This document shows positions 1 through 58,421 of a stretch of 58,421 nucleotides of DNA, one piece after another. This stretch comes from Bacteroidota bacterium (GTDB taxonomy: Bacteria > Bacteroidota > Bacteroidia > NS11-12g > UBA955), in assembly GCA_018333525.1 (NCBI GenBank), contig JAGXTF010000014.1:1-58421 (forward strand), written 5' to 3'. The notes under the pieces were generated by a model. It saw only the letters and a list, made by a program, of their open reading frames with translations. It was not told where the DNA came from and did no database searches. A program made the translations under genes and the position numbers. Numbering within the stretch: position 1 is the stretch's first letter; each line of letters starts with the position of its first letter.

Positions 1-769
1 TTAGCTTTTTGAATATTTCCAGGATTGTTTTATTGAAAATAATAACCCTATCACCTCCAAAAAAAGTTTCCTTTGTTTTCCAAATTGGGAATTTTGGAAG
101 AATTTCGGGCAATGGCATATAATCAAGCTGTATATTGTCATAAATTTTGTTGCCACATTGTTCGCATTTTGCAAAAGTCATTTTATGGTTTTCAATTTCA
201 TGATCTAAAATTGGAATATCTAGTTGTACGATCTTAGGATTTGGAGATTTGGGTCTGAGCCTCATCACAGGGATATAATTGAGCCCAAGTGGTTTAAAAT
301 ATTCAGTGTATATTTCTGTTTTCATAAATATATCGTCAAAAATCCAATTGCTCTCAAATATTCTCAGTTTATCCAGATGATTTATTTGAGAAAGAATAAA
401 AGGATTTCGTTGAATTTTACCTGCCCAACACATTCTATTTTGGCAACTTAATTCATAATTATCAGAACCACTTTCTAAAAATTCATGTTCGGGCTGGGGA
501 TAGCCTGAAGCAGGCACTCCAATTAGCCGAAAATAATCTGCGTTCGCATAATCTTGTTTTTCGAAATGTGGACCTCTACCACAAATAATTCCATGCAAAT
601 CACAAAATTCTTCAAACTTATTCTCAATTGCATAGTTAAGTTCAAAATGCAATTCTAATAAAGTACTCGTTCTTTTCTTAGAAACAGTTTTAGTTAAATC
701 AAATTGATCAAATAGGAATTTATCAGTGGATACATCTTTCAATTCCCTAATTTCCAAGACTTTAATCAT
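1..769 (-). CDS. hypothetical protein, partial (C-terminus beyond window)
   Basis: An open frame starts at ATG 769 and runs without a stop to the window edge, giving 256 visible residues. Reading is in one frame throughout; I checked it near the start, the middle and the end. Four cysteines form two close pairs: C109/C114 (SCQNRMC) and C202/C205 (CEQCG). The second looks like a zinc-knuckle CxxCG pair. No signal peptide or membrane segment is visible. I do not recognise the family. Soluble proteins of this size with CxxCG pairs occur among polymorphic-toxin immunity proteins, but nothing here proves that. The gene is a single-gene unit facing away from the tRNA. Confidence 0.7.
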   Translation of the reverse strand, partial: MIKVLEIRELKDVSTDKFLFDQFDLTKTVSKKRTSTLLELHFELNYAIENKFEEFCDLHGIICGRGPHFEKQDYANADYFRLIGVPASGYPQPEHEFLESGSDNYELSCQNRMCWAGKIQRNPFILSQINHLDKLRIFESNWIFDDIFMKTEIYTEYFKPLGLNYIPVMRLRPKSPNPKIVQLDIPILDHEIENHKMTFAKCEQCGNKIYDNIQLDYMPLPEILPKFPIWKTKETFFGGDRVIIFNKTILEIFKKL

Positions 770-978
770 CTTTCATTCCAATTTTAATGATTTTAATTAT
801 TTATGGTTTTTGCAGTATCGATTTTGATAATTGTTTAAAATCCTTGCTCCTGTAACGTATGTTGCGTGTAGTGGGATATTCATTTGGTACGACCCTGGTA
901 TGACAAAAATAGGATCTTTCTGCCTGAGTTTATTCCTGATGCCATGATTGGAAGTGCATGGCAGTCCCCCTTATAGCG

Positions 979-1053
979 TGGTGGTCCCGACAGGAATCGA
1001 ACCTGTATCTAATGCTCCGGAGGCATTCGTAGTATCCATTCTACTACGGGACC
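979..1053 (-). tRNA. tRNA-Arg (anticodon CCG)
   Basis: On the minus strand the RNA begins GGTCCCG at 1053 and closes with CGGGACC plus discriminator A at 982; a CCA tail is encoded at 979-981. The anticodon arm has stem AATGC/GCATT and loop CTCCGGA, giving anticodon CCG for the CGG arginine codon. The T arm with GTTCGATTC is intact. It reads toward the partial gene at the window start. Confidence 0.96.
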
Positions 1054-1100
1054 ATAATGGTATGTGTTTTTCCCCAAAGAAATACCTTTATCGGGGTGCG

Positions 1101-1108
1101 CAAAGGTA
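1101..1108 (-). promoter_or_regulatory. -7 promoter element for tRNA-Arg
   Basis: TACCTTTG on the minus strand fits the Bacteroidota -7 consensus TAnnTTTG exactly and lies 47 nt before the mature tRNA 5' end. No clear -33 TTTG is seen at the usual distance. Confidence 0.55.
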
Positions 1109-1145
1109 ATACCGAATTTTACTCTGCCATAACCGCCCTTTACAC

Positions 1146-1153
1146 TAAATTTG
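1146..1153 (+). promoter_or_regulatory. -7 promoter element for the S41 protease operon
   Basis: TAAATTTG, an exact TAnnTTTG match, ends 10 nt before the ATG at 1164. A start site 5-7 nt downstream would leave only a very short 5' leader. Confidence 0.55.
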
Positions 1154-1163
1154 TCATCCCCTT

Positions 1164-2804
1164 ATGGAAGTTAGATTCAGGATCAACAAATCCCTGCTGA
1201 TGGCCGTGCTGGCATTTTTTCTCACCACAGGCTTCAGGGTTTACGATGAATTGTTTGAGTATTCCAAAAACCTTGAAATATTCTCTGCCGCCTACAAGGA
1301 AGTGGGCAAAAACTTTGTAGATGAAGTAAATGCCGGCGACCTCATGCGCAAAGGCCTGGATGCCATGCTGGCAACCCTCGATCCCTACACCAATTATTTC
1401 AGCGAAAGTCAGGCAGAAGAAGCATTGCTGGACAGGCAGGGAGAATACAGCGGCGTGGGCTGCAGGGTAATTATCCGCGAGAAATATCCGGTAGTTTCTG
1501 AAGTTTTTGGAGGTTATGCCTTTTCCAAGGCAGACATTCGGCCGGGTGACATACTCAAAACCATTGCCGGTCAAAGTATGAAAGGAAAATCCATTGGCGA
1601 TGTGAGCGTTTATCTGCGCGGAGCGCCTGAATCCGCCATTGATTTGGAACTGGAGCGCGAAGGGGTTACCATCAAAAAAAGTGTTACCAGAGTTTCTGTA
1701 GTGGGTAAAAATGTGCCCTATTACGGCATGGTGGATGAAAATACGGGTTATGTAAAGCTCGAACAATTTGGCCAGAAAGCGGCTTCTGAAATTCAAAATG
1801 CGCTCACCGATCTGAACAAAGGCGGCAAGCTGAAATATGTTATTCTGGATCTGCGGGATAATGGCGGCGGACTTTTGAATGAAGCGGTAAATATTGTTGG
1901 TCTATTTACCGGACCGGGCAGGCTGGTAGTAAAAATGAAAGGAAGAACTCCCGAGAGCAACAGGGACTGGACCACCAGCAGCACCAGCGCCTTTGTAAAT
2001 ATGCCTCTGGTTGTATTGGTCAACTCCCATTCCGCTTCGGCGTCGGAAGTGGTAAGTGGTAGTTTGCAGGATATGGACCGCGCCGTAATTGTGGGTAGAA
2101 ACAGCTATGGAAAAGGGCTGGTTCAGAACTATTTTAACCTTCCTTATCGCACCCAAATGAAAATTACAACAGCGAGGTATTATACACCTAGCGGACGTTG
2201 CATACAATTGTTGGATTACCGACACCGAAATGTAGATGGAAGTGCAGGTAAAATGCCCGATAGCCTGCGCAAAAAGTTTACTACTAATGCAGGAAGAACA
2301 GTATTAGACGGCGGAGGAATACGCCCGGATATGGAAGTGGATGAGTTCGCAGGTCAACCCCTTTTGAAATATGTGATGGATGAACGTTTGTTATTTGACT
2401 TTGCAAACCATTATCGAAATACCCATGAAAACATTGGTGCTGCCAGAGAGTTTAAGTTGAGCGATTCAGATTACGAAACGTTTAGCGACGAAGTTTCTAA
2501 AAAATTATCCGATTTGCTGGAAGATAAAATTCGGGAGAGCATTAAAAAACAAATTGCGGATGGCGATCTGGCTGATCTGATTTTGGACAACGGCAAATTT
2601 GCTGAGACTTTGGAAAGCCAGGTGAAAATAAAATTGCGCGCTTTTGAGGAACCCTTGCGGTACCAGTTAACGCGGGAAATTTTGAAGCGATATTATTACG
2701 ACAGTGCTTTGTACGAAAGTAGTTTTGACGGCGATCCGGATTTGGGAGCTGCATTAAACGTACTGCACAATGAAGCCGATTACAGAAGGAGATTGCTGCC
2801 CTGA
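1164..2804 (+). CDS. S41 family C-terminal processing peptidase
   Basis: 546 residues. An N-terminal hydrophobic segment (about 9-23) is a signal anchor, so the enzyme sits on the periplasmic side. A PDZ domain covers about 95-175. The S41 catalytic core follows, with the serine in SHSASASE (288-295) and the lysine of GKG near 317, the Ser-Lys dyad of tail-specific proteases that trim or degrade envelope proteins. It ends with a charged 140-residue tail. The length is normal for Bacteroidota CtpA-like enzymes. It is the first gene of a coupled run: its TGA overlaps the next ATG by one base (TGATG at 2802-2806). Confidence 0.93.
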   Translation: MEVRFRINKSLLMAVLAFFLTTGFRVYDELFEYSKNLEIFSAAYKEVGKNFVDEVNAGDLMRKGLDAMLATLDPYTNYFSESQAEEALLDRQGEYSGVGCRVIIREKYPVVSEVFGGYAFSKADIRPGDILKTIAGQSMKGKSIGDVSVYLRGAPESAIDLELEREGVTIKKSVTRVSVVGKNVPYYGMVDENTGYVKLEQFGQKAASEIQNALTDLNKGGKLKYVILDLRDNGGGLLNEAVNIVGLFTGPGRLVVKMKGRTPESNRDWTTSSTSAFVNMPLVVLVNSHSASASEVVSGSLQDMDRAVIVGRNSYGKGLVQNYFNLPYRTQMKITTARYYTPSGRCIQLLDYRHRNVDGSAGKMPDSLRKKFTTNAGRTVLDGGGIRPDMEVDEFAGQPLLKYVMDERLLFDFANHYRNTHENIGAAREFKLSDSDYETFSDEVSKKLSDLLEDKIRESIKKQIADGDLADLILDNGKFAETLESQVKIKLRAFEEPLRYQLTREILKRYYYDSALYESSFDGDPDLGAALNVLHNEADYRRRLLP

Positions 2805-3634
2805 TGGATTGGGTGGAATGGATTGTTCTGCCACTGGTTGGCGCTGTCGGCGGCTTTTTAGCCGGTATGTTGGGAGTGGGAGGCGGAATTATTTTCGTTC
2901 CACTGCTTACCTGGTTGTTTAACCGCATGGGTTTGAGTAATGCCGAGGTGGTAAAATATACCCTGGCCAATTCCATTTTTCTGGTATTTATTTCCGGTGT
3001 TTCAGGAATATTAAAACAGCGCAAAATTGGAACCCTGAATTGGCAAAAAGCCTTATGGATCGGAATACCGGGGGCCATTGTTTCATTAATCTGGAGTTAT
3101 TTTATTCAACAGGGAAACTGGTATAAAAAAGAGAGTTTTCAATTGGTATTTTTATCTTTTTTGGTAATATCCATTGCCAATATGCTAATGGGAAATAAGA
3201 AAAATGCCACAGAAGAAAAAGAAGTTTCGATACCGGGATTTCGCCCATTAGAGCTGGTTGTTTCAATGTTGGCGGGATCTGTGGTTGCTCTTAGCGGGCT
3301 TGGTGGGGGTGTGATTATGGTACCTATGTTTCGCATGTTTTTAAAAATGCCCATGCGCTCTGCTACTGCACTTTCTTTAAGCATTATCCCAATTTTGAGT
3401 ATTGCGCCTTTGGCGAATTACCTCAGTACAGTACCGCACGAAACGGCAAAAGTTGCGCATACCGGGTATATCAGCTGGCCTTACGCACTACCCATTGCTA
3501 TTGGTGTCGCTATTTTTGCAGGAATAGGATTAAAAACTGCTAAAAAAATCCCTGTATTTTATTTGAGAATTATCTTTGCCGCCCTTTCAACATCCATACT
3601 AATCAAAACCGTATACGATATATTTCATCCATGA
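2804..3634 (+). CDS. TauE/SafE family sulfite exporter-like membrane protein
   Basis: 276 residues with about eight hydrophobic segments. Two internally related glycine-rich motifs, GMLGVGGGIIFVP (about 21-33) and SGLGGGVIMVP (about 163-173), are the hallmark of TauE/SafE (DUF81) permeases, which export sulfite or organosulfur compounds or other anions across the inner membrane. The substrate cannot be told from sequence. It is translationally coupled to the S41 protease upstream (one-base overlap) and the M28 peptidase downstream (ATGA overlap at 3631-3634). Confidence 0.88.
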   Translation: MDWVEWIVLPLVGAVGGFLAGMLGVGGGIIFVPLLTWLFNRMGLSNAEVVKYTLANSIFLVFISGVSGILKQRKIGTLNWQKALWIGIPGAIVSLIWSYFIQQGNWYKKESFQLVFLSFLVISIANMLMGNKKNATEEKEVSIPGFRPLELVVSMLAGSVVALSGLGGGVIMVPMFRMFLKMPMRSATALSLSIIPILSIAPLANYLSTVPHETAKVAHTGYISWPYALPIAIGVAIFAGIGLKTAKKIPVFYLRIIFAALSTSILIKTVYDIFHP

Positions 3635-5325
3635 GACTTAGTTTTTCATTCCTTACCATCATTTCCTTATGCACCACATTGCGTGCACAGGAATCTTTTG
3701 AAGCCGCAAAAAACCATTTCAAAAGCGATATAGTTTACCTTTCTTCCGATGCGCTGGAAGGCCGCCTGGCCGGATCCAACGGCGATAAATTATCTGCCGC
3801 ATATATTTCTGAAGAATTTAAAAAAGCAGGATTACAAACCTGGAACGGAAGTTACTTTCAAACTTTTGATATTGTCAAATTGCGCCTGGCTACCGGGAAG
3901 TGCAAATTTGAAATGTCCATGAACGATCCGAATGCAAGTTTTCATCAGCAATTTGTATTGTTCGAAGAATTTTTTCCAATAAGCGAAAGCAAGAATATGG
4001 ATAGTGTGGTAGCACCCCTCATGCATTGTGGATATGGAATTGAAGCAGATACCTATGGTTGGAACGATTATAAAAATTTAACCGATTTGGAAGGGAAAAT
4101 ATTTATCATCCAAATGGGTTTTCCGGGAGATGATACTGCCAGACATTCGCCACTTTCTGCATATGCAGAAATTTCTCAGAAATTGAAAGCGGCACAGGCT
4201 CATGGCGCAAAAGGCGTAATATTTATACCGGGTTCCAGGGCGGCAGAAGTGCCCAAGGGGGAGTTGCAGAGAAACGCAAGTACCATGGATTTTCCGGTAA
4301 TTTATTTCAAAAAACTGTTGCCTTCCCAACTGGAATTGCGAGCCAAAATTATTGTCAATATTGCGGCACCAGCAGCACCTGCTTACAATGTAATCGGGTA
4401 TAAAAATAACCATAAAAAACGAACCGTAATTATTTGTGCCCACCACGACCATCTGGGATATAATGAATTTGGAAATAGCCTTTACACCGGCCCGATTTCC
4501 ATACATAACGGGGCAGATGACAATGCCAGTGGGGTAGCCGCAATGCTGGAACTTGCGCGCACCATGAAAGGAAGAAAATTCAAAAAAAATAATTATTTAT
4601 TTATTGCATTCAGCGGTGAAGAACTGGGATTACTTGGTTCAAAATATTTTATTAAAAACGGCGGTATAAAACCGGAACAAATCAATTATGTGGTGAATAT
4701 GGATATGGTTGGAAGAATGGATTCTGTTTCACATACCCTTATGGTAAACGGAGTTGGAACATCGCCTGTGTGGAATGAAAATTTGAAGAAATTAAAAATA
4801 GATACCACCGGGCTGCACATTGTAACTTCTGAAAGTGGCCTGGGCCCGAGCGACCATGCATCCTTTTATCTGGAGGGAATTCCGGTATTGCATTTTTTTA
4901 CAGGACAACACTCCGACTACCACAAGCCGGACGATGATGAATCCAAAATCAATTATAACGGTATGTACAAGACCTATGCATATATTTATGATGTGGTAAA
5001 AGTGACGAATAAAAGCGGAAAGCTCCCATTTACCAAAACCAAAGATGTACAGGCCGGAAGACGCGCTTTTAAAGTTACCATGGGAGTAATGCCCGATTAT
5101 ACTTTCACCGGAAGCGGCATGCGCATTGATGGGGTAAGTGATGGAAAACCGGCACAAAAAGCAGGTTTGCAAAAGGGAGATATTATTACCAAACTCGGAG
5201 ACTTTTCCATTTCAAATGTGCAGGATTACATGAAAGCCCTGGGAAATTTTGAAAAAGGCATGAAAACCAATGTGGAAGTGTTTCGTGGGATTGAGAAAAA
5301 AACTTTTGAAATTGAATTTCAATGA
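3631..5325 (+). CDS. secreted M28 zinc aminopeptidase with PDZ domain
   Basis: 564 residues. A signal peptide ends at about residue 20 (CTTLRAQ). A protease-associated insert lies at about 140-245, inside the M28 fold. The metal and catalytic residues are all visible: HHDHLG 271-276, DDNASG 296-301, SGEE 328-331, NMDM 356-359 and a late SDHASF. A PDZ domain occupies about 475-560. The expected activity is two-zinc exopeptidase cleavage of peptides in the periplasm or outside the cell. The PDZ domain recalls the preceding S41 protease, so the pair may act on related envelope substrates (inference). Its stop overlaps the metF start by 4 bases. Confidence 0.92.
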   Translation: MRLSFSFLTIISLCTTLRAQESFEAAKNHFKSDIVYLSSDALEGRLAGSNGDKLSAAYISEEFKKAGLQTWNGSYFQTFDIVKLRLATGKCKFEMSMNDPNASFHQQFVLFEEFFPISESKNMDSVVAPLMHCGYGIEADTYGWNDYKNLTDLEGKIFIIQMGFPGDDTARHSPLSAYAEISQKLKAAQAHGAKGVIFIPGSRAAEVPKGELQRNASTMDFPVIYFKKLLPSQLELRAKIIVNIAAPAAPAYNVIGYKNNHKKRTVIICAHHDHLGYNEFGNSLYTGPISIHNGADDNASGVAAMLELARTMKGRKFKKNNYLFIAFSGEELGLLGSKYFIKNGGIKPEQINYVVNMDMVGRMDSVSHTLMVNGVGTSPVWNENLKKLKIDTTGLHIVTSESGLGPSDHASFYLEGIPVLHFFTGQHSDYHKPDDDESKINYNGMYKTYAYIYDVVKVTNKSGKLPFTKTKDVQAGRRAFKVTMGVMPDYTFTGSGMRIDGVSDGKPAQKAGLQKGDIITKLGDFSISNVQDYMKALGNFEKGMKTNVEVFRGIEKKTFEIEFQ

Positions 5326-6275
5326 AAATAACAGAACATATAAAGAGCGCAAATAAAACACTATTTTCATTTGAAATATTGCCACCTTTAAAAGGGGTGG
5401 AAATTGATGAATTGTGGTTTGGTATAGACCCCTTAATTGAATTTAAACCATCTTTTATTGATGTTACTTACCATCGCGAGGATTTCGTTTTGAAGAAGCG
5501 GCCGGATGGCAGTTATGATAAAGTAAGCACCCGCAAAAGACCCGGAACTGTGGCTATTTGTGCGGCATTGCAACATAAATATAAAATTGATGCAGTTCCG
5601 CATTTGATATGTGGTGGTTTTGATAAGGAAGATACCGAAAATGCACTTATTGATTTACACTTTTTGGGAATTGATAATGTACTCGCATTGCGTGGAGATG
5701 CCCGTAAGGCAGATGCGGGATTTATTCCCGAACCCAATGGAAATAAAAATGCACTGGATTTGATTCACCAGATCAAAAACATGAATGCAGGTATTTATCT
5801 GGATGAGGAATTAACCAATGCGCATATCACCAAATTTTGCGCCGGTGCAGCCTGTTATCCCGAAAAACATGCAGATGCACCGAATTTGGAAAGTGATTTA
5901 AAATTTTTGAAAAGAAAAGTAGAAGCGGGTGCAGAATTTTTAATAACCCAAATGTTTTTTGACAACCAGATGTATTTTGATTTTGTAAAAAAATGCAGGG
6001 AGATAGGAATAAATGTTCCCATTATTCCGGGCATTAAACCAATGACCACGGCGAAACAAGTATATACCTTACCTAAAATTTTTAATATTCAAATTCCGGT
6101 AGCACTTACCAACGAATTGGAAAAATGTAAAAATGATAATGAAGTAAAGCAGGTAGGAACTGAATGGGCAATTGAGCAGTGTAAGGAATTGATGAAAAAT
6201 GGTGCGCCTGTGTTGCATTTTTATACCATGGGTAAGAGCGCCCAGACGAAAGCCATTTGCGAAAAAATATTCTGA
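5322..6275 (+). CDS. metF: methylenetetrahydrofolate reductase
   Basis: 317 residues, the normal length for a bacterial MetF. The TIM-barrel landmarks include FEILPP near residue 17, FIDVTYH near 45, an ALRGD segment near 125, and AGAEFLITQMFFD in the second half. It reduces 5,10-methylene-THF to 5-methyl-THF with FAD, feeding methionine synthesis in the cytosol. The start overlaps the M28 peptidase stop (ATGA), so translation is coupled to it although the functions are unrelated. Confidence 0.96.
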   Translation: MKITEHIKSANKTLFSFEILPPLKGVEIDELWFGIDPLIEFKPSFIDVTYHREDFVLKKRPDGSYDKVSTRKRPGTVAICAALQHKYKIDAVPHLICGGFDKEDTENALIDLHFLGIDNVLALRGDARKADAGFIPEPNGNKNALDLIHQIKNMNAGIYLDEELTNAHITKFCAGAACYPEKHADAPNLESDLKFLKRKVEAGAEFLITQMFFDNQMYFDFVKKCREIGINVPIIPGIKPMTTAKQVYTLPKIFNIQIPVALTNELEKCKNDNEVKQVGTEWAIEQCKELMKNGAPVLHFYTMGKSAQTKAICEKIF

Positions 6276-6329
6276 TGTTATGCGTGTAATTCCCAATACG
6301 ATTTTGTTTTTTCACTCCAGTTAACAAAA

Positions 6330-7259
6330 ATGGAATTAACCGGTACTGTTATAAAATCCACAGGAAGCTGGTACCAGATTTTAGGTGCTGATGACAAGGT
6401 TATTCAAGGCCGGATTCGAGGGAAATTGCGATTGGAAGATTCCGATATGAGCAATCCTGTTGCAGTTGGGGATAAAGTTGTTTACGAATTGGATTTAAAT
6501 TATGCCGATACTGCATCCATCGTTACGGTGCTGCCAAGGAAAAATCATATCATTCGCAAGAGCAATAAATTGAGTTCCAAAAGGCAGGTCATTGCTGCAA
6601 ATCTGGATTTGGCGGTTATGGTTGCCAGCCTTGTATCTCCGAGAACTTCGCTTGGATTTATAGACCGATTTCTGGTATGTTGCGAAGCCTTTCATATACC
6701 CGCATTATTGTATTTTAACAAAACAGATTTGCTGAACGAAAATGGGATGGAGGTGTTGGCCGAAATACGCGGTATTTATGAAAAAGCGGGCTATGATTGC
6801 ATGGCAGGATCAGCACTGGACAGTGGTTCTGTTGCAGAATTGCGCAGTCGTTTTGAAGGAAAAACAATTATGGAAACCGGACATTCCGGAGCAGGGAAAT
6901 CTACTTTATTGAATAATTTATTTCCAGGTGCCAATGCCCGGGTGATGGCAATTTCGGAACATCACGAAAAAGGGAAACACACCACCACATTTGCAGAAAT
7001 GCATTTGTTGCCCAACAATACCAGAATTATTGACACACCCGGAATACGCGATTTTGGTGTGGTGGATGTGCCGGAAAATGAAATTGGTCAGTATTTTCCT
7101 GAATTCAGAAAAGTATCATTATCCTGCAAATTCAACGATTGTCAACACACAAACGAACCTGGATGTGCGGTAAAAGAGGCCGTGGAAAACGGAGAAATTT
7201 CTGAAGAGCGTTATTACAGTTATCTGAGCATACTTCGCGGAGAAGATGTGTTTCAATAA
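6330..7259 (+). CDS. rsgA: ribosome small-subunit-dependent GTPase A
   Basis: 309 residues. An OB-fold domain (about 1-70) is followed by a circularly permuted GTPase domain: NKTD (G4, 130-133) comes before the P-loop GHSGAGKS (G1, 184-191), then KHTTT (G2) and DTPG (G3, 235-238). The C-terminal zinc finger has C266, C271, H273 and C279. This order is unique to RsgA/YjeQ, a late 30S maturation factor. It starts 54 nt after metF and may be read from the same transcript. Confidence 0.96.
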   Translation: MELTGTVIKSTGSWYQILGADDKVIQGRIRGKLRLEDSDMSNPVAVGDKVVYELDLNYADTASIVTVLPRKNHIIRKSNKLSSKRQVIAANLDLAVMVASLVSPRTSLGFIDRFLVCCEAFHIPALLYFNKTDLLNENGMEVLAEIRGIYEKAGYDCMAGSALDSGSVAELRSRFEGKTIMETGHSGAGKSTLLNNLFPGANARVMAISEHHEKGKHTTTFAEMHLLPNNTRIIDTPGIRDFGVVDVPENEIGQYFPEFRKVSLSCKFNDCQHTNEPGCAVKEAVENGEISEERYYSYLSILRGEDVFQ

Positions 7260-7334
7260 TGGTATAAATGTAATTTTAGTTTGTTCCTGTTTCCTATAAA
7301 CCGGAAAAAGCCCTGAAATTTTTAAAATAAAAAA

Positions 7335-7415
7335 GGCGGTATCGCGCCGCTACAACCCGCTGCCCTTGCTACCTTCCGGTCCTGGGGGAGTTCACGGGGA
7401 GCTGACCGTACCGCC
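7335..7415 (-). ncRNA. ffs: signal recognition particle RNA (small bacterial type)
   Basis: Minus-strand transcript of about 81 nt. Terminal arms GGCGGTA (7415-7409) and TACCGCC (7341-7335) close the rod. The apical S-domain carries CCGGAAGG with the GGAA tetraloop and an asymmetric loop containing AGCAAGGGCAG, the universally conserved Ffh-binding core of 4.5S RNA. The exact ends are inferred from the closing stem and from the promoter just upstream. Confidence 0.92.
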
Positions 7416-7419
7416 GGTG

Positions 7420-7427
7420 CAAAGATA
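7420..7427 (-). promoter_or_regulatory. -7 promoter element for SRP RNA
   Basis: TATCTTTG on the minus strand (exact TAnnTTTG) ends 4 nt before the first closing-stem base of the SRP RNA. A TTG lies 21 nt further upstream, matching a -33 element. Because this RNA's 5' end is fixed by its stem, it calibrates the box-to-start distance in this genome. Confidence 0.65.
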
Positions 7428-7503
7428 ACGCATTATCGGTTTGCCGTACAAGTTTAAAATGTGGGAGAATATATTTCCTGTTTTTTACCGAATTTCGCAT
7501 TTC

Positions 7504-9135
7504 ATGACCACCGATATTGCGTTTAATAAAAACGAAGACCTGAACAAGCAACTCTGGGATTCTGTGCGGACGAAACTGAATAAAATCAGTGAGGGCGGAG
7601 GAGCAAAAGCGGCAGCGAAACAAAAAGAAAAAAATAAAATGCTGTGCAGGGAACGTGTGGATTTTTTACGCGATAAAAATAGTGCATGGATAGAAATAGG
7701 TGCATTTGCCGGATATGAAATGTACGAAGAGCAGGGTGGTTGTCCTGCAGGTGGTGTAGTTGCCGGTATTGGGTATGTGAGTGGCAGGCAGTGTGTGATT
7801 GTGGCCAATGATGCTACTGTAAAGGCAGGCGCCTGGTTCCCGATTTCAGGTAAAAAAAATCTGCGTGCGCAGGAAATTGCCATGGAAAACCGATTGCCAA
7901 TTATTTACCTGGTAGATAGCGCAGGGGTGTATTTGCCCATGCAAGATGAAATATTTCCGGATAAGGAACATTTTGGCAGAATATTTAGAAATAATGCGAA
8001 AATGAGCAGCATGGGAATTACACAAATTGCAGCTGTAATGGGTAGCTGTGTTGCAGGCGGGGCCTACCTTCCCATAATGAGTGACGAGGCATTGATTGTT
8101 GAAAAAACCGGGAGTATTTTTCTCGCAGGAAGCTATTTGGTAAAAGCGGCAATTGGAGAAGATGTAGACAATGAAACCCTTGGTGGAGCTGAAACACAAA
8201 GCGAAATTAGCGGTGTAATTGATGATAAATTCCCGGATGATAAATCTTGTTTAAATCGCATCAAATTTATCATGGATAAATTGGGAAAATTTGAAGAAGC
8301 AGGATTTGACAGGGTGAAGGCAATGAAACCGGTGAAAGATGAAAAAGAAATTTTTGGATTGTTGCCGGCAGACCGGTCGAAGCCTTATAAATCCATTGAA
8401 ATAATTGAGCGTTTGGTAGATAAAAGTGAATTTGAGCAATACAAAGAAGGTTATGGGAAAAGCATTATTTGCGGCTATGGACGCATTGATGGCTGGGCAG
8501 TTGGCATTGTTGCGAACAACAGGGAACTGGTAAAAACAAAAAGAGGAGAGATGCAGTTTGGCGGAGTTATTTACAGCGATAGTGCGGATAAAGCTGCCCG
8601 ATTTATTATGAATTGCAACCAGAAAAAAATTCCATTGGTTTTTTTACAGGATGTTACCGGATTCATGGTTGGAAGCAGAAGTGAGCAGGGTGGTATCATT
8701 AAAGATGGTGCAAAAATGGTAAATGCAATGAGCAATAGCACCGTACCAAAATTCACGATTATTATGGGCAACAGTTATGGGGCAGGGAATTATGCCATGT
8801 GCGGAAAAGCGTATGATCCCAGACTGATTGTTGCGTGGCCTTCGGCAAAAATTGCCGTTATGGGTGGTGAACAGGCGGCAAAAGTTCTCTTGCAAATTGA
8901 AGAAATGAGTTTGAAATCACGGGGTGAAACCATTACCCCTGAGCGTGAAAAAGAATTGTTGGATCATATTATTCAGCGTTATGAAAATCAAACTACGCCT
9001 TATTATGCAGCAGCGAGATTATGGGTAGATGCTATTATTAGCCCTTTGGATACACGGCAGTGGATAAGCATGGGGATTGAGGCCGCAAACCATGCGCCTG
9101 TGGAGAAATACAATGTAGGTGTGCTGCAAACCTGA
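7504..9135 (+). CDS. acyl-CoA carboxylase, carboxyltransferase (beta) subunit
   Basis: 543 residues from ATG 7504. An upstream in-frame TTG at 7441 overlaps the SRP promoter region and is unlikely. Two crotonase-like carboxyltransferase halves are present, with the acyl-CoA and biotin-carboxyl binding glycine pairs in the segments MGSCVAGGAY and MGNSYGAGNYAM. It transfers CO2 from carboxybiotin to an acyl-CoA. Internal wording (SGKKNLRAQEIAMENRLP) resembles methylcrotonyl- or propionyl-CoA carboxylase beta subunits; the substrate is not settled. The biotin carboxylase subunit is not in this window. Confidence 0.9.
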   Translation: MTTDIAFNKNEDLNKQLWDSVRTKLNKISEGGGAKAAAKQKEKNKMLCRERVDFLRDKNSAWIEIGAFAGYEMYEEQGGCPAGGVVAGIGYVSGRQCVIVANDATVKAGAWFPISGKKNLRAQEIAMENRLPIIYLVDSAGVYLPMQDEIFPDKEHFGRIFRNNAKMSSMGITQIAAVMGSCVAGGAYLPIMSDEALIVEKTGSIFLAGSYLVKAAIGEDVDNETLGGAETQSEISGVIDDKFPDDKSCLNRIKFIMDKLGKFEEAGFDRVKAMKPVKDEKEIFGLLPADRSKPYKSIEIIERLVDKSEFEQYKEGYGKSIICGYGRIDGWAVGIVANNRELVKTKRGEMQFGGVIYSDSADKAARFIMNCNQKKIPLVFLQDVTGFMVGSRSEQGGIIKDGAKMVNAMSNSTVPKFTIIMGNSYGAGNYAMCGKAYDPRLIVAWPSAKIAVMGGEQAAKVLLQIEEMSLKSRGETITPEREKELLDHIIQRYENQTTPYYAAARLWVDAIISPLDTRQWISMGIEAANHAPVEKYNVGVLQT

Positions 9136-9437
9136 TTTGGAATTTTATTATTAAAAGTCATCGGTTTTTTCATGTGATTTCATTCGTACTTCTGTAAAAC
9201 CGGGTAATTTTTTGCAATTTCTTAAATGCATATTTTATTAAATATTGCGGATAAGTTAGTTATGGCTGCATCCATAAATTTTCAAAAAATGGATTCGGAA
9301 CAAAATATTATGTTGGTGTAGTAAACCTTAGTGTAAAACCAGGTTGGGATCCTTCCAATAGAAAAATAATGATTTTAATCAATTCTTTCTTCAAAATATG
9401 GCATATTTACATATCTATTTAAATCGATTTTTGAAGT
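9136..9437 (+). other. 302-bp intergenic region, nothing recognised
   Basis: AT-rich spacer between the carboxylase and the P-type ATPase. I see no RNA gene, strong hairpin or small open frame worth calling. Confidence 0.5.
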
Positions 9438-11948
9438 TTGGCAACATATATTAAAACTGGGTTATCAGAAAAAGAAGCAGCCGAGAAAATAAGGCAATCG
9501 GGGTTCAATGAATTGCCTGCGGCAAAATCAAAGAATATTACCGGAATTGCCCTGGAAGTAATACAGGAGCCTATGTTTTTGCTGCTGATCAGTTGCGGTA
9601 TTTTGTATATTATTTTAGGAGATTATAGAGAAGGAATAGTTCTCCTTTGCACCATATTTATTATCATTTTTATTACTTTTTATCAATATCAAAAAACAGA
9701 AAAAGCGATAGATGCATTGCGACAATTGTCTTCACCAAGGGCATTGGTCATTCGCGATGGAAAGGAAGTGCGCATCCCTGGCCGCGAAGTGGTAACAGAG
9801 GATATAATTTTGCTGCACGAAGGTGACAGGATACCTGCTGATGCAGTGCTGCTGGAAGGCTGGAACCTTACTGTGGATGAATCTCTGCTCACCGGTGAAT
9901 CTGTGGCCGTACAAAAAAATAATTTCATGACAGACGAAAAAAATCATCTTCTATTTTCAGGAACCCTTGTGGTACAAGGAAAAGGAATTGCAAAAGTATT
10001 GGCAACCGGACAACAAACGCGTTTTGGAAAAATAGGAAGTTCATTAGAGAGTATTGATGCAGATGAAACCCGATTGCAAAAAGAGATGAAAGTCCTCATT
10101 CGCAATTTGTTCATTGCCGGCGGTATTCTGAGTGTTTGCGTAGTTCTGGCCTTTTATTTTACCCGCGGAAACTGGATACAATCCGTGCTCAACGGATTGG
10201 CTGCAGCCATGGCAATTTTGCCGGAAGAATTTCCTGTGGTTCTCACCGTTTTTCTTGCATTGGGGGCCTGGCGATTGGCGAGAAAAAAAGTACTCACACG
10301 CAGACCATCTGCCATTGAAACCCTGGGCTCGGCTACCGTTTTGTGCAGCGATAAAACCGGAACCATTACCCAAAATAGAATGGAAATTGCGGCGTTGTAT
10401 GCAAAGGATACCGAAATTATCTGGTCCGGTTTTGAGGAGAAAAAAGAATTAATTTCAGAATTGGTTTTTGGAGGATTTTTGGCTTCTCATGAAAGTTCCA
10501 TAGATCCAATGGAGAAAGCTATTGCAGCCCTTCACAGTGATTTCGGGAATTTATCCAATACCGGAAGATGTATACAGGAATTTCCATTAAGTACCGCATT
10601 TTTTGCAATGACCAGAGTATATGAAAATGCGGGTTCTGGTGGTTATGATATTTTTGCAAAAGGCGCACCGGAAGCAATATTTGAATTGTGTGGATTGAGA
10701 GAAAAAGAAATAGCAGAACTAACTATACCATTGAATTTAATGGCGGAAAAGGGAAATCGAATTTTAGCTGTGTGTAAAGCGAATTGGATGCAATCTGTTT
10801 TGCCTGAAAACCAACAGGATTTTAATTTCCGGTTTTTGGGATTTATTGGGTTTGAAGATCCAATGAGGCCGGAAGTGCCGCAGGCAATTAAAGAGTGCAG
10901 AGAGGCTGGAATCAGGGTAATTATGATTACCGGAGATTACCCGGCAACGGCCATTCGCATAGCAGAACAAATAGGTTTGGAAACGAATGGAGAAGTGCTT
11001 ACCGGAAACGAACTGGAAATTTTAAGTGAGATAGAATTGCAGGAAAAAATTAAAAGTATTCATGTATTTGCGCGAATTATTCCGGAACAAAAATTGCAAA
11101 TTATCCGCGCATTAAAAGCAAATGGGGAAATTGTTGCTATGACCGGAGACGGTGTAAATGATGCCCCGGCTTTGAAGGCAGCAGACATAGGAGTGGCCAT
11201 GGGGGCCAAGGGGACAGATGTTGCAAGGGAAGCCTCTTCTTTGGTTTTATTGGATGATAATTTCGCCTCCATAGTTTCCGCAATAAGGTTGGGTAGAAAA
11301 ATATTTGATAATTTACAAAAGGCCATGTCTTATATCATAGCCATTCATATACCGATTATCGGGTTGACTTTAATACCGGCATTATTTTCTGCATTGCCAT
11401 TGATTTTAATGCCTCTGCATATTGTTTTTATGGAATTAATTATTGATCCTGTAAGTTCAGTTGCATTTGAATCGGAAAAGGAAGAAGCAAACATTATGAA
11501 ACGCCCACCCCGCAATCCAAATGAATTGTTTTTTGGCTGGAAAAAAATATTGTTGGGTGTTTCCCGCGGTGTTTTATTGTTTTTTATGGTGGCCGGAATT
11601 TATTTTTTATCCGTGCAGGAAGGGCACAGCGAAGGAGAAGTCAGAGCCATTGCCTTTTCCTCTTTGATAATAGGAAACCTGTTTCTGATTCTCACTTCCT
11701 TATCCAAAACCAGGAGTTTTATTTCGGTACTTTTTGAAAAAAACTTTGCATTGCTGGCAATCATTGGATTCGCAATGCTGATGCTTTTATTGTCTATTTC
11801 ACTTCCCGCATTGCAAAAATTATTCAGCTTTGAATTTCCGGGTTATTCGCATTTTATTTCCTCTTTTTCGGGGGCATTAATTTTGCTTTTGATTTTTGAA
11901 TCTGTGAAATATTTTCGGGTCCGAGGTAAAAATAAGGCCGGTATATAA
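9438..11948 (+). CDS. P2-like cation-transporting P-type ATPase
   Basis: 836 residues. The frame has a stop at 9432-9434 and no early ATG, so TTG 9438 is the likely start. Key motifs: actuator TGES 152-155, membrane motif PEEFP 262-266 in M4, phosphorylation site DKTGT (D305), and the hinge GDGVNDAPALKAADIGVAMG. Ten hydrophobic segments are arranged 4+6. The N-terminal cation ATPase domain and the lack of a heavy-metal CPC motif place it with Ca2+/Mn2+-type transporters, but the ion cannot be named. It stands as a single gene; fabD downstream has its own promoter. Confidence 0.9.
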   Translation: MATYIKTGLSEKEAAEKIRQSGFNELPAAKSKNITGIALEVIQEPMFLLLISCGILYIILGDYREGIVLLCTIFIIIFITFYQYQKTEKAIDALRQLSSPRALVIRDGKEVRIPGREVVTEDIILLHEGDRIPADAVLLEGWNLTVDESLLTGESVAVQKNNFMTDEKNHLLFSGTLVVQGKGIAKVLATGQQTRFGKIGSSLESIDADETRLQKEMKVLIRNLFIAGGILSVCVVLAFYFTRGNWIQSVLNGLAAAMAILPEEFPVVLTVFLALGAWRLARKKVLTRRPSAIETLGSATVLCSDKTGTITQNRMEIAALYAKDTEIIWSGFEEKKELISELVFGGFLASHESSIDPMEKAIAALHSDFGNLSNTGRCIQEFPLSTAFFAMTRVYENAGSGGYDIFAKGAPEAIFELCGLREKEIAELTIPLNLMAEKGNRILAVCKANWMQSVLPENQQDFNFRFLGFIGFEDPMRPEVPQAIKECREAGIRVIMITGDYPATAIRIAEQIGLETNGEVLTGNELEILSEIELQEKIKSIHVFARIIPEQKLQIIRALKANGEIVAMTGDGVNDAPALKAADIGVAMGAKGTDVAREASSLVLLDDNFASIVSAIRLGRKIFDNLQKAMSYIIAIHIPIIGLTLIPALFSALPLILMPLHIVFMELIIDPVSSVAFESEKEEANIMKRPPRNPNELFFGWKKILLGVSRGVLLFFMVAGIYFLSVQEGHSEGEVRAIAFSSLIIGNLFLILTSLSKTRSFISVLFEKNFALLAIIGFAMLMLLLSISLPALQKLFSFEFPGYSHFISSFSGALILLLIFESVKYFRVRGKNKAGI

Positions 11949-12044
11949 ACCTTTAAATTATAGCTGGTCCATGCAAATTCAGAGGCTGTTGGTTCATTCA
12001 AATTGAAATTTTAAAGGGAGCACCATTGATTTTTAAGATTTTCT

Positions 12045-12052
12045 TATCTTCG
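12045..12052 (+). promoter_or_regulatory. -7-like promoter element for fabD
   Basis: TATCTTCG, one base off TAnnTTTG, ends only 4 nt before the fabD ATG. If used, the mRNA would be leaderless or nearly so. The same octamer precedes kbl at 48257. Confidence 0.45.
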
Positions 12053-12056
12053 CCGC

Positions 12057-12938
12057 ATGGGTAAACACGCGTACGTATTCCCCGGACAGGGAAGCCAGTT
12101 TGTAGGGATGGGGAAAGACCTCTATGAATCTTTTACCGCAGCCAAAGAATGGTTTGAGCAAGCTAATGAAATCTTGGGATTCCGAATTACCGATATGATG
12201 TTTTCCGGAACCGATGAGGATCTGAGACAAACCAGTGTTACCCAGCCTGCAATTTTTTTACATTCTGTTATTCGCGCAAGATTACTGGAAGGATTTAAGC
12301 CGGATATGGTTGCAGGGCATTCATTGGGTGAATTTAGCGCCCTGGTAGCCAACCAGACACTTTCTTTTGAGGATGGTTTGCGCTTGGTAAGCCAGCGCGC
12401 CCGTGCCATGCAGGAAGCCTGTGAAATGCAACCTGGAACCATGGCTGCAGTTTTGGCTTTGGATGATGCAATTGTGGAAGAAATATGCGCTTCCATTTCG
12501 GGAATTGTTGTTCCGGCCAATTACAATTGTCCTGGTCAATTGGTTATCAGCGGTTCCGTGGAAGCTATAAATATAGCCTGTGAAAAAATGAAAGAAGCAG
12601 GTGCAAAAAGAGCGCTGGTTTTGCCAGTAGGGGGCGCATTTCATTCCCCTTTAATGGAGCCGGCACGCGAAAAACTGGCTGCAGCAATTGAGAATACAAA
12701 CTTTAACCAACCGAATTGTCCGGTGTATCAGAATGTTACTGCAAGTGCGATTTCCGATAAAGATGAAATTCGAAAAAATCTGGTAGCGCAACTGACAGCA
12801 CCAGTTCGATGGACCCAAAGCATACAGGCAATGTGGGCGGATGGAGCAACAAAATTCACCGAGGTTGGTCCCGGTAAAGTTCTACAGGGATTGGTTAAAA
12901 AAATTGCGTCGGAAGCAGAAGCAGAAAGTATTGCTTAA
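12057..12938 (+). CDS. fabD: ACP S-malonyltransferase
   Basis: 293 residues, typical length. The active-site serine is in GHSLGEFSAL (S89), the N-terminal PGQGSQ motif is at 9-14, and the catalytic histidine is in GAFHSPLM near 198. It loads malonyl from malonyl-CoA onto acyl carrier protein for fatty acid synthesis in the cytosol. No other fab gene is adjacent. A -7-like box lies directly before the start. Confidence 0.96.
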   Translation: MGKHAYVFPGQGSQFVGMGKDLYESFTAAKEWFEQANEILGFRITDMMFSGTDEDLRQTSVTQPAIFLHSVIRARLLEGFKPDMVAGHSLGEFSALVANQTLSFEDGLRLVSQRARAMQEACEMQPGTMAAVLALDDAIVEEICASISGIVVPANYNCPGQLVISGSVEAINIACEKMKEAGAKRALVLPVGGAFHSPLMEPAREKLAAAIENTNFNQPNCPVYQNVTASAISDKDEIRKNLVAQLTAPVRWTQSIQAMWADGATKFTEVGPGKVLQGLVKKIASEAEAESIA

Positions 12939-12983
12939 AAAATATTACACCCATTATTTTCAATAAATTAAAACTTTATACTC

Positions 12984-14462
12984 ATGAAAAAACTATTTTT
13001 AATTCATTTATTGCTATTTGCATTTGTACATTTTGTAAGCGCTCAGGCCACTGTGGTTGCAAGTCGCGAATTTGACGCGGACGATTTCTTAAAAGGCAGC
13101 CTCAATATGAATGAAGCCGGAATTATGATGTACGGCTGGGAAGAAAAAGGCACATTTGCCTGTAAAGCACTGGATAAAAATCTGGATAATTATGCTTCCT
13201 GGACCATCAGTACGGAAAAGCGCGCAACCCTTGCCGACATTACCTACTCGCAAAAAACAGGGCAGGCAATTGCACTCATTCAAACAGGAAAATCTACCTA
13301 TTTATTTGTGGCGATGGATGTGAAAACCAAGAAAAAGAAAACTACGGAATTGCTTGTTCCAAAAGGCACTGGTTTGCGTGAAATATTATACGCGGTTGGA
13401 GATCAGATTTGGTTTGTCGGCTACAATAAAAAGTCGTTTTTTTTGTATACTTGCGACATCGCGTCTCCAAAACTCGTGCCTTTGGATCCTGGTATTTCAG
13501 GAGAAAAATTCAATATTTTGAATCTCGATATTATGGACAATGATGAAGTAGCGGTGGTGTATTCTTTTGGACCAAAAAAATTGCGTGAACTGGATGTATT
13601 GGTATTGGATGCAGAAGGCAAAACATTAGTTCCGAGGTTGATGGAATCTGCAAGTATAGAAGAGCGAAATCTGGCTATTAATGCCAGTGTAACCAGGTTG
13701 GGCAAAGGCGATTATGCGCTTACAGGCAATTACAATAAAAAAGGGAAAAGCGATGCAAATGGGGTTTATTTTGCCCGATACAGCGATGGGAAAATCGGAT
13801 ATTTAAGCAATTTTGACTATTCCGATTTTGATCATTTTTACGACCATTTAAGTGCAAAGGAACGCGAAAAAAGAGAAGCAAAAATTGAAAAGAAAAAGAG
13901 CAAAGGAAAGGATGTAACTCTTACCGCACTTTCCATCATGCATAAAACTATTTCCACTAAAACCGGATTGGTTTTTATTGCAGAATATTATTACCCAACA
14001 TATTATACCGTTACTACCACTTCCTACTCAGGTGGTAAGGCTACAACTACTACCCGTACTGAGTTTGACGGATACCAGTATACCCATGCGTTAATAGTTG
14101 GAATAGACAAAAACGGGAAAAAAGTTTACGATTTAAATTTTCCCATTCGCCCGCAATACAAGCCATTTGTTCCGGTAAGATTTTTGCGCACTTATTCCGA
14201 TTCTGATATTGTGCATATGGTTTATACTTCGGGTAGAAGAATTTATTCAGCCCGTGTCGAAGACAATAAACTCGAGAATAAATATTTCGATATGTTGAAT
14301 AAACTCGGCCAGAATGAGAAAGACAAAGGTTCAGCTTCCAGCAGTATTTACTGGTACGACAATTATTTCTTTATTCTGGAAATTGAAAAAACCAAGGAAA
14401 AAGGATTGGGCGGAAAACGTACAACCAAACGATTTGCCTTTAAGGTAGAAGTGCAGGAGTAA
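12984..14462 (+). CDS. secreted protein of unknown function
   Basis: 492 residues with a clear signal peptide (MKKLFLIHLLLFAFVHFVSA, cut near 20-21). The mature part is beta-rich and soluble-looking. A lysine-rich stretch at about 285-305 (KEREKREAKIEKKKSKGK) interrupts it, and a Thr/Tyr-rich stretch (YYYPTYYTVTTTSYSGG) follows. No T9SS C-terminal domain is visible, so it is probably periplasmic or surface-anchored by other means. I do not recognise the family. It converges on the T9SS gene with no spacer: stop at 14462, next stop at 14463. Confidence 0.8.
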   Translation: MKKLFLIHLLLFAFVHFVSAQATVVASREFDADDFLKGSLNMNEAGIMMYGWEEKGTFACKALDKNLDNYASWTISTEKRATLADITYSQKTGQAIALIQTGKSTYLFVAMDVKTKKKKTTELLVPKGTGLREILYAVGDQIWFVGYNKKSFFLYTCDIASPKLVPLDPGISGEKFNILNLDIMDNDEVAVVYSFGPKKLRELDVLVLDAEGKTLVPRLMESASIEERNLAINASVTRLGKGDYALTGNYNKKGKSDANGVYFARYSDGKIGYLSNFDYSDFDHFYDHLSAKEREKREAKIEKKKSKGKDVTLTALSIMHKTISTKTGLVFIAEYYYPTYYTVTTTSYSGGKATTTTRTEFDGYQYTHALIVGIDKNGKKVYDLNFPIRPQYKPFVPVRFLRTYSDSDIVHMVYTSGRRIYSARVEDNKLENKYFDMLNKLGQNEKDKGSASSSIYWYDNYFFILEIEKTKEKGLGGKRTTKRFAFKVEVQE

Positions 14463-17400
14463 TTATCTAATCAGCGTTACCGACCCGCTGATATATTTGT
14501 CTTTTTTCTCGCCGTCTTTCGATTTAATATGGATTTGATAGAAATATACTCCTTCGGGAAGATCCACGCCAATGTTCTCTACTTTGCCATTCCAGCATTG
14601 GGTTAAATCATCGGAATAGTAAATTCTCTCGCCCCAGCGGTTGAATATTTTTAATGTGGATTCATCGCATTCCTTGGACAAACCATATACGCGATAGCAA
14701 TCGTTTTTTGTATCCCCATCGGGTGTAAATACATTTGCCAGATAGATTTCATTGCTGCTATCCTTATTAATTAAAAATGGTTTTTCAATGGAATCTTTGC
14801 AACCGCTAACAGGATGTGTTGCAATTACTTTTACCGAATAATTTCCGGGAAAATAGGAATGACGAACCTTTGTTCCGCTTGTTTTTGTTCCATCCCCTAA
14901 ATCCCATTCGGGATTGCCCATATTTTCTCCTGTTACCTCAAAATCGACGTAAGAAGAACAATGATCCAGTTTCATTTGCAATTCAATTTGAGGAGAAGTT
15001 AAAACCTCCACTTCCAAATCAAAAGTATCGGTAACATTGCAACTACCGGAATCGGTTACCACCAGCCTTACTGTGTATTTCCCATCTTCTGCATAGATAT
15101 GATATGGATTGACTTGATTGCTGCTGTCCCCATCCCCAAATGTCCATTTAAATGTTTTTCCAAAAGTATTGGATTGGTAAAAAAATATGGTATCCGGATA
15201 ACAAACTTTTTGGGGTTCTGCAATAAATTTTGCTTCTACTGCGTAGGTGATATTAAAATCAAATTTAAAACTAGCATTGCTGCATCGGTAACTCACATTC
15301 ACCGGGAAAGCGGCACCTGGAGTGGTTGGAAAATCATTTAATCCGGGAGGAGCAGGAGGGCAACTGCTGCAAACAGATTGATAAATTACACCTCTTTTAT
15401 CAAATCTGGATGTACCACCATCCACGTGATCTTCGCTGCTGTCGCCACCAAAATACGTTGCATAAATCAGGGATTTTGCATCTTTACCAAGTACCAATAA
15501 ATAGAAATCATTGTCATCGGTAGTTTTTTGAAATGCATTGCTGCTCACTTCCAGATTGGCAGAAGTTCCGGCATTGCCAACCCCAACACTGGAGCCCCAT
15601 CCACTGAAATAAATATTGTAGCATTTGTCTACCAGAAATGCACAGGGACTTAATTCCGGAGCTCCACTTCTGTAACCAAAAGTGGTAACAAATTCTTCTG
15701 AATCCAGGGCATTATTTAATCTGCCTATAAATTGGGTGGTGTTGTTTTTGCCATATGTGCCGGCAGTTCTGTTAACCTGGCCTTCGGTTTGTCCGGTAAC
15801 ATAAATCTGATTTTTTATGTCATAATCCACAAAATAAATTTGATCATAAGCATTGGTACCATAAAAAGTAGATGATTTTAATTTACCACTGTCGTTGCTC
15901 AATTTTGTTACCCAACCATCGGAATTTCCTCCGAGGTAAGTGTTGTTCAAACCATTGCCTGCCATGGGGAAATTTGAGCTGGAAGTACCTCCGCCAACAA
16001 ATAAATTCAAAGAGTCATCCAGCTTTAAACTATACGCTGCGTCATCGTTTGAACCACCTAAAAAAGTGGACCAAATAATTTGAGATAAATCTTTATTTAA
16101 GCATATTGCAACTCCATCCAATCCCCCGGCAAATACCGGCTGCATTCCATTTACAGAAGGAAACGCCGGTGAACGTGTACATGTGGCAACATAAATATTT
16201 CCATTCCCATCCGAAATAATATCTCCTCTAAAATCATCTGCATAATTAAAGTGCAATGTGCCATTGTTTATCCCATCATTTTGGGTACCTCCCAAATAAG
16301 TCCCCGCCAACATACTTGTACCATTTGCGCTTAATTTTACAACATAAATATCATGGCCGCCATTCCATCCGGAATCCACAGCAGTATTTTTGGGTATTGG
16401 AAAATTGTTAGAAAGGGTGGTGCCAAATACCAATAAATTGTTTTTTTCATCCAGCCCCAAACTATGCGGATATTCATTGGATTTTCCTCCTAAATAAGTG
16501 GCATAAATCAAAGCGGAACCATCCGGCTTGTATTTGCTGATGGAAACATCACACGGAAGAAAAACGGGCGCGGCAGCCGGCCCACGGCCCCCATAAATAG
16601 TTTGAAATGCCCCGGGGGTTACCGGATAGGTTCCTTGTGCAATATCTACAATGCCTCCTGCATACAAACATCCTGCAGTATCATAGGTTGCAGTAAATCC
16701 AAAATTATCGCCCCGTGAACCGCTATAAGTGCTGAATACCAACACCGGATCAATGGTTAATGGAATTGATTTATCCCATACTTTTTCAGTATTGGTAAAA
16801 TGAAAACCAATTTGGTTTCCAACCTTTAAAAATTCACATGGAAATTCTTCGGAAAATTGTTTTGCAATAGGTTTTTTAATGGTGAAAATACCTACGGATG
16901 AAATTGCCTGAATATTTCCTTGATTTTGAACCAGAGAATCCTGTCCTGTAAATTGCATCCGGATATCTTCCGGATTGCCACCGGGCTGTACTACCCAATC
17001 AAATTCAACTTCTTCGCCTTTGGTATAAATGATGAAATCTATATGCGGATATATATTTCTTAACCGAATTTTCTTAACCGGATATATTTCGGATTTCCAG
17101 CGTTTTGGATCATCCCCTAAAAAATAATTTTCATACCATTGGGCTTCCTCTTCAAAAGCAACAGAAATTTGATTGTCTGCATCCGAATTTTGAAATGCAA
17201 CGTCAATAGTATGGCCATGTATAACGAATGCCGTATCTATTCCGCGATAATGGAAAGCCTTGTGGATATTCGGCAGATCGGCAGATTCCAGCATCTTGAT
17301 TCTAAAGCCGTTTTTGCGAATGAAAATGGCACCACCCTTAAAAATGGATTTTGCTACTATGGGCTCATCCCACTGTCCCGCATTTGGAGAAAAGTATAGC

Positions 17401-17549
17401 TGTTGCTGGGCTTTTAACGCAAAACCAGAATGCAATATCAACCATATAAGAATAATCCTCCTCAAGCTATACAAAGATAATTCATGGATGTTCCAAAGCC
17501 TTGAATCGGGCTGGAAATGCTTATGTGGATATTGTAAAATTTTTGGCAA
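14463..17549 (-). CDS. large T9SS type B cell-surface protein with SBBP repeats and PKD domains
   Basis: 1028 residues. A signal sequence lies at about 30-47 behind an unusually long charged leader, so the true start may be further downstream. It is followed by a DUF7948-like N-terminal domain (about 50-270), several SBBP beta-propeller repeats built around TYLGG-type strings (about 280-700), two PKD-like domains (FKWTFGDGD near 790 and EWDLGDGTK near 890), and a type B sorting domain beginning NVFTPDGDTKND and containing IFNRWGERIY. Such proteins are exported by T9SS and attached to or released from the surface. It lies 27 nt downstream of the FecR-like gene on the same strand, so the two are probably co-transcribed. 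Confidence 0.9.
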   Translation of the reverse strand: MPKILQYPHKHFQPDSRLWNIHELSLYSLRRIILIWLILHSGFALKAQQQLYFSPNAGQWDEPIVAKSIFKGGAIFIRKNGFRIKMLESADLPNIHKAFHYRGIDTAFVIHGHTIDVAFQNSDADNQISVAFEEEAQWYENYFLGDDPKRWKSEIYPVKKIRLRNIYPHIDFIIYTKGEEVEFDWVVQPGGNPEDIRMQFTGQDSLVQNQGNIQAISSVGIFTIKKPIAKQFSEEFPCEFLKVGNQIGFHFTNTEKVWDKSIPLTIDPVLVFSTYSGSRGDNFGFTATYDTAGCLYAGGIVDIAQGTYPVTPGAFQTIYGGRGPAAAPVFLPCDVSISKYKPDGSALIYATYLGGKSNEYPHSLGLDEKNNLLVFGTTLSNNFPIPKNTAVDSGWNGGHDIYVVKLSANGTSMLAGTYLGGTQNDGINNGTLHFNYADDFRGDIISDGNGNIYVATCTRSPAFPSVNGMQPVFAGGLDGVAICLNKDLSQIIWSTFLGGSNDDAAYSLKLDDSLNLFVGGGTSSSNFPMAGNGLNNTYLGGNSDGWVTKLSNDSGKLKSSTFYGTNAYDQIYFVDYDIKNQIYVTGQTEGQVNRTAGTYGKNNTTQFIGRLNNALDSEEFVTTFGYRSGAPELSPCAFLVDKCYNIYFSGWGSSVGVGNAGTSANLEVSSNAFQKTTDDNDFYLLVLGKDAKSLIYATYFGGDSSEDHVDGGTSRFDKRGVIYQSVCSSCPPAPPGLNDFPTTPGAAFPVNVSYRCSNASFKFDFNITYAVEAKFIAEPQKVCYPDTIFFYQSNTFGKTFKWTFGDGDSSNQVNPYHIYAEDGKYTVRLVVTDSGSCNVTDTFDLEVEVLTSPQIELQMKLDHCSSYVDFEVTGENMGNPEWDLGDGTKTSGTKVRHSYFPGNYSVKVIATHPVSGCKDSIEKPFLINKDSSNEIYLANVFTPDGDTKNDCYRVYGLSKECDESTLKIFNRWGERIYYSDDLTQCWNGKVENIGVDLPEGVYFYQIHIKSKDGEKKDKYISGSVTLIR

Positions 17550-17576
17550 ATCAGGGAAGGTATTTCCCTGTAAAAT

Positions 17577-18488
17577 TTACTTTACGGTCAATTCCAAACC
17601 AAGTGCTTCACTCATGGTTTGTGCTATCTGCTCCGCAGTTGCATTGGCTTCAAATTTACCTGTGAAGGTTCTGGTTGCCTCTGATTCTTTATAAACCAGA
17701 GTTTTACCGAATCTGTGATTCAGCAATTCACCAATTTGCCGGAGATTGGCCTTTTTGAAAACCAACAATTCAGAATCCCATTGAATGGAATTGGTATCAC
17801 CGGACACAGCTGTTAGTTTTTCGGATTCAACTTCAAAAACAGCAGCTTTTCCTTTGGTCAAAATTAACTCTTGCCCTTTTGCGGAAAACGAAACCTTGCC
17901 ATGGCGCACCACTATGGAAATGTTTTCACCAGGGTAGGCTTGAATATCAAAGCCGGTTCCCAATACTTCAGTGTGAGAGGTTCCTGCATTTACCTGAAAT
18001 GGAATTTCTTCATTTCTGGCAACTTCGAATTTTGCTTCACCGGTAAGGCTAATACTTCTATTGTTTTGGTTAAATCCTTCTCCAACTATTACTTTAGAAT
18101 TTCCATTTAAAGTAATTGTTGAACCATCTGAAAGGGTTATTTTTTTGGTAACCGAAGCAGTTGTGGAATAAACCATTTGGGGATGCAGTGCATTTCGTTT
18201 CCATTGGAACCAAATTCCCGCACCTGCCATTAAAATCACGGCAAATGACGCGGCAACAGCATAACTGTGGCGGCGCATCCAGGAAACCTTCATTGGTGCC
18301 TGAACTCCGATTCTGTTTTTAAGGTCCTGCCAACCGGCTTCCACGGATGTGGTAGAATCGTAGGAATAAGATCCTGCAGCATTCCAGATATCCTGTAATT
18401 CTTTATCATTCCCGGCTTCCGGCTGGGAAGATTCACCGGCGAATAGCCGGCCCAATTCTTCGTACTTTTTGTTTTCTTCGTTATTCAT
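17577..18488 (-). CDS. FecR/DUF4974 anti-sigma factor-like transmembrane protein
   Basis: 303 residues from ATG 18488, which has a GAGAGAG ribosome site; an upstream in-frame start would overlap the preceding stop. The cytoplasmic part (1-72) precedes one membrane segment (about 76-96), a periplasmic FecR domain (about 105-215) and a C-terminal DUF4974 domain. Family members relay outer-membrane signals to an ECF sigma factor. Here neither an ECF sigma gene nor a TonB-dependent receptor is adjacent. Instead there is a 59-residue protein upstream (7-nt gap) and a T9SS adhesin downstream. Confidence 0.88.
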   Translation of the reverse strand: MNNEENKKYEELGRLFAGESSQPEAGNDKELQDIWNAAGSYSYDSTTSVEAGWQDLKNRIGVQAPMKVSWMRRHSYAVAASFAVILMAGAGIWFQWKRNALHPQMVYSTTASVTKKITLSDGSTITLNGNSKVIVGEGFNQNNRSISLTGEAKFEVARNEEIPFQVNAGTSHTEVLGTGFDIQAYPGENISIVVRHGKVSFSAKGQELILTKGKAAVFEVESEKLTAVSGDTNSIQWDSELLVFKKANLRQIGELLNHRFGKTLVYKESEATRTFTGKFEANATAEQIAQTMSEALGLELTVK

Positions 18489-18495
18489 ATCTCTC

Positions 18496-18675
18496 TCACC
18501 ACCTGTTCTGAGCCAAATTGCCCACCATTGCATCCACCCTTTGTTTAATTACCGCCAATGTCATGCGGTATTGGGGGTTCTTTCTCAACCAGTCTTCCAA
18601 ATTGCGCAATTCCTCGCTGGTCATCAGTCCGGCTGCGTATTTGGTGAGAAGGTTAGATTCCAATTGTTCTCTCAT
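18496..18675 (-). CDS. 59-residue protein resembling an anti-sigma N-terminal domain
   Basis: Small open frame, ATG 18675 to TGA 18496-18498, 7 nt before the FecR-like start. The sequence (LLTKYAAGLMTSEELRNLED, then WLRKNPQ) reads like the helical N-terminal sigma-binding domain of Bacteroidota FecR or anti-sigma factors (LL.KYL.G..S.EE...LE.WL). There is no membrane segment. It is probably real, given the tight spacing and family-like pattern. It may be a free-standing anti-sigma module or the remnant of a larger gene. Confidence 0.65.
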   Translation of the reverse strand: MREQLESNLLTKYAAGLMTSEELRNLEDWLRKNPQYRMTLAVIKQRVDAMVGNLAQNRW

Positions 18676-18741
18676 AAACGTAATGCGTCCACTACATTAC
18701 CATATAAAGCCCCTATACCCCCAAAAGTTTTATTAAAAAAA

Positions 18742-19791
18742 TTATCTGGTTTGCAAAACTCCTTCCAGGGCGCCGGATTTCGACTTTAAAAATGGGTTTT
18801 GCTTATAGATGTTTTCAATAATCTCGACCACTTTAAGGCCTTCCATGGCGTTGGTTGTTGGCATTCCCCCCTGGGTAATGGCATCTACCACATTATCGAA
18901 AATATAATTGTGGTTGGCTGCACTGCCTTTATAGGGTCCGTAGTCATTGGCCGGATTTGCAGGAGGCAGTTGGGGCATCGTATAATTCTTTATATGGCAA
19001 TATTCCACCTCATTCATATACTGTCCGCCAATCTTTATAGTACCATTTTCTGCAATTACAGTAAGGCTGCTTTCGAAATTGGTATCCCAAACTCCTGTGG
19101 AATAATTGATACAACCCAAACCTCCGTTGACAAATCTGAAATTCACGGTACCGCTGTCTTCAAATTCTGTTAAACCGGAGTGATTGAAATCCGCAAATGT
19201 TGCTTTGATATCGCTCACATCTCCGAATAGCCAGTACATGATATCAATAAAGTGGCTGAATTGTGTGAACAGGGTTCCTCCATCCAGTTTTTGAGAGCCT
19301 TTCCAACCTCCTTTTTTGTAATAGCGATCGTCGCGGTTCCAATAACAATTCACCTGCACCATAAAAATCTTACCTAAAATACCCTGATCTATGATTGATT
19401 TAATCCATTCACTAGGCGGTGAATATCTGTTTTGCATGACACAAAAAACCATTTTGTGTACCGTCATGGCTTTGTGAATGACATTTTCACATTCCGCCCG
19501 CGATAAACCCATGGGTTTTTCAATTACCACATGTTTTTTGGCTTCCAATCCTGCAAGTGCATGGCTGGCATGGAGTCCGTTAGGCGTTGCCACACAAAGC
19601 ACATCAAATTCGGGTCCGGCAAGTAAAGACTCCAGATTGGAATAAAATGGTACCTGGTATTTTTCAATATCCAACAACTCCTTTGCGCGAGAATCTGCAA
19701 TGCCCACCAATTGCGCATCGGCATTTCTCTCAATCATTTCCGCATGCCTTTTACCAATGTGGCCTGCGCCTATAACTCCAAATCGAACCAT
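18742..19791 (-). CDS. Gfo/Idh/MocA family NAD(P)-dependent oxidoreductase
   Basis: 349 residues. The Rossmann fold starts at once (FGVIGAGHIGKRH, GxGxxG), with the EKP motif in VIEKPMG near 94 and the C-terminal GFO_IDH_MocA alpha/beta domain after about residue 125. Such enzymes oxidise or reduce sugar or inositol groups; the substrate is unknown. It follows the ABC transporter gene by 2 nt on the same strand, which suggests a joint role in surface-glycan or nucleotide-sugar metabolism (inference). Confidence 0.9.
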   Translation of the reverse strand: MVRFGVIGAGHIGKRHAEMIERNADAQLVGIADSRAKELLDIEKYQVPFYSNLESLLAGPEFDVLCVATPNGLHASHALAGLEAKKHVVIEKPMGLSRAECENVIHKAMTVHKMVFCVMQNRYSPPSEWIKSIIDQGILGKIFMVQVNCYWNRDDRYYKKGGWKGSQKLDGGTLFTQFSHFIDIMYWLFGDVSDIKATFADFNHSGLTEFEDSGTVNFRFVNGGLGCINYSTGVWDTNFESSLTVIAENGTIKIGGQYMNEVEYCHIKNYTMPQLPPANPANDYGPYKGSAANHNYIFDNVVDAITQGGMPTTNAMEGLKVVEIIENIYKQNPFLKSKSGALEGVLQTR

Positions 19792-19793
19792 AT

Positions 19794-21518
19794 TTATGCT
19801 TGTAATGTCAGTGTTTTATTTTCCAGTTTGTAAACCGAGGTGCAAATTTCGAATATTCTTTCTCTATGAGCAATGATTACCAGCGTTTTCCCTGATTTTT
19901 TCAAAATCTCCAGGGTTTCCATCACTTCTTTTTCTGCAATTGCATCCAAAGCGCTGGTTGGTTCATCCATCAAAATTACAGAAGCATTGCGGTACAATTC
20001 ACGTGCGAGAACCAGCCTTTGTTTTTGTCCTTCACTCAACAGAGCACCGCTTTCTCCAACCTTTAGCTGTAAAATATCTTTGATTCCCGTTACCTGAAAA
20101 GCAGCCTGTTGCAGGCAATCTATCACCTTCTTTTTATCAACTTCGTCCGCTGAAATACCTAATGCCACATTTTCTAAAACGGTTGCATTGAGTAAAAAAG
20201 GTTCCTGACCCATGTATGAAAATAATTGATTCACATTTAGAGATTCATCCAATTGTACACCATCAATTAATATTTCACCCTTATTTGCCTGAAAAAACCC
20301 CAATAATAATTTTGCGAGTGTGGTTTTGCCAGACCCTGACGGGCCGCTGATTCCAATGCAATCACCCTTGAGAATAGTGAGATTTAAATTTTGAAATACT
20401 TCCTGATTTGTATTGTACGAAAAATCTAAATTTTGAATTTCTATTTTATCAGAAAAATTTTGAATGGATTTTGTTTTGCCATTTTTGTTTTTTGCAATCG
20501 GTATTAATTTCTGAATGGTATAACCATTTAGTTTTAAATGCATCATCGACTGCAGCAATCTATTGGCTGCCGGGATTAAACGAAAAATGGCAATGGCAAA
20601 TAATGCCGCAATTACACGTACATTTCCCAGATTATCTCCTGAAAAAAAGTAACCATAAATCACCAGAAAAATAATTCCCAATAAGGCTACTATTTCATTT
20701 ATTCTTGCCGGAACCAATTGGTAACTTAGAGATTTAATACCACTTACCACATATCCTGAATAGTGTTTTAAAAAGCGTTTTTTGAAAAATTCTTCCACGC
20801 CATGGGCGCGAATATCCGTAAATCCGGAAATTCCCAGATTGAGATCATTCAACGCTGTTTCGCGGTGTTTGCTACCTTCTTCTCCCAAACGTGTAATTTT
20901 ATTTCTGGTATATCTGTTTACCAAAAAAAATGCAGTACCTAACAGGCCAACAATTAAAAAAAACAGAGCGGGTTTATAAACGGTGAAAACAAGTACTAAC
21001 ATCACCACAACTGCAGTTTCACTCACCAGATTGATAAAAGGAATATACACTCCGGATACAAAATAATAAGGGGTAAACATCACGGTGTCGTTAAAGCCCA
21101 AACCGTCTGATGCAACTTTTCCATAACTGTTATGTTTGAATGCGTAATCAAAACTGGAAGAAGAAAGATGCTGCGTAATTTGGATGGCGGTTCTGCGTAT
21201 ATAGCGGTATAGCCATATTGCGGCAATGCTTTTTATGAGAAAAAATACCAGAATAAATGCAATGAGAATTTTTAAAAAAAATGCCTCTGTCTGAAAATGA
21301 AAATAATGAAAAATAGCTTGCAATTTCCTGCTTTTTTCTAAAAAGCTGTGATCAATTGCCAGCATTAATACTGGAATCATGGATCCCAATCCAATGATGT
21401 CTGCAAATGCTACCAGGGTGGAGTAAAAATAAATAAGCCAGGTTTTGACCTTTTGTCCCGGGGTAAGCAGGATTCCAAAACTTCTGAAAGCTTGTTGTAT
21501 AATTACGCGGGAGTACAA
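19794..21518 (-). CDS. ABC exporter, fused permease and ATPase
   Basis: About 574 residues from TTG 21518 (or TTG 21527); no ATG exists in frame after the divergent tdh start, so the start is uncertain. A type I exporter membrane domain with six hydrophobic segments is followed by an ATPase domain with Walker A GPSGSGKTT, signature LSEGQ (variant of LSGGQ) and Walker B VILMDEPTSALD. It resembles lipid-linked oligosaccharide or polysaccharide flippases (PglK-like), but the substrate is not shown. It is divergent from tdh across about 88 bp and tightly followed by the oxidoreductase gene. Confidence 0.85.
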   Translation of the reverse strand: MYSRVIIQQAFRSFGILLTPGQKVKTWLIYFYSTLVAFADIIGLGSMIPVLMLAIDHSFLEKSRKLQAIFHYFHFQTEAFFLKILIAFILVFFLIKSIAAIWLYRYIRRTAIQITQHLSSSSFDYAFKHNSYGKVASDGLGFNDTVMFTPYYFVSGVYIPFINLVSETAVVVMLVLVFTVYKPALFFLIVGLLGTAFFLVNRYTRNKITRLGEEGSKHRETALNDLNLGISGFTDIRAHGVEEFFKKRFLKHYSGYVVSGIKSLSYQLVPARINEIVALLGIIFLVIYGYFFSGDNLGNVRVIAALFAIAIFRLIPAANRLLQSMMHLKLNGYTIQKLIPIAKNKNGKTKSIQNFSDKIEIQNLDFSYNTNQEVFQNLNLTILKGDCIGISGPSGSGKTTLAKLLLGFFQANKGEILIDGVQLDESLNVNQLFSYMGQEPFLLNATVLENVALGISADEVDKKKVIDCLQQAAFQVTGIKDILQLKVGESGALLSEGQKQRLVLARELYRNASVILMDEPTSALDAIAEKEVMETLEILKKSGKTLVIIAHRERIFEICTSVYKLENKTLTLQA

Positions 21519-21606
21519 GGAGGGCAAATTTAAGCGGAACGGCTTGGCAAATATAGATGAAATGGATTTTGATAATTGGTGCTGAAAACAAACCTTTGCA
21601 TCCCGA

Positions 21607-22572
21607 ATGAATGGTGAAAATATTCTGGTTATAGGCGCCTGCGGACAGTTGGGTACCGAATTGGTGGAAGCATTAAGAGCAATATATGGGGATTCACATG
21701 TGATAGCCTCCGATCTTAAAAAAAGCGATAATCCTGTTTTTGAGGCCGGTCCTTTTGAAGTGATGGACATCCTGGATAAGTCGCGTCTGGAAGAATTGCT
21801 CCAACAATACAAACCGGCACAGGTTTATCACCTGGCAGCATTGTTAAGTGCAACTGCAGAGAAGGTTCCGGATTTTGCCTGGAAACTGAATATGGAAGGA
21901 TTGTTTCATTTGCTGGATGCAGCCCGGGATATGGGGATAGTGAAAAAGGTTTATTGGCCAAGCAGCATAGCTGCTTTTGGACCAAACACTCCAAGAATAA
22001 ATACGCCACAATATGGGGCTATGGATCCAACCACGGTATATGGAATTAGCAAACTCGCCGGGGAATTGTACGCCCAGTACTATTTTAACCGTTGGGGCGT
22101 AGATACAAGAAGTTTGAGGTATCCGGGATTAATTGGTTATAAAAGTGCACCTGGTGGAGGGACTACGGATTATGCAGTTGCGATTTACCACGATGCATTG
22201 GAAACCGGACATCACCATTGTTTTTTGAAGGAAGGTACGGTTCTGCCAATGTTATATATGCCGGATGCTTTGAAAGCCACTTTGGATATTATGCATGCCC
22301 CGGCGGAAAAAGTCAAAATACGCACCAGTTATAATTTGGCCGGAATGAGTTTTGGACCGGAAGAGATTACGGCAGCCATTCAGAAATATATACCGCATTT
22401 CACATCATCCTATGAGCCGGATTATCGCCAGGCGATTGCGGATTCATGGCCTGCTGTTATCGATGATTCCCGCGCCCGCGAAGACTGGGGCTGGAAACCG
22501 GATTTTGATCTGGATAAAATGACAGTGGATATGCTGGACAATTTGAAAAAAATGAAAGGGCAGACCAAGTAA
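21607..22572 (+). CDS. tdh: L-threonine 3-dehydrogenase, SDR (epimerase-like) type
   Basis: 321 residues. An extended short-chain dehydrogenase: nucleotide-binding GACGQLG near 11-17, catalytic YGISK near 145, and the PGGGTTDYAVAIYH segment typical of the SDR-type threonine dehydrogenases, distinct from zinc-dependent Tdh. It oxidises threonine to 2-amino-3-ketobutyrate with NAD+. The partner enzyme Kbl is encoded 26 kb away at 48271. A -7-like AACCTTTG ends 8-9 nt before the ATG. A palindrome follows the stop. Confidence 0.9.
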   Translation: MNGENILVIGACGQLGTELVEALRAIYGDSHVIASDLKKSDNPVFEAGPFEVMDILDKSRLEELLQQYKPAQVYHLAALLSATAEKVPDFAWKLNMEGLFHLLDAARDMGIVKKVYWPSSIAAFGPNTPRINTPQYGAMDPTTVYGISKLAGELYAQYYFNRWGVDTRSLRYPGLIGYKSAPGGGTTDYAVAIYHDALETGHHHCFLKEGTVLPMLYMPDALKATLDIMHAPAEKVKIRTSYNLAGMSFGPEEITAAIQKYIPHFTSSYEPDYRQAIADSWPAVIDDSRAREDWGWKPDFDLDKMTVDMLDNLKKMKGQTK

Positions 22573-22582
22573 CACTGTCTAA

Positions 22583-22600
22583 GGCTTCCATATGGAAGCC
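22583..22600. repeat. 18-bp perfect palindrome (REP-like), 3' side of RAYT
   Basis: GGCTTCCATATGGAAGCC is a perfect inverted repeat 10 nt after tdh. It shares the GCTTCC/GGAAGC arms with the two palindromes on the other side of the transposase gene. It lacks a T tract, so it is not an obvious terminator. Confidence 0.75.
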
Positions 22601-22672
22601 ATTATTAAAGTTGAATTTTAACGAGGCATCGAGTCGGGTTGCTTCTGAAAATACTCTTAGATGCTTAAGAGA

Positions 22673-23221
22673 CTATCTTGATTTTTTGCGCAATTTCTCT
22701 TCATAAACCATTGGATTTTTCTGGATATAATTTCGGATTCTCTTTAATTCTGCAAAATTCCGAATGACATAATCGTAATAATCCGGATGCCATATTTTGT
22801 TTCCGGGAGATTCCGCAATTTCATTTATCCTTCTTGTTACCGAAGCTTTAAATTGCCCTATAGCATTGCCTAAAGTTTTGCTTTGTCCTGCAAAAGGACT
22901 GAAATGATTCAGATCTTTAGTGAACTTAAAAGTTCTTTTGCTTCCAAGTTCATCATGAAGAATTACTATGGCATGAAAGTGCTCTGGCATTATCTGAAAA
23001 ACATCAAGCTCTATGTAAGGTCGCATGGATGCTGTTTTAAGCCATTCAGATTCTACAATTTCACCGAAAACACTTTTGTAAAAAACCTTGTCCTTTACTT
23101 CTCCAAAAATGCAACGTCTTCTGTATGTGTTGATGGTAATGAAAAAAGCCCCTTGTGTATATGCAAAGCCTTTAAGTCTCAAACTGCCATTGTGAAACAT
23201 GCTGCAATATAAGCCATGCAT
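22673..23221 (-). CDS. REP-associated tyrosine transposase (RAYT), Y1/IS200-like
   Basis: 182 residues from ATG 23221 (ATG 23200 is also possible; a start at 23257 would run through a palindrome). The HUH metal motif is in EHFHAIVIL and the catalytic tyrosine in RNYIQKNP. The segment GQFKASVTRRIN and the WHPDYYDYVIRN block are typical of RAYTs. These enzymes nick and rejoin single-stranded DNA at REP hairpins and are usually single-copy and domesticated. Palindromes with a shared core lie on both sides, which supports that reading. Confidence 0.88.
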   Translation of the reverse strand: MHGLYCSMFHNGSLRLKGFAYTQGAFFITINTYRRRCIFGEVKDKVFYKSVFGEIVESEWLKTASMRPYIELDVFQIMPEHFHAIVILHDELGSKRTFKFTKDLNHFSPFAGQSKTLGNAIGQFKASVTRRINEIAESPGNKIWHPDYYDYVIRNFAELKRIRNYIQKNPMVYEEKLRKKSR

Positions 23222-23241
23222 GCGCTTCCTGCAGGAAGCGC
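23222..23241. repeat. 20-bp perfect palindrome (REP-like), 5' side of RAYT
   Basis: GCGCTTCCTGCAGGAAGCGC, perfect over 20 nt, touching the RAYT start codon. It shares the 16-nt core GCTTCCTGCAGGAAGC with the palindrome at 23294. A smaller hairpin, TTAGCAC-TTTT-GTGCTAA (23251-23268), lies between them. Confidence 0.85.
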
Positions 23242-23293
23242 CCTCACTTTTTAGCACTTTTGTGCTAAGTAAAGTAAGTTGGTCCGGACTGAA

Positions 23294-23317
23294 AAGAGCT
23301 TCCTGCAGGAAGCTCTT
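23294..23317. repeat. 24-bp perfect palindrome (REP-like)
   Basis: A perfect inverted repeat with 12-bp arms around the core GCTTCCTGCAGGAAGC and outer AAGA/TCTT. It lies 18 nt beyond the miaB stop codon, so it may also end or stabilise the miaB message. Confidence 0.85.
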
Positions 23318-23335
23318 ACATGGTGCGTAACTGTT

Positions 23336-24754
23336 TTAAAGACTGGCTAGGCCCAATGGCTTGCCTTTAACTGTAGTTGTGCTTGCACTTTCTACGAGTA
23401 CCCGCACCAGATCTCCTTCATGGTAGTTTTCTTTTGGGAAAACACAAACTGTATTTTCATCGGTGCGTCCTTTCCATTCCATAGCGCTGCGCTTGCTTTC
23501 ACATTCTACAAGAACCACTACTTCGGCGCCGATAAGTCTTTCGTTTTTCTCTTTACTTATTCGATTTTGTAATGCAATAATTTCTGCCAAACGACGACCT
23601 TTTATACTTTCTTCCACATCGTCGGATAGCTTTTTGGCAGCGGGAGTTCCCGGTCTTTCGCTGTATTTGTACATATACGAAAATTCAAAATCCGACCATT
23701 CCATCAAGCTCAGGGTTTGCTGGTGGTCTTCTTCGGTTTCCGTGCAAAATCCGCTTATAATGTCGCAGCTGATACCGCAATTTGGGATGATATTGCGGAT
23801 CATCTTGATTTTATCCATGTACCATTCCCGGGAATAATTCCGGTTCATCAGATACAGAATTCTGGTGCTGCCACTTTGGGCAGGCAGATGGATATAATTG
23901 CAAATATTTTTATACTTCGCCATGGTTTGAACCACGCGTTCATCAATATCTTTGGGATGACTGGTACTGTAGCGAATACGCATTCCGGGGACTGCAAGGG
24001 CGGTCATTTCCAAAAGATCTGCAAAATGCACAGCATTTTCAATTTCGGATTCAGTTAAACTCTTAAAATCTTTTTTTGCCCCTCCGCCAAACCACAAATA
24101 ACTATCTACATTTTGGCCTAAAAGCGTAATTTCTTTATAACCTGCATTTGCCAAATCTTTTGCTTCGCGAATGATACTCTGGGGATCCCGGCTTCTTTCC
24201 CTGCCCCTTGTAAATGGTACAACACAAAAACTGCACATATTATCACAACCGCGCATGATGCTGATAAATGCAGTAATCCCATTCGAGTTTAATCGCACAG
24301 GACTTAAATCTCCATAAGTTTCTTCCCTGCTCAACAGCACATTAATTGCCCTGCCACCATCATCTACTTCAGCCACCAGCTTGGGTAATTCGCGATAACT
24401 ATCCGGTCCTGCAACTACATCTACCAGTTTTTCTTCCTCCAGCAATTTATCTTTGAGTCTTTCGGCCATACAGCCCAAAACCCCAATGATGAGGTCGCGG
24501 TTTTTCTTTTTATTGCTGCGTAAATGTTTGAGACGTTCGCGAATGCGCTGTTCTGCATTGTCGCGAATGGCGCAGGTGTTGAGGAAAATTACATCTGCAT
24601 CAAACTCATCACTGGTGCTGGTGAAACCATGTTCGCTCATAATAGAAGCGATGATTTCACTGTCAGAAAAATTCATGGCGCAACCATAACTTTCTATGTA
24701 AAGTTTGCGTCCGGTTTGAACTTCCTGTGCAATTTCCAGTTCAGAATTTTCCAT
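23336..24754 (-). CDS. miaB: tRNA-2-methylthio-N6-dimethylallyladenosine synthase
   Basis: 472 residues from ATG 24754. An upstream in-frame TTG (24769) is part of the -7 box and cannot be the start. The N-terminal methylthiotransferase domain has YGCAMN and later cluster cysteines; the radical SAM motif is [10 protein letters not shown] (CxxxCxxC), followed by GRERSR; a TRAM domain ends the protein. It adds a methylthio group to i6A37 of tRNAs using two iron-sulfur clusters. Confidence 0.95.
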
Positions 24755-24766
24755 GAATTTGGGCTG

Positions 24767-24774
24767 CAAATATA
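24767..24774 (-). promoter_or_regulatory. -7 promoter element for miaB
   Basis: TATATTTG on the minus strand, an exact consensus match, ends 12 nt before ATG 24754. This box decides the start: the TTG inside it at 24769 would otherwise extend the protein by five residues. Confidence 0.6.
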
Positions 24775-24857
24775 ACCCAATAAAGGCTTATGAGGGGTAC
24801 ATCAGGCCAATCCCTGTATGGCGTACCATTTTTAATTTGTAACATTGCAACCGTATC

Positions 24858-26528
24858 ATGAAATACAGGATTCTGATTATCGCCCTCCTGATTGCAATCC
24901 CTGCCCTTGCTCAAAATTCAGAGGATAAAGGACAATTCAGTGGCAACCTTCTGCTCACGTATCAAAAATACCTGCGCGATGAAAAAATTGGTGCCATTAC
25001 CAAAGTGTACAATGAAAACAGCTCCAGTGTGGATGCCTGGCTTTTTATGAATTATCGCATAAAAGGTTATGATTTTACAGTGCGATATGACGGATTTTTT
25101 AATTCACCACTGTTAAATCCCCAGGGTAGTTATACCGATCATGGAATTGGATATTGGCAGGCCCATAAAAAATTGGATAATTTGGATATCACGGTGGGTT
25201 CATTTTATGACCAGTTAGGAAGCGGAATTTTATTTCGCGCCTATGAACAAAGACAAATCGGAATTGATTACGCTTTGCAAGGGGTGAGATTGATTTACAA
25301 CCTTACTCCAAACATTCGACTTAAGGCATTTGGCGGCAATCAAAAAGGAAGTTTGGAAAATCGTTTTGGTTATTCGAAACAAGTAATTACCGGTGGAAAT
25401 GCAGATGGAATTTTTGATTTAGGTGAAAATGGGAAATTTGGAAATATCAATGTAGGGGGCAGTGTTTTAAATCGCTCGATAGACAAGGCAACCATGGATA
25501 TTATGGTAGCCGAAATCAACAGTTATCCGGTTGCAGATCGTTTTGAACCATATTACAATACCTACGGATTTAACGGATATTTTACTTATACCATTGGCAA
25601 TCTGGCCTGGAATGCGGAATACAATTACAAAACAAAAGAAGCAATTAAAGGATTAAATAACCGCCTGCAACTGCACGACGGAAAGGTAATTTATTCTTCT
25701 TTAAGCTGGGGAAAAAGCGGAATAAATCTCGGAAAACAAAAAGCATCCATTGGCTTAAATGTGCAGGCAAGACATATAGAGAATTTTCAATTAAAAGTAA
25801 CTCCAAATGAAACTTTATTAAGTGGTTTGCTCAGCTATATGCCTTCGTTAACGCGCCAAAATTCTTATCGCCTGATGGCCAGATATAATGCGCCGGCGCA
25901 AGATTTGGGTGAAGACGGTATACAGGGAGAAATGGATTTGAAGCCTAGAAAAGGAACCCAAATCACCTTAAATGCGAGTTATGTACGCTCTTTGAAATCC
26001 AATGGCATTAACAATAAAGCGCAATTGTTATTTCGCGAATTTTATGGTGAAGTCATTCAAAATATCGGTAAAAAAGCCAAATTAAAATTGGGAATGCAAA
26101 GCATCATTTACAACCAGCGGGTATATGAACAAGAACCCGAATATGAGGATGTTCACACGCTCACTCCATTTGGAGAAATTCTCATCAAACTGCCCAAACA
26201 CCGCAGTTTTCGCTGGGAAGTGCAATACCTGCATACCGATAAAGACCAGGGTTCTTTTGCAAATACCATGATAGAAATTTACCTCACTCCAAAATTTAAT
26301 ATTTCTGTGGGAGACATGGTAAATATTCAACCACACCGCTATGAGAATATGGTAATTGCCGATCAGATTTTGCATTATCCAACTTTTTTTACCAGCTATT
26401 TGGCCGGAAATTCTATGTTCACTCTGGCATATGTAAAACAACAACAAGGTGTGAATTGCAGTGGCGGTATTTGCCGCGTAGAGCCGGCGTTTTCAGGAGT
26501 TAGGTTTACTTGTAGTTCTAATTTCTGA
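24858..26528 (+). CDS. DUF6029 family outer-membrane-like protein
   Basis: 556 residues with a signal peptide cut near 18 (IPALAQ). The remainder shows alternating hydrophobic patterning and aromatic-rich strands typical of an outer-membrane beta-barrel. The block TVGSFYDQLGSGILFRAYEQ (with RQIGID after it, about 113-139) matches the conserved region of Bacteroidota DUF6029 proteins. Function is unknown; members are single-copy envelope proteins. It is divergent from miaB over about 100 bp and is followed by a REP-like element. Confidence 0.8.
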   Translation: MKYRILIIALLIAIPALAQNSEDKGQFSGNLLLTYQKYLRDEKIGAITKVYNENSSSVDAWLFMNYRIKGYDFTVRYDGFFNSPLLNPQGSYTDHGIGYWQAHKKLDNLDITVGSFYDQLGSGILFRAYEQRQIGIDYALQGVRLIYNLTPNIRLKAFGGNQKGSLENRFGYSKQVITGGNADGIFDLGENGKFGNINVGGSVLNRSIDKATMDIMVAEINSYPVADRFEPYYNTYGFNGYFTYTIGNLAWNAEYNYKTKEAIKGLNNRLQLHDGKVIYSSLSWGKSGINLGKQKASIGLNVQARHIENFQLKVTPNETLLSGLLSYMPSLTRQNSYRLMARYNAPAQDLGEDGIQGEMDLKPRKGTQITLNASYVRSLKSNGINNKAQLLFREFYGEVIQNIGKKAKLKLGMQSIIYNQRVYEQEPEYEDVHTLTPFGEILIKLPKHRSFRWEVQYLHTDKDQGSFANTMIEIYLTPKFNISVGDMVNIQPHRYENMVIADQILHYPTFFTSYLAGNSMFTLAYVKQQQGVNCSGGICRVEPAFSGVRFTCSSNF

Positions 26529-26557
26529 ACGGTTGATTTCAGAGAAATTTGAAGGGC

Positions 26558-26592
26558 TAGCTTGAAGCTAAAGTCCACGACTAAAGTGGTGG
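26558..26592. repeat. REP-like double hairpin
   Basis: Two adjacent inverted repeats in the spacer after the DUF6029 gene: TAGCTTGAAGCTA (26558-26570) and CCACGACT-AA-AGTGGTGG (26575-26592, one G-G mismatch). CTAAAGT occurs twice. The sequence is unrelated to the GCTTCC family around the RAYT gene, so it belongs to a second repeat family. Confidence 0.5.
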
Positions 26593-26625
26593 GTAATGAA
26601 TAGCAAACTCAGGATGTTTTAAACT

Positions 26626-27111
26626 CTATTTTCTTATAATGATACCTTCGAAAACGTTTAATAATTTGCCTTCTGAAACGGCTGTTTTAGTGCTAGCTCG
26701 ATAGCATTTACAATGCAATTCCCGTATGCGTTTCCCTTTAAGCGCGAAATTGCTAAATTCTCTGCTATACCGGTACTTTTCAGATACAACTCTAATTTTC
26801 TGCATTCGATCAGGAAAAAGAACGGACATTTCAGAAAATGAATCCAAAGGATCCATCCATATCAAACTTATGGTGTTTAAATTAATTGAATCTGTATTTG
26901 TTTTGAACCCGTAAATGGTAAAGTACTTATCGAATACGTCATTTGCCACCAATGTGGAATCGAAGGATTTGTAATCAATTTTTATTTCAACACTGTGTTC
27001 ATTTTCGTCAAAACACTCACAAATCCAAAGTATGTGACAAGATGAAAATATTGATGTAAGAAGAACAATTAAAATGATGGCTTTTATGGGAAAAACCATT
27101 TTAAAGTTCAT
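26626..27111 (-). CDS. putative lipoprotein of unknown function
   Basis: 161 residues. The N-terminus has a hydrophobic segment ending in a lipobox-like SIFSSC (C24), pointing to a lipid-anchored envelope protein. The rest is charged and soluble. I do not recognise a family. It lies 18 nt downstream of the PspC-domain gene on the same strand. Confidence 0.7.
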   Translation of the reverse strand: MNFKMVFPIKAIILIVLLTSIFSSCHILWICECFDENEHSVEIKIDYKSFDSTLVANDVFDKYFTIYGFKTNTDSINLNTISLIWMDPLDSFSEMSVLFPDRMQKIRVVSEKYRYSREFSNFALKGKRIRELHCKCYRASTKTAVSEGKLLNVFEGIIIRK

Positions 27112-27129
27112 ACAGGAAATGTCGGAAAT

Positions 27130-27348
27130 TTATAAATCCCAAACGCTGGTTCGTTTTTCCACCATATATTTTTTCATATTGAGCCAAAAGGCCACTATCA
27201 AATAAAACAATACCGGTGAACCCAGAGTCAGGCAGGATGTATAGATGAAATACGTGCGAATGCGTCGGGTAGAAATCCCCATTTTATCTCCCAAATAGCT
27301 GCACACACCAAAGGCGGATTTTTCTATGGTATATTTTATCCAGGACAT
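27130..27348 (-). CDS. PspC domain-containing small membrane protein
   Basis: 72 residues. The PspC pattern is clear: GVCSYLGDKMGISTRRIRTY, then a hydrophobic segment and FWLNMKKY. PspC proteins sit in the inner membrane and sense or buffer envelope stress; the short Bacteroidota forms are poorly studied. Its neighbours (trmN6 upstream, a lipoprotein downstream) are on the same strand. Confidence 0.88.
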   Translation of the reverse strand: MSWIKYTIEKSAFGVCSYLGDKMGISTRRIRTYFIYTSCLTLGSPVLFYLIVAFWLNMKKYMVEKRTSVWDL

Positions 27349-27386
27349 TTCACGAAATTATTTAAAAACAGTGCAATATGCAAGTA

Positions 27387-28091
27387 TCAGATATGCAGAT
27401 AAAAATCGTGAAGCAATTTTTGGGCTGCAGGGCTCAGGAATCCCTGTGATTCGTAGGTAACGAACTCCTCTTTAGCCTCTGTTTTTTGCTCTCTGCCTAC
27501 TTTTAGTGCCACCAGATGTTCCGGTTTCTTATCCGATGGATGGATACGGATGGAACGTTCCACATGCAAACCATAATCCCTCAGGTTATCCCGAAACATA
27601 TTTTCATGGATTACAGGCATTAAAATCCAAGCTATTCCAATTGGTGTAAGATGTTTATCGAGCAATCGCGGCAGGGATTGGTAATTCAACTCAGCCGTAT
27701 GTCTTGCAGTATTGTTTTTTTCATTTTCTGATGGCAGCTGGTCCTGAAAAAAAGGCGGATTGCAGATAATGCCGTCAAATGGTTCCACGAATTCGATATC
27801 CAATGCATCATCGTGTTTTAGATTTAATCTGTCCAGCCATGGACTTAAAGAAAAATTCTTTTGCGCATCATAAAAACTCCCTTTGTCTTTTTCAACACCG
27901 GTAATTTTCATTGTTGGGTAACGTTGCGCGAGCATCAGGCTGAGCAAACCCGTGCCTGCGCCTATATCCAAAACGGTTGTGCATCCGGAGAAATCGGCAA
28001 GGGATCCAAAAAGACAGGCATCTGTAGTAACGGGCATTGCAGCGCGACCCTGATGCACCATAAATTGTTTGAATTGAAAGAATTTGTGCAT
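27387..28091 (-). CDS. trmN6: tRNA1(Val) A37 N6-methyltransferase
   Basis: 234 residues. A Rossmann methyltransferase with SAM motif LDIGAGTGLLSLML near 40-53 and the N6-adenine motif NPPFF near 110-114. The opening FQFKQFMVHQGRAAMPVTTD is typical of YfiC/TrmN6. It methylates A37 of tRNA1-Val in E. coli; the role here is inferred by family. It starts 3 nt after the ABC ATPase stop, so the two are probably co-transcribed. Confidence 0.88.
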   Translation of the reverse strand: MHKFFQFKQFMVHQGRAAMPVTTDACLFGSLADFSGCTTVLDIGAGTGLLSLMLAQRYPTMKITGVEKDKGSFYDAQKNFSLSPWLDRLNLKHDDALDIEFVEPFDGIICNPPFFQDQLPSENEKNNTARHTAELNYQSLPRLLDKHLTPIGIAWILMPVIHENMFRDNLRDYGLHVERSIRIHPSDKKPEHLVALKVGREQKTEAKEEFVTYESQGFLSPAAQKLLHDFYLHI

Positions 28092-28094
28092 GCT

Positions 28095-28826
28095 TTAGTT
28101 TTCCAAAAATAGGGATTCGGGTTCAATGCTGCCTATCCAATTTTTATCATCTGAATATTGCCAATTTCCATTGGATTTTAACAAGATCAACGCATCGCAT
28201 ACTCCCAGTGAAATATCCAGATCGTGGCTGGAAAACAGAATGGTCTTTTGATATTCTTCACAAAGTTTTTTCAATTGCTGCAGCATTTCCAATCTGGAGG
28301 GATAGTCCAAAAATGCCAAAGGCTCATCCAACAACATCATTGGAGATTCCTGTGCCAGACTTCTTGCCAACATTACTTTTTGTTTTTCACCATCGCTCAA
28401 TGAAGAAAAGCGTCTATCGGCCATTTCCCCAACTCCACAAACAGCAAGCAATTTTCGTATTTTTTCCGTTTCCCCGGTAAAATCGGATTGAAACCAACGA
28501 AAATTACGCTGCATGCTTGTCAATACCACTTCAATTACTGAAGAATCCGGCATTTCCGGAGGAGTAGAAAATAAAATGGAAATCCATTCCGAAACTTCCT
28601 GGGGTTCAGCCTGATAAATATTTCGGTCCCTAAAAAATATGCTGCCCACCAAAGGTTCCTGCAATCCGGCTATGCAACGCAACAGAGAAGATTTACCACT
28701 TCCGTTTCTTCCGGCCAGCATATAAAGTTTCCCTGGAACCAGAGTCAGACTAAGGTCCGCACAAACCACTTTGGCTTGGCCACTGGCTGGCTGATAGGAG
28801 ATACCCACATTTTGAAGCTGCAGCAT
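28095..28826 (-). CDS. ABC transporter ATP-binding protein (import-type)
   Basis: 243 residues, ATPase only. Walker A GRNGSGKSS (about 39-47), signature LSDGEKQKV, Walker B MMLLDEPLAFLD, and H-loop SSHD. The family pattern is closest to FecE/BtuD-like ATPases of iron or cofactor importers, but no permease or binding protein is adjacent, so the substrate is unknown. Confidence 0.85.
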   Translation of the reverse strand: MLQLQNVGISYQPASGQAKVVCADLSLTLVPGKLYMLAGRNGSGKSSLLRCIAGLQEPLVGSIFFRDRNIYQAEPQEVSEWISILFSTPPEMPDSSVIEVVLTSMQRNFRWFQSDFTGETEKIRKLLAVCGVGEMADRRFSSLSDGEKQKVMLARSLAQESPMMLLDEPLAFLDYPSRLEMLQQLKKLCEEYQKTILFSSHDLDISLGVCDALILLKSNGNWQYSDDKNWIGSIEPESLFLEN

Positions 28827-28859
28827 GAAATTTTGCTACAAAAATGGGAATTTTGAAGG

Positions 28860-29345
28860 GTGAATGTGAAATTAATTCCAGTAGATCAAAATGGGCTTGT
28901 TGAATTGCAACAACTGGCAATCAAAATTTGGAACCAACATTATCCTGAAATTATCAGTCAGGAACAGATTGATTTTATGCTTCAAAAAAATTATAATCCC
29001 GAAGCGCTATTGCAGCAAATGCAGGAAGGACAACAATTCTTTTTTATTGTTTCCGAAAATCAAAAAATTGGTTTTTTCTCAATGAGCATCAAAGAGGACG
29101 GAAGTTATTTTATTCATAAATTCTATATTGATAAAACGCAGCACAGACAAGGCATTGGAAGCCTTGCATTTGCGCGGGCTTTGGAGATTTTCCCCGATGC
29201 AAGAATCATACGCTTGCAGGTAAACCGTATGAATTACAAACCCATCAATTTTTATTTTAAACTCGGTTTTCGTATTGAATACGCCGCCGATTTTGATATC
29301 GGAGATGGATATTTTATGAATGATTTTGTAATGGTAAGGGGATAA
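28860..29345 (+). CDS. GNAT family N-acetyltransferase
   Basis: 161 residues, starting at GTG 28860 (GTG 28866 is also possible). The acetyl-CoA loop is seen in HRQGIGSLAF near 99-108 (Q/RxxGxG/A) and the C-terminal beta-bulge pattern in NYKPINFYFKLGF. It transfers an acetyl group to an unknown amine substrate. It is divergent from the ABC ATPase and convergent with the lipid kinase gene. Confidence 0.85.
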   Translation: MNVKLIPVDQNGLVELQQLAIKIWNQHYPEIISQEQIDFMLQKNYNPEALLQQMQEGQQFFFIVSENQKIGFFSMSIKEDGSYFIHKFYIDKTQHRQGIGSLAFARALEIFPDARIIRLQVNRMNYKPINFYFKLGFRIEYAADFDIGDGYFMNDFVMVRG

Positions 29346-29376
29346 ATAATGTAATAAACGGAATGAAATTTTCCGA

Positions 29377-30219
29377 TTATTGAATCACCTTTAACAACTC
29401 CGGCATTACTGCCACACGCAGTTCCTGTGCTACATACATATCCCCGTCGGCTTCGAATTTTTGGGGATAAGGCAATGTGATTTTACATTCCTTGATTTGT
29501 CTGTATTCTATAATTCTTAAATTCAGGTGTTTCCCAAAATTTACCAGCCACACGTACCGCAATTTTTGAAAAATACCGGGAGGTTTGATCAGTAAAATAT
29601 CCATCAAACCATCGCGTATATTGGCTTTTGGGAATAACTTGAATCCACCGCCCGCACGCTTTCCGTTGCCCATGGAAAGCATGAAAGCTTTTCCGTTGTA
29701 TTGGAAATCAGTCGAATAAAATTCAATGGTAATGGGTTTAAATGAAAATAGATTCCTAACCACGGGAATAATATATTTCAGTGCAGGAATTCCATAATTT
29801 TTTTCGTGCGCTTTTTGTGCAATTAATGCCTCAAATCCAATTCCGGCAATATTATGTACATATACTCCATTGCAATTGATGACATCCACTTTTTGTTCCA
29901 GATTTTGCATAATGCGCAAAGCGAGTACTTCCAAACCCCTCCTGGGAAAACCGGTTATAAAATCATTTCCGCTTCCCAGTGCAATACAGGAAAAAGTATT
30001 GCTTTCCAGATCTGCATGATTGATTGCAATATGGAAAGTGCCATCACCACCTACAGAAAGAATATGTGCATTTCTGATTTTTTTCAAGTATTCCGGATTG
30101 GAAATCAAAATACAGTTTCCAAATTCCCCTGAAAAAAAATTATAAATTCTTTCGAGTTTTCGGCTGTTGAATCTCCCGCTTTTGGGGTTATAAAATAATA
30201 TGAGTGGCTTGGAGTACAG
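29377..30219 (-). CDS. diacylglycerol/lipid kinase family protein, unusual start
   Basis: The kinase core has GGDGTFHIAIN and GSGNDFITG. The essential first motif, NPKSG, lies upstream of every ATG, GTG or TTG start: the open frame continues from 30108 through ILISNPEY back to FYNPKSGRF (around 30175-30195) and is open to 30268. The first plausible start is CTG 30219, giving KPLILFYNPKSG close to the N-terminus and about 280 residues, the usual family length. A -7 box ends 4 nt before that CTG. ATA 30201 is an alternative. The protein phosphorylates a lipid in the cytoplasmic membrane leaflet. Confidence 0.8.
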   Translation of the reverse strand: MYSKPLILFYNPKSGRFNSRKLERIYNFFSGEFGNCILISNPEYLKKIRNAHILSVGGDGTFHIAINHADLESNTFSCIALGSGNDFITGFPRRGLEVLALRIMQNLEQKVDVINCNGVYVHNIAGIGFEALIAQKAHEKNYGIPALKYIIPVVRNLFSFKPITIEFYSTDFQYNGKAFMLSMGNGKRAGGGFKLFPKANIRDGLMDILLIKPPGIFQKLRYVWLVNFGKHLNLRIIEYRQIKECKITLPYPQKFEADGDMYVAQELRVAVMPELLKVIQ

Positions 30220-30223
30220 AAAA

Positions 30224-30231
30224 CAAAAATA
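30224..30231 (-). promoter_or_regulatory. -7 promoter element for the lipid kinase gene
   Basis: TATTTTTG on the minus strand, an exact TAnnTTTG match, in the gap after the upstream ABC ATPase gene. It limits how far upstream the kinase start can lie. Confidence 0.5.
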
Positions 30232-30250
30232 GGAAAGAAACAGCCTTGTT

Positions 30251-30937
30251 TTATCCCTGGTTTTCGATCATTCCGTCCTTCATGCGTATGACTTTTTTCG
30301 CATGTCTGGCAATATCTTCTTCATGTGTAACGAGAATTATGGTATTGCCATTTTTATGAATTTGATCGAACAACAACATGATTTCATTGGAAGTAGCGGA
30401 ATCCAAATTTCCGGTGGGTTCATCTGCGAGCAAAATACTTGGATTATTGACCAAAGCTCTGGCTACTGCCACGCGCTGTCTCTGCCCGCCACTCAGTTCA
30501 TTTGGTTTGTGATGCATCCTATCTCCCAATCCAACATCGTGTAGTGCTTTTTCGGATTTTTCAATTCGTTCTTTTTTGGAAATTCCGGCATACACCAAGG
30601 GCAATGCTACATTTTCAATGGCGTTGAGTCTGGGAAGCAAATTAAAAGTCTGAAAAATAAATCCTATTTCCTGATTTCGAATATTGCTCAATTCATCGTC
30701 CTTCATTCGGCTTACTTCCTTGCCATTTAAAAAATAAGATCCGGAAGTTGGGGAATCCAAACACCCAATGAGATTCATCAATGTACTTTTACCAGAGCCA
30801 CTTGGCCCCATTAAGGCCAGGTACTCTCCGCGCTGAATTTGCAGGTTAATGGATCTTAATGCATGCACGGTTTGTGCACCTAAAATATAGGTTCTCTGAA
30901 TGTCTACTAAGCGAATTAATGCCTGATCTTCAGTCAT
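30251..30937 (-). CDS. ABC transporter ATP-binding protein, LolD/MacB type
   Basis: 228 residues from ATG 30937; the upstream TTG 30949 lies further inside gatC. Walker [11 protein letters not shown]-loop [10 protein letters not shown], signature [15 protein letters not shown], Walker [12 protein letters not shown] and H-loop VTHE. The pattern [10 protein letters not shown] is typical of ATPases working with FtsX/LolC/MacB-like permeases in lipoprotein release or export. No permease is adjacent. It overlaps the gatC stop by 8 nt. Confidence 0.9.
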
Positions 30938-31229
30938 TTTGCTGACCAATCACTTTGGGAACCCGGAAAAAATCACTGTCCTTTTTGGGAGCATTTTTTA
31001 ATGCCTCTTCATGGGTGATTTCCTGTTTCACTTCGTCATTTCTCAGCACATTCACATTATCTGTCATATAGATAAGAGGTTCAACACCGTTGGTGTCTAC
31101 TTCATTCAACTTCTCACACATTTCCAGAATATTCTCCAAATCATTGCGAATGGCTTCTTTTTCCTCTCCTTCAAAAGAAAGCCTTGCAAGTTTTGCGAGT
31201 TGGTCTACTTTTTCGCCTGTGATTTTCAT
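30930..31229 (-). CDS. gatC: Asp/Glu-tRNA amidotransferase subunit C
   Basis: 99 residues, normal for GatC. The typical helical start ([20 protein letters not shown]) and central GVEPL motif are present. GatC bridges GatA and GatB in the transamidation of misacylated Glu-tRNA(Gln) or Asp-tRNA(Asn); gatA and gatB are not in this window. It begins 2 nt after plsC. Confidence 0.93.
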
Positions 31230-31231
31230 AA

Positions 31232-31966
31232 TTATATGTCTATTCCGTAAGCTTTTAATTTCTTTTCAATGATATGAAAAACCTGATCTTTTAGTTCATC
31301 TGCATCCTCAGGTTTTAGTTTTTTGGTATCAATTGGTCGATGAATATGCATTCGCATTCTTCCGGGTTGTGCAATCCATTTATGCACGTCGAGTCTTTTA
31401 TGATTATCGGGTATGGTGACAGGGATTACGAGTGCCCCTTTTTCAATGGCGAGTTTGAAAGCCCCATTCTTTAACGGATGTAGTCTCGGGGTGTAACTCG
31501 GAATTTTACCTTCTGGAAAAATAATCATGTCAATTCCGGTATCGAACTTTTCCCCGGCATCGTAAAAAGCTCTGTGTGAACTTCTTAAACTTTCTCGTTT
31601 CACAGGAACATCCAGTGTTCTGAACCAAATTTTAAACAAGGGAACGCTTGCCAGTTCCATTTTTGCCATAAAGAAATTAAAACCGGGTAAAAAAGTTCCA
31701 CAGGTTAGAATATCCAGATAGGAAGAGTGATTCACGCAGTAAATTACACGGCGATTTTTTGGAATTCTAGCTTCTTTGGTGACCCAGGGAATAAAAAGTG
31801 ACGGAATGCAGGCCAGAACACCCCAGATCCTGCGCTGAAAATGCGCAACCCGATACAATACCGGATGGCTGAGCCAGATCAGGAATAAAGGATACATGGC
31901 CAAAAAAATTGCGGCAAACCAGAATCCGCCCCAGAGCAACCAAATTCTTCCGAGTAGCCGCTTCAT
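31232..31966 (-). CDS. plsC: 1-acyl-sn-glycerol-3-phosphate acyltransferase
   Basis: 244 residues. An N-terminal membrane segment is followed by the acyltransferase motifs NHSSYLD (HX4D) near 80 and FPEGKIPSY (FPEG) near 152, then VIPVTI. It makes phosphatidic acid from lysophosphatidic acid at the inner membrane. It abuts the DUF4199 stop with no gap and precedes gatC by 2 nt. Confidence 0.92.
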   Translation of the reverse strand: MKRLLGRIWLLWGGFWFAAIFLAMYPLFLIWLSHPVLYRVAHFQRRIWGVLACIPSLFIPWVTKEARIPKNRRVIYCVNHSSYLDILTCGTFLPGFNFFMAKMELASVPLFKIWFRTLDVPVKRESLRSSHRAFYDAGEKFDTGIDMIIFPEGKIPSYTPRLHPLKNGAFKLAIEKGALVIPVTIPDNHKRLDVHKWIAQPGRMRMHIHRPIDTKKLKPEDADELKDQVFHIIEKKLKAYGIDI

Positions 31967-32497
31967 TTATTTGTTTCGGTTGTTCCACATAAAGGTGAGC
32001 AAGGCCACCACCATTCCAGTTGAAAGACACATCATAAATTGGGTTCTACCCCAGCTGCCCGTAGAAATGTTTTCTTCAAAATTCTCTTTTGCAGCTTCAA
32101 TTTTCTCGGTTTTTTCTTCCTCAGCAATGGTGGTGTCCTTGGTATAATAATTTTCAATACTGCGATAATTAACAGCGCGATAATCGCGGATCACATCCTT
32201 TCTGTTGAACATGAGGTGGTTATAAACTGCAATGTTGCATGCTGCCACCAAAACACATACCAGCAATGAACCGAACAATGCCTTTCCCAGGTTGATGGGC
32301 TTGGTGGTTTTCATTCGGCTGATACTCTTGATAAACAGAAAAACACCAATTGCAGGTAATACAATATTGGCGATTACCGGTAAGGCAGTTATAAAAGATC
32401 GTTCGAGTTTATATAGACCATTGACATACTGGATAAAGACCATGGCTGCGGATGCAGAACCAAAGGCAATACCGTATAATGCCACTTTTTTAAACAT
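31967..32497 (-). CDS. DUF4199 domain-containing membrane protein
   Basis: 176 residues with four hydrophobic segments (about 5-22, 36-58, 72-94, 155-172) and a long charged region between the third and fourth. This is the layout of the Bacteroidota DUF4199 family, whose function is unknown. It heads the run DUF4199-plsC-gatC-ABC ATPase and has a -7 box directly before its ATG. Confidence 0.83.
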   Translation of the reverse strand: MFKKVALYGIAFGSASAAMVFIQYVNGLYKLERSFITALPVIANIVLPAIGVFLFIKSISRMKTTKPINLGKALFGSLLVCVLVAACNIAVYNHLMFNRKDVIRDYRAVNYRSIENYYTKDTTIAEEEKTEKIEAAKENFEENISTGSWGRTQFMMCLSTGMVVALLTFMWNNRNK

Positions 32498-32501
32498 GGT
32501 G

Positions 32502-32509
32502 CAAAAGTA
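32502..32509 (-). promoter_or_regulatory. -7 promoter element for the DUF4199-plsC-gatC operon
   Basis: TACTTTTG on the minus strand, an exact consensus match, ending only 4 nt before ATG 32497. With the 4-8 nt spacing implied by the SRP RNA promoter, transcription would begin at or next to the start codon. Confidence 0.55.
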
Positions 32510-32548
32510 ACCCTAATGCGGGTTATTATGGAATGGATTGTCCGATAA

Positions 32549-32860
32549 TCAGTTGGAACCGTCTGAAGACTCATCCCTGCGGGCATACTCATCAAAGTCG
32601 TATTCCGGAAGCAGGTTACTTTTTACGTGGCTGATGGTTTCATTCAATGCATCAGAGAACTTATTGAAATCCTCTTTGTACAAATGGATTTTGGTTTTGA
32701 TAAAGTTACCATCATCAAATTTGCTGCGTTTGCTTTCAGTGATAATTACATAATAATCGCTGTTTCGGGTAGCTTTTACGTCAAAAAAATAAGTTCGTTT
32801 CCCGGCTCTGATTCTCTTTGAGAAGATCTCTTCCTGCCCGTTGTGCATTTCCTCTGTCAT
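32549..32860 (-). CDS. PUR-family (DUF3276) nucleic acid-binding protein
   Basis: 103 residues. The compact PUR fold is recognisable from FSKRIRAGKRTYFFDVKATR near 13-32 and the YYVIITESKR strand near 36-45. PUR proteins bind single-stranded purine-rich DNA or RNA; bacterial forms were described in spirochaetes and Bacteroidota. The acidic C-terminus resembles a disordered tail. It is a single gene with its own promoter (32886-32893). Confidence 0.87.
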   Translation of the reverse strand: MTEEMHNGQEEIFSKRIRAGKRTYFFDVKATRNSDYYVIITESKRSKFDDGNFIKTKIHLYKEDFNKFSDALNETISHVKSNLLPEYDFDEYARRDESSDGSN

Positions 32861-32885
32861 GTTACTCGTTGTTTTAATAGCGATA

Positions 32886-32893
32886 CAAAACTA
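32886..32893 (-). promoter_or_regulatory. -7 promoter element for the PUR-family gene
   Basis: TAGTTTTG on the minus strand, exact TAnnTTTG, ending 25 nt before ATG 32860. Confidence 0.5.
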
Positions 32894-33022
32894 TATGTAG
32901 GGAGCAAATATCCAAAAAAATATAGATGCTATTCAAAAATTAGTTGCAAAGTCTGTTTCCGTTGCTAAAGTTTAGGGCTACAACAGGTTATATGAGACGG
33001 ATAACACGGGCGGTTTGAATAA

Positions 33023-34804
33023 TCAATCTACGGGGTTGCTTTCCATTGCCTGTTTTTTGTAAATGGATGCAAATTCTCCACCTTGTGCTATGAGGGATTC
33101 TCTGGTGCCGGATTCAATAATTCGTCCTTTGTTGAACACCAAAATTCGGTCTGTTACAGCGAGTGGGGCAACGCGATGGGAGACAATTATGGCCGTTTTG
33201 CCTTTTAGAGCCTCAGCAAATGCGCGAATAATCATCATTTCAGTTGCTGCGTCAACGGCACTCAAACAATCATCCAGCACGTATAATTCCGCGTCTCGTA
33301 CCAATGCTCTTGCAATACTGAGTCTTTGTTTTTGTCCACCGCTCAGAGTAACACCCCTTTCCCCAAGCAAAGTTTCAAATCCATTGGGGAAATCGGCAAT
33401 ATCCTTTACCAATCCTGCTCTGGAGGCCGCAAGTTCTATTTCAAAATCATTCACTTTTCCATCCGGATCCCCAAATACAATATTTTCTGCAATGCTCTCG
33501 CTAAACAGAAATACATCCTGCGGTACGTAGGCTGTTTTATGGCGAAAGGACTCCAGGTTGAAATCTCTCCAGGATTTGCCGTCTACTCTGATTTCGCCAC
33601 TTTGGGGATCATAAAGTCGCATCAGCAATTGCACCAAAGTGCTTTTGCCGGAGCCTGTTCTACCCGTTATCCCAAGAATTTCACCTTTTTTCAAAGTGAA
33701 ATTTACCTCTTCCAGAGCAGGCACTTTGGATTTTGCATAGCTGAATGTCACATTTTCAAATGAAATGCTATCCTCTAACTCAAAATCCGGGGAGTCTTTT
33801 TGTGCAGCCTGCGGCTCAGTATGCAGGAATTCGTTAATCCTTTTTTGACTGGCAGCGGCTTTTTGCACCAAAGCAGTGGTCCAACCCAAACTTGCCACAG
33901 GCCAGATGAGCATATTTAGATACAATACGAATTCTGCAATGTTTCCCGGCGTAAAAGTTCCTTTGGCAGCTTCCAGTCCTCCCAGGTATAAAACAATAAG
34001 GTTACTTAGTCCAATCAGGACAAACATTAAAGGGAAGAAAAGAGAGTTGACAAATGCCAGCTGCAGGTTCTTTTTTCGGTAGTCTTTGCCCTCATGATCA
34101 AAAGAATGTTCAAAGTTCTTTTCAGCACCAAAGGATTTGATTACGCGAATACCGGCAAATGTTTCCTGCGCAAAGGTGGTGAGTTTGCTGAGCTGCGTTT
34201 GTATAATGGCCGTCCTGCTGTTAATCATGGTGCTCACTTTATATATGGAAAGGCTCAGAAATGGGAGTGGAAGCAGTACGTACCATGTCATATGCGGATT
34301 CACTGTGAACATTTGGTAAATGACAACTGCAAAAGTGAAGATGATGTTGGTGAAGTACATCACAGCAGGCCCAATGTACATGCGCACGTTTCCTACATCT
34401 TCACCTATCCGGGCCATCATATCCCCTGTAAAATTGCGCCTGTAAAAGCTAAGATCCAGTTTTTGGTAGTGGTCGTATATGTCATTTTTCAAATCATATT
34501 CCACATGCCTTGAAACCACTATGATGAATTGCCTCATGAGATACATAAAGGCTCCTTTCAATGCCGATGCCAATAAAATGAGAATGCCAAAACCAAGAGC
34601 GGCCAATACAGCAGGGTGGCTGAGCCAAAAGGAATCATGACTGTTGCTGATTCTGCTTTGAAACAGTGCTTCATCCAGCCCATCCCGCACCAACGCCGGA
34701 ACAAAAACACCTACTATATTGGATATGATCACACATAAAATCCCCAGCACCATAGAGTGTGAATATCTTTTAAAGTAAACGTTGAGTGCCAGCAATTCCT
34801 TCAT
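33023..34804 (-). CDS. type I ABC exporter half with degenerate catalytic site
   Basis: 593 residues from ATG 34804; the upstream TTG 34816 belongs to the -7 box. Six hydrophobic segments in the first 310 residues, then an ATPase domain with Walker A GRTGSGKST, signature LSGGQKQRL and H-loop SHR. Walker B reads YVLDDCLSAVD: an aspartate replaces the usual catalytic glutamate. This is the hallmark of the degenerate subunit of heterodimeric exporters such as BmrC/MdlA/TM287. No partner gene is adjacent. It may export lipids or drugs. Confidence 0.9.
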   Translation of the reverse strand: MKELLALNVYFKRYSHSMVLGILCVIISNIVGVFVPALVRDGLDEALFQSRISNSHDSFWLSHPAVLAALGFGILILLASALKGAFMYLMRQFIIVVSRHVEYDLKNDIYDHYQKLDLSFYRRNFTGDMMARIGEDVGNVRMYIGPAVMYFTNIIFTFAVVIYQMFTVNPHMTWYVLLPLPFLSLSIYKVSTMINSRTAIIQTQLSKLTTFAQETFAGIRVIKSFGAEKNFEHSFDHEGKDYRKKNLQLAFVNSLFFPLMFVLIGLSNLIVLYLGGLEAAKGTFTPGNIAEFVLYLNMLIWPVASLGWTTALVQKAAASQKRINEFLHTEPQAAQKDSPDFELEDSISFENVTFSYAKSKVPALEEVNFTLKKGEILGITGRTGSGKSTLVQLLMRLYDPQSGEIRVDGKSWRDFNLESFRHKTAYVPQDVFLFSESIAENIVFGDPDGKVNDFEIELAASRAGLVKDIADFPNGFETLLGERGVTLSGGQKQRLSIARALVRDAELYVLDDCLSAVDAATEMMIIRAFAEALKGKTAIIVSHRVAPLAVTDRILVFNKGRIIESGTRESLIAQGGEFASIYKKQAMESNPVD

Positions 34805-34813
34805 CGTCGGCTG

Positions 34814-34821
34814 CAAATGTA
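34814..34821 (-). promoter_or_regulatory. -7 promoter element for the ABC exporter gene
   Basis: TACATTTG on the minus strand, exact consensus, ending 9 nt before ATG 34804. The in-frame TTG at 34816 is inside the box and so is not a start codon. Confidence 0.6.
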
Positions 34822-34908
34822 GAATTTATGGCCATACACAAATTCGGGTATGGGGCTAAAATTTTATTCAGAATTTAATAAGACAATGGAAATAATAAAA
34901 TTATTATC

Positions 34909-34916
34909 TAATTTTG
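34909..34916 (+). promoter_or_regulatory. -7 promoter element upstream of the conserved RNA-like block
   Basis: TAATTTTG, exact TAnnTTTG, ends 4 nt before the GGGTAGATTT block at 34921. Transcription would begin at about the first base of the block, so the block may be the 5' end of an RNA. Confidence 0.55.
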
Positions 34917-34920
34917 CCAC

Positions 34921-34977
34921 GGGTAGATTTAAGTTTTCATAGCCAGCAGGGCCAGGGATTTTTCCTTGGCCTTGTTG
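34921..34977 (+). ncRNA. conserved block plus covarying hairpin, copy 1 (candidate structured RNA)
   Basis: Begins GGGTAGATTTAAGTTTTCAT, continues into AGC and a 15-bp hairpin at 34944-34977 (loop TTTT; lower stem CAGCAGGGCC pairing with GGCCTTGTTG including G-U pairs). The first 33 nt are identical to the copy at 36716. The upper stem differs there but remains fully paired. An ATTTTAT run follows, so it could be a short RNA ending in a terminator, or a leader of the DUF92 gene 55 nt downstream. It matches no RNA family I know. Confidence 0.6.
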
Positions 34978-35032
34978 ATTTTATAGGGGTTGCCATTTTA
35001 CTTACCCTTCGATTATTCTGATACAGCATCCA

Positions 35033-35860
35033 TTGAAACCCGTATTTGCCGAATATCTTCTCACAATAACTGTATTCCTCATTTGGATATTGGAAATCTG
35101 TTTCTTTCCTCCTGAGACTTTGAGTTATAACGAAATTATTCTCTCTCTGGTTTTCTTTTTGTTCTTTGGCCTTGTGGCAGTATTTCTGAAATTTCTCACT
35201 TTACCCGCAGCCTGTATTGCAGTTGTTATTGGAACCCAGGTCCAGGCAATCAATGATTTATCTGTGCTGCCTTTAATTGTATTTTTTATATCCGGTTCCA
35301 TTTTATCCCGCTTGCCAGGTACAAAGATTTTGAATGCACAATACGGTGCCGGTAGAAACAGCTGGCAGGTATTGGCAAATGGGGGAGTGGTATTTGTTTT
35401 AGGTGTCTTCGGACATGTATTTGGTATCCGGATCGAACTGTTTTATTTGGTTTCAGTAGCTGCAGCAACCGCAGATACCTGGAGCAGTGAAATCGGGGTG
35501 AGATTAGGTAAGAATCCGGTGGATATCCTTGGTTTTAAAAAACTGCCCCGGGGTTTATCAGGCGGGGTTTCCTTGGTGGGTTTCCTTGCAGGAGCGGCTG
35601 GTGGTACATGCATTGCTCTATTTTCCGAAACAGAACATGAATTTTTATTGGTTGCCACCGGTGGATTTTTGGGAACCTTAGTGGATAGTATTCTGGGAAG
35701 TCGATTTCAGGCATCCTATGTTCAACAGGATAATTCTTTATCTGAAATCCCAAATCAAAATTTATACAAAGGCTTACCCTGGTTCAACAACAACCTGGTA
35801 AACATTTTATCGAATATTCTGGCAATTGGATTGACAGCCTTATTTGCCATTTTCAAATAA
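35033..35860 (+). CDS. DUF92 family integral membrane protein
   Basis: 275 residues, starting at TTG 35033; no ATG or GTG exists in frame after the stop at 34976. About seven hydrophobic segments. The conserved DUF92 stretch AATADTWSSEIG near 146-157 and the later GGFLGTLVDSILGS near 210-223 identify the family (TMEM19-like), tied in some plants and bacteria to prenyl-phosphate or phytyl metabolism. Its role here is unknown. A structured RNA candidate lies in its upstream region and a strong terminator follows the stop. Confidence 0.85.
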   Translation: MKPVFAEYLLTITVFLIWILEICFFPPETLSYNEIILSLVFFLFFGLVAVFLKFLTLPAACIAVVIGTQVQAINDLSVLPLIVFFISGSILSRLPGTKILNAQYGAGRNSWQVLANGGVVFVLGVFGHVFGIRIELFYLVSVAAATADTWSSEIGVRLGKNPVDILGFKKLPRGLSGGVSLVGFLAGAAGGTCIALFSETEHEFLLVATGGFLGTLVDSILGSRFQASYVQQDNSLSEIPNQNLYKGLPWFNNNLVNILSNILAIGLTALFAIFK

Positions 35861-35862
35861 AA

Positions 35863-35880
35863 AAACCCCTTTCGGGGTTT
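35863..35880. terminator. bidirectional intrinsic terminator
   Basis: Stem AAACCCC (35863-35869), loop TTTC, stem GGGGTTT (35874-35880). It lies between the convergent DUF92 and peroxiredoxin stops. An A-rich flank on the left and a T-rich flank on the right (ATTTTATTTTTTT) give a T tract in both directions. Confidence 0.85.
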
Positions 35881-35895
35881 CTGAATTTTATTTTT

Positions 35896-36453
35896 TTATC
35901 TGCCTAAGGTAGCCTGCCCGGGTACCCAATTACAGGGAACGCGCTCTCCTGTGAGCAGTCCGCTAAGTACGCGCAATACTTCATCCACATTTCTTCCAAC
36001 ATCCAAATCGTTGATGTTCACCCAACGGATAATGCCATTTGGGTCTACAATATAGGTTGCACGGTATGCTACTTTCTCATCTTCACTTAAAATACCCAAT
36101 TCCTCTGCCAGACTTTTATTGGTGTCCGCAACCATTGGGAATTGCAAATTTCTCAGGTTTGGATCCTGGTTTCTCCATGCCAAATGAACATATTCTGTAT
36201 CGGTACTCGCACCTATCAAAATGGAATTTTTGGATTGAAAGTCTTCTGTTTTTTCATTGAACGCAGCAATTTCTGTAGGACAGATAAAGGTAAAATCCTT
36301 TGGCCACCAAAACATCACCATCCATTTGCCCGATTTTTTATGATCTTCGGAGCTGATAAATCCAAATTCTTTTCCCGGTTCAATACTTACGCATGCTTTT
36401 TTGTTAAATTGGGGAAAGCTCGCACCCACACTCAAACTTCTTACTTCTGGCAT
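35896..36453 (-). CDS. peroxiredoxin (AhpC/TSA family)
   Basis: 185 residues. The peroxidatic cysteine lies in DFTFICPTEIAAF near 54-66. A second cysteine in RVPCNWVPGQ near the C-terminus fits a resolving residue of a 2-Cys AhpC-type enzyme. It reduces hydrogen peroxide and organic peroxides in the cytosol. The reductant is unknown; no ahpF or ahpD is adjacent. Confidence 0.92.
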   Translation of the reverse strand: MPEVRSLSVGASFPQFNKKACVSIEPGKEFGFISSEDHKKSGKWMVMFWWPKDFTFICPTEIAAFNEKTEDFQSKNSILIGASTDTEYVHLAWRNQDPNLRNLQFPMVADTNKSLAEELGILSEDEKVAYRATYIVDPNGIIRWVNINDLDVGRNVDEVLRVLSGLLTGERVPCNWVPGQATLGR

Positions 36454-36715
36454 ATTTTAAATTTGCTGCAAAATTCACCTTTTTTATTTGAATTTCATAT
36501 GCGAATTCGCAAATTAATTGGTGGAATTTATCATGAATATTCAAACCAATACAAAATGTTTTTGGTACATGATTTTCGCAAGTTCATCGATATTACAATT
36601 TCCTGACTTTGTGCAACTTGCAGTAATTCAATAATTTAATTTGTTTGAACAATTCAGCACTAAAAAATATCGGATTTTAATACAACGTTTTTATGTTTCA
36701 AGCGTTCTTTACTTG

Positions 36716-36771
36716 GGGTAGATTTAAGTTTTCATAGCCAGCAGGGCCGGAACTTTGTTCCGGCTTTGTTG
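36716..36771 (+). ncRNA. conserved block plus covarying hairpin, copy 2 (candidate structured RNA)
   Basis: Same 33-nt block as at 34921, then a 15-bp hairpin (36739-36771, loop TTT). The lower stem is shared. The upper stem changes from AGGGA/TCCTT to GGAAC/GTTCC with full pairing kept. TTTTAATTT follows the hairpin. No exact TAnnTTTG precedes this copy. It lies about 315 nt upstream of the T9SS gene start, so a simple leader role is less likely than for copy 1. Confidence 0.6.
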
Positions 36772-36896
36772 TTTTAATTTCTCCTGTTTTTTGAAACAAC
36801 ATTCCGCAACCCATATAAGAATTCAGGGTTTTTGGTCGCAATACATTTTTGCGATTCTTTTTATCTGTACCAACAAGTCATGGCTCTAATTTGGAC

Positions 36897-36916
36897 CGAC
36901 AAGTCATGACTTGTCG
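36897..36916. repeat. 20-bp perfect palindrome
   Basis: CGACAAGTCATGACTTGTCG, perfect over 20 nt. A partial second copy of one arm (AACAAGTCATGG) lies about 30 nt upstream near 36872. No T tract follows. Its core differs from the other palindromes in the window. Confidence 0.75.
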
Positions 36917-37064
36917 CTTCTTATAATAAATTGAATCAATTCACATCCCACTTCATACATCCCACATCTAACATTCTCATTCCCCGCCTGTCCTCTTCTT
37001 CATACCATTTAAACCTTGTTTAAAACTAACACTTTGGGTGTTACAGGCACTGAAAAGCGAAACT

Positions 37065-37072
37065 TATATTTG
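37065..37072 (+). promoter_or_regulatory. -7 promoter element for the T9SS protein gene
   Basis: TATATTTG, exact consensus, ending 14 nt before ATG 37087, followed by a possible ribosome site AAGGA. Confidence 0.6.
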
Positions 37073-37086
37073 TAAGGATCATATCT

Positions 37087-37905
37087 ATGAAAAAACTTTA
37101 CATCGCAGTTTTAGCATTCTGCAGTTTCAACGCAAATGCTCAGGTTAACGGGGAATTTGAGAGCTGGACCACAGTTTCTTCCTATGAAGATCCAACCGGA
37201 TGGACTACATTCAATTTGTTTTCCACTTTTGGAGACAGCCTCAGTTGCTTAAAATATACCCCGGCCTATAGTGGAAAATACAGCGTTCTCCTTCGGCCGT
37301 TCGTTTCATTTATTGGAGACACAGCTCCTTCCATTATGTTTCAATCCATTGCATACACCTCCAAACCCAATTCTTTTCGTTTTGCCTATCAACAAAACGG
37401 TAGCGGAACGAATGATTCCGGTATTGCAAGTGTTGAATTTTATAAAGGCAGTACTTCCGATCCCCAAAATATGATAGGCTATGCAGAAGTGTTGCTTGGC
37501 AACAATCTGGGCTGGAGAAAAATGGAAGAAGATATCACCTGGACCGATCTTCAAACACCGGATTCCATAGTAATTTATTTGATATCTCCTTTTCAAATGG
37601 GAGCAAAACTTTTACTGGATGATGTCTCTCTCTCTATTTATAATTCCGGAACAACTGCGGTTAATTCCAATGGACAAAGGGTATTTGTGGGAAGAAACGG
37701 GAAAGTGGCTGTGATTCAAAATGACGAAGCACCATTCGATGATTTGAATATTTATGACGCGGCCGGGAAAATGGTACAACACATTGCATTGCAGGTGGGA
37801 ACCACAGTTGCGGAGGAATCTCTTCCAACCGGAATTTATTTCTATACCCTTTCATCTGCAGGTAAATCCGACAATATTGTCAAAGGGAAATTATACCATC
37901 CCTAA
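37087..37905 (+). CDS. secreted protein with T9SS type A sorting domain
   Basis: 272 residues. A signal peptide ends at FNANAQ (about 19). The body is a beta-sandwich-like domain of about 180 residues reminiscent of carbohydrate-binding or PCMD-type modules (GEFESWTTVSSYEDPTGWTT near the start). The last 70 residues form the type A sorting domain, with GRNGKVAVI, DLNIYDAAGKMV and LPTGIYFYTL. It is exported through T9SS; the binding target is unknown. Short spacing to the GT87 gene (38 nt) suggests co-transcription. Confidence 0.87.
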   Translation: MKKLYIAVLAFCSFNANAQVNGEFESWTTVSSYEDPTGWTTFNLFSTFGDSLSCLKYTPAYSGKYSVLLRPFVSFIGDTAPSIMFQSIAYTSKPNSFRFAYQQNGSGTNDSGIASVEFYKGSTSDPQNMIGYAEVLLGNNLGWRKMEEDITWTDLQTPDSIVIYLISPFQMGAKLLLDDVSLSIYNSGTTAVNSNGQRVFVGRNGKVAVIQNDEAPFDDLNIYDAAGKMVQHIALQVGTTVAEESLPTGIYFYTLSSAGKSDNIVKGKLYHP

Positions 37906-37943
37906 AATAAAAGTTTCAAATTTATCCGCAGATTACTGCCACA

Positions 37944-39125
37944 TTGAAATTCCAAATATCCACGTATTTTAAAAACGATAAAAGCAACTATTTATGGTTG
38001 CTTTTTGGTTTGCTGGCCTGCATTTTGGCAGCAAGAAATTACCTGCTTCCTGCCAAGGAATTCATGACGCATTATAACAATTATCTGATTTTCAAGCAGA
38101 GTTTTTTTCATTTGTTGGAGGGAAAAAATTTATACGCGCCTTACCCTGAAGAACATTACGATTTTTTTAAATATGCACCTGCATTTTCTTTGTTTTTTGG
38201 CCTGTTTGCATGGCTCCCGGATTGGCTGGGCCTGGCACTTTGGAATCTAACCAATGTGGGTGTTTTGGTTTTAGCGATTAAAAAATTACCCAATCTTTCC
38301 AATAATCATAAATTAATATTTGGAATTTTGGTTTTGCAGGAGGCTATAACCACTACCATGAACAGCCAGAGCAATGCCTTGATAGCAGGACTCCTGATTC
38401 TGTCATGGATCGCTTTGGAAAAGGGGAAATTTACCAAAGCTGGGTTATTTATTGCCCTTACTGCATTTATCAAAATATTCGGAATTTTATTTCTGTTTCT
38501 ATTTTTATTTTATCCGAAATGGTACAAATCTGTTTTGCCCGTTGCAGGCATTTTTGTATTGTTATTCCTTTTGCCAATAACGATTCTCGGTTATCAGGGA
38601 TTGTTGGATTCTTATCAATCCTTTGGGAATTTACTTGCAGCAGATCATGGAAATTTTGTAAAATATTCCGTGATGGGTTGGTTACAAAACTGGTTTGGCA
38701 TTGTCCCGGCTAAAAATACTGTTGTACTTTTAGGGTTTGTTTTACAATTCATTCCGGCCCCCATCTGGATTTTAAAAACCCGAAATGCAGATTCCAGATT
38801 CCGATTTATGGCCTTGCTGGCGGCATCTCTGCTAATCTGGATGGTGATTTTTAATCATATGGCAGAGAGTGCAACCTATATCATTGCGGTAATGGGTGTA
38901 ATGATGTGGTTCTTTTATTCCGGCTGGGACAAAAAATGGCGCATTATTTTATTGATTCCGGTGATGGCATTCACATGTTTTGGCCCTTCGGATATTTACC
39001 CACCTGAATTGCGGGAAAATATAGTGGTGCATTGGCAACTAAAAGTATTCCCATGTATCTTAATTTGGTTCATTTGCCTGGTTCAAATGGGGCAAATCGC
39101 ACTTGCAAAAAGAATCACGGAGTAG
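37944..39125 (+). CDS. GT87/DUF2029-like polyprenol-dependent glycosyltransferase
   Basis: 393 residues, TTG start at 37944. About ten hydrophobic segments with an early periplasmic loop (YPEEHYDFFKYAPAF near 68-82), the feature of GT-C mannosyltransferases in family GT87. These use polyprenyl-phosphate sugars on the outer face of the inner membrane. Donor and acceptor are unknown. The stop overlaps the convergent acr3 stop by 11 nt. Confidence 0.8.
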   Translation: MKFQISTYFKNDKSNYLWLLFGLLACILAARNYLLPAKEFMTHYNNYLIFKQSFFHLLEGKNLYAPYPEEHYDFFKYAPAFSLFFGLFAWLPDWLGLALWNLTNVGVLVLAIKKLPNLSNNHKLIFGILVLQEAITTTMNSQSNALIAGLLILSWIALEKGKFTKAGLFIALTAFIKIFGILFLFLFLFYPKWYKSVLPVAGIFVLLFLLPITILGYQGLLDSYQSFGNLLAADHGNFVKYSVMGWLQNWFGIVPAKNTVVLLGFVLQFIPAPIWILKTRNADSRFRFMALLAASLLIWMVIFNHMAESATYIIAVMGVMMWFFYSGWDKKWRIILLIPVMAFTCFGPSDIYPPELRENIVVHWQLKVFPCILIWFICLVQMGQIALAKRITE

Positions 39126-40164
39126 CACCGGAATAATATTTTTTCTTCATCCAAAATGCTGCGCGTACCATTAAAATGAGTACGGGAACTTCCACCAGAG
39201 GTCCAATTACTCCGGCAAATGCCTGACCGCTGTTTAATCCGAATACGCCAATGGCAACCGCAATAGCCAGTTCAAAATTGTTTCCCGAAGCGGTAAAAGA
39301 AATGGCTGTATTGGTGGCGTAATCTGCTTTGCTTTTTCGCATCAAATAAAATGTAAGAAAAAACATGAGAACAAAATATATACTTAATGGAATAGCCACA
39401 CGAATCACGTCCATGGGAATTTCAACAATCATTTTCCCTTTAAAGGAAAACATGATTACAATGGTGAGCAAAAGCGCAATTAAAGTAATCGGAGATATCA
39501 AAGGAATGAATTTGCGCTGATACCATTCCTTACCTTTAAGGGCAATCAGGGAATAACGACTAACAATACCTGCTAAAAAGGGAATTCCCAGATAAATGCC
39601 AACGGTTTTGGCTATTTGCAAAATGGTAATGTTCAATTCTACAGAATTTACTCCAAAAAAATCAGGTACAATTTTTAAATAAAACCAGGCATAGGCACTA
39701 AAGAAAAATACCTGCAACAAACTGTTAATTCCCACCAGCGCAGCCACATATTCCCTGTTTCCACCTGCGAGTTCATTCCAAACAATTACCATAGCTATAC
39801 AAGGGGCAATGCCTATAAGAATCAGACCCTGCATATATTCGGGGCTGTCTTTCAAAAAAAAGTAGCCCAATAAAAACATTAAAAAAGGTCCCAAAATCCA
39901 GGTAATGGCAAATGACATCCCAAACAACTTCCAGTTGCGGAATAATGCAGGAATCTTTCCGTAATCTACTTTTGCAAGTGGTGGAAACATCATTAAAATA
40001 AGACCAATTGCCAATGGAATGTTGGTAGTTCCGGTTCCCATTTTTTCCAGCGTTCCGGAAACTTCTGGTACAAAATAACCAATGCCAATTCCTACAGCCA
40101 TGGCCAGAAATATCCATAATGTTAAAAACCTGTCCAGAAATCCCAATCTTTTATTGCCCGGCAT
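39115..40164 (-). CDS. acr3: ACR3 family arsenite efflux transporter
   Basis: 349 residues from ATG 40164, overlapping the arsC stop by 14 nt; a longer frame to 40221 would run deeper into arsC. Ten hydrophobic segments. The conserved cysteine lies in GIAPCIAMV in the fourth. Exports As(III) across the inner membrane using the proton gradient. It is the last gene of the arsR-arsM-arsC-acr3 operon. Confidence 0.94.
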   Translation of the reverse strand: MPGNKRLGFLDRFLTLWIFLAMAVGIGIGYFVPEVSGTLEKMGTGTTNIPLAIGLILMMFPPLAKVDYGKIPALFRNWKLFGMSFAITWILGPFLMFLLGYFFLKDSPEYMQGLILIGIAPCIAMVIVWNELAGGNREYVAALVGINSLLQVFFFSAYAWFYLKIVPDFFGVNSVELNITILQIAKTVGIYLGIPFLAGIVSRYSLIALKGKEWYQRKFIPLISPITLIALLLTIVIMFSFKGKMIVEIPMDVIRVAIPLSIYFVLMFFLTFYLMRKSKADYATNTAISFTASGNNFELAIAVAIGVFGLNSGQAFAGVIGPLVEVPVLILMVRAAFWMKKKYYSGATP

Positions 40165-40585
40165 TTTCTCTGAATTTATTGGTGAATTCTCTGCAATATG
40201 TTTTAATTTCCTCACGGACATTTCTGAAGGCTTCCATTACCTGTTCTTCGGTTCCGGAGGCTTTTGCGGGATCCGGAAAATTGTGGTGCAACATTGCAGC
40301 TTTTGCCGGGAACCAGGGACAAACTTCTTTTGCATGATCGCAAACTGTTATGACATAATCAAAAGGTTCTCCTTCGTAATCGGATATCAAATTGGAAGTA
40401 TGGTTGGAAATATCGATGCCATCTTCCAGCATGGTTTGGATTGCCCTTGGATTTACGCCATGGGCTTCAATTCCGGCAGATCGTACTTCAAATAAATCGG
40501 TTCCAAAATTTTCCAGATAACCGTGGGCAATCTGACTTCGGCAAGAGTTGCCGGTACAAAGGACAAGAATTCTTTTTTTCTCCAT
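40151..40585 (-). CDS. arsC: arsenate reductase, thioredoxin-coupled (LMW-PTP fold)
   Basis: 144 residues from ATG 40585, 10 nt after arsM. The catalytic P-loop CTGNSCRS holds C10, C15 and R16. C82 and C89 follow in VCDHAKEVCPW, exactly the positions of the redox triad in the staphylococcal pI258 enzyme. It reduces As(V) to As(III), which Acr3 then exports. Confidence 0.95.
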   Translation of the reverse strand: MEKKRILVLCTGNSCRSQIAHGYLENFGTDLFEVRSAGIEAHGVNPRAIQTMLEDGIDISNHTSNLISDYEGEPFDYVITVCDHAKEVCPWFPAKAAMLHHNFPDPAKASGTEEQVMEAFRNVREEIKTYCREFTNKFRENAGQ

Positions 40586-40595
40586 AAGGGATGAT

Positions 40596-41432
40596 TTAAT
40601 TCTTTTTACAACCACATCCAGGTTCGCAACATTCCCCCTGCTTTTCTCCATAAACGGTTATGCTGAATATGCCTTTTTTGCTGGCTCGGAACGATTCAAT
40701 TTCTGCTTCACTTAAATATTGGGATAAAATATCATCCGGAAGAATAATTTCTTTTTCTTTTTGAATTTGTACTTTTTGAAATCCGGTTTGGAAAATGATA
40801 TTCAAATAACTGTCTTTCTGCATGGCGCCTGAAACACAGCCCGCATACATTTCTGCAGCATCTGCAATTTTACCCGGGAGTTCACCAACCAAAACCACAT
40901 CAGAAATGCTGAAATGTCCGCCGGGTTTTAATACGCGAAATATTTCTGAAAAGGCCTGTTTTTTGTCCGGTACCAAATTCAATACACAATTGCTAACTAC
41001 CACGTCTACCTGGTTTCCGCCAATGGGTAAGTTTTCGATATCCCCTTGTCTGAATTCTACATTGTTTAATTGCATACGCTCGGCATTTTCACGCGCTTTG
41101 GCAATCATTTCAGGAGTAAAATCTACTCCAATTACTTTTCCTTCACTGCCTGTTTCATGGCGTGCAATAAAACAATCGTTGCCTGCACCACTGCCCAGAT
41201 CCAGAACGAAATCTCCTTTTTTAATTCCTGCAAATGCAGTTGGCAATCCGCATCCCAATGCAAGATCTGCATCCGGATTATAGCCTTCCAGTTTGGAGTA
41301 ATCATCGGTCATGATGTTATACACTTCCGTGCTGCATCCTCCGGCACCACAGCAACTCGCTGCGTTATTTTCCTTCGATTGCAATGCGATTTCGGCGTAT
41401 TTCTGTTGGATGTATTCTTTTATGTTTTCCAT
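40596..41432 (-). CDS. arsM: arsenite S-adenosylmethionine methyltransferase
   Basis: 278 residues from ATG 41432. SAM motif LDLGSGAGND at 78-87. The three conserved As-binding cysteines of ArsM are present: C61, C149 (VSNCVLN) and C199 (YAGCVSG). Extra cysteine clusters sit at both ends: CC at 27-28 with C33, and a C-terminal CCEPGCGC tail, likely additional arsenite ligands. It methylates As(III) to methyl- and dimethylarsenicals. Lies 38 nt after arsR. Confidence 0.95.
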   Translation of the reverse strand: MENIKEYIQQKYAEIALQSKENNAASCCGAGGCSTEVYNIMTDDYSKLEGYNPDADLALGCGLPTAFAGIKKGDFVLDLGSGAGNDCFIARHETGSEGKVIGVDFTPEMIAKARENAERMQLNNVEFRQGDIENLPIGGNQVDVVVSNCVLNLVPDKKQAFSEIFRVLKPGGHFSISDVVLVGELPGKIADAAEMYAGCVSGAMQKDSYLNIIFQTGFQKVQIQKEKEIILPDDILSQYLSEAEIESFRASKKGIFSITVYGEKQGECCEPGCGCKKN

Positions 41433-41470
41433 GTTATTTATTTGTTTTGGCGAGAGGGCGTGCCTAGTCT

Positions 41471-41806
41471 TTACGGGCAGCATTTTTCTTTGGGGTCCTG
41501 ATATAATTCAAAAAAATCGGAAAGGTTTTTTTGCATGCTTTTCCATGCACCGGGTTCTATACAATAGCAAATTCTGGGGCCATCAATTTCGCCCTGAATG
41601 ATGCCTGCTGCTTTCAATTCTTTCAGGTGTTGGCTAACGGTACTTTGCGATAAAGGCAATTCTTCTACTATATCCCCACAGACACAGGATTGCCGGTTTA
41701 TCAGGATTCGCAAAATGGCAATTCTCGCAGGATGTGCAAAGGCCTTGGCTATTTCTGCCAGCCTGTTGTCGCGAACGCTAAACTCTTCAGATTTGGATAT
41801 TCCCAT
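41471..41806 (-). CDS. arsR: ArsR family arsenic-responsive repressor
   Basis: 111 residues. Winged helix-turn-helix with recognition region [13 protein letters not shown] near 52-64. Inducer-binding cysteines C41 and C43 (SCVCGD) are in the classic ArsR position, with C80/C82 and a C-terminal CC as further possible ligands. It represses its own operon and releases on As(III)/Sb(III). An inverted repeat that fits an operator lies 8 nt before the start. Confidence 0.94.
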
Positions 41807-41813
41807 AAAAACC

Positions 41814-41831
41814 TATCGCAATATTACGATA
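41814..41831. promoter_or_regulatory. probable ArsR operator overlapping the ars promoter
   Basis: TATCGCAATATTACGATA, a near-perfect 18-bp inverted repeat (one mismatched pair) 8 nt upstream of arsR. A -7-like TAATATTG on the minus strand lies inside it, so bound ArsR would block the promoter. The ATCG-n8-CGAT-type layout fits known ArsR operators. Confidence 0.7.
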
Positions 41832-41858
41832 AGACTTTGGAATGTGCAAGAATAACTC

Positions 41859-43559
41859 TTAAATTTTTATCCAGCGGGCAATAAATTCCCCATTCATAAA
41901 TATAAGGTATACCCCGGATTTGGTATTTTCAGGGATATTCAATTCTATTTCTCCGTTATTTTTTGAAATGGAATGTATTGGAATTTCGGCACCCGAAATG
42001 GTTTTCATGGAAAAATGAAACGATTCCAATTTGCCAGAATTGCGAATGGAAATATTACCGGTGCCTGGATTTGGAAAAACAACCAAATTCTTTTCGTTTT
42101 TCAAAATGGCATTTGTCCCAAGAGTCCCAACTGCAGCAAGGATGATTGCTTCATTCGTTTTTATTGGTGTATTGTAATCAAAATAAATGGATGCAGTATT
42201 GGTGATTTTTTCTTTTGCGCCATTGCCATTGTTTTTACGCATCATTACAGCAAAACGGACAAAACCCTGGCTTCCATTAAAATCTTCCCCACTGTCGGGT
42301 AAGAAAATGGGGTCAAATAGAAACTCAACGACACCTTCCCTGCTTAACATCCGGCATTTGTGGCTGGAGGCCAATATGCCCAAAGATGCTGGATCTGCCT
42401 GATTGGGTAAGGTATCCCGAATCAGCACTTTTTTTGCAGGACCTGTGCCTGTGTTTTGAAAATGTATGACGTATTCAATGGGTTGATTGGAGTTATCCGG
42501 GTATTTTCCAAAAACCTGTTTTTCGTTTGGATCGAAAGAGCCATTTAAAGCAATTTTAATTTCCTGAAAATTATCCAAAGAATCTGTTTCTTTAGATCCG
42601 GGAATACAATTTACTTTTATAATTACGGCATCCTTAATTGTATAGGAATATTGGGATGGTAAAAAGTACAAATTTGCATTTTGTATCTCCCATGACGTCA
42701 ATGTCATTTTCCATTCCGCTGATCCGGATTTGGATTTTATTGGTGATGGATCGGCGTCTAATAAAAATACAGAATCCGGGAAAGTTATGATAAAACTGTC
42801 TGTTGCCGAGGTGAGTCCCATGTTCTGAAATTGCACACCCAACGTTGAAGTATCACCAGGTCTCCAGGCGCTATTTTGAAATATTGTTATACCAAAATGT
42901 TTGCCAGTAGTATCGATTTTAGCCGGAATGAATTGTACAATATTCTCTGAATTGCTATCGCTTTTAATGTAAGCTGAAGTGCACATTAAAACGGCATCCT
43001 GATGGAGCAGGTTTATGTTATATACACCCGAATCCATATATAGGATAGTGGAATCGCTCAACCATCCATCTGTGCAATAGCTGATATTTTTGTTACTGAG
43101 TTTTACCGGTAACCGGATTGTATTTTCCGTACTTTCTTTTTTACAATTCGAATTTTTATCGTCGTAAATAACTATGGTATTCTTGTAATTCTTGTTATAA
43201 ACAGATAATGAATCGGCCCAAAGAACTTTGCATACTTTTAAATTCATCCCTGCAGAATCTGATACTACCCAGGCATACATGCAGATTCGAAGTTCCTGGT
43301 TCATGTAAGAGTTCATGTTAAAAGATAAATAAGGCGATTGCATAGAAGCTAAAAAACTGTCATTGCGATTATATATGTGCCATTCATATGTCACACCGGG
43401 CTGAAATCCGGGAACTCCATTTTTATCTATTGGCTCACAAAACAATTCTAAATACCCAGACTTATTTTTCAGCGCCAAACTGAAATCTCTTGTTTCAATC
43501 TGAGCACCTAAATTTCCAAGATTAAATAATATAAAACAGAGAATTAAATATCGGAACAT
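41859..43559 (-). CDS. secreted DUF7619-containing protein with T9SS type A sorting domain
   Basis: 566 residues from ATG 43559; a longer frame to 43610 would be translated through the pnp terminator. Signal peptide ends at NLGAQ (about 19). The centre is a DUF7619/DUF11-like module starting FDPNEKQVFGKYP with HFQNTGTGPA and SIYFDYNTPIKTN. The last 75 residues are a type A sorting domain beginning VVFPNPGTGNISI. It is exported by T9SS to the surface or medium. Lipid anchoring is not indicated. Confidence 0.88.
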   Translation of the reverse strand: MFRYLILCFILFNLGNLGAQIETRDFSLALKNKSGYLELFCEPIDKNGVPGFQPGVTYEWHIYNRNDSFLASMQSPYLSFNMNSYMNQELRICMYAWVVSDSAGMNLKVCKVLWADSLSVYNKNYKNTIVIYDDKNSNCKKESTENTIRLPVKLSNKNISYCTDGWLSDSTILYMDSGVYNINLLHQDAVLMCTSAYIKSDSNSENIVQFIPAKIDTTGKHFGITIFQNSAWRPGDTSTLGVQFQNMGLTSATDSFIITFPDSVFLLDADPSPIKSKSGSAEWKMTLTSWEIQNANLYFLPSQYSYTIKDAVIIKVNCIPGSKETDSLDNFQEIKIALNGSFDPNEKQVFGKYPDNSNQPIEYVIHFQNTGTGPAKKVLIRDTLPNQADPASLGILASSHKCRMLSREGVVEFLFDPIFLPDSGEDFNGSQGFVRFAVMMRKNNGNGAKEKITNTASIYFDYNTPIKTNEAIILAAVGTLGTNAILKNEKNLVVFPNPGTGNISIRNSGKLESFHFSMKTISGAEIPIHSISKNNGEIELNIPENTKSGVYLIFMNGEFIARWIKI

Positions 43560-43567
43560 ATTCGAAT

Positions 43568-43607
43568 ATAAAAAGAAATGCCCGCAATTGCGGGCATTTC
43601 TTTTTAT
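43568..43607. terminator. 40-bp perfect palindrome, pnp terminator
   Basis: Twenty-base arms centred on GCAATTGC with core ATGCCCGCAATTGCGGGCAT and flanks of A and T, giving a T tract in both directions. It lies 16 nt after the pnp stop and 8 nt before the next gene's ATG, so it ends pnp transcription and insulates the T9SS gene. Confidence 0.88.
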
Positions 43608-43623
43608 CATTTCACACTACAAA

Positions 43624-45846
43624 TTAGTGTCTTGGGCCTCTGTCGCGGTCTCTTCCTCCGCCACCGCGATTGCGGTCATTGCGGTCCCCGCCCTCGCGCT
43701 TTTCGCGTGGCTCGCGCTCTACAAAACCTTCTGGTTTTGGCAACAGTGCTTTTCTGCTCAATCTGTATTTGCCGGTTTTCTTGTCTACTTCAATCAGTTT
43801 TACCTCAAAAGTATCGCCTTCCTTAAATACACCTTCCATGGTTGGAACCCGTTCCCATGAGATTTCGCTGATGTGCAGCAAACCGTCTTTTCCGGGAAGG
43901 AATTCAACGAATGCGCCAAAGTCCATGATGTTTTTCACTTTACCTTGGTAAACAGTACCTTCTTCCGGAACCATAATTATGCCTTTTACAATCGCAAGAG
44001 CCTGGTTCATTCCATCCCCATCGGCACTCAAAATTTCAACATAACCTTTGCCATCTCTTTCTTCAATGCTGATGGTTGTTCCGGTGCGTGCCTGAATGTC
44101 CTGAATGATTTTGCCACCCGGGCCAATCACCGCTCCGATAAATTCTTTATCGATAATCAACATTTCAATTCTCGGAGTATGTGGTTTCATTTCCGCAGCA
44201 GGTGAAGTAATGGCTTTGTCCATTTCTCCCAAAATATGCAAACGGCCGGCTTTTGCCTGGTTAAGGGCTTTTTCCACCATTTCCCATTTCAATCCGTTGA
44301 TTTTGATGTCCATTTGGCAAGCAGTGATACCATCTTTGGTACCAACAACTTTAAAGTCCATATCGCCCAAATGGTCTTCATCGCCCAATATGTCAGATAA
44401 CACCGCGTATTTGCCACTGTTTTCATCGGTAATCAATCCCATGGCAATGCCACCAACGGGCTTGCGAAGCTGGATACCTGAATCCATTAAAGCCATAGAA
44501 CCCGCACAAACTGTAGCCATACTCGAGGAACCATTGGATTCCAGAATATCACTTACAATACGGATAACATAAGGTACATCTTTTGGCAACATGGCTTTCA
44601 AACCGCGCAATGCCAGATTTCCGTGTCCGATTTCACGGCGTCCCGGACCTCTGTTTGGTCTGGATTCACCTGTTGAAAATGCTGGAAAATTATAGTGAAG
44701 CATCAATCTGCTTGTCCCATGCAACATTGGAGCATCCAACAATTGTTCATCGAGTTTGCCACCTAAAGTAACCGTAGTCAGCGATTGTGTTTCACCACGT
44801 GTAAATACCGCTGAACCATGTGCCGCAGGCAAATAATCCACGTCGCAATTGATTTGGCGAACCTGTGTGGTTTCGCGACCATCCAAACGCTGTCCGTTTT
44901 CCAGTATCATTGCACGCATTTGGTTGTATTCCGCTTCGTGGTAATATTTTTTAGCCAATGCAGTCAGTCTCGCCTGGTCTTCATTTCCTTCGAATTGCTT
45001 TACCCATTCGTTAATAATGTTTTTAAACGCTTCAGTTCTTTCCCCTTTGCTGCTTCTGCTTTCGCAAACTTTGCGAATGTCTGCCGAGGTTTCCGCAATT
45101 ACACGTTTTTTCAAATCCTCATCATTATCCTCATGGCTGTATTCTCTTACCGGTTTGCGACCACCCATCATTTCCAGCAATTTGTGCTGTTCGGCACATT
45201 GCATTTTTATGGCATCATGTCCGAATTTCAGTGCTTCCAAAAATTCAGTTTCACTAATTTCAGCCATTTCGCCTTCCACCATGTTCAAATCGTGCGCAGT
45301 TCCACCTACCAACATATCAATATCGGCTTTTGCCAGCTGATCCTTTGTTGGATTTACCACGAATTTGCCATCAATTCTGGCAACGCGAACTTCGCTAATT
45401 GGCCCCTGAAAAGGGATATCGCTCAACATCAGCGCAGTGGAAGCCGCCAATCCAACATAGGAATCCGGCAGAATATTCTCATCGCTGCTGATCAGGGTTA
45501 TCATAACCTGTGTGTCAGCATGGTAATCTTCAGGGAAGAGTGGACGGAGGCAGCGGTCTACCAATCGGCTAATCAAAATTTCATAATCTGAAAGTCTTGC
45601 TTCGCGGCGCAAAAAGCTACCCGGGATGCGGCCTACAGCTGCAAATTTTTCCTGATAATCTACGCTAAGAGGAAGAAAATCGATTCCCTCTCTTGCTTCA
45701 TAATTACTTACAACGGTTGCAAGTAACATGGTTTTGCCAACTTTTACCACGCAACTTCCGTGGGCTTGTCTGGCGAGTTTACCGGTTTCAATCTCTATGA
45801 GTTGACCATTTCCGGTATCAAAACTTGTTTTAAATATTTGTGTCAT
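43624..45846 (-). CDS. pnp: polyribonucleotide nucleotidyltransferase (PNPase)
   Basis: 740 residues. Two RNase PH domains (about 10-150 and 310-540), then KH (about 555-620, motif IGPGGKIIQDIQ) and S1 (about 625-695) RNA-binding domains. The C-terminal tail is rich in Arg, Gly and Asp (GGDRNDRNRGGGGRDRD), an RGG-like extension common in Bacteroidota. It degrades RNA phosphorolytically from the 3' end. It follows rpsO with a terminator between them, the usual bacterial order. Confidence 0.97.
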   Translation of the reverse strand: MTQIFKTSFDTGNGQLIEIETGKLARQAHGSCVVKVGKTMLLATVVSNYEAREGIDFLPLSVDYQEKFAAVGRIPGSFLRREARLSDYEILISRLVDRCLRPLFPEDYHADTQVMITLISSDENILPDSYVGLAASTALMLSDIPFQGPISEVRVARIDGKFVVNPTKDQLAKADIDMLVGGTAHDLNMVEGEMAEISETEFLEALKFGHDAIKMQCAEQHKLLEMMGGRKPVREYSHEDNDEDLKKRVIAETSADIRKVCESRSSKGERTEAFKNIINEWVKQFEGNEDQARLTALAKKYYHEAEYNQMRAMILENGQRLDGRETTQVRQINCDVDYLPAAHGSAVFTRGETQSLTTVTLGGKLDEQLLDAPMLHGTSRLMLHYNFPAFSTGESRPNRGPGRREIGHGNLALRGLKAMLPKDVPYVIRIVSDILESNGSSSMATVCAGSMALMDSGIQLRKPVGGIAMGLITDENSGKYAVLSDILGDEDHLGDMDFKVVGTKDGITACQMDIKINGLKWEMVEKALNQAKAGRLHILGEMDKAITSPAAEMKPHTPRIEMLIIDKEFIGAVIGPGGKIIQDIQARTGTTISIEERDGKGYVEILSADGDGMNQALAIVKGIIMVPEEGTVYQGKVKNIMDFGAFVEFLPGKDGLLHISEISWERVPTMEGVFKEGDTFEVKLIEVDKKTGKYRLSRKALLPKPEGFVEREPREKREGGDRNDRNRGGGGRDRDRGPRH

Positions 45847-45866
45847 TTTACGTTTTTTTCAAATCA

Positions 45867-45913
45867 AAAAGCCCCATTCCACCCCGATTTTCATCGGGAC
45901 GAACGGGGCTTTT
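45867..45913 (-). terminator. rpsO-pnp intergenic terminator or processing hairpin
   Basis: Outer stem GGGGCTTTT/AAAAGCCCC encloses an inner hairpin CCCGAT-TTTC-ATCGGG. On the minus strand it ends in TTTTTGATTTG. It lies between the rpsO stop and the pnp start. In other bacteria this spacer carries an RNase III/PNPase autoregulation hairpin, so partial read-through is plausible. Confidence 0.8.
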
Positions 45914-45946
45914 CTTATTAATATCTTGTTAAGGTATCCGGTGGAA

Positions 45947-46216
45947 TTACTTCCTCAGGCCGAGTTCCTTAATCAGGGCGCGGTATTTGAAAATATCCTG
46001 GTGTGCAAGATAATTCAAAAGGCTGCGGCGTTTTCCTACCAGTTTGATCAGGGAAAGTTCTGCACTCTTGTCTTTGCGCTGGCCTTTCAAATGGTCGCTG
46101 ATATGGTTGATTCGCTCAGTAAACATTGCTACCTGAGCCTCAGTGCTTCCTGTATTCGTTTCGGCTCCACCGAATTTCTTAAATATTTGCTTCTTACTTT
46201 CTGCAGTTAGTTGCAT
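45947..46216 (-). CDS. rpsO: 30S ribosomal protein S15
   Basis: 89 residues, the exact usual length. Conserved FGGAETNTGSTEAQVAMFTE and HLKGQRKDKSAELSLIKLVG segments are present. It binds the central domain of 16S rRNA early in 30S assembly. Own promoter at 46236-46243. Confidence 0.98.
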   Translation of the reverse strand: MQLTAESKKQIFKKFGGAETNTGSTEAQVAMFTERINHISDHLKGQRKDKSAELSLIKLVGKRRSLLNYLAHQDIFKYRALIKELGLRK

Positions 46217-46235
46217 GGTTCTTTCAAATGGGCTG

Positions 46236-46243
46236 CAAATATA
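46236..46243 (-). promoter_or_regulatory. -7 promoter element for rpsO
   Basis: TATATTTG on the minus strand, exact consensus, ending 19 nt before ATG 46216, with GAAAGAA as a possible ribosome site between. Confidence 0.6.
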
Positions 46244-46286
46244 GCACTTAAAAACTACAATTTAAAAGGGGTAATAAAGATTTTGT

Positions 46287-46811
46287 TTAGCGGGTGAGAA
46301 TGGGCAAATATTCCAGCCATGGACCCACTTCTGATTTCCATTGTTTGGCCATTACGCGATGGATCTGGGCAATATGTCCCAAATCATGTACTACCCAGGT
46401 AGATAATAAATTACGCATCGTAACTTCACCTAATGCTGGATGTATTCCCTTGCGGTCCAGGTCTTCATTTTTAATGTTCAATGTATCCAGTTTTTGAAGG
46501 TTTGCCGCTCTTAATTTGTCAAACAAATCCAGCAATTCCGGTAGTTTTTTGTCTTTATTCTCTTCAAACTGCGCGAACCGATCAAATGGGGTGAAGGTTT
46601 TGTTTCCGGATTCTGCCAAAATAATTTGGAGCCTTTCCATCCAGTCGGTTTTTTCACCATGGATCAAGTGCCCCAAAATATCAAACGGGCTCCAGGTGCC
46701 TTCTCCTTCATTGCTATAAATCCAGACACTGTCCAGATTTTGAAGTTGGGAGCGAATCACCACAGGAGTATGATGGAGGATTTGCCTGGCATGATTTAAA
46801 TCAAAATTCAT
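46287..46811 (-). CDS. DinB family protein
   Basis: 174 residues forming the four-helix DinB/YfiT fold. Metal-ligand histidines are in GHLIHGEKTDW near 47-57 and in VHDLGHIAQIHR near 140-151. Members are metal-dependent thiol or hydrolase-like enzymes of mostly unknown substrate. Single gene, no informative neighbours. Confidence 0.88.
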   Translation of the reverse strand: MNFDLNHARQILHHTPVVIRSQLQNLDSVWIYSNEGEGTWSPFDILGHLIHGEKTDWMERLQIILAESGNKTFTPFDRFAQFEENKDKKLPELLDLFDKLRAANLQKLDTLNIKNEDLDRKGIHPALGEVTMRNLLSTWVVHDLGHIAQIHRVMAKQWKSEVGPWLEYLPILTR

Positions 46812-46911
46812 ATATCAAATTTAGAGTTTTGCAGTTTTTTAATTTGCATCCTTAAAAATCTGTTGTCCATAGGTTGAATGCTTCCAAAATAATTGTATTA
46901 ATTTGCCTTTG

Positions 46912-47565
46912 ATGCAATTCAAATTATTTTTATCTATTTTCATATTATCCGTTGCGCTTTTTTCATGCAAAGCCTTTCATCCCAAACCATCTCAAAGTGC
47001 ATATGGTGGAAGTTTTGGTCGGGTGGACATAACCCATACAGATTCAGCCGAAAATCCGGTGTCAAATTCTACCAATTATTTAGAAGGGGGTATTTCAGAT
47101 GTCCAAAGCCTGAGTATCTCTAGCGTTGCAGGAAATTATCCGAATCGGATTGTCCGGCATTGGAAGCGCCTGTCCCCGGTTCTGGATTCCATTAAGAAAA
47201 GACCTCCACCGGCTAAAAATTTACCTATTGAACCAAATGCCAACATAGGCTTTCTGCTTTCTGTAATTGGCGGGGCCTTAAATTTCATTTTGCCATTTCT
47301 TAATTTATTCATTGATGCTTCTGTTTCTTTTGAATCCCTGTATATATTGTTTTTTATGTTAAATGTATTGGCATTTATAGCAATGATAGCGGGATTTATT
47401 CTTGGAATTACAGGCCTTAAAATGATAAAAAGATACCCGGAAAAATATAGCGGTTATGGCAGGGCAGTTGCCGCAATAGTAATACCTTCGGTAATTGTAG
47501 GACTTTTCTTGTTATTGGTGATATTTTATATTTTAATTATCATCTTGTTGTTGCAAGGTTTTTGA
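46912..47565 (+). CDS. lipoprotein with C-terminal DUF4190-like membrane domain, paralog 1
   Basis: 217 residues from ATG 46912; a TTG 9 nt upstream is less likely. Lipobox ALFSC gives a lipidated N-terminus. A polar linker follows, then two to three hydrophobic segments around the loop MIKRYPEKYSGYGRAVAAIVIP. The YPEKY-x-G-x-G motif recurs in the next gene, 6 nt downstream. Function unknown. Confidence 0.75.
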   Translation: MQFKLFLSIFILSVALFSCKAFHPKPSQSAYGGSFGRVDITHTDSAENPVSNSTNYLEGGISDVQSLSISSVAGNYPNRIVRHWKRLSPVLDSIKKRPPPAKNLPIEPNANIGFLLSVIGGALNFILPFLNLFIDASVSFESLYILFFMLNVLAFIAMIAGFILGITGLKMIKRYPEKYSGYGRAVAAIVIPSVIVGLFLLLVIFYILIIILLLQGF

Positions 47566-47571
47566 TAAAGT

Positions 47572-48228
47572 ATGGCGAATTTTCACCCGATAAAAATATT
47601 GATTTCAGGTGAAAAGAATTTCCTGCTGGGGTTTTGCATTTTATTAGTGATTTTGACTTTGGGTTCCTGTCAGGTCTACAAAAACAAGGGCGTTACAACA
47701 AAATCATTTGGCGGAAATTGGAATAATTCATTGAATATTTCGCAAACGAACAAGTCTAATAGGGATTCACTTTTAACTGTAAAAAACAAAATACAATTTT
47801 CTGAATTTAAGTTCTTAAGTAACCCCTTATCAGGTTCCAAAAACACTTTACATACGGCAGGCAAAACAAAATTAAATTTCATTCATTATCCGATTAGGAA
47901 GGAATTCCATATTGCCAATTTCATAAATTCCGACAGCAACTTTGTTGAACCACCCAATAAAAAATGGGAGCCTTTGACGATTATTGGCCTTGGTCTATTA
48001 TGCGCCTCTTTAACAGTTATGTTGGCTACAGATTTAGCAGCTTTAGGCCTTCTACTTTTGATTGGCGCAATGGTACTGGGTTTAATTGGTAAACACAAAA
48101 TTGAAAAATATCCCGAAAAATATAAAGGTCGAGGTTTGGCTATTGCCGTGGCCGTGATACCAATGGTACTTCTCATGCTGGCATTGTTGATTGCTTTATT
48201 GATTATATCTATATTTCTGGCACTTTGA
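47572..48228 (+). CDS. lipoprotein with C-terminal DUF4190-like membrane domain, paralog 2
   Basis: 218 residues. Lipobox TLGSC near 35. Polar linker, then hydrophobic segments around KIEKYPEKYKGRGLAIAVAV. It shares the same layout and motif as the gene 6 nt upstream, so the pair arose by tandem duplication followed by divergence. Likely co-transcribed. Function unknown. Confidence 0.75.
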   Translation: MANFHPIKILISGEKNFLLGFCILLVILTLGSCQVYKNKGVTTKSFGGNWNNSLNISQTNKSNRDSLLTVKNKIQFSEFKFLSNPLSGSKNTLHTAGKTKLNFIHYPIRKEFHIANFINSDSNFVEPPNKKWEPLTIIGLGLLCASLTVMLATDLAALGLLLLIGAMVLGLIGKHKIEKYPEKYKGRGLAIAVAVIPMVLLMLALLIALLIISIFLAL

Positions 48229-48256
48229 TTTTTATTTGCTCCCGAAAATATTGATT

Positions 48257-48264
48257 TATCTTCG
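48257..48264 (+). promoter_or_regulatory. -33/-7 promoter for kbl
   Basis: TATCTTCG ends 6 nt before ATG 48271. A TTTG at 48235-48238 lies 18 nt upstream, giving the full Bacteroidota -33/-7 arrangement. The same -7 variant precedes fabD. Confidence 0.6.
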
Positions 48265-48270
48265 CGGTCT

Positions 48271-49467
48271 ATGTACGGAAGTTTTCAGAATCACCTGCAG
48301 GCAGAATTAAAAGCCATTGAAGAAGCAGGGTTGTATAAGCGCGAGAGGATTATTACCACCCCTCAGGATGCGGTAATTAAGCTCAGTGATGGCAGCGAAG
48401 TAATAAATTTTTGCGCCAATAATTATTTGGGACTCAGCAGCCATCCCAGAGTGGTTGAAGCTGCAAAACGCGCCATTGATACCCATGGTTTTGGAATGAG
48501 TTCGGTTCGTTTTATTTGTGGAACCCAGGATATTCATAAAGAACTGGAACAAAAAATTGCGGAGTTTTACGGAACAGAAGATACCATACTGTATGCCGCT
48601 GCATTTGATGCCAATGGTGGTGTTTTTGAACCGCTTTTTGGAGAAAATGATGCCATCATCAGCGACAGCTTAAACCATGCAAGTATTATAGATGGCGTGC
48701 GTTTGTGTAAAGCCATGCGTTACCGTTATGCGAATAATGATATGGACGATTTGGAAGTCCAATTAAAGCAGGCACAAACTGACGGTGCGCGATTTAAAAT
48801 CATTGTAACCGATGGCGTTTTTAGTATGGATGGTTATGTAGCACAATTGGATAAAATTTGTGACCTTGCCGATAAATACGGAGCGCTTGTAATGACAGAT
48901 GAATGCCATGCGGCAGGTTTTATAGGAAAAACCGGGAGAGGGGTTCCAGAGTATTGCGGAGTAATGGGTCGGGTGGATATTATTACAGGTACCTTAGGAA
49001 AAGCACTTGGTGGCGCCATGGGTGGTTATACCACCGGCAGAAAAGAAATTATTGATTTGCTCAGACAAAGAAGCAGACCTTATCTGTTTTCAAATTCATT
49101 GGCGCCGAGTATAGTAGGTGCCAGTTTAGAAGTATTTCAAATGCTTACCGAAACCACCGCATTGAGAGATAAGCTGGAGGCAAATGTGAAACGTTTTAAA
49201 TCAGGTGTTAAGGAATTGGGCCTGGATTACAGAGATGGTGACAGCGCTATTGTTCCCATCATGCTTTATGATGCAAAACGGAGCCAGTTAATGGCAGAAG
49301 AATTGTTGAAAGAAGGTATTTATGTAATAGGATTTTATTATCCCGTGGTTCCAAAAGATCAGGCTAGAATTCGCGTACAACTTTCTGCTGCGCATGAATT
49401 TGAGCATATAGACAAAGCAGTGGCTGCCTTTGGAAAAGTTGCCAGAAAAATGAATATCATTTCATAA
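48271..49467 (+). CDS. kbl: glycine C-acetyltransferase (2-amino-3-ketobutyrate CoA ligase)
   Basis: 398 residues, normal length. PLP-dependent alpha-oxoamine synthase with [14 protein letters not shown] near 48-61, DECHAAGF near 208-215 and the PLP lysine in [14 protein letters not shown] near 238-251. It cleaves 2-amino-3-ketobutyrate with CoA to glycine and acetyl-CoA, the step after Tdh (encoded at 21607). One base separates it from the GT39-like gene. Confidence 0.95.
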
Positions 49468-49468
49468 A

Positions 49469-50968
49469 ATGAAGTGGCGGGAATTGTGGATGAGGGCCAT
49501 TCCCGTGGTGATTCTTTTGGCAATCACATGGCTGAAAGCTGCATTTGAATTCAAACAAATTACGGATTCAGATCCGGGTTTGTTTGAAGCATTTGGCTAC
49601 CACATTTTGCAGGGCAAAATCCTTTATGCAGACTTTTGGGACCACAAACCACCGCTGGTATTTTTTCTGAATTTTTTATTTCTCAAGATTTTCGGAATTT
49701 CTGAAGATGCCATCAGCCTTGGATCTATGCTGTTATGCATGACTCAGACGCTGGTATTTTATGCCATTTTACTGCGTATTTTTCGCAATAAATGGATTTC
49801 TGTGCTTGCGTGTACATTATTTATTATTACTTTTTTTAATGGTGCCGTTTTTGGATCCGGGAATTATACCGAGCAGTATGGTGTATTGTGTACCACCGCC
49901 GGATTTTATTATTTACTCGGTTTTATAGAAAATAAAAATATCAGATATCTGTGGATTTCGGGTGTGTTATATGGCCTTTCCTGCTGGTTTAAAGAACCTT
50001 TTTTATTTTCCGCAATTCCCATTTTTATTTATTTGTTCATTCGCGGAGTAGCAATAAAATACAACTTTCATTATTTTATTAAATTTGGACTCGCATTTTT
50101 AATTCCTGCACTGCTCATCAGTAATTTTCTCGCTCTTACAGGTTCCTGGGACGGATTTAAGGAGCATTTGGTACACAGTTCCAATTATTTGATTTACCAG
50201 CAAAAAACAGGATGGTATTTTCGGATGCGATTTAATATCGATGGATTTATTGGTATGTTGCCTTTTTCAAGATATGTATTTATTCCTGTTTATTTATGTG
50301 GAATAACCTTGCTTATCATGAAAGAAAAAACAAGAATTCCGGGAATTCTTATTTTGGGAACCCAGATTGCGGATTATGTGGCAACCGGAATGTCTGGGAA
50401 TCAATTTTTTCATTATTATCTGCAGTCGCTGCCGCTCACATGCATCGTGCTTTTAGCCGCACCTGTATTTTTAGGCGAATTGCTTTTTAAAGAAAAAAAA
50501 TGGGTGAAATTCATTCCAATGGGAATTGCATTTGTTTTGGTTTCACTTTCAGAAAAACCATGGAATAAAATGACATTTGATTTCACGAAAAAGGCAAATG
50601 ATCCAATTGTGGAATTTCTAAAAAATAATGAATATTACAGACCCAGATCCATTGTATTGGGAAGCAAGGAAATAGGATTTTATCTGCTTCGTGCGGAAGG
50701 GATTTCGAATCAAAGATATATTGTTCCATATCCCTATCATTGGACTCCAATGAAGGGGAAACCAAGGTATTACCGGATGTCGAAAGACAGTGCCAATTTT
50801 ATGGATGATTTGCCGGAATATGTAATCCATTCAGACAAATGGGCGGAAATGTTCCGGGATTGTGGTTTGGATTCTCTGGTAAGATTGCATTATAACGAAG
50901 TGGCGTCTGCAGAAATAAAACCCGGTGTAACGTCACATTTGTTAAAGAAAAAAATACCGGTGGAATAG
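49469..50968 (+). CDS. GT39-like membrane glycosyltransferase
   Basis: 499 residues. About ten hydrophobic segments. The first periplasmic loop holds SDPGLFEAFGYHIL and DFWDHKPPLVFF, the acidic and DHKPP motifs of GT-C enzymes of the GT39/PMT and ArnT group. It probably transfers a sugar from a polyprenyl carrier to an envelope acceptor; neither is known. Starts one base after kbl, so the two are co-transcribed without a clear functional link. Confidence 0.8.
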   Translation: MKWRELWMRAIPVVILLAITWLKAAFEFKQITDSDPGLFEAFGYHILQGKILYADFWDHKPPLVFFLNFLFLKIFGISEDAISLGSMLLCMTQTLVFYAILLRIFRNKWISVLACTLFIITFFNGAVFGSGNYTEQYGVLCTTAGFYYLLGFIENKNIRYLWISGVLYGLSCWFKEPFLFSAIPIFIYLFIRGVAIKYNFHYFIKFGLAFLIPALLISNFLALTGSWDGFKEHLVHSSNYLIYQQKTGWYFRMRFNIDGFIGMLPFSRYVFIPVYLCGITLLIMKEKTRIPGILILGTQIADYVATGMSGNQFFHYYLQSLPLTCIVLLAAPVFLGELLFKEKKWVKFIPMGIAFVLVSLSEKPWNKMTFDFTKKANDPIVEFLKNNEYYRPRSIVLGSKEIGFYLLRAEGISNQRYIVPYPYHWTPMKGKPRYYRMSKDSANFMDDLPEYVIHSDKWAEMFRDCGLDSLVRLHYNEVASAEIKPGVTSHLLKKKIPVE

Positions 50969-51071
50969 ATAATTCCCTGTGTTATTGGTGTTACAATGAC
51001 AGGTTGTCAACAAGGCATCGGACCTGTTGTATTTTGAATTCGAAGAAAAATGGTGCATTTTGCACATTCGC

Positions 51072-52580
51072 ATGAGTTTATTTCAACGAAAACCTATGGA
51101 TGAACTTCTTCGGGAATCAGGTGAAGAAGGAAACCAGTTAAAAAGAACCCTTGGGCCATATGGCCTTATTGCTTTAGGTATTGGCGCTATTATTGGTGCA
51201 GGTTTATTTTCCATAACCGGAGTAGCAGCCGGTGAAAATGCCGGACCCGCGATAACCATATCCTTTATCATCGCAGCAGTTGGTTGTGGCTTTGCCGGCC
51301 TGTGTTATGCAGAATTTTCCTCCATGATACCGGTTGCAGGCAGCGCCTACACGTACAGTTATGCCACCATGGGCAGGTTTATTGCCTGGATTATTGGTTG
51401 GGATCTGGTACTGGAATATGCAGTTGGTGCCGCAACAGTAGCGAGTAGCTGGTCGGGGTATTTTTATAAGTTTTTACACAATATGGGAATAGAATTTCCC
51501 AGACAACTCACCATGACGCCATGGGATCACATTCATGTTGCCAATGGTAAGGTAATTCCGGAAATGATAAATGGAGTTGCAAACCCCGCTTTGGCCAACT
51601 CTGTGGAAGTTTCAGGAATTATGAATTTACCCGCAGTATTTGTGGTGGTATTGCTTTCGCTTGTGTTGATTCGTGGCACCAAAGAATCCTCCCTGGTAAA
51701 CGGAATTATTGTATCTCTGAAACTAATGGTTGTTGCGGTATTTATTGCTTTGGGCTGGGCATATATCAATATGGAAAATTACACCCCATATATTCCGCAG
51801 AATACAGGTGAATTTGGCCATTACGGATGGAGTGGAATTATTCGGGCTGCAGGCATTGTATTTTTTGCATACATCGGTTTTGATGCCGTTTCTACCGCTG
51901 CCCAGGAAGCGAAAAATCCCAAGCGGGATATGCCAATTGGGATTTTAGTATCGCTCGCTATATGTACGGTTTTATATATTTTATTTGCGCATGTACTCAC
52001 CGGTTTGGCGCATTATACCGAATTCAAAGCCGATCCTACAGATAAATTGGCACCGGTTGCCACCGCATTAAAACATACGCCGTTTATTTGGTTAAATCAG
52101 AGTATTATTCTCGCGATTCTCGCAGGTTATATGAGTGTGATTCTGGTAATGCTCATGGGACAATCCAGGGTGTTTTATTCCATGAGTAAAGATGGATTAT
52201 TGCCATCATTTTTCTCTAATATTCATCCCAAATTTAAAACTCCCTGGCACAGCAATCTGTTGTTCATGGGTTTTGTAAGTCTGTTCGCTGCATTTGTACC
52301 AGGCTCGGTAGTAGGGGAAATGACCAGTATCGGAACCTTACTCGCCTTTATTTTGGTATGTGCCGGAGTGTTATTTCTGCGGTATAAAATGCCAAATGCA
52401 CCCCGCGGATTCAGAACACCGCTGGTACCTTTTGTGCCCATTATGGGCATTCTTACCTGCCTTGGAATGATGGTATTTCTTCCGTTGGATACCTGGATAA
52501 GGCTGGTGGTATGGATGGCCATCGGAATTGTAATATTCTTTGTGTATTCCAACAAAAACGCTGATAAACTCAAAGGGTGA
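51072..52580 (+). CDS. amino acid permease, cationic amino acid transporter-like
   Basis: 502 residues from ATG 51072. The start MSLFQRKPMDELL is the family's usual N-terminus; an upstream TTG frame at 51027 adds an unlike leader. Twelve or so hydrophobic segments, with the APC substrate-binding motif GIGAIIGAGLFSITG in the first. Imports amino acids by proton or sodium symport. Its TGA overlaps the next GTG by 4 nt. Confidence 0.9.
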   Translation: MSLFQRKPMDELLRESGEEGNQLKRTLGPYGLIALGIGAIIGAGLFSITGVAAGENAGPAITISFIIAAVGCGFAGLCYAEFSSMIPVAGSAYTYSYATMGRFIAWIIGWDLVLEYAVGAATVASSWSGYFYKFLHNMGIEFPRQLTMTPWDHIHVANGKVIPEMINGVANPALANSVEVSGIMNLPAVFVVVLLSLVLIRGTKESSLVNGIIVSLKLMVVAVFIALGWAYINMENYTPYIPQNTGEFGHYGWSGIIRAAGIVFFAYIGFDAVSTAAQEAKNPKRDMPIGILVSLAICTVLYILFAHVLTGLAHYTEFKADPTDKLAPVATALKHTPFIWLNQSIILAILAGYMSVILVMLMGQSRVFYSMSKDGLLPSFFSNIHPKFKTPWHSNLLFMGFVSLFAAFVPGSVVGEMTSIGTLLAFILVCAGVLFLRYKMPNAPRGFRTPLVPFVPIMGILTCLGMMVFLPLDTWIRLVVWMAIGIVIFFVYSNKNADKLKG

Positions 52581-54049
52581 GTTTGCCGGGTAAAAAACTC
52601 TCCCTTTTGGATGCCACTTTGCTGGTATCCGGAAGTATGATTGGCAGCGGTATTTTTATTGTTACCGCGGAAATGTCGCGAACACTGGGCAGCTCAGGCT
52701 GGGTGCTGTTTGCATGGGTTTTAACTGGTGTTCTCACCATATTTGCTGCGCTTAGTTACGGAGAACTGGCAGGCATGATGCCTAAGGTTGGTGGCCAATA
52801 TATTTACATTCAAAGGGCTTTTGGAAAACTCAGCGCATTTGTATATGGCTGGAGTGTATTTACGGTAATACAGACCGGTGTTATTGCCGCAGTGGCTATG
52901 GCATTTGCCAATTATCTGGGCGTATTTGTGGAAGAACTTGGCAATGGAGAAAAAGGCATTTTATTTACCGTTGGAACTTATGAAGTTACCGGCGGAAAAA
53001 TAGTAGCGGCATCTATGATATTGTTACTTACATGGTTGAATAGTCAGGGTGTTCGCGAAGGGAAATGGGTACAGAGAATATTTACTTTTACCAAAGTTTT
53101 TGCATTGTTTGGATTGATTTTGGCGGGACTTTATTTCGCCAATAAATACGATTTTTTTACCGATAATATTTCCAAAGCCTGGGATGCAGGCAAATATGTT
53201 ACGGATGAAAGTGGGATGCAAGGCGGTTGGGTCAGTATCTCCGGATGGGCCATTGCCACGGGTCTTGGCGTTGCCATGGTTGGTTCTATATTTAGTTCGG
53301 ATGCATGGAATAATGTTACTTATATCGCCGGTGAAATTGAAAATCCCGCGCGAAATATTCCGCGTAGTTTGTTATTCGGAACTGTAATTGTTACCGTAAT
53401 TTATGTACTGGCAAATGTGGCATATATCAGCTTGCTTCCTTTGCGCGGTGGGAATTATCCGGATTTGGTTGCACAGGGAATTTCGCACGCATCCAATAAT
53501 CGTGTAGGTGCGGCAGCTGCAAATGTAGTGATGGGAAGAGGAGGAGAATTTCTGATGGCTGCATTAATTATGGTTTCTACTTTTGGTTGCAATAATGGTT
53601 TGATATTATCGGGAAGCAGGTTATACAAAGCCATGGCCGACGATGGATATTTTTTCAAAAAAGCGGCAATATTAAACAAACACAATGTACCCGGAAACGC
53701 ACTTTGGATACAGGCCTTCTGGGCTTCCATGCTCTGCTTTTCAGGCAGCTATGGGCAGCTTTTGGACTATTGCACTTTTGCCAATTTGTTGTTTTATATT
53801 TTAACCATTGCAGGCATTTTTGTGTTGCGAAAAAAAGAACCAAATACACCTCGCCCATATAAAACTTTTGGTTATCCGGTAGTGCCAATTTTATACATTA
53901 TTCTTGCTGGATTTATTGCCGTGGATATATTCTGGTTCAAATATGTGCCCGCATTACTGGGTATAGGAATTGTACTTTTGGGTATTCCGGTTTATTATTT
54001 AATTTCGAAAAACAATTCTGAAAATAACCCGGAAATTCTTGAAAAATAA
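52577..54049 (+). CDS. amino acid permease, APC/LAT-like
   Basis: 490 residues, GTG start overlapping the previous stop (GTGA). Twelve hydrophobic segments. First-helix motif GSMIGSGIFIVT and AEIENPARNIPRSL-like loop (GEIENPARNIPRS). It belongs to the L-type branch of the APC superfamily and is distinct from the preceding permease. The two permeases and the ArsC/Spx-like gene form one coupled unit. Confidence 0.9.
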   Translation: MSLPGKKLSLLDATLLVSGSMIGSGIFIVTAEMSRTLGSSGWVLFAWVLTGVLTIFAALSYGELAGMMPKVGGQYIYIQRAFGKLSAFVYGWSVFTVIQTGVIAAVAMAFANYLGVFVEELGNGEKGILFTVGTYEVTGGKIVAASMILLLTWLNSQGVREGKWVQRIFTFTKVFALFGLILAGLYFANKYDFFTDNISKAWDAGKYVTDESGMQGGWVSISGWAIATGLGVAMVGSIFSSDAWNNVTYIAGEIENPARNIPRSLLFGTVIVTVIYVLANVAYISLLPLRGGNYPDLVAQGISHASNNRVGAAAANVVMGRGGEFLMAALIMVSTFGCNNGLILSGSRLYKAMADDGYFFKKAAILNKHNVPGNALWIQAFWASMLCFSGSYGQLLDYCTFANLLFYILTIAGIFVLRKKEPNTPRPYKTFGYPVVPILYIILAGFIAVDIFWFKYVPALLGIGIVLLGIPVYYLISKNNSENNPEILEK

Positions 54050-54395
54050 AAGTTTTGTGGTATACTTTAAACCGGGTTGCAGCAAGTGCAATACCCTGTT
54101 GAAAGAAATGGATTCCGGCAATCAAAAATGTGATCTGGTAGATTATTTAAATGATTTTCCGAGCAGGGAAATGCTGGAAGAAATCATAAAAAAATCCGGT
54201 CGTCCGGTGCGCGATTTTATTCGCACTTCAGAACCTGTTTACAGCACAAAATATGCGGGTAAAAAATTCAGCGATAAAAAATGGGTGGATGTGTTGATGA
54301 AGAACCATATTCTCCTTCAAAGGCCCATTGTAGTTAAGGGAGATAAGGTTTGGATAGCGCGGGATGCGGAGACGATTGGGGAGATTTTGGGGTAG
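54039..54395 (+). CDS. ArsC/Spx/YffB-family thioredoxin-fold protein
   Basis: 118 residues from TTG 54039, overlapping the permease stop by 11 nt. A CxxC pair (C14, C17 in PGCSKCNTL) and the conserved LQRPIVV segment near 95 with its arginine identify the glutaredoxin-like ArsC/Spx fold. It may be a reductase or a regulator of the YffB type; arsenate reduction is not established and the ars operon already has an unrelated arsC. Its last 76 bp plus two bases recur at 55511. Confidence 0.85.
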   Translation: MKNKSFVVYFKPGCSKCNTLLKEMDSGNQKCDLVDYLNDFPSREMLEEIIKKSGRPVRDFIRTSEPVYSTKYAGKKFSDKKWVDVLMKNHILLQRPIVVKGDKVWIARDAETIGEILG

Positions 54396-54397
54396 AA
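54320..54397 (+). repeat. direct repeat A: 3' end of the ArsC/Spx-like gene
   Basis: The 78-bp segment starting AAGGCCCATTGTAG and ending TTTTGGGGTAGAA matches 55511-55588 at 74 of 78 positions. It includes the stop codon of the gene. The two copies are 1191 bp apart and flank a lipoprotein gene and two repeat units. Confidence 0.9.
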
Positions 54398-54451
54398 ATT
54401 TAAAATATAAGCCTGCCAAATTATACCCAACTTTCCTTTCCGCTGATTTTG

Positions 54452-54465
54452 TTTTATCTTGCATT
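54452..54465 (+). promoter_or_regulatory. promoter-like segment shared with 57262
   Basis: TTTTATCTTGCATT, containing a -7-like TATCTTG, about 110 nt before the lipoprotein gene. The identical 14-mer recurs at 57262-57275, and similarity extends to CTATTTCAG 22-30 nt further on in both places. Confidence 0.4.
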
Positions 54466-54575
54466 ATCAGTAGTCTTAATAATATTCTATTTCAGTACAA
54501 GACAAATAGCTTAGTATCCGAAAAGAGTTGGTTTTTATGGTCCACTATCAAATGAAGTTCTAAAGGTATCTGAGA

Positions 54576-55250
54576 ATGGGAAGTTACACTAAACAAAATA
54601 GAAACTATACGATTGTTTTTGTCATTGCCTTTATTATTATTTGTTCGTCAAATTGTTCGAAACCAAAGAGCAATATTGTTATAACAGGCACATACGGTAA
54701 AAATAAAATTCAGTCTCTTAGGTTATATTCCGGCAACCCTGATACATCAAGATATTTTGATGCATATGCATTTTATCGTGATGGTAGAATTAAAGGTTGG
54801 CAACAATTTAGTATTAATAGTGGTCTGGGAATAGCAGTTAAATATGATTCTTTAGGATTTATGCAATTTGTTGGAACTGTGGATGAGGATTTGGTGCGAA
54901 ATGGACTTGCCATGTTTTATTATCCGCGCTGTAACATAGTACATTCGGTTGAATTTGTTCAAGATGATATGGGTGATAGTGTTTCTTATGAGTTTTATAG
55001 AAATAAATTAATTAAGAGACTTAGTTATGTTGCAAAAAACGTGGAATATATATTGGCATCTGTTGATTCTATTAGTCATCAAATACAATATGTTGAAACT
55101 AACAAATATTTATTAAAAAAAGAATGGTTGAATTTTAATTATGATTCAGTAACAAGAATTGAGAATAGACTTCACATATATAAAAATTCTGTGAGAAGTA
55201 TTGGAGATATAGAACTTAATATTTCTTTGGATAACAGCGCGAATCATTGA
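54576..55250 (+). CDS. orphan lipoprotein, possibly MORN-like
   Basis: 224 residues. Hydrophobic segment (about 11-24) ending in a lipobox-like SSNC (C27). The mature part has short tyrosine/glycine phrases (FYRDGRIKGWQQF, KYDSLGFMQFVG, EFYRNKLIKRL) like degenerate MORN/YwqK repeats, but no confident assignment. The gene is AT-richer than its neighbours and lies inside the segment bounded by the duplicated ArsC/Spx-like tail, so it looks acquired. Confidence 0.7.
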   Translation: MGSYTKQNRNYTIVFVIAFIIICSSNCSKPKSNIVITGTYGKNKIQSLRLYSGNPDTSRYFDAYAFYRDGRIKGWQQFSINSGLGIAVKYDSLGFMQFVGTVDEDLVRNGLAMFYYPRCNIVHSVEFVQDDMGDSVSYEFYRNKLIKRLSYVAKNVEYILASVDSISHQIQYVETNKYLLKKEWLNFNYDSVTRIENRLHIYKNSVRSIGDIELNISLDNSANH

Positions 55251-55310
55251 TTATCCTATTATTTCAAACTGTTGGAGTGATATTAAATAGCCAAAGTCTA
55301 TTGCAGGATT

Positions 55311-55510
55311 ACAGCGGTTGGTGGTTTCATGGCTTCGCCTTATGAAACATGAACACCAACCGCGGGAACGTCTTCGCTTGAGAAATAGTGACGGGTTGCG
55401 CTTTGTATGTGCTTACGGGTGCAAGCACCAAAGCTAACATAAATGCATAGGGATGCGGTTGGTGATTTCATGGCTTCGCCCAATGAAACATGAACACCCG
55501 CCGCTGATGG
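55311..55510. repeat. 141-bp tandem repeat, first array (one full, one truncated unit)
   Basis: Units start at 55320 and 55461, exactly 141 bp apart (counted from GGTGGTTTC). Each begins with a GGTTGGTG...CACCAACC hairpin. The second unit is cut after about 55 bp, precisely where direct repeat B (55511) begins. Same family as the array at 57896. Confidence 0.9.
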
Positions 55511-55588
55511 AAGGCCCATTGTAGTTCAGGGAGATAAGGTTTGGATTGCACGGGATGCGGAGACGATAGGGGAGATTTTGGGGTAGAA
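55511..55588 (+). pseudogene. direct repeat B: orphan copy of the ArsC/Spx-like gene 3' end
   Basis: Encodes the last 25 residues and stop of the protein at 54039 (RPIVVQGDKVWIARDAETIG-like reading) with four substitutions, but nothing of the gene upstream. It is therefore a remnant. It lies just before the convergent delta-60 T9SS gene stop. Confidence 0.88.
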
Positions 55589-55605
55589 TTTCAGCTACAA
55601 CCGAA

Positions 55606-57168
55606 TCACAATTTCATCCAACTTTGTGTTTGGCAATATTTATTCATTATGGTTTTAACATAATATAAACCAGCTGGAAGTTTTCGGATATCTATAGCTA
55701 AATTCATTTTATTAATAATACTTCCGGGAATCACCGGAAGATCCATAACATTTTTTCCCATTCGGTCATAGATTTGAATATTCAAACTTTCAATAGGTTT
55801 TACAAATCCAAAATGAAGATTAATCGTTTCGTAAGCTGGATTTGGATATATGTTAAGTTCAAATGGAAGTCCTGAAATTTCTAATATACCATTTGTTTTG
55901 GGTGTATTAAGGATGCGAGCCACCAAAAAATCAGTACCATTATTACCTGATGCCCACCCTGAAATTACAGGTTTTTGGTCCCCTTGTATTGCTATAGAGT
56001 TTACTCTGTCATTTCCTGCGCTCAAGGATTTAGAAAATACCCCATTCTGCCCAAACGTTGAATCCGGATCTCCATTTGAATTGAATTTGGCTGCAATAAT
56101 GTCTTCGCTCCCGGAGATTACTTTATATCCGGCACAAATGATTTTCCCATCAGAGAATACTTCTGTACAAGTGAATTCATCATCACTGGAACTGTAAGAA
56201 TATATCCTGGAACCACTGGCCCCAAATGTATTATCAATGGACCCATTTGAATTAAATCGCGCCATTAAGGCATCAATATACCCTCCTGTGCGGACATTCC
56301 CTGCCACTATTATTTTATCGTCAGGTAGAACTTTTATGTCCTTGGCTATAGTTACTTTAGTTCCATTTTTATATGCGGTGGTTCCGGCTATTCCAAATGA
56401 ATTATCAGGTATTCCATTTGAATCAAGACGGACAAGAATAGCGGAATTTGAACCCAAACCGGCACCAATTATCTTTCCGTCTGATTGCTGTTCAACTGAG
56501 AGCATTTGGGTCCCTAAATGTGCGACGGGGAATGCATATTTGCCATCTTGATTAAATGTGTTATCGAGTGAACCATTTGAATTAAATCGGGCGAATGCAA
56601 ATCGACTTTTTGTTGAATCAATATAGCCTCCAAGTAATATTTTACCGTTACTTTGAATTTTCATACTCATTGTCCAAGCGCTGCTATTGGTCCCAAAATC
56701 GGCATATGAAATACCATTCATTCCAAAACTGCTGTCCAATCTGCCATTTGATTTTAATCGAAATACCATGAAATCATATTTATGGGTTGATGAACCGGAT
56801 TCCGCATGGCCCGCAATTACTATTTTTCCATCCTTTTGTACTTGAACAGATCCGGAATAAGAATTTCCAGCTCGCGGTTGGAGCATAAACTTGCCGTTGG
56901 TCCCGAATGAACTGTCAAGCGAGCCATTTGAATGGTATCTCGCTGAAGCAATGCGCAATTCTATACCATTCATGGTGTAACCGGTAACAATTATTTTGTT
57001 ATCGGCAGGTTGCATTGTAATTCCAAAAGCATCATCAGTTGAGTTAAAGAATTCGAGTGTTGCATATCCAATTTTGGAGAAAGTACTGTCAAGCACACCT
57101 GCTTGTTGGGCAGAAATATTGGATACGTAAAAAAGGATGAATAGAGTAAATATGTGAATTTTTTTCAT
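55606..57168 (-). CDS. delta-60 repeat secreted protein with T9SS type A sorting domain
   Basis: 520 residues. Signal peptide ends at NISAQ (about 20). Seven or so delta-60 (DUF5122) beta-propeller repeats follow, each with LDSSFG.NG and a DGKI(I/V)(I/V)AG core, from about 27 to 425. The final 80 residues are a type A sorting domain (LNIYPNPAYETINLHFG, LNIQIYDRMGKN, LPAGLYYVKT). Likely a surface or released protein with binding function. Normal domain composition for the phylum. Confidence 0.9.
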   Translation of the reverse strand: MKKIHIFTLFILFYVSNISAQQAGVLDSTFSKIGYATLEFFNSTDDAFGITMQPADNKIIVTGYTMNGIELRIASARYHSNGSLDSSFGTNGKFMLQPRAGNSYSGSVQVQKDGKIVIAGHAESGSSTHKYDFMVFRLKSNGRLDSSFGMNGISYADFGTNSSAWTMSMKIQSNGKILLGGYIDSTKSRFAFARFNSNGSLDNTFNQDGKYAFPVAHLGTQMLSVEQQSDGKIIGAGLGSNSAILVRLDSNGIPDNSFGIAGTTAYKNGTKVTIAKDIKVLPDDKIIVAGNVRTGGYIDALMARFNSNGSIDNTFGASGSRIYSYSSSDDEFTCTEVFSDGKIICAGYKVISGSEDIIAAKFNSNGDPDSTFGQNGVFSKSLSAGNDRVNSIAIQGDQKPVISGWASGNNGTDFLVARILNTPKTNGILEISGLPFELNIYPNPAYETINLHFGFVKPIESLNIQIYDRMGKNVMDLPVIPGSIINKMNLAIDIRKLPAGLYYVKTIMNKYCQTQSWMKL

Positions 57169-57503
57169 AACGTTTAATTAAAAGTAAAATCAATGTTAAT
57201 GAATTTAATTGAAATTTCAAAGTCTGGACAACAGGTATAAAATGATAATTTCCCGCCTTTTTTTTATCTTGCATTTTGTATTAGCGTTGTGGTGGGCTAT
57301 TTCAGAGCTGTACAATTAGGGAAGAAATTGGTATTGAATTTAGTTAGGGGCATCATTTATTTCGAAAAAGGCCCTACTGAGTTAACGAGTGTATGAGTTG
57401 AAGAATATCGAAAATATTGACTATGCCTCTGGATGATTTATTGAAGAAATTTATTCTATTGGAAGGAGATTATTTGTTATATTCCACTTATTATGTGAAT
57501 CTG
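57169..57503 (+). other. 335-bp intergenic region with possible decayed gene
   Basis: A promoter-like 14-mer at 57262-57275 is identical to that before the orphan lipoprotein, but no intact open frame follows it. Short open stretches with stops between 57300 and 57540 suggest decay, though no parent protein is recognisable. Confidence 0.35.
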
Positions 57504-57848
57504 TTAAATCAAAATTAAATGATGTGAATTCGCACGGTATAGAAAATATATAACGTAGATTATTATTAATAAAAATATTTCAAACAACCAATTCCATAGG
57601 TGTTTTCGATTAGAAGTCTTAAACAATAATGTTGAAATGATATAGTAAATATTATTAAAGAAATAATACAAGAAAATCAAGGATATAATGATCATTGGGA
57701 CATAAAATATGCCACTGAACATTTCCATTTCAATATTATCTATAAGGATGATTTTGACTATATAAAAGCAAAGTATTACAATTGGAAGTGCCAGCAAAAA
57801 CCAAATTGCGGCGATCGCAATCAATAAATAATTTAAACTATTTTTCAT
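57504..57848 (-). CDS. small membrane protein of unknown function
   Basis: 114 residues with three or four strongly hydrophobic segments (about 8-32, 44-70, 87-104) and few charges. Very AT-rich with Ile-rich composition. It lies in the accessory zone between two repeat-bearing spacers. Family unknown; it could be an orphan gene or an accessory immunity-type membrane protein, without direct evidence. Confidence 0.6.
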   Translation of the reverse strand: MKNSLNYLLIAIAAIWFLLALPIVILCFYIVKIILIDNIEMEMFSGIFYVPMIIISLIFLYYFFNNIYYIISTLLFKTSNRKHLWNWLFEIFLLIIIYVIYFLYRANSHHLILI

Positions 57849-57895
57849 GTCATGCTAAACCTTGAAGTAAAATTAATAATGGTGTAAATTTAATG

Positions 57896-58421
57896 CGGTT
57901 GGTGGTTTCAGGGCTTCGCCTAATGAAACATGAACACCAACCGCGGGAACGTCTTCGCTTGGGAAATAGTGACAAGTTAAGCTTTGTATGTGCTTGCGGC
58001 TGCAAGCACAAAAGCTAACCCACAGACACCCAGATGTTGTTGGTGGTTTCATGGCTTCGCCTAATGAAACATGAACACCAACCGCGGGAACGTCTTTGAT
58101 TTAGGGATAGTGACAGGTTACACTTTGTATGTGCTTGCGGCCGCAAGCACCAAAGCTAACCCATAGACACCCACGTGGTGTTGGTGGTTTCAGGGCTTCG
58201 CCTAATGAAACATGAACACCAACCGCGGGAACGTCTTCGCTTGGGAAATAGTGACAAGTTAAGCTTTGTATGTGCTTGCGGCTGCAAGCACAAAAGCTAA
58301 CCCACAGACACCCAGATGTTGTTGGTGGTTTCATGGCTTCGCCTAATGAAACATGAACACCAACCGCGGGAACGTCTTTGATTTAGGGATAGTGACAGGT
58401 TACACTTTGTATGTGCTTGCG
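57896..58421. repeat. 141-bp tandem repeat, second array (at least four units, runs off window)
   Basis: Units start at 57901, 58042, 58183 and 58324 (counted from GGTGGTTTC), a constant 141-bp period. Units 1 and 3, and units 2 and 4, are nearly identical, so the array grew as a 282-bp dimer. Each unit holds an outer GGTTGGTG/CACCAACC-type hairpin (full GCGGTTGGTG/CACCAACCGC in the first) with inner GTTTCA/TGAAAC, and a second hairpin GTGCTTGC-n4-GCAAGCAC. It covers the whole spacer after the small membrane protein gene apart from about 47 bp. Confidence 0.93.

Follow-up and report, generated by a model that had tools for sequence, protein, structure and literature searches.

Two copies of one short sequence lie on the forward strand of the 58,421-nt stretch of DNA analysed here (the window), and the question that they raise is what an invariant block leading into a hairpin of differing sequence might encode. 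The initial annotation had described 33 identical nucleotides followed by a 15-bp hairpin; this was borne out at both coordinates that it gave, the shared sequence being GGGTAGATTTAAGTTTTCATAGCCAGCAGGGCC. The parts of the two copies, with the promoter-like sequences ahead of them, are as follows.

34909-34916 (+): TAATTTTG, a -7 box of the Bacteroidota sigma-A kind, 4 nt ahead of the copy 1 block
34921-34943 (+): 5' block of copy 1, GGGTAGATTTAAGTTTTCATAGC, with five exact genome copies, unpaired in the minimum free energy (MFE) fold
34944-34977 (+): 15-bp hairpin of copy 1, an intrinsic terminator, found as a terminator-like site and homologous to a stem that covaries in 30 copies
34978-34982 (+): ATTTT tail of copy 1, the probable RNA 3' end by terminator scoring
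36683-36706 (+): CAAC-N16-CGTT, copy 2 promoter of ECF-sigma-like form, 9 nt ahead of its block
36716-36738 (+): invariant 5' block of copy 2, from sequence identity and genome copies
36739-36771 (+): 15-bp hairpin of copy 2, an intrinsic terminator by fold and terminator scoring, with an upper stem unlike that of copy 1
36772-36775 (+): TTTT tail of copy 2, by terminator scoring

Each 15-bp stem contains 8 G-C pairs. The MFE values were -27.6 kcal/mol for copy 1 and -24.4 kcal/mol for copy 2 (z of -4.6 and -4.8), and none of 200 shuffled sequences folded as well as the native hairpins. Since each hairpin is strong for its composition and runs into a T-rich tail, terminator scoring flagged both sites. 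As had been claimed, the upper stems differ in sequence while pairing is kept in both, copy 1 including one G-U pair. The claim of a conserved single-stranded part stood for the first 23 of the 33 nt, which are predicted to be mostly unpaired, but not for nt 24-33, which form the 5' arm of the stem. When the window was shuffled 100 times with dinucleotides preserved, no block match at ≤3 mismatches was obtained. The 23-nt block holds no ATG, GTG or TTG and no start codon precedes the hairpin, and a coding role for the block was rejected on that ground.

The exact 23-nt block occurs five times in this genome. The three further exact copies lie outside the window on contigs C4 and C118, each with its own hairpin and T-run, and the one at C118:120051 shares only the first 23 nt, its stem being entirely different and still paired; the structure thus has two parts, a 5' block that does not vary and a second part of which only hairpin form is required. 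By pattern search the exact block was also located in further genera of the same family. A covariance model was then built from 21 sequences, and with matches above 50 bits taken as confident it found 30 copies in 22 genomes of 6 genera, all in one family, with one or two copies per relative against five in this genome; those relatives whose record type is known are all metagenome assemblies. Outside the family, neither the rest of the order nor 395 genomes of the class gave the same model a match above 40 bits. Matches of 30-38 bits across the class were, among those inspected, mostly ordinary terminators of other genes lacking the block. The exception among these weak matches, L113, led to the members described below in a second order. 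No Rfam 15 family reached its gathering threshold and none relevant appeared at E up to 5, in line with the earlier statement that the element matched no known RNA family; the literature searched likewise yielded no matching small RNA family.

A variable terminator hairpin follows every copy. In the 30 aligned copies its 14-bp stem shows two-sided changes at 12 of the 14 pairs, with a covariation score of 0.49 compared with 0.27 ± 0.015 after shuffling, and the score fell to 0.22 or less once the stem partners were slid by 1-3 columns. Most variation in the 5' part consists of short deletions within the AU-rich middle; nearly every copy keeps GGGTA and AGTTTTCATA. RNAalifold also proposed a 5' helix (GGxUAGA/UCxUAxC), which had no two-sided change and is not claimed. 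Since the members were collected by means of the block, its invariance is partly a matter of ascertainment; the covariance model nonetheless recovered deletion variants of it. Covariation, promoter and synteny played no part in selecting members, and those results are less affected for that reason. Taken together, these results support the proposal of selection on RNA structure, and the 30 covarying copies dispose of the concern that only two copies might exist.

A near-identical block, GGGTAGCTTGAGTTTTCATAGG, came from a gapped pattern search of the class and then a search of one family belonging to a different order, where 14 of 64 genomes carry it (13 exact, one with a single mismatch). The gene upstream was hsp20 in 13 of the 14, the contig being cut in the last, and in these 13 genomes the block began 7-10 nt, and once 38 nt, after the hsp20 stop codon. 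Terminators follow the block here too, with stems that differ between species. Because no separate promoter was evident at the hsp20 loci, the block in the second order is probably part of a 3'-UTR-derived RNA. The two forms may share descent or may have converged on the same partner; under both views the block is indicated as the functional unit. At L303-L316, ribF came next after hsp20 and the block wherever the flanks were read.

The -7 box reported 4 nt ahead of copy 1 was confirmed as an exact TAATTTTG at 34909-34916. Copy 2 lacks such a box and has instead the full arrangement CAAC-N16-CGTT-N9-GGG, spanning 36683-36715. When the 30 upstream regions were aligned on GGG, two predicted promoter classes emerged, with each copy in one. 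The sigma-A class holds nine copies, four with a strict TAnnTTTG at the distance seen in copy 1 and five with AATTTTG or a close variant; window copy 1 and three other copies of this genome belong to it. An ECF-like promoter, AAC-N16-nGTT-N8-10-GGG, in which AAAAC occupies -34 to -30 and GTT occupies -12 to -10, could be assigned to the other 21, including window copy 2; 19 fit strictly and two are shifted by one base (G031b and G034b), and the chance of the strict pattern is 0.001 per copy. In Bacteroides thetaiotaomicron, as outlined in PMC7366714, GibS is transcribed from a non-canonical -30/-10 promoter, PM2, that is enriched at genes linked to oxidative stress, and a later study placed TGTT at the PM2 -10 box and proposed that ECF sigma factors read it (PMC12596196). 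Judged by spacing and the GTT element, our AAAAC-N17-GTT class resembles this proposed ECF-sigma promoter of Bacteroides.

The following neighbours of the two copies bear on their setting.

32549-32860 (-): DUF3276 gene, in the conserved neighbourhood of the msbA-like exporter
33023-34816 (-): msbA-like ABC exporter gene, divergent from copy 1 (Pfam ABC_membrane and ABC_tran)
35896-36453 (-): peroxiredoxin (AhpC/TSA) gene, divergent from copy 2
36641-36652 (+): inverted repeat TTGTTTGAACAA, lying 75 nt ahead of copy 2
37944-39125 (+): GT87 glycosyltransferase gene, with an ortholog downstream of the katG-linked RNA copy in genus g8 as well

An ortholog of the msbA-like exporter adjoins the RNA in 14 genomes of five genera. 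Because of this presence in five genera, the intergenic position beside the exporter and DUF3276 appears to be the oldest site of the RNA; it is occupied in the window by copy 1, divergent from the exporter, and in two genera it has rpsO-pnp on its other side. In genus g8 the first copy is divergent from katG and the second from a rhodanese/thioredoxin gene, and the genus g2 copy comes after a cytochrome c peroxidase-like gene (rpsO, pnp and these redox genes were named from their protein sequences). As far as such annotation goes, the neighbours of the RNA copies are repeatedly stress genes. The repeat TTGTTT(G)AACAA recurs about 75 nt before the RNA at window copy 2 and at several katG-linked copies of another genus (-74/-75), two orthologous loci that thus have it at one offset, and is a possible regulator site. 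At L074 and L077 a perfect inverted repeat, TATGGTT-TTT-AACCATA, lies beside TTGTTTAACAA about 40-75 nt upstream of the RNA; these repeats between katG and the RNA are likely, if putative, sites of a peroxide-responsive regulator.

Other elements were also seen in the window. About 120 nt after copy 2 is a perfect 20-nt palindrome, CGACAAGTCATGACTTGTCG (36897-36916), whose 18-nt core occurs four more times in about 1 Mb of sampled genome, so that it looks like a small dispersed repeat. The compact hairpin AAACCCCTTTCGGGGTTT (35861-35882) lies between the convergent DUF92 and peroxiredoxin genes and is probably a terminator used from both sides. A Bacteroidales small SRP RNA (RF04183, 67.8 bits) was found at 7331-7422 (-) and a tRNA-Arg (CCG) at 979-1053 (-).

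A promoter directly before a conserved, single-stranded 5' end that is followed by an intrinsic terminator is the anatomy of a trans-acting small RNA. We therefore consider it likely that each copy is a stand-alone gene for a stress-induced, trans-acting noncoding small RNA of about 60-66 nt, made up of a 5' functional block and an intrinsic terminator. The predicted transcript of about 60 nt suggested earlier, running from the block to the terminator, gains support from the 30 covarying copies. RNA polymerase would start at the GGG, directed by sigma-A at copy 1 and three other copies here, or by an ECF-type stress sigma factor at copy 2. The first 23 nt would stay single-stranded as the functional part, and the variable hairpin with its T-run would stop transcription and protect the 3' end. 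The conserved 5' block, with the core GGGUAG-N4-5-AGUUUUCAUAG, would act in trans, with base-pairing to mRNAs as the likeliest mode and possible assistance from an RRM-domain protein, as for GibS and FopS in Bacteroides. On this model the small RNA would be made within envelope, oxidative or heat-stress responses; in the second order of Bacteroidia the block would sit in the hsp20 mRNA 3' UTR and, upon hsp20 induction, would be freed from it or function as a small RNA of 3'-UTR origin.

Dispersal in several copies within one genome could also mark a DNA element, such as a transposon end, a REP-like repeat, an att site or an operator. A covarying stem, a promoter at a fixed distance and a strand-specific T-run are not what such an element calls for, and synteny is conserved across genera while the flanks have nothing in common. 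A transposon end, whose discovery the initial annotation had named as fatal to its proposal, or a REP/MITE repeat was rejected because only the RNA itself is common to the copies, which hold syntenic positions across genera with no transposase. Viral contigs gave no block match. A DNA element is hardly credible on this evidence. Somewhat less remote, though still very improbable, is a cis-acting leader or attenuator that governs readthrough into the downstream gene (DUF92 for copy 1, rpsO-pnp in other genera). In its favour, the hairpin is a terminator and a co-oriented gene starts 46-160 nt downstream in several genera. However, the downstream genes are entirely different between loci and at several are convergent (at G000a and at the four copies named 'b' in genus g8, without exception), which speaks against a leader; furthermore, no antiterminator alternative is visible, and the same block is found in the hsp20 3' UTR.

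The trans-acting small RNA remains the preferred reading, with pairing and protein binding as its candidate modes of action. Its most constant core, AGUUUUCAUAG, is complementary to CUAUGAAAACU, a start codon plus a Lys codon, and because of this complementarity a block of translation initiation of the GibS/FopS kind was tested. Such a mode is a narrower form of the small RNA explanation, in which a short-seed antisense would target envelope or secreted proteins starting AUGAAAA (the complement of UUUUCAU). In this genome (G000) both near-complementary sites do fall on start codons, those of hemL and a secreted protein. However, in 19 other genomes start codons were a minority of the near-complementary sites examined and no gene recurred, and counts of complementary k-mers at starts equalled local expectation, with no enrichment beyond local composition. 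An apparent excess at AUG was gone under position-specific composition control. TCTACCC occurred 5 times versus 0.6 expected and stayed at that count (5 versus 0.9) when genes were added, and unrelated 7-mers attain z = 10. Perfect or near-perfect 13-nt complements were rejected as targets, the matches being unrelated genes, none recurring. In addition, complements showed no avoidance in coding sequence (ratio 1.01), duplex energies gave only a marginal excess over shuffled seeds, 97 orthologous gene pairs revealed no joint pairing, and pairing energies with 23S rRNA and its flanks were within those of shuffles. The complement, k-mer and ortholog-pair tests found no conserved mRNA target; the start-region tests sampled about 1.1 Mb (about 30%) of this genome and 0.4 Mb of one relative, so that a few real targets could be missed. 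We regard the AUGAAAA form as unlikely, and since no target was found we infer the base-pairing mode from the kind of RNA.

Binding to a protein could replace pairing, with the RNA serving as a ligand or decoy whose bipartite block (GGGUAG, a short AU-rich spacer and AGUUUUCAUAG) would bind, for example, an RRM protein that is sequestered or recruited in stress. Protein-binding decoys usually have several sites per RNA, and only one is present here. The strict conservation across two orders, with the outer boxes fixed and the spacer varying by 1-2 nt, speaks for this reading, as do the pairing-target searches that found none. A small RbpB-like RRM-domain protein (MNLYIGNLPF...) is encoded in the genome (G000:C15:96004; L241 1496-1741, +); related in domain to Bacteroides RbpB, it is a candidate small RNA partner, and its presence makes protein binding, alone or with pairing, a live alternative. 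RbpB of B. thetaiotaomicron binds the conserved 5' motif of FopS, as the account in PMC11697453 outlines it, which favours a decoy by precedent; FopS also shows, however, that protein binding and base-pairing can share one block. We give the decoy a rather low probability.

Beyond the individual gene, we tentatively raise a broader possibility, which we hold less probable than the small RNA itself. One 20-nt module, constant across two orders, may be wired into three separate stress outputs (ECF-sigma genes, sigma-A genes next to operons for peroxide defence, and the 3' UTR of hsp20) and act through one conserved partner, protein or RNA, instead of as a start-codon antisense, and so serve environmental Bacteroidota as a general RNA hub of stress responses. 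The unusual part is that one short module is common to sigma-A genes, ECF-like genes and an hsp20 3' UTR across orders. To our knowledge, trans-acting small RNAs are barely known in Bacteroidota beyond gut Bacteroides. The family offers a defined RNA of 60-66 nt, promoters that would connect it with stress regulation by ECF sigma factors, and a form located after hsp20; with a block constant across orders and a clear set of members, the binding partners of Bacteroidota stress small RNAs become directly testable.

Among known systems, OxyS of E. coli is longer, has several hairpins and lies beside oxyR. The present family is like it in being a predicted stress small RNA next to and divergent from a peroxide-defence gene, but has one block and one hairpin, with katG or peroxiredoxin as the neighbour. 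RybB and MicA are sigma-E-dependent small RNAs of E. coli. The same dependence is described for FoxI and FoxJ in Fusobacterium (PMC11005410). These four likewise have an alternative-sigma promoter directly before a short terminator RNA that carries a conserved, seed-like stretch; they differ in sequence from the present family, which also has sigma-A-driven paralogs and the hsp20 3' UTR version. By its general traits, the family belongs to a known kind, most like the GibS/FopS type. It differs from these in that SusC-type start-codon targeting was not detected and that the RNA adjoins redox genes, in environmental assemblies, instead of polysaccharide loci; the class-wide model search yielded no multi-copy FopS-like set. 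The traits of the type were found here, namely an architecture of about 60-70 nt, paralogous copies and a sigma-A or PM2-like (TGTT) promoter. In the published accounts (PMC7366714, PMC11697453), GibS and FopS of B. thetaiotaomicron are likewise short, with a conserved single-stranded 5' region and an intrinsic terminator, and FopS comprises 14 paralogs of about 65-70 nt, one of them from a 3' UTR. The five copies here correspond to the several FopS paralogs per genome, the hsp20 version to the FopS of 3'-UTR origin, the two promoter classes to the use of sigma-A promoters for some and a non-canonical -30/-10 promoter for others (GibS), and in both cases the host encodes an RRM protein.
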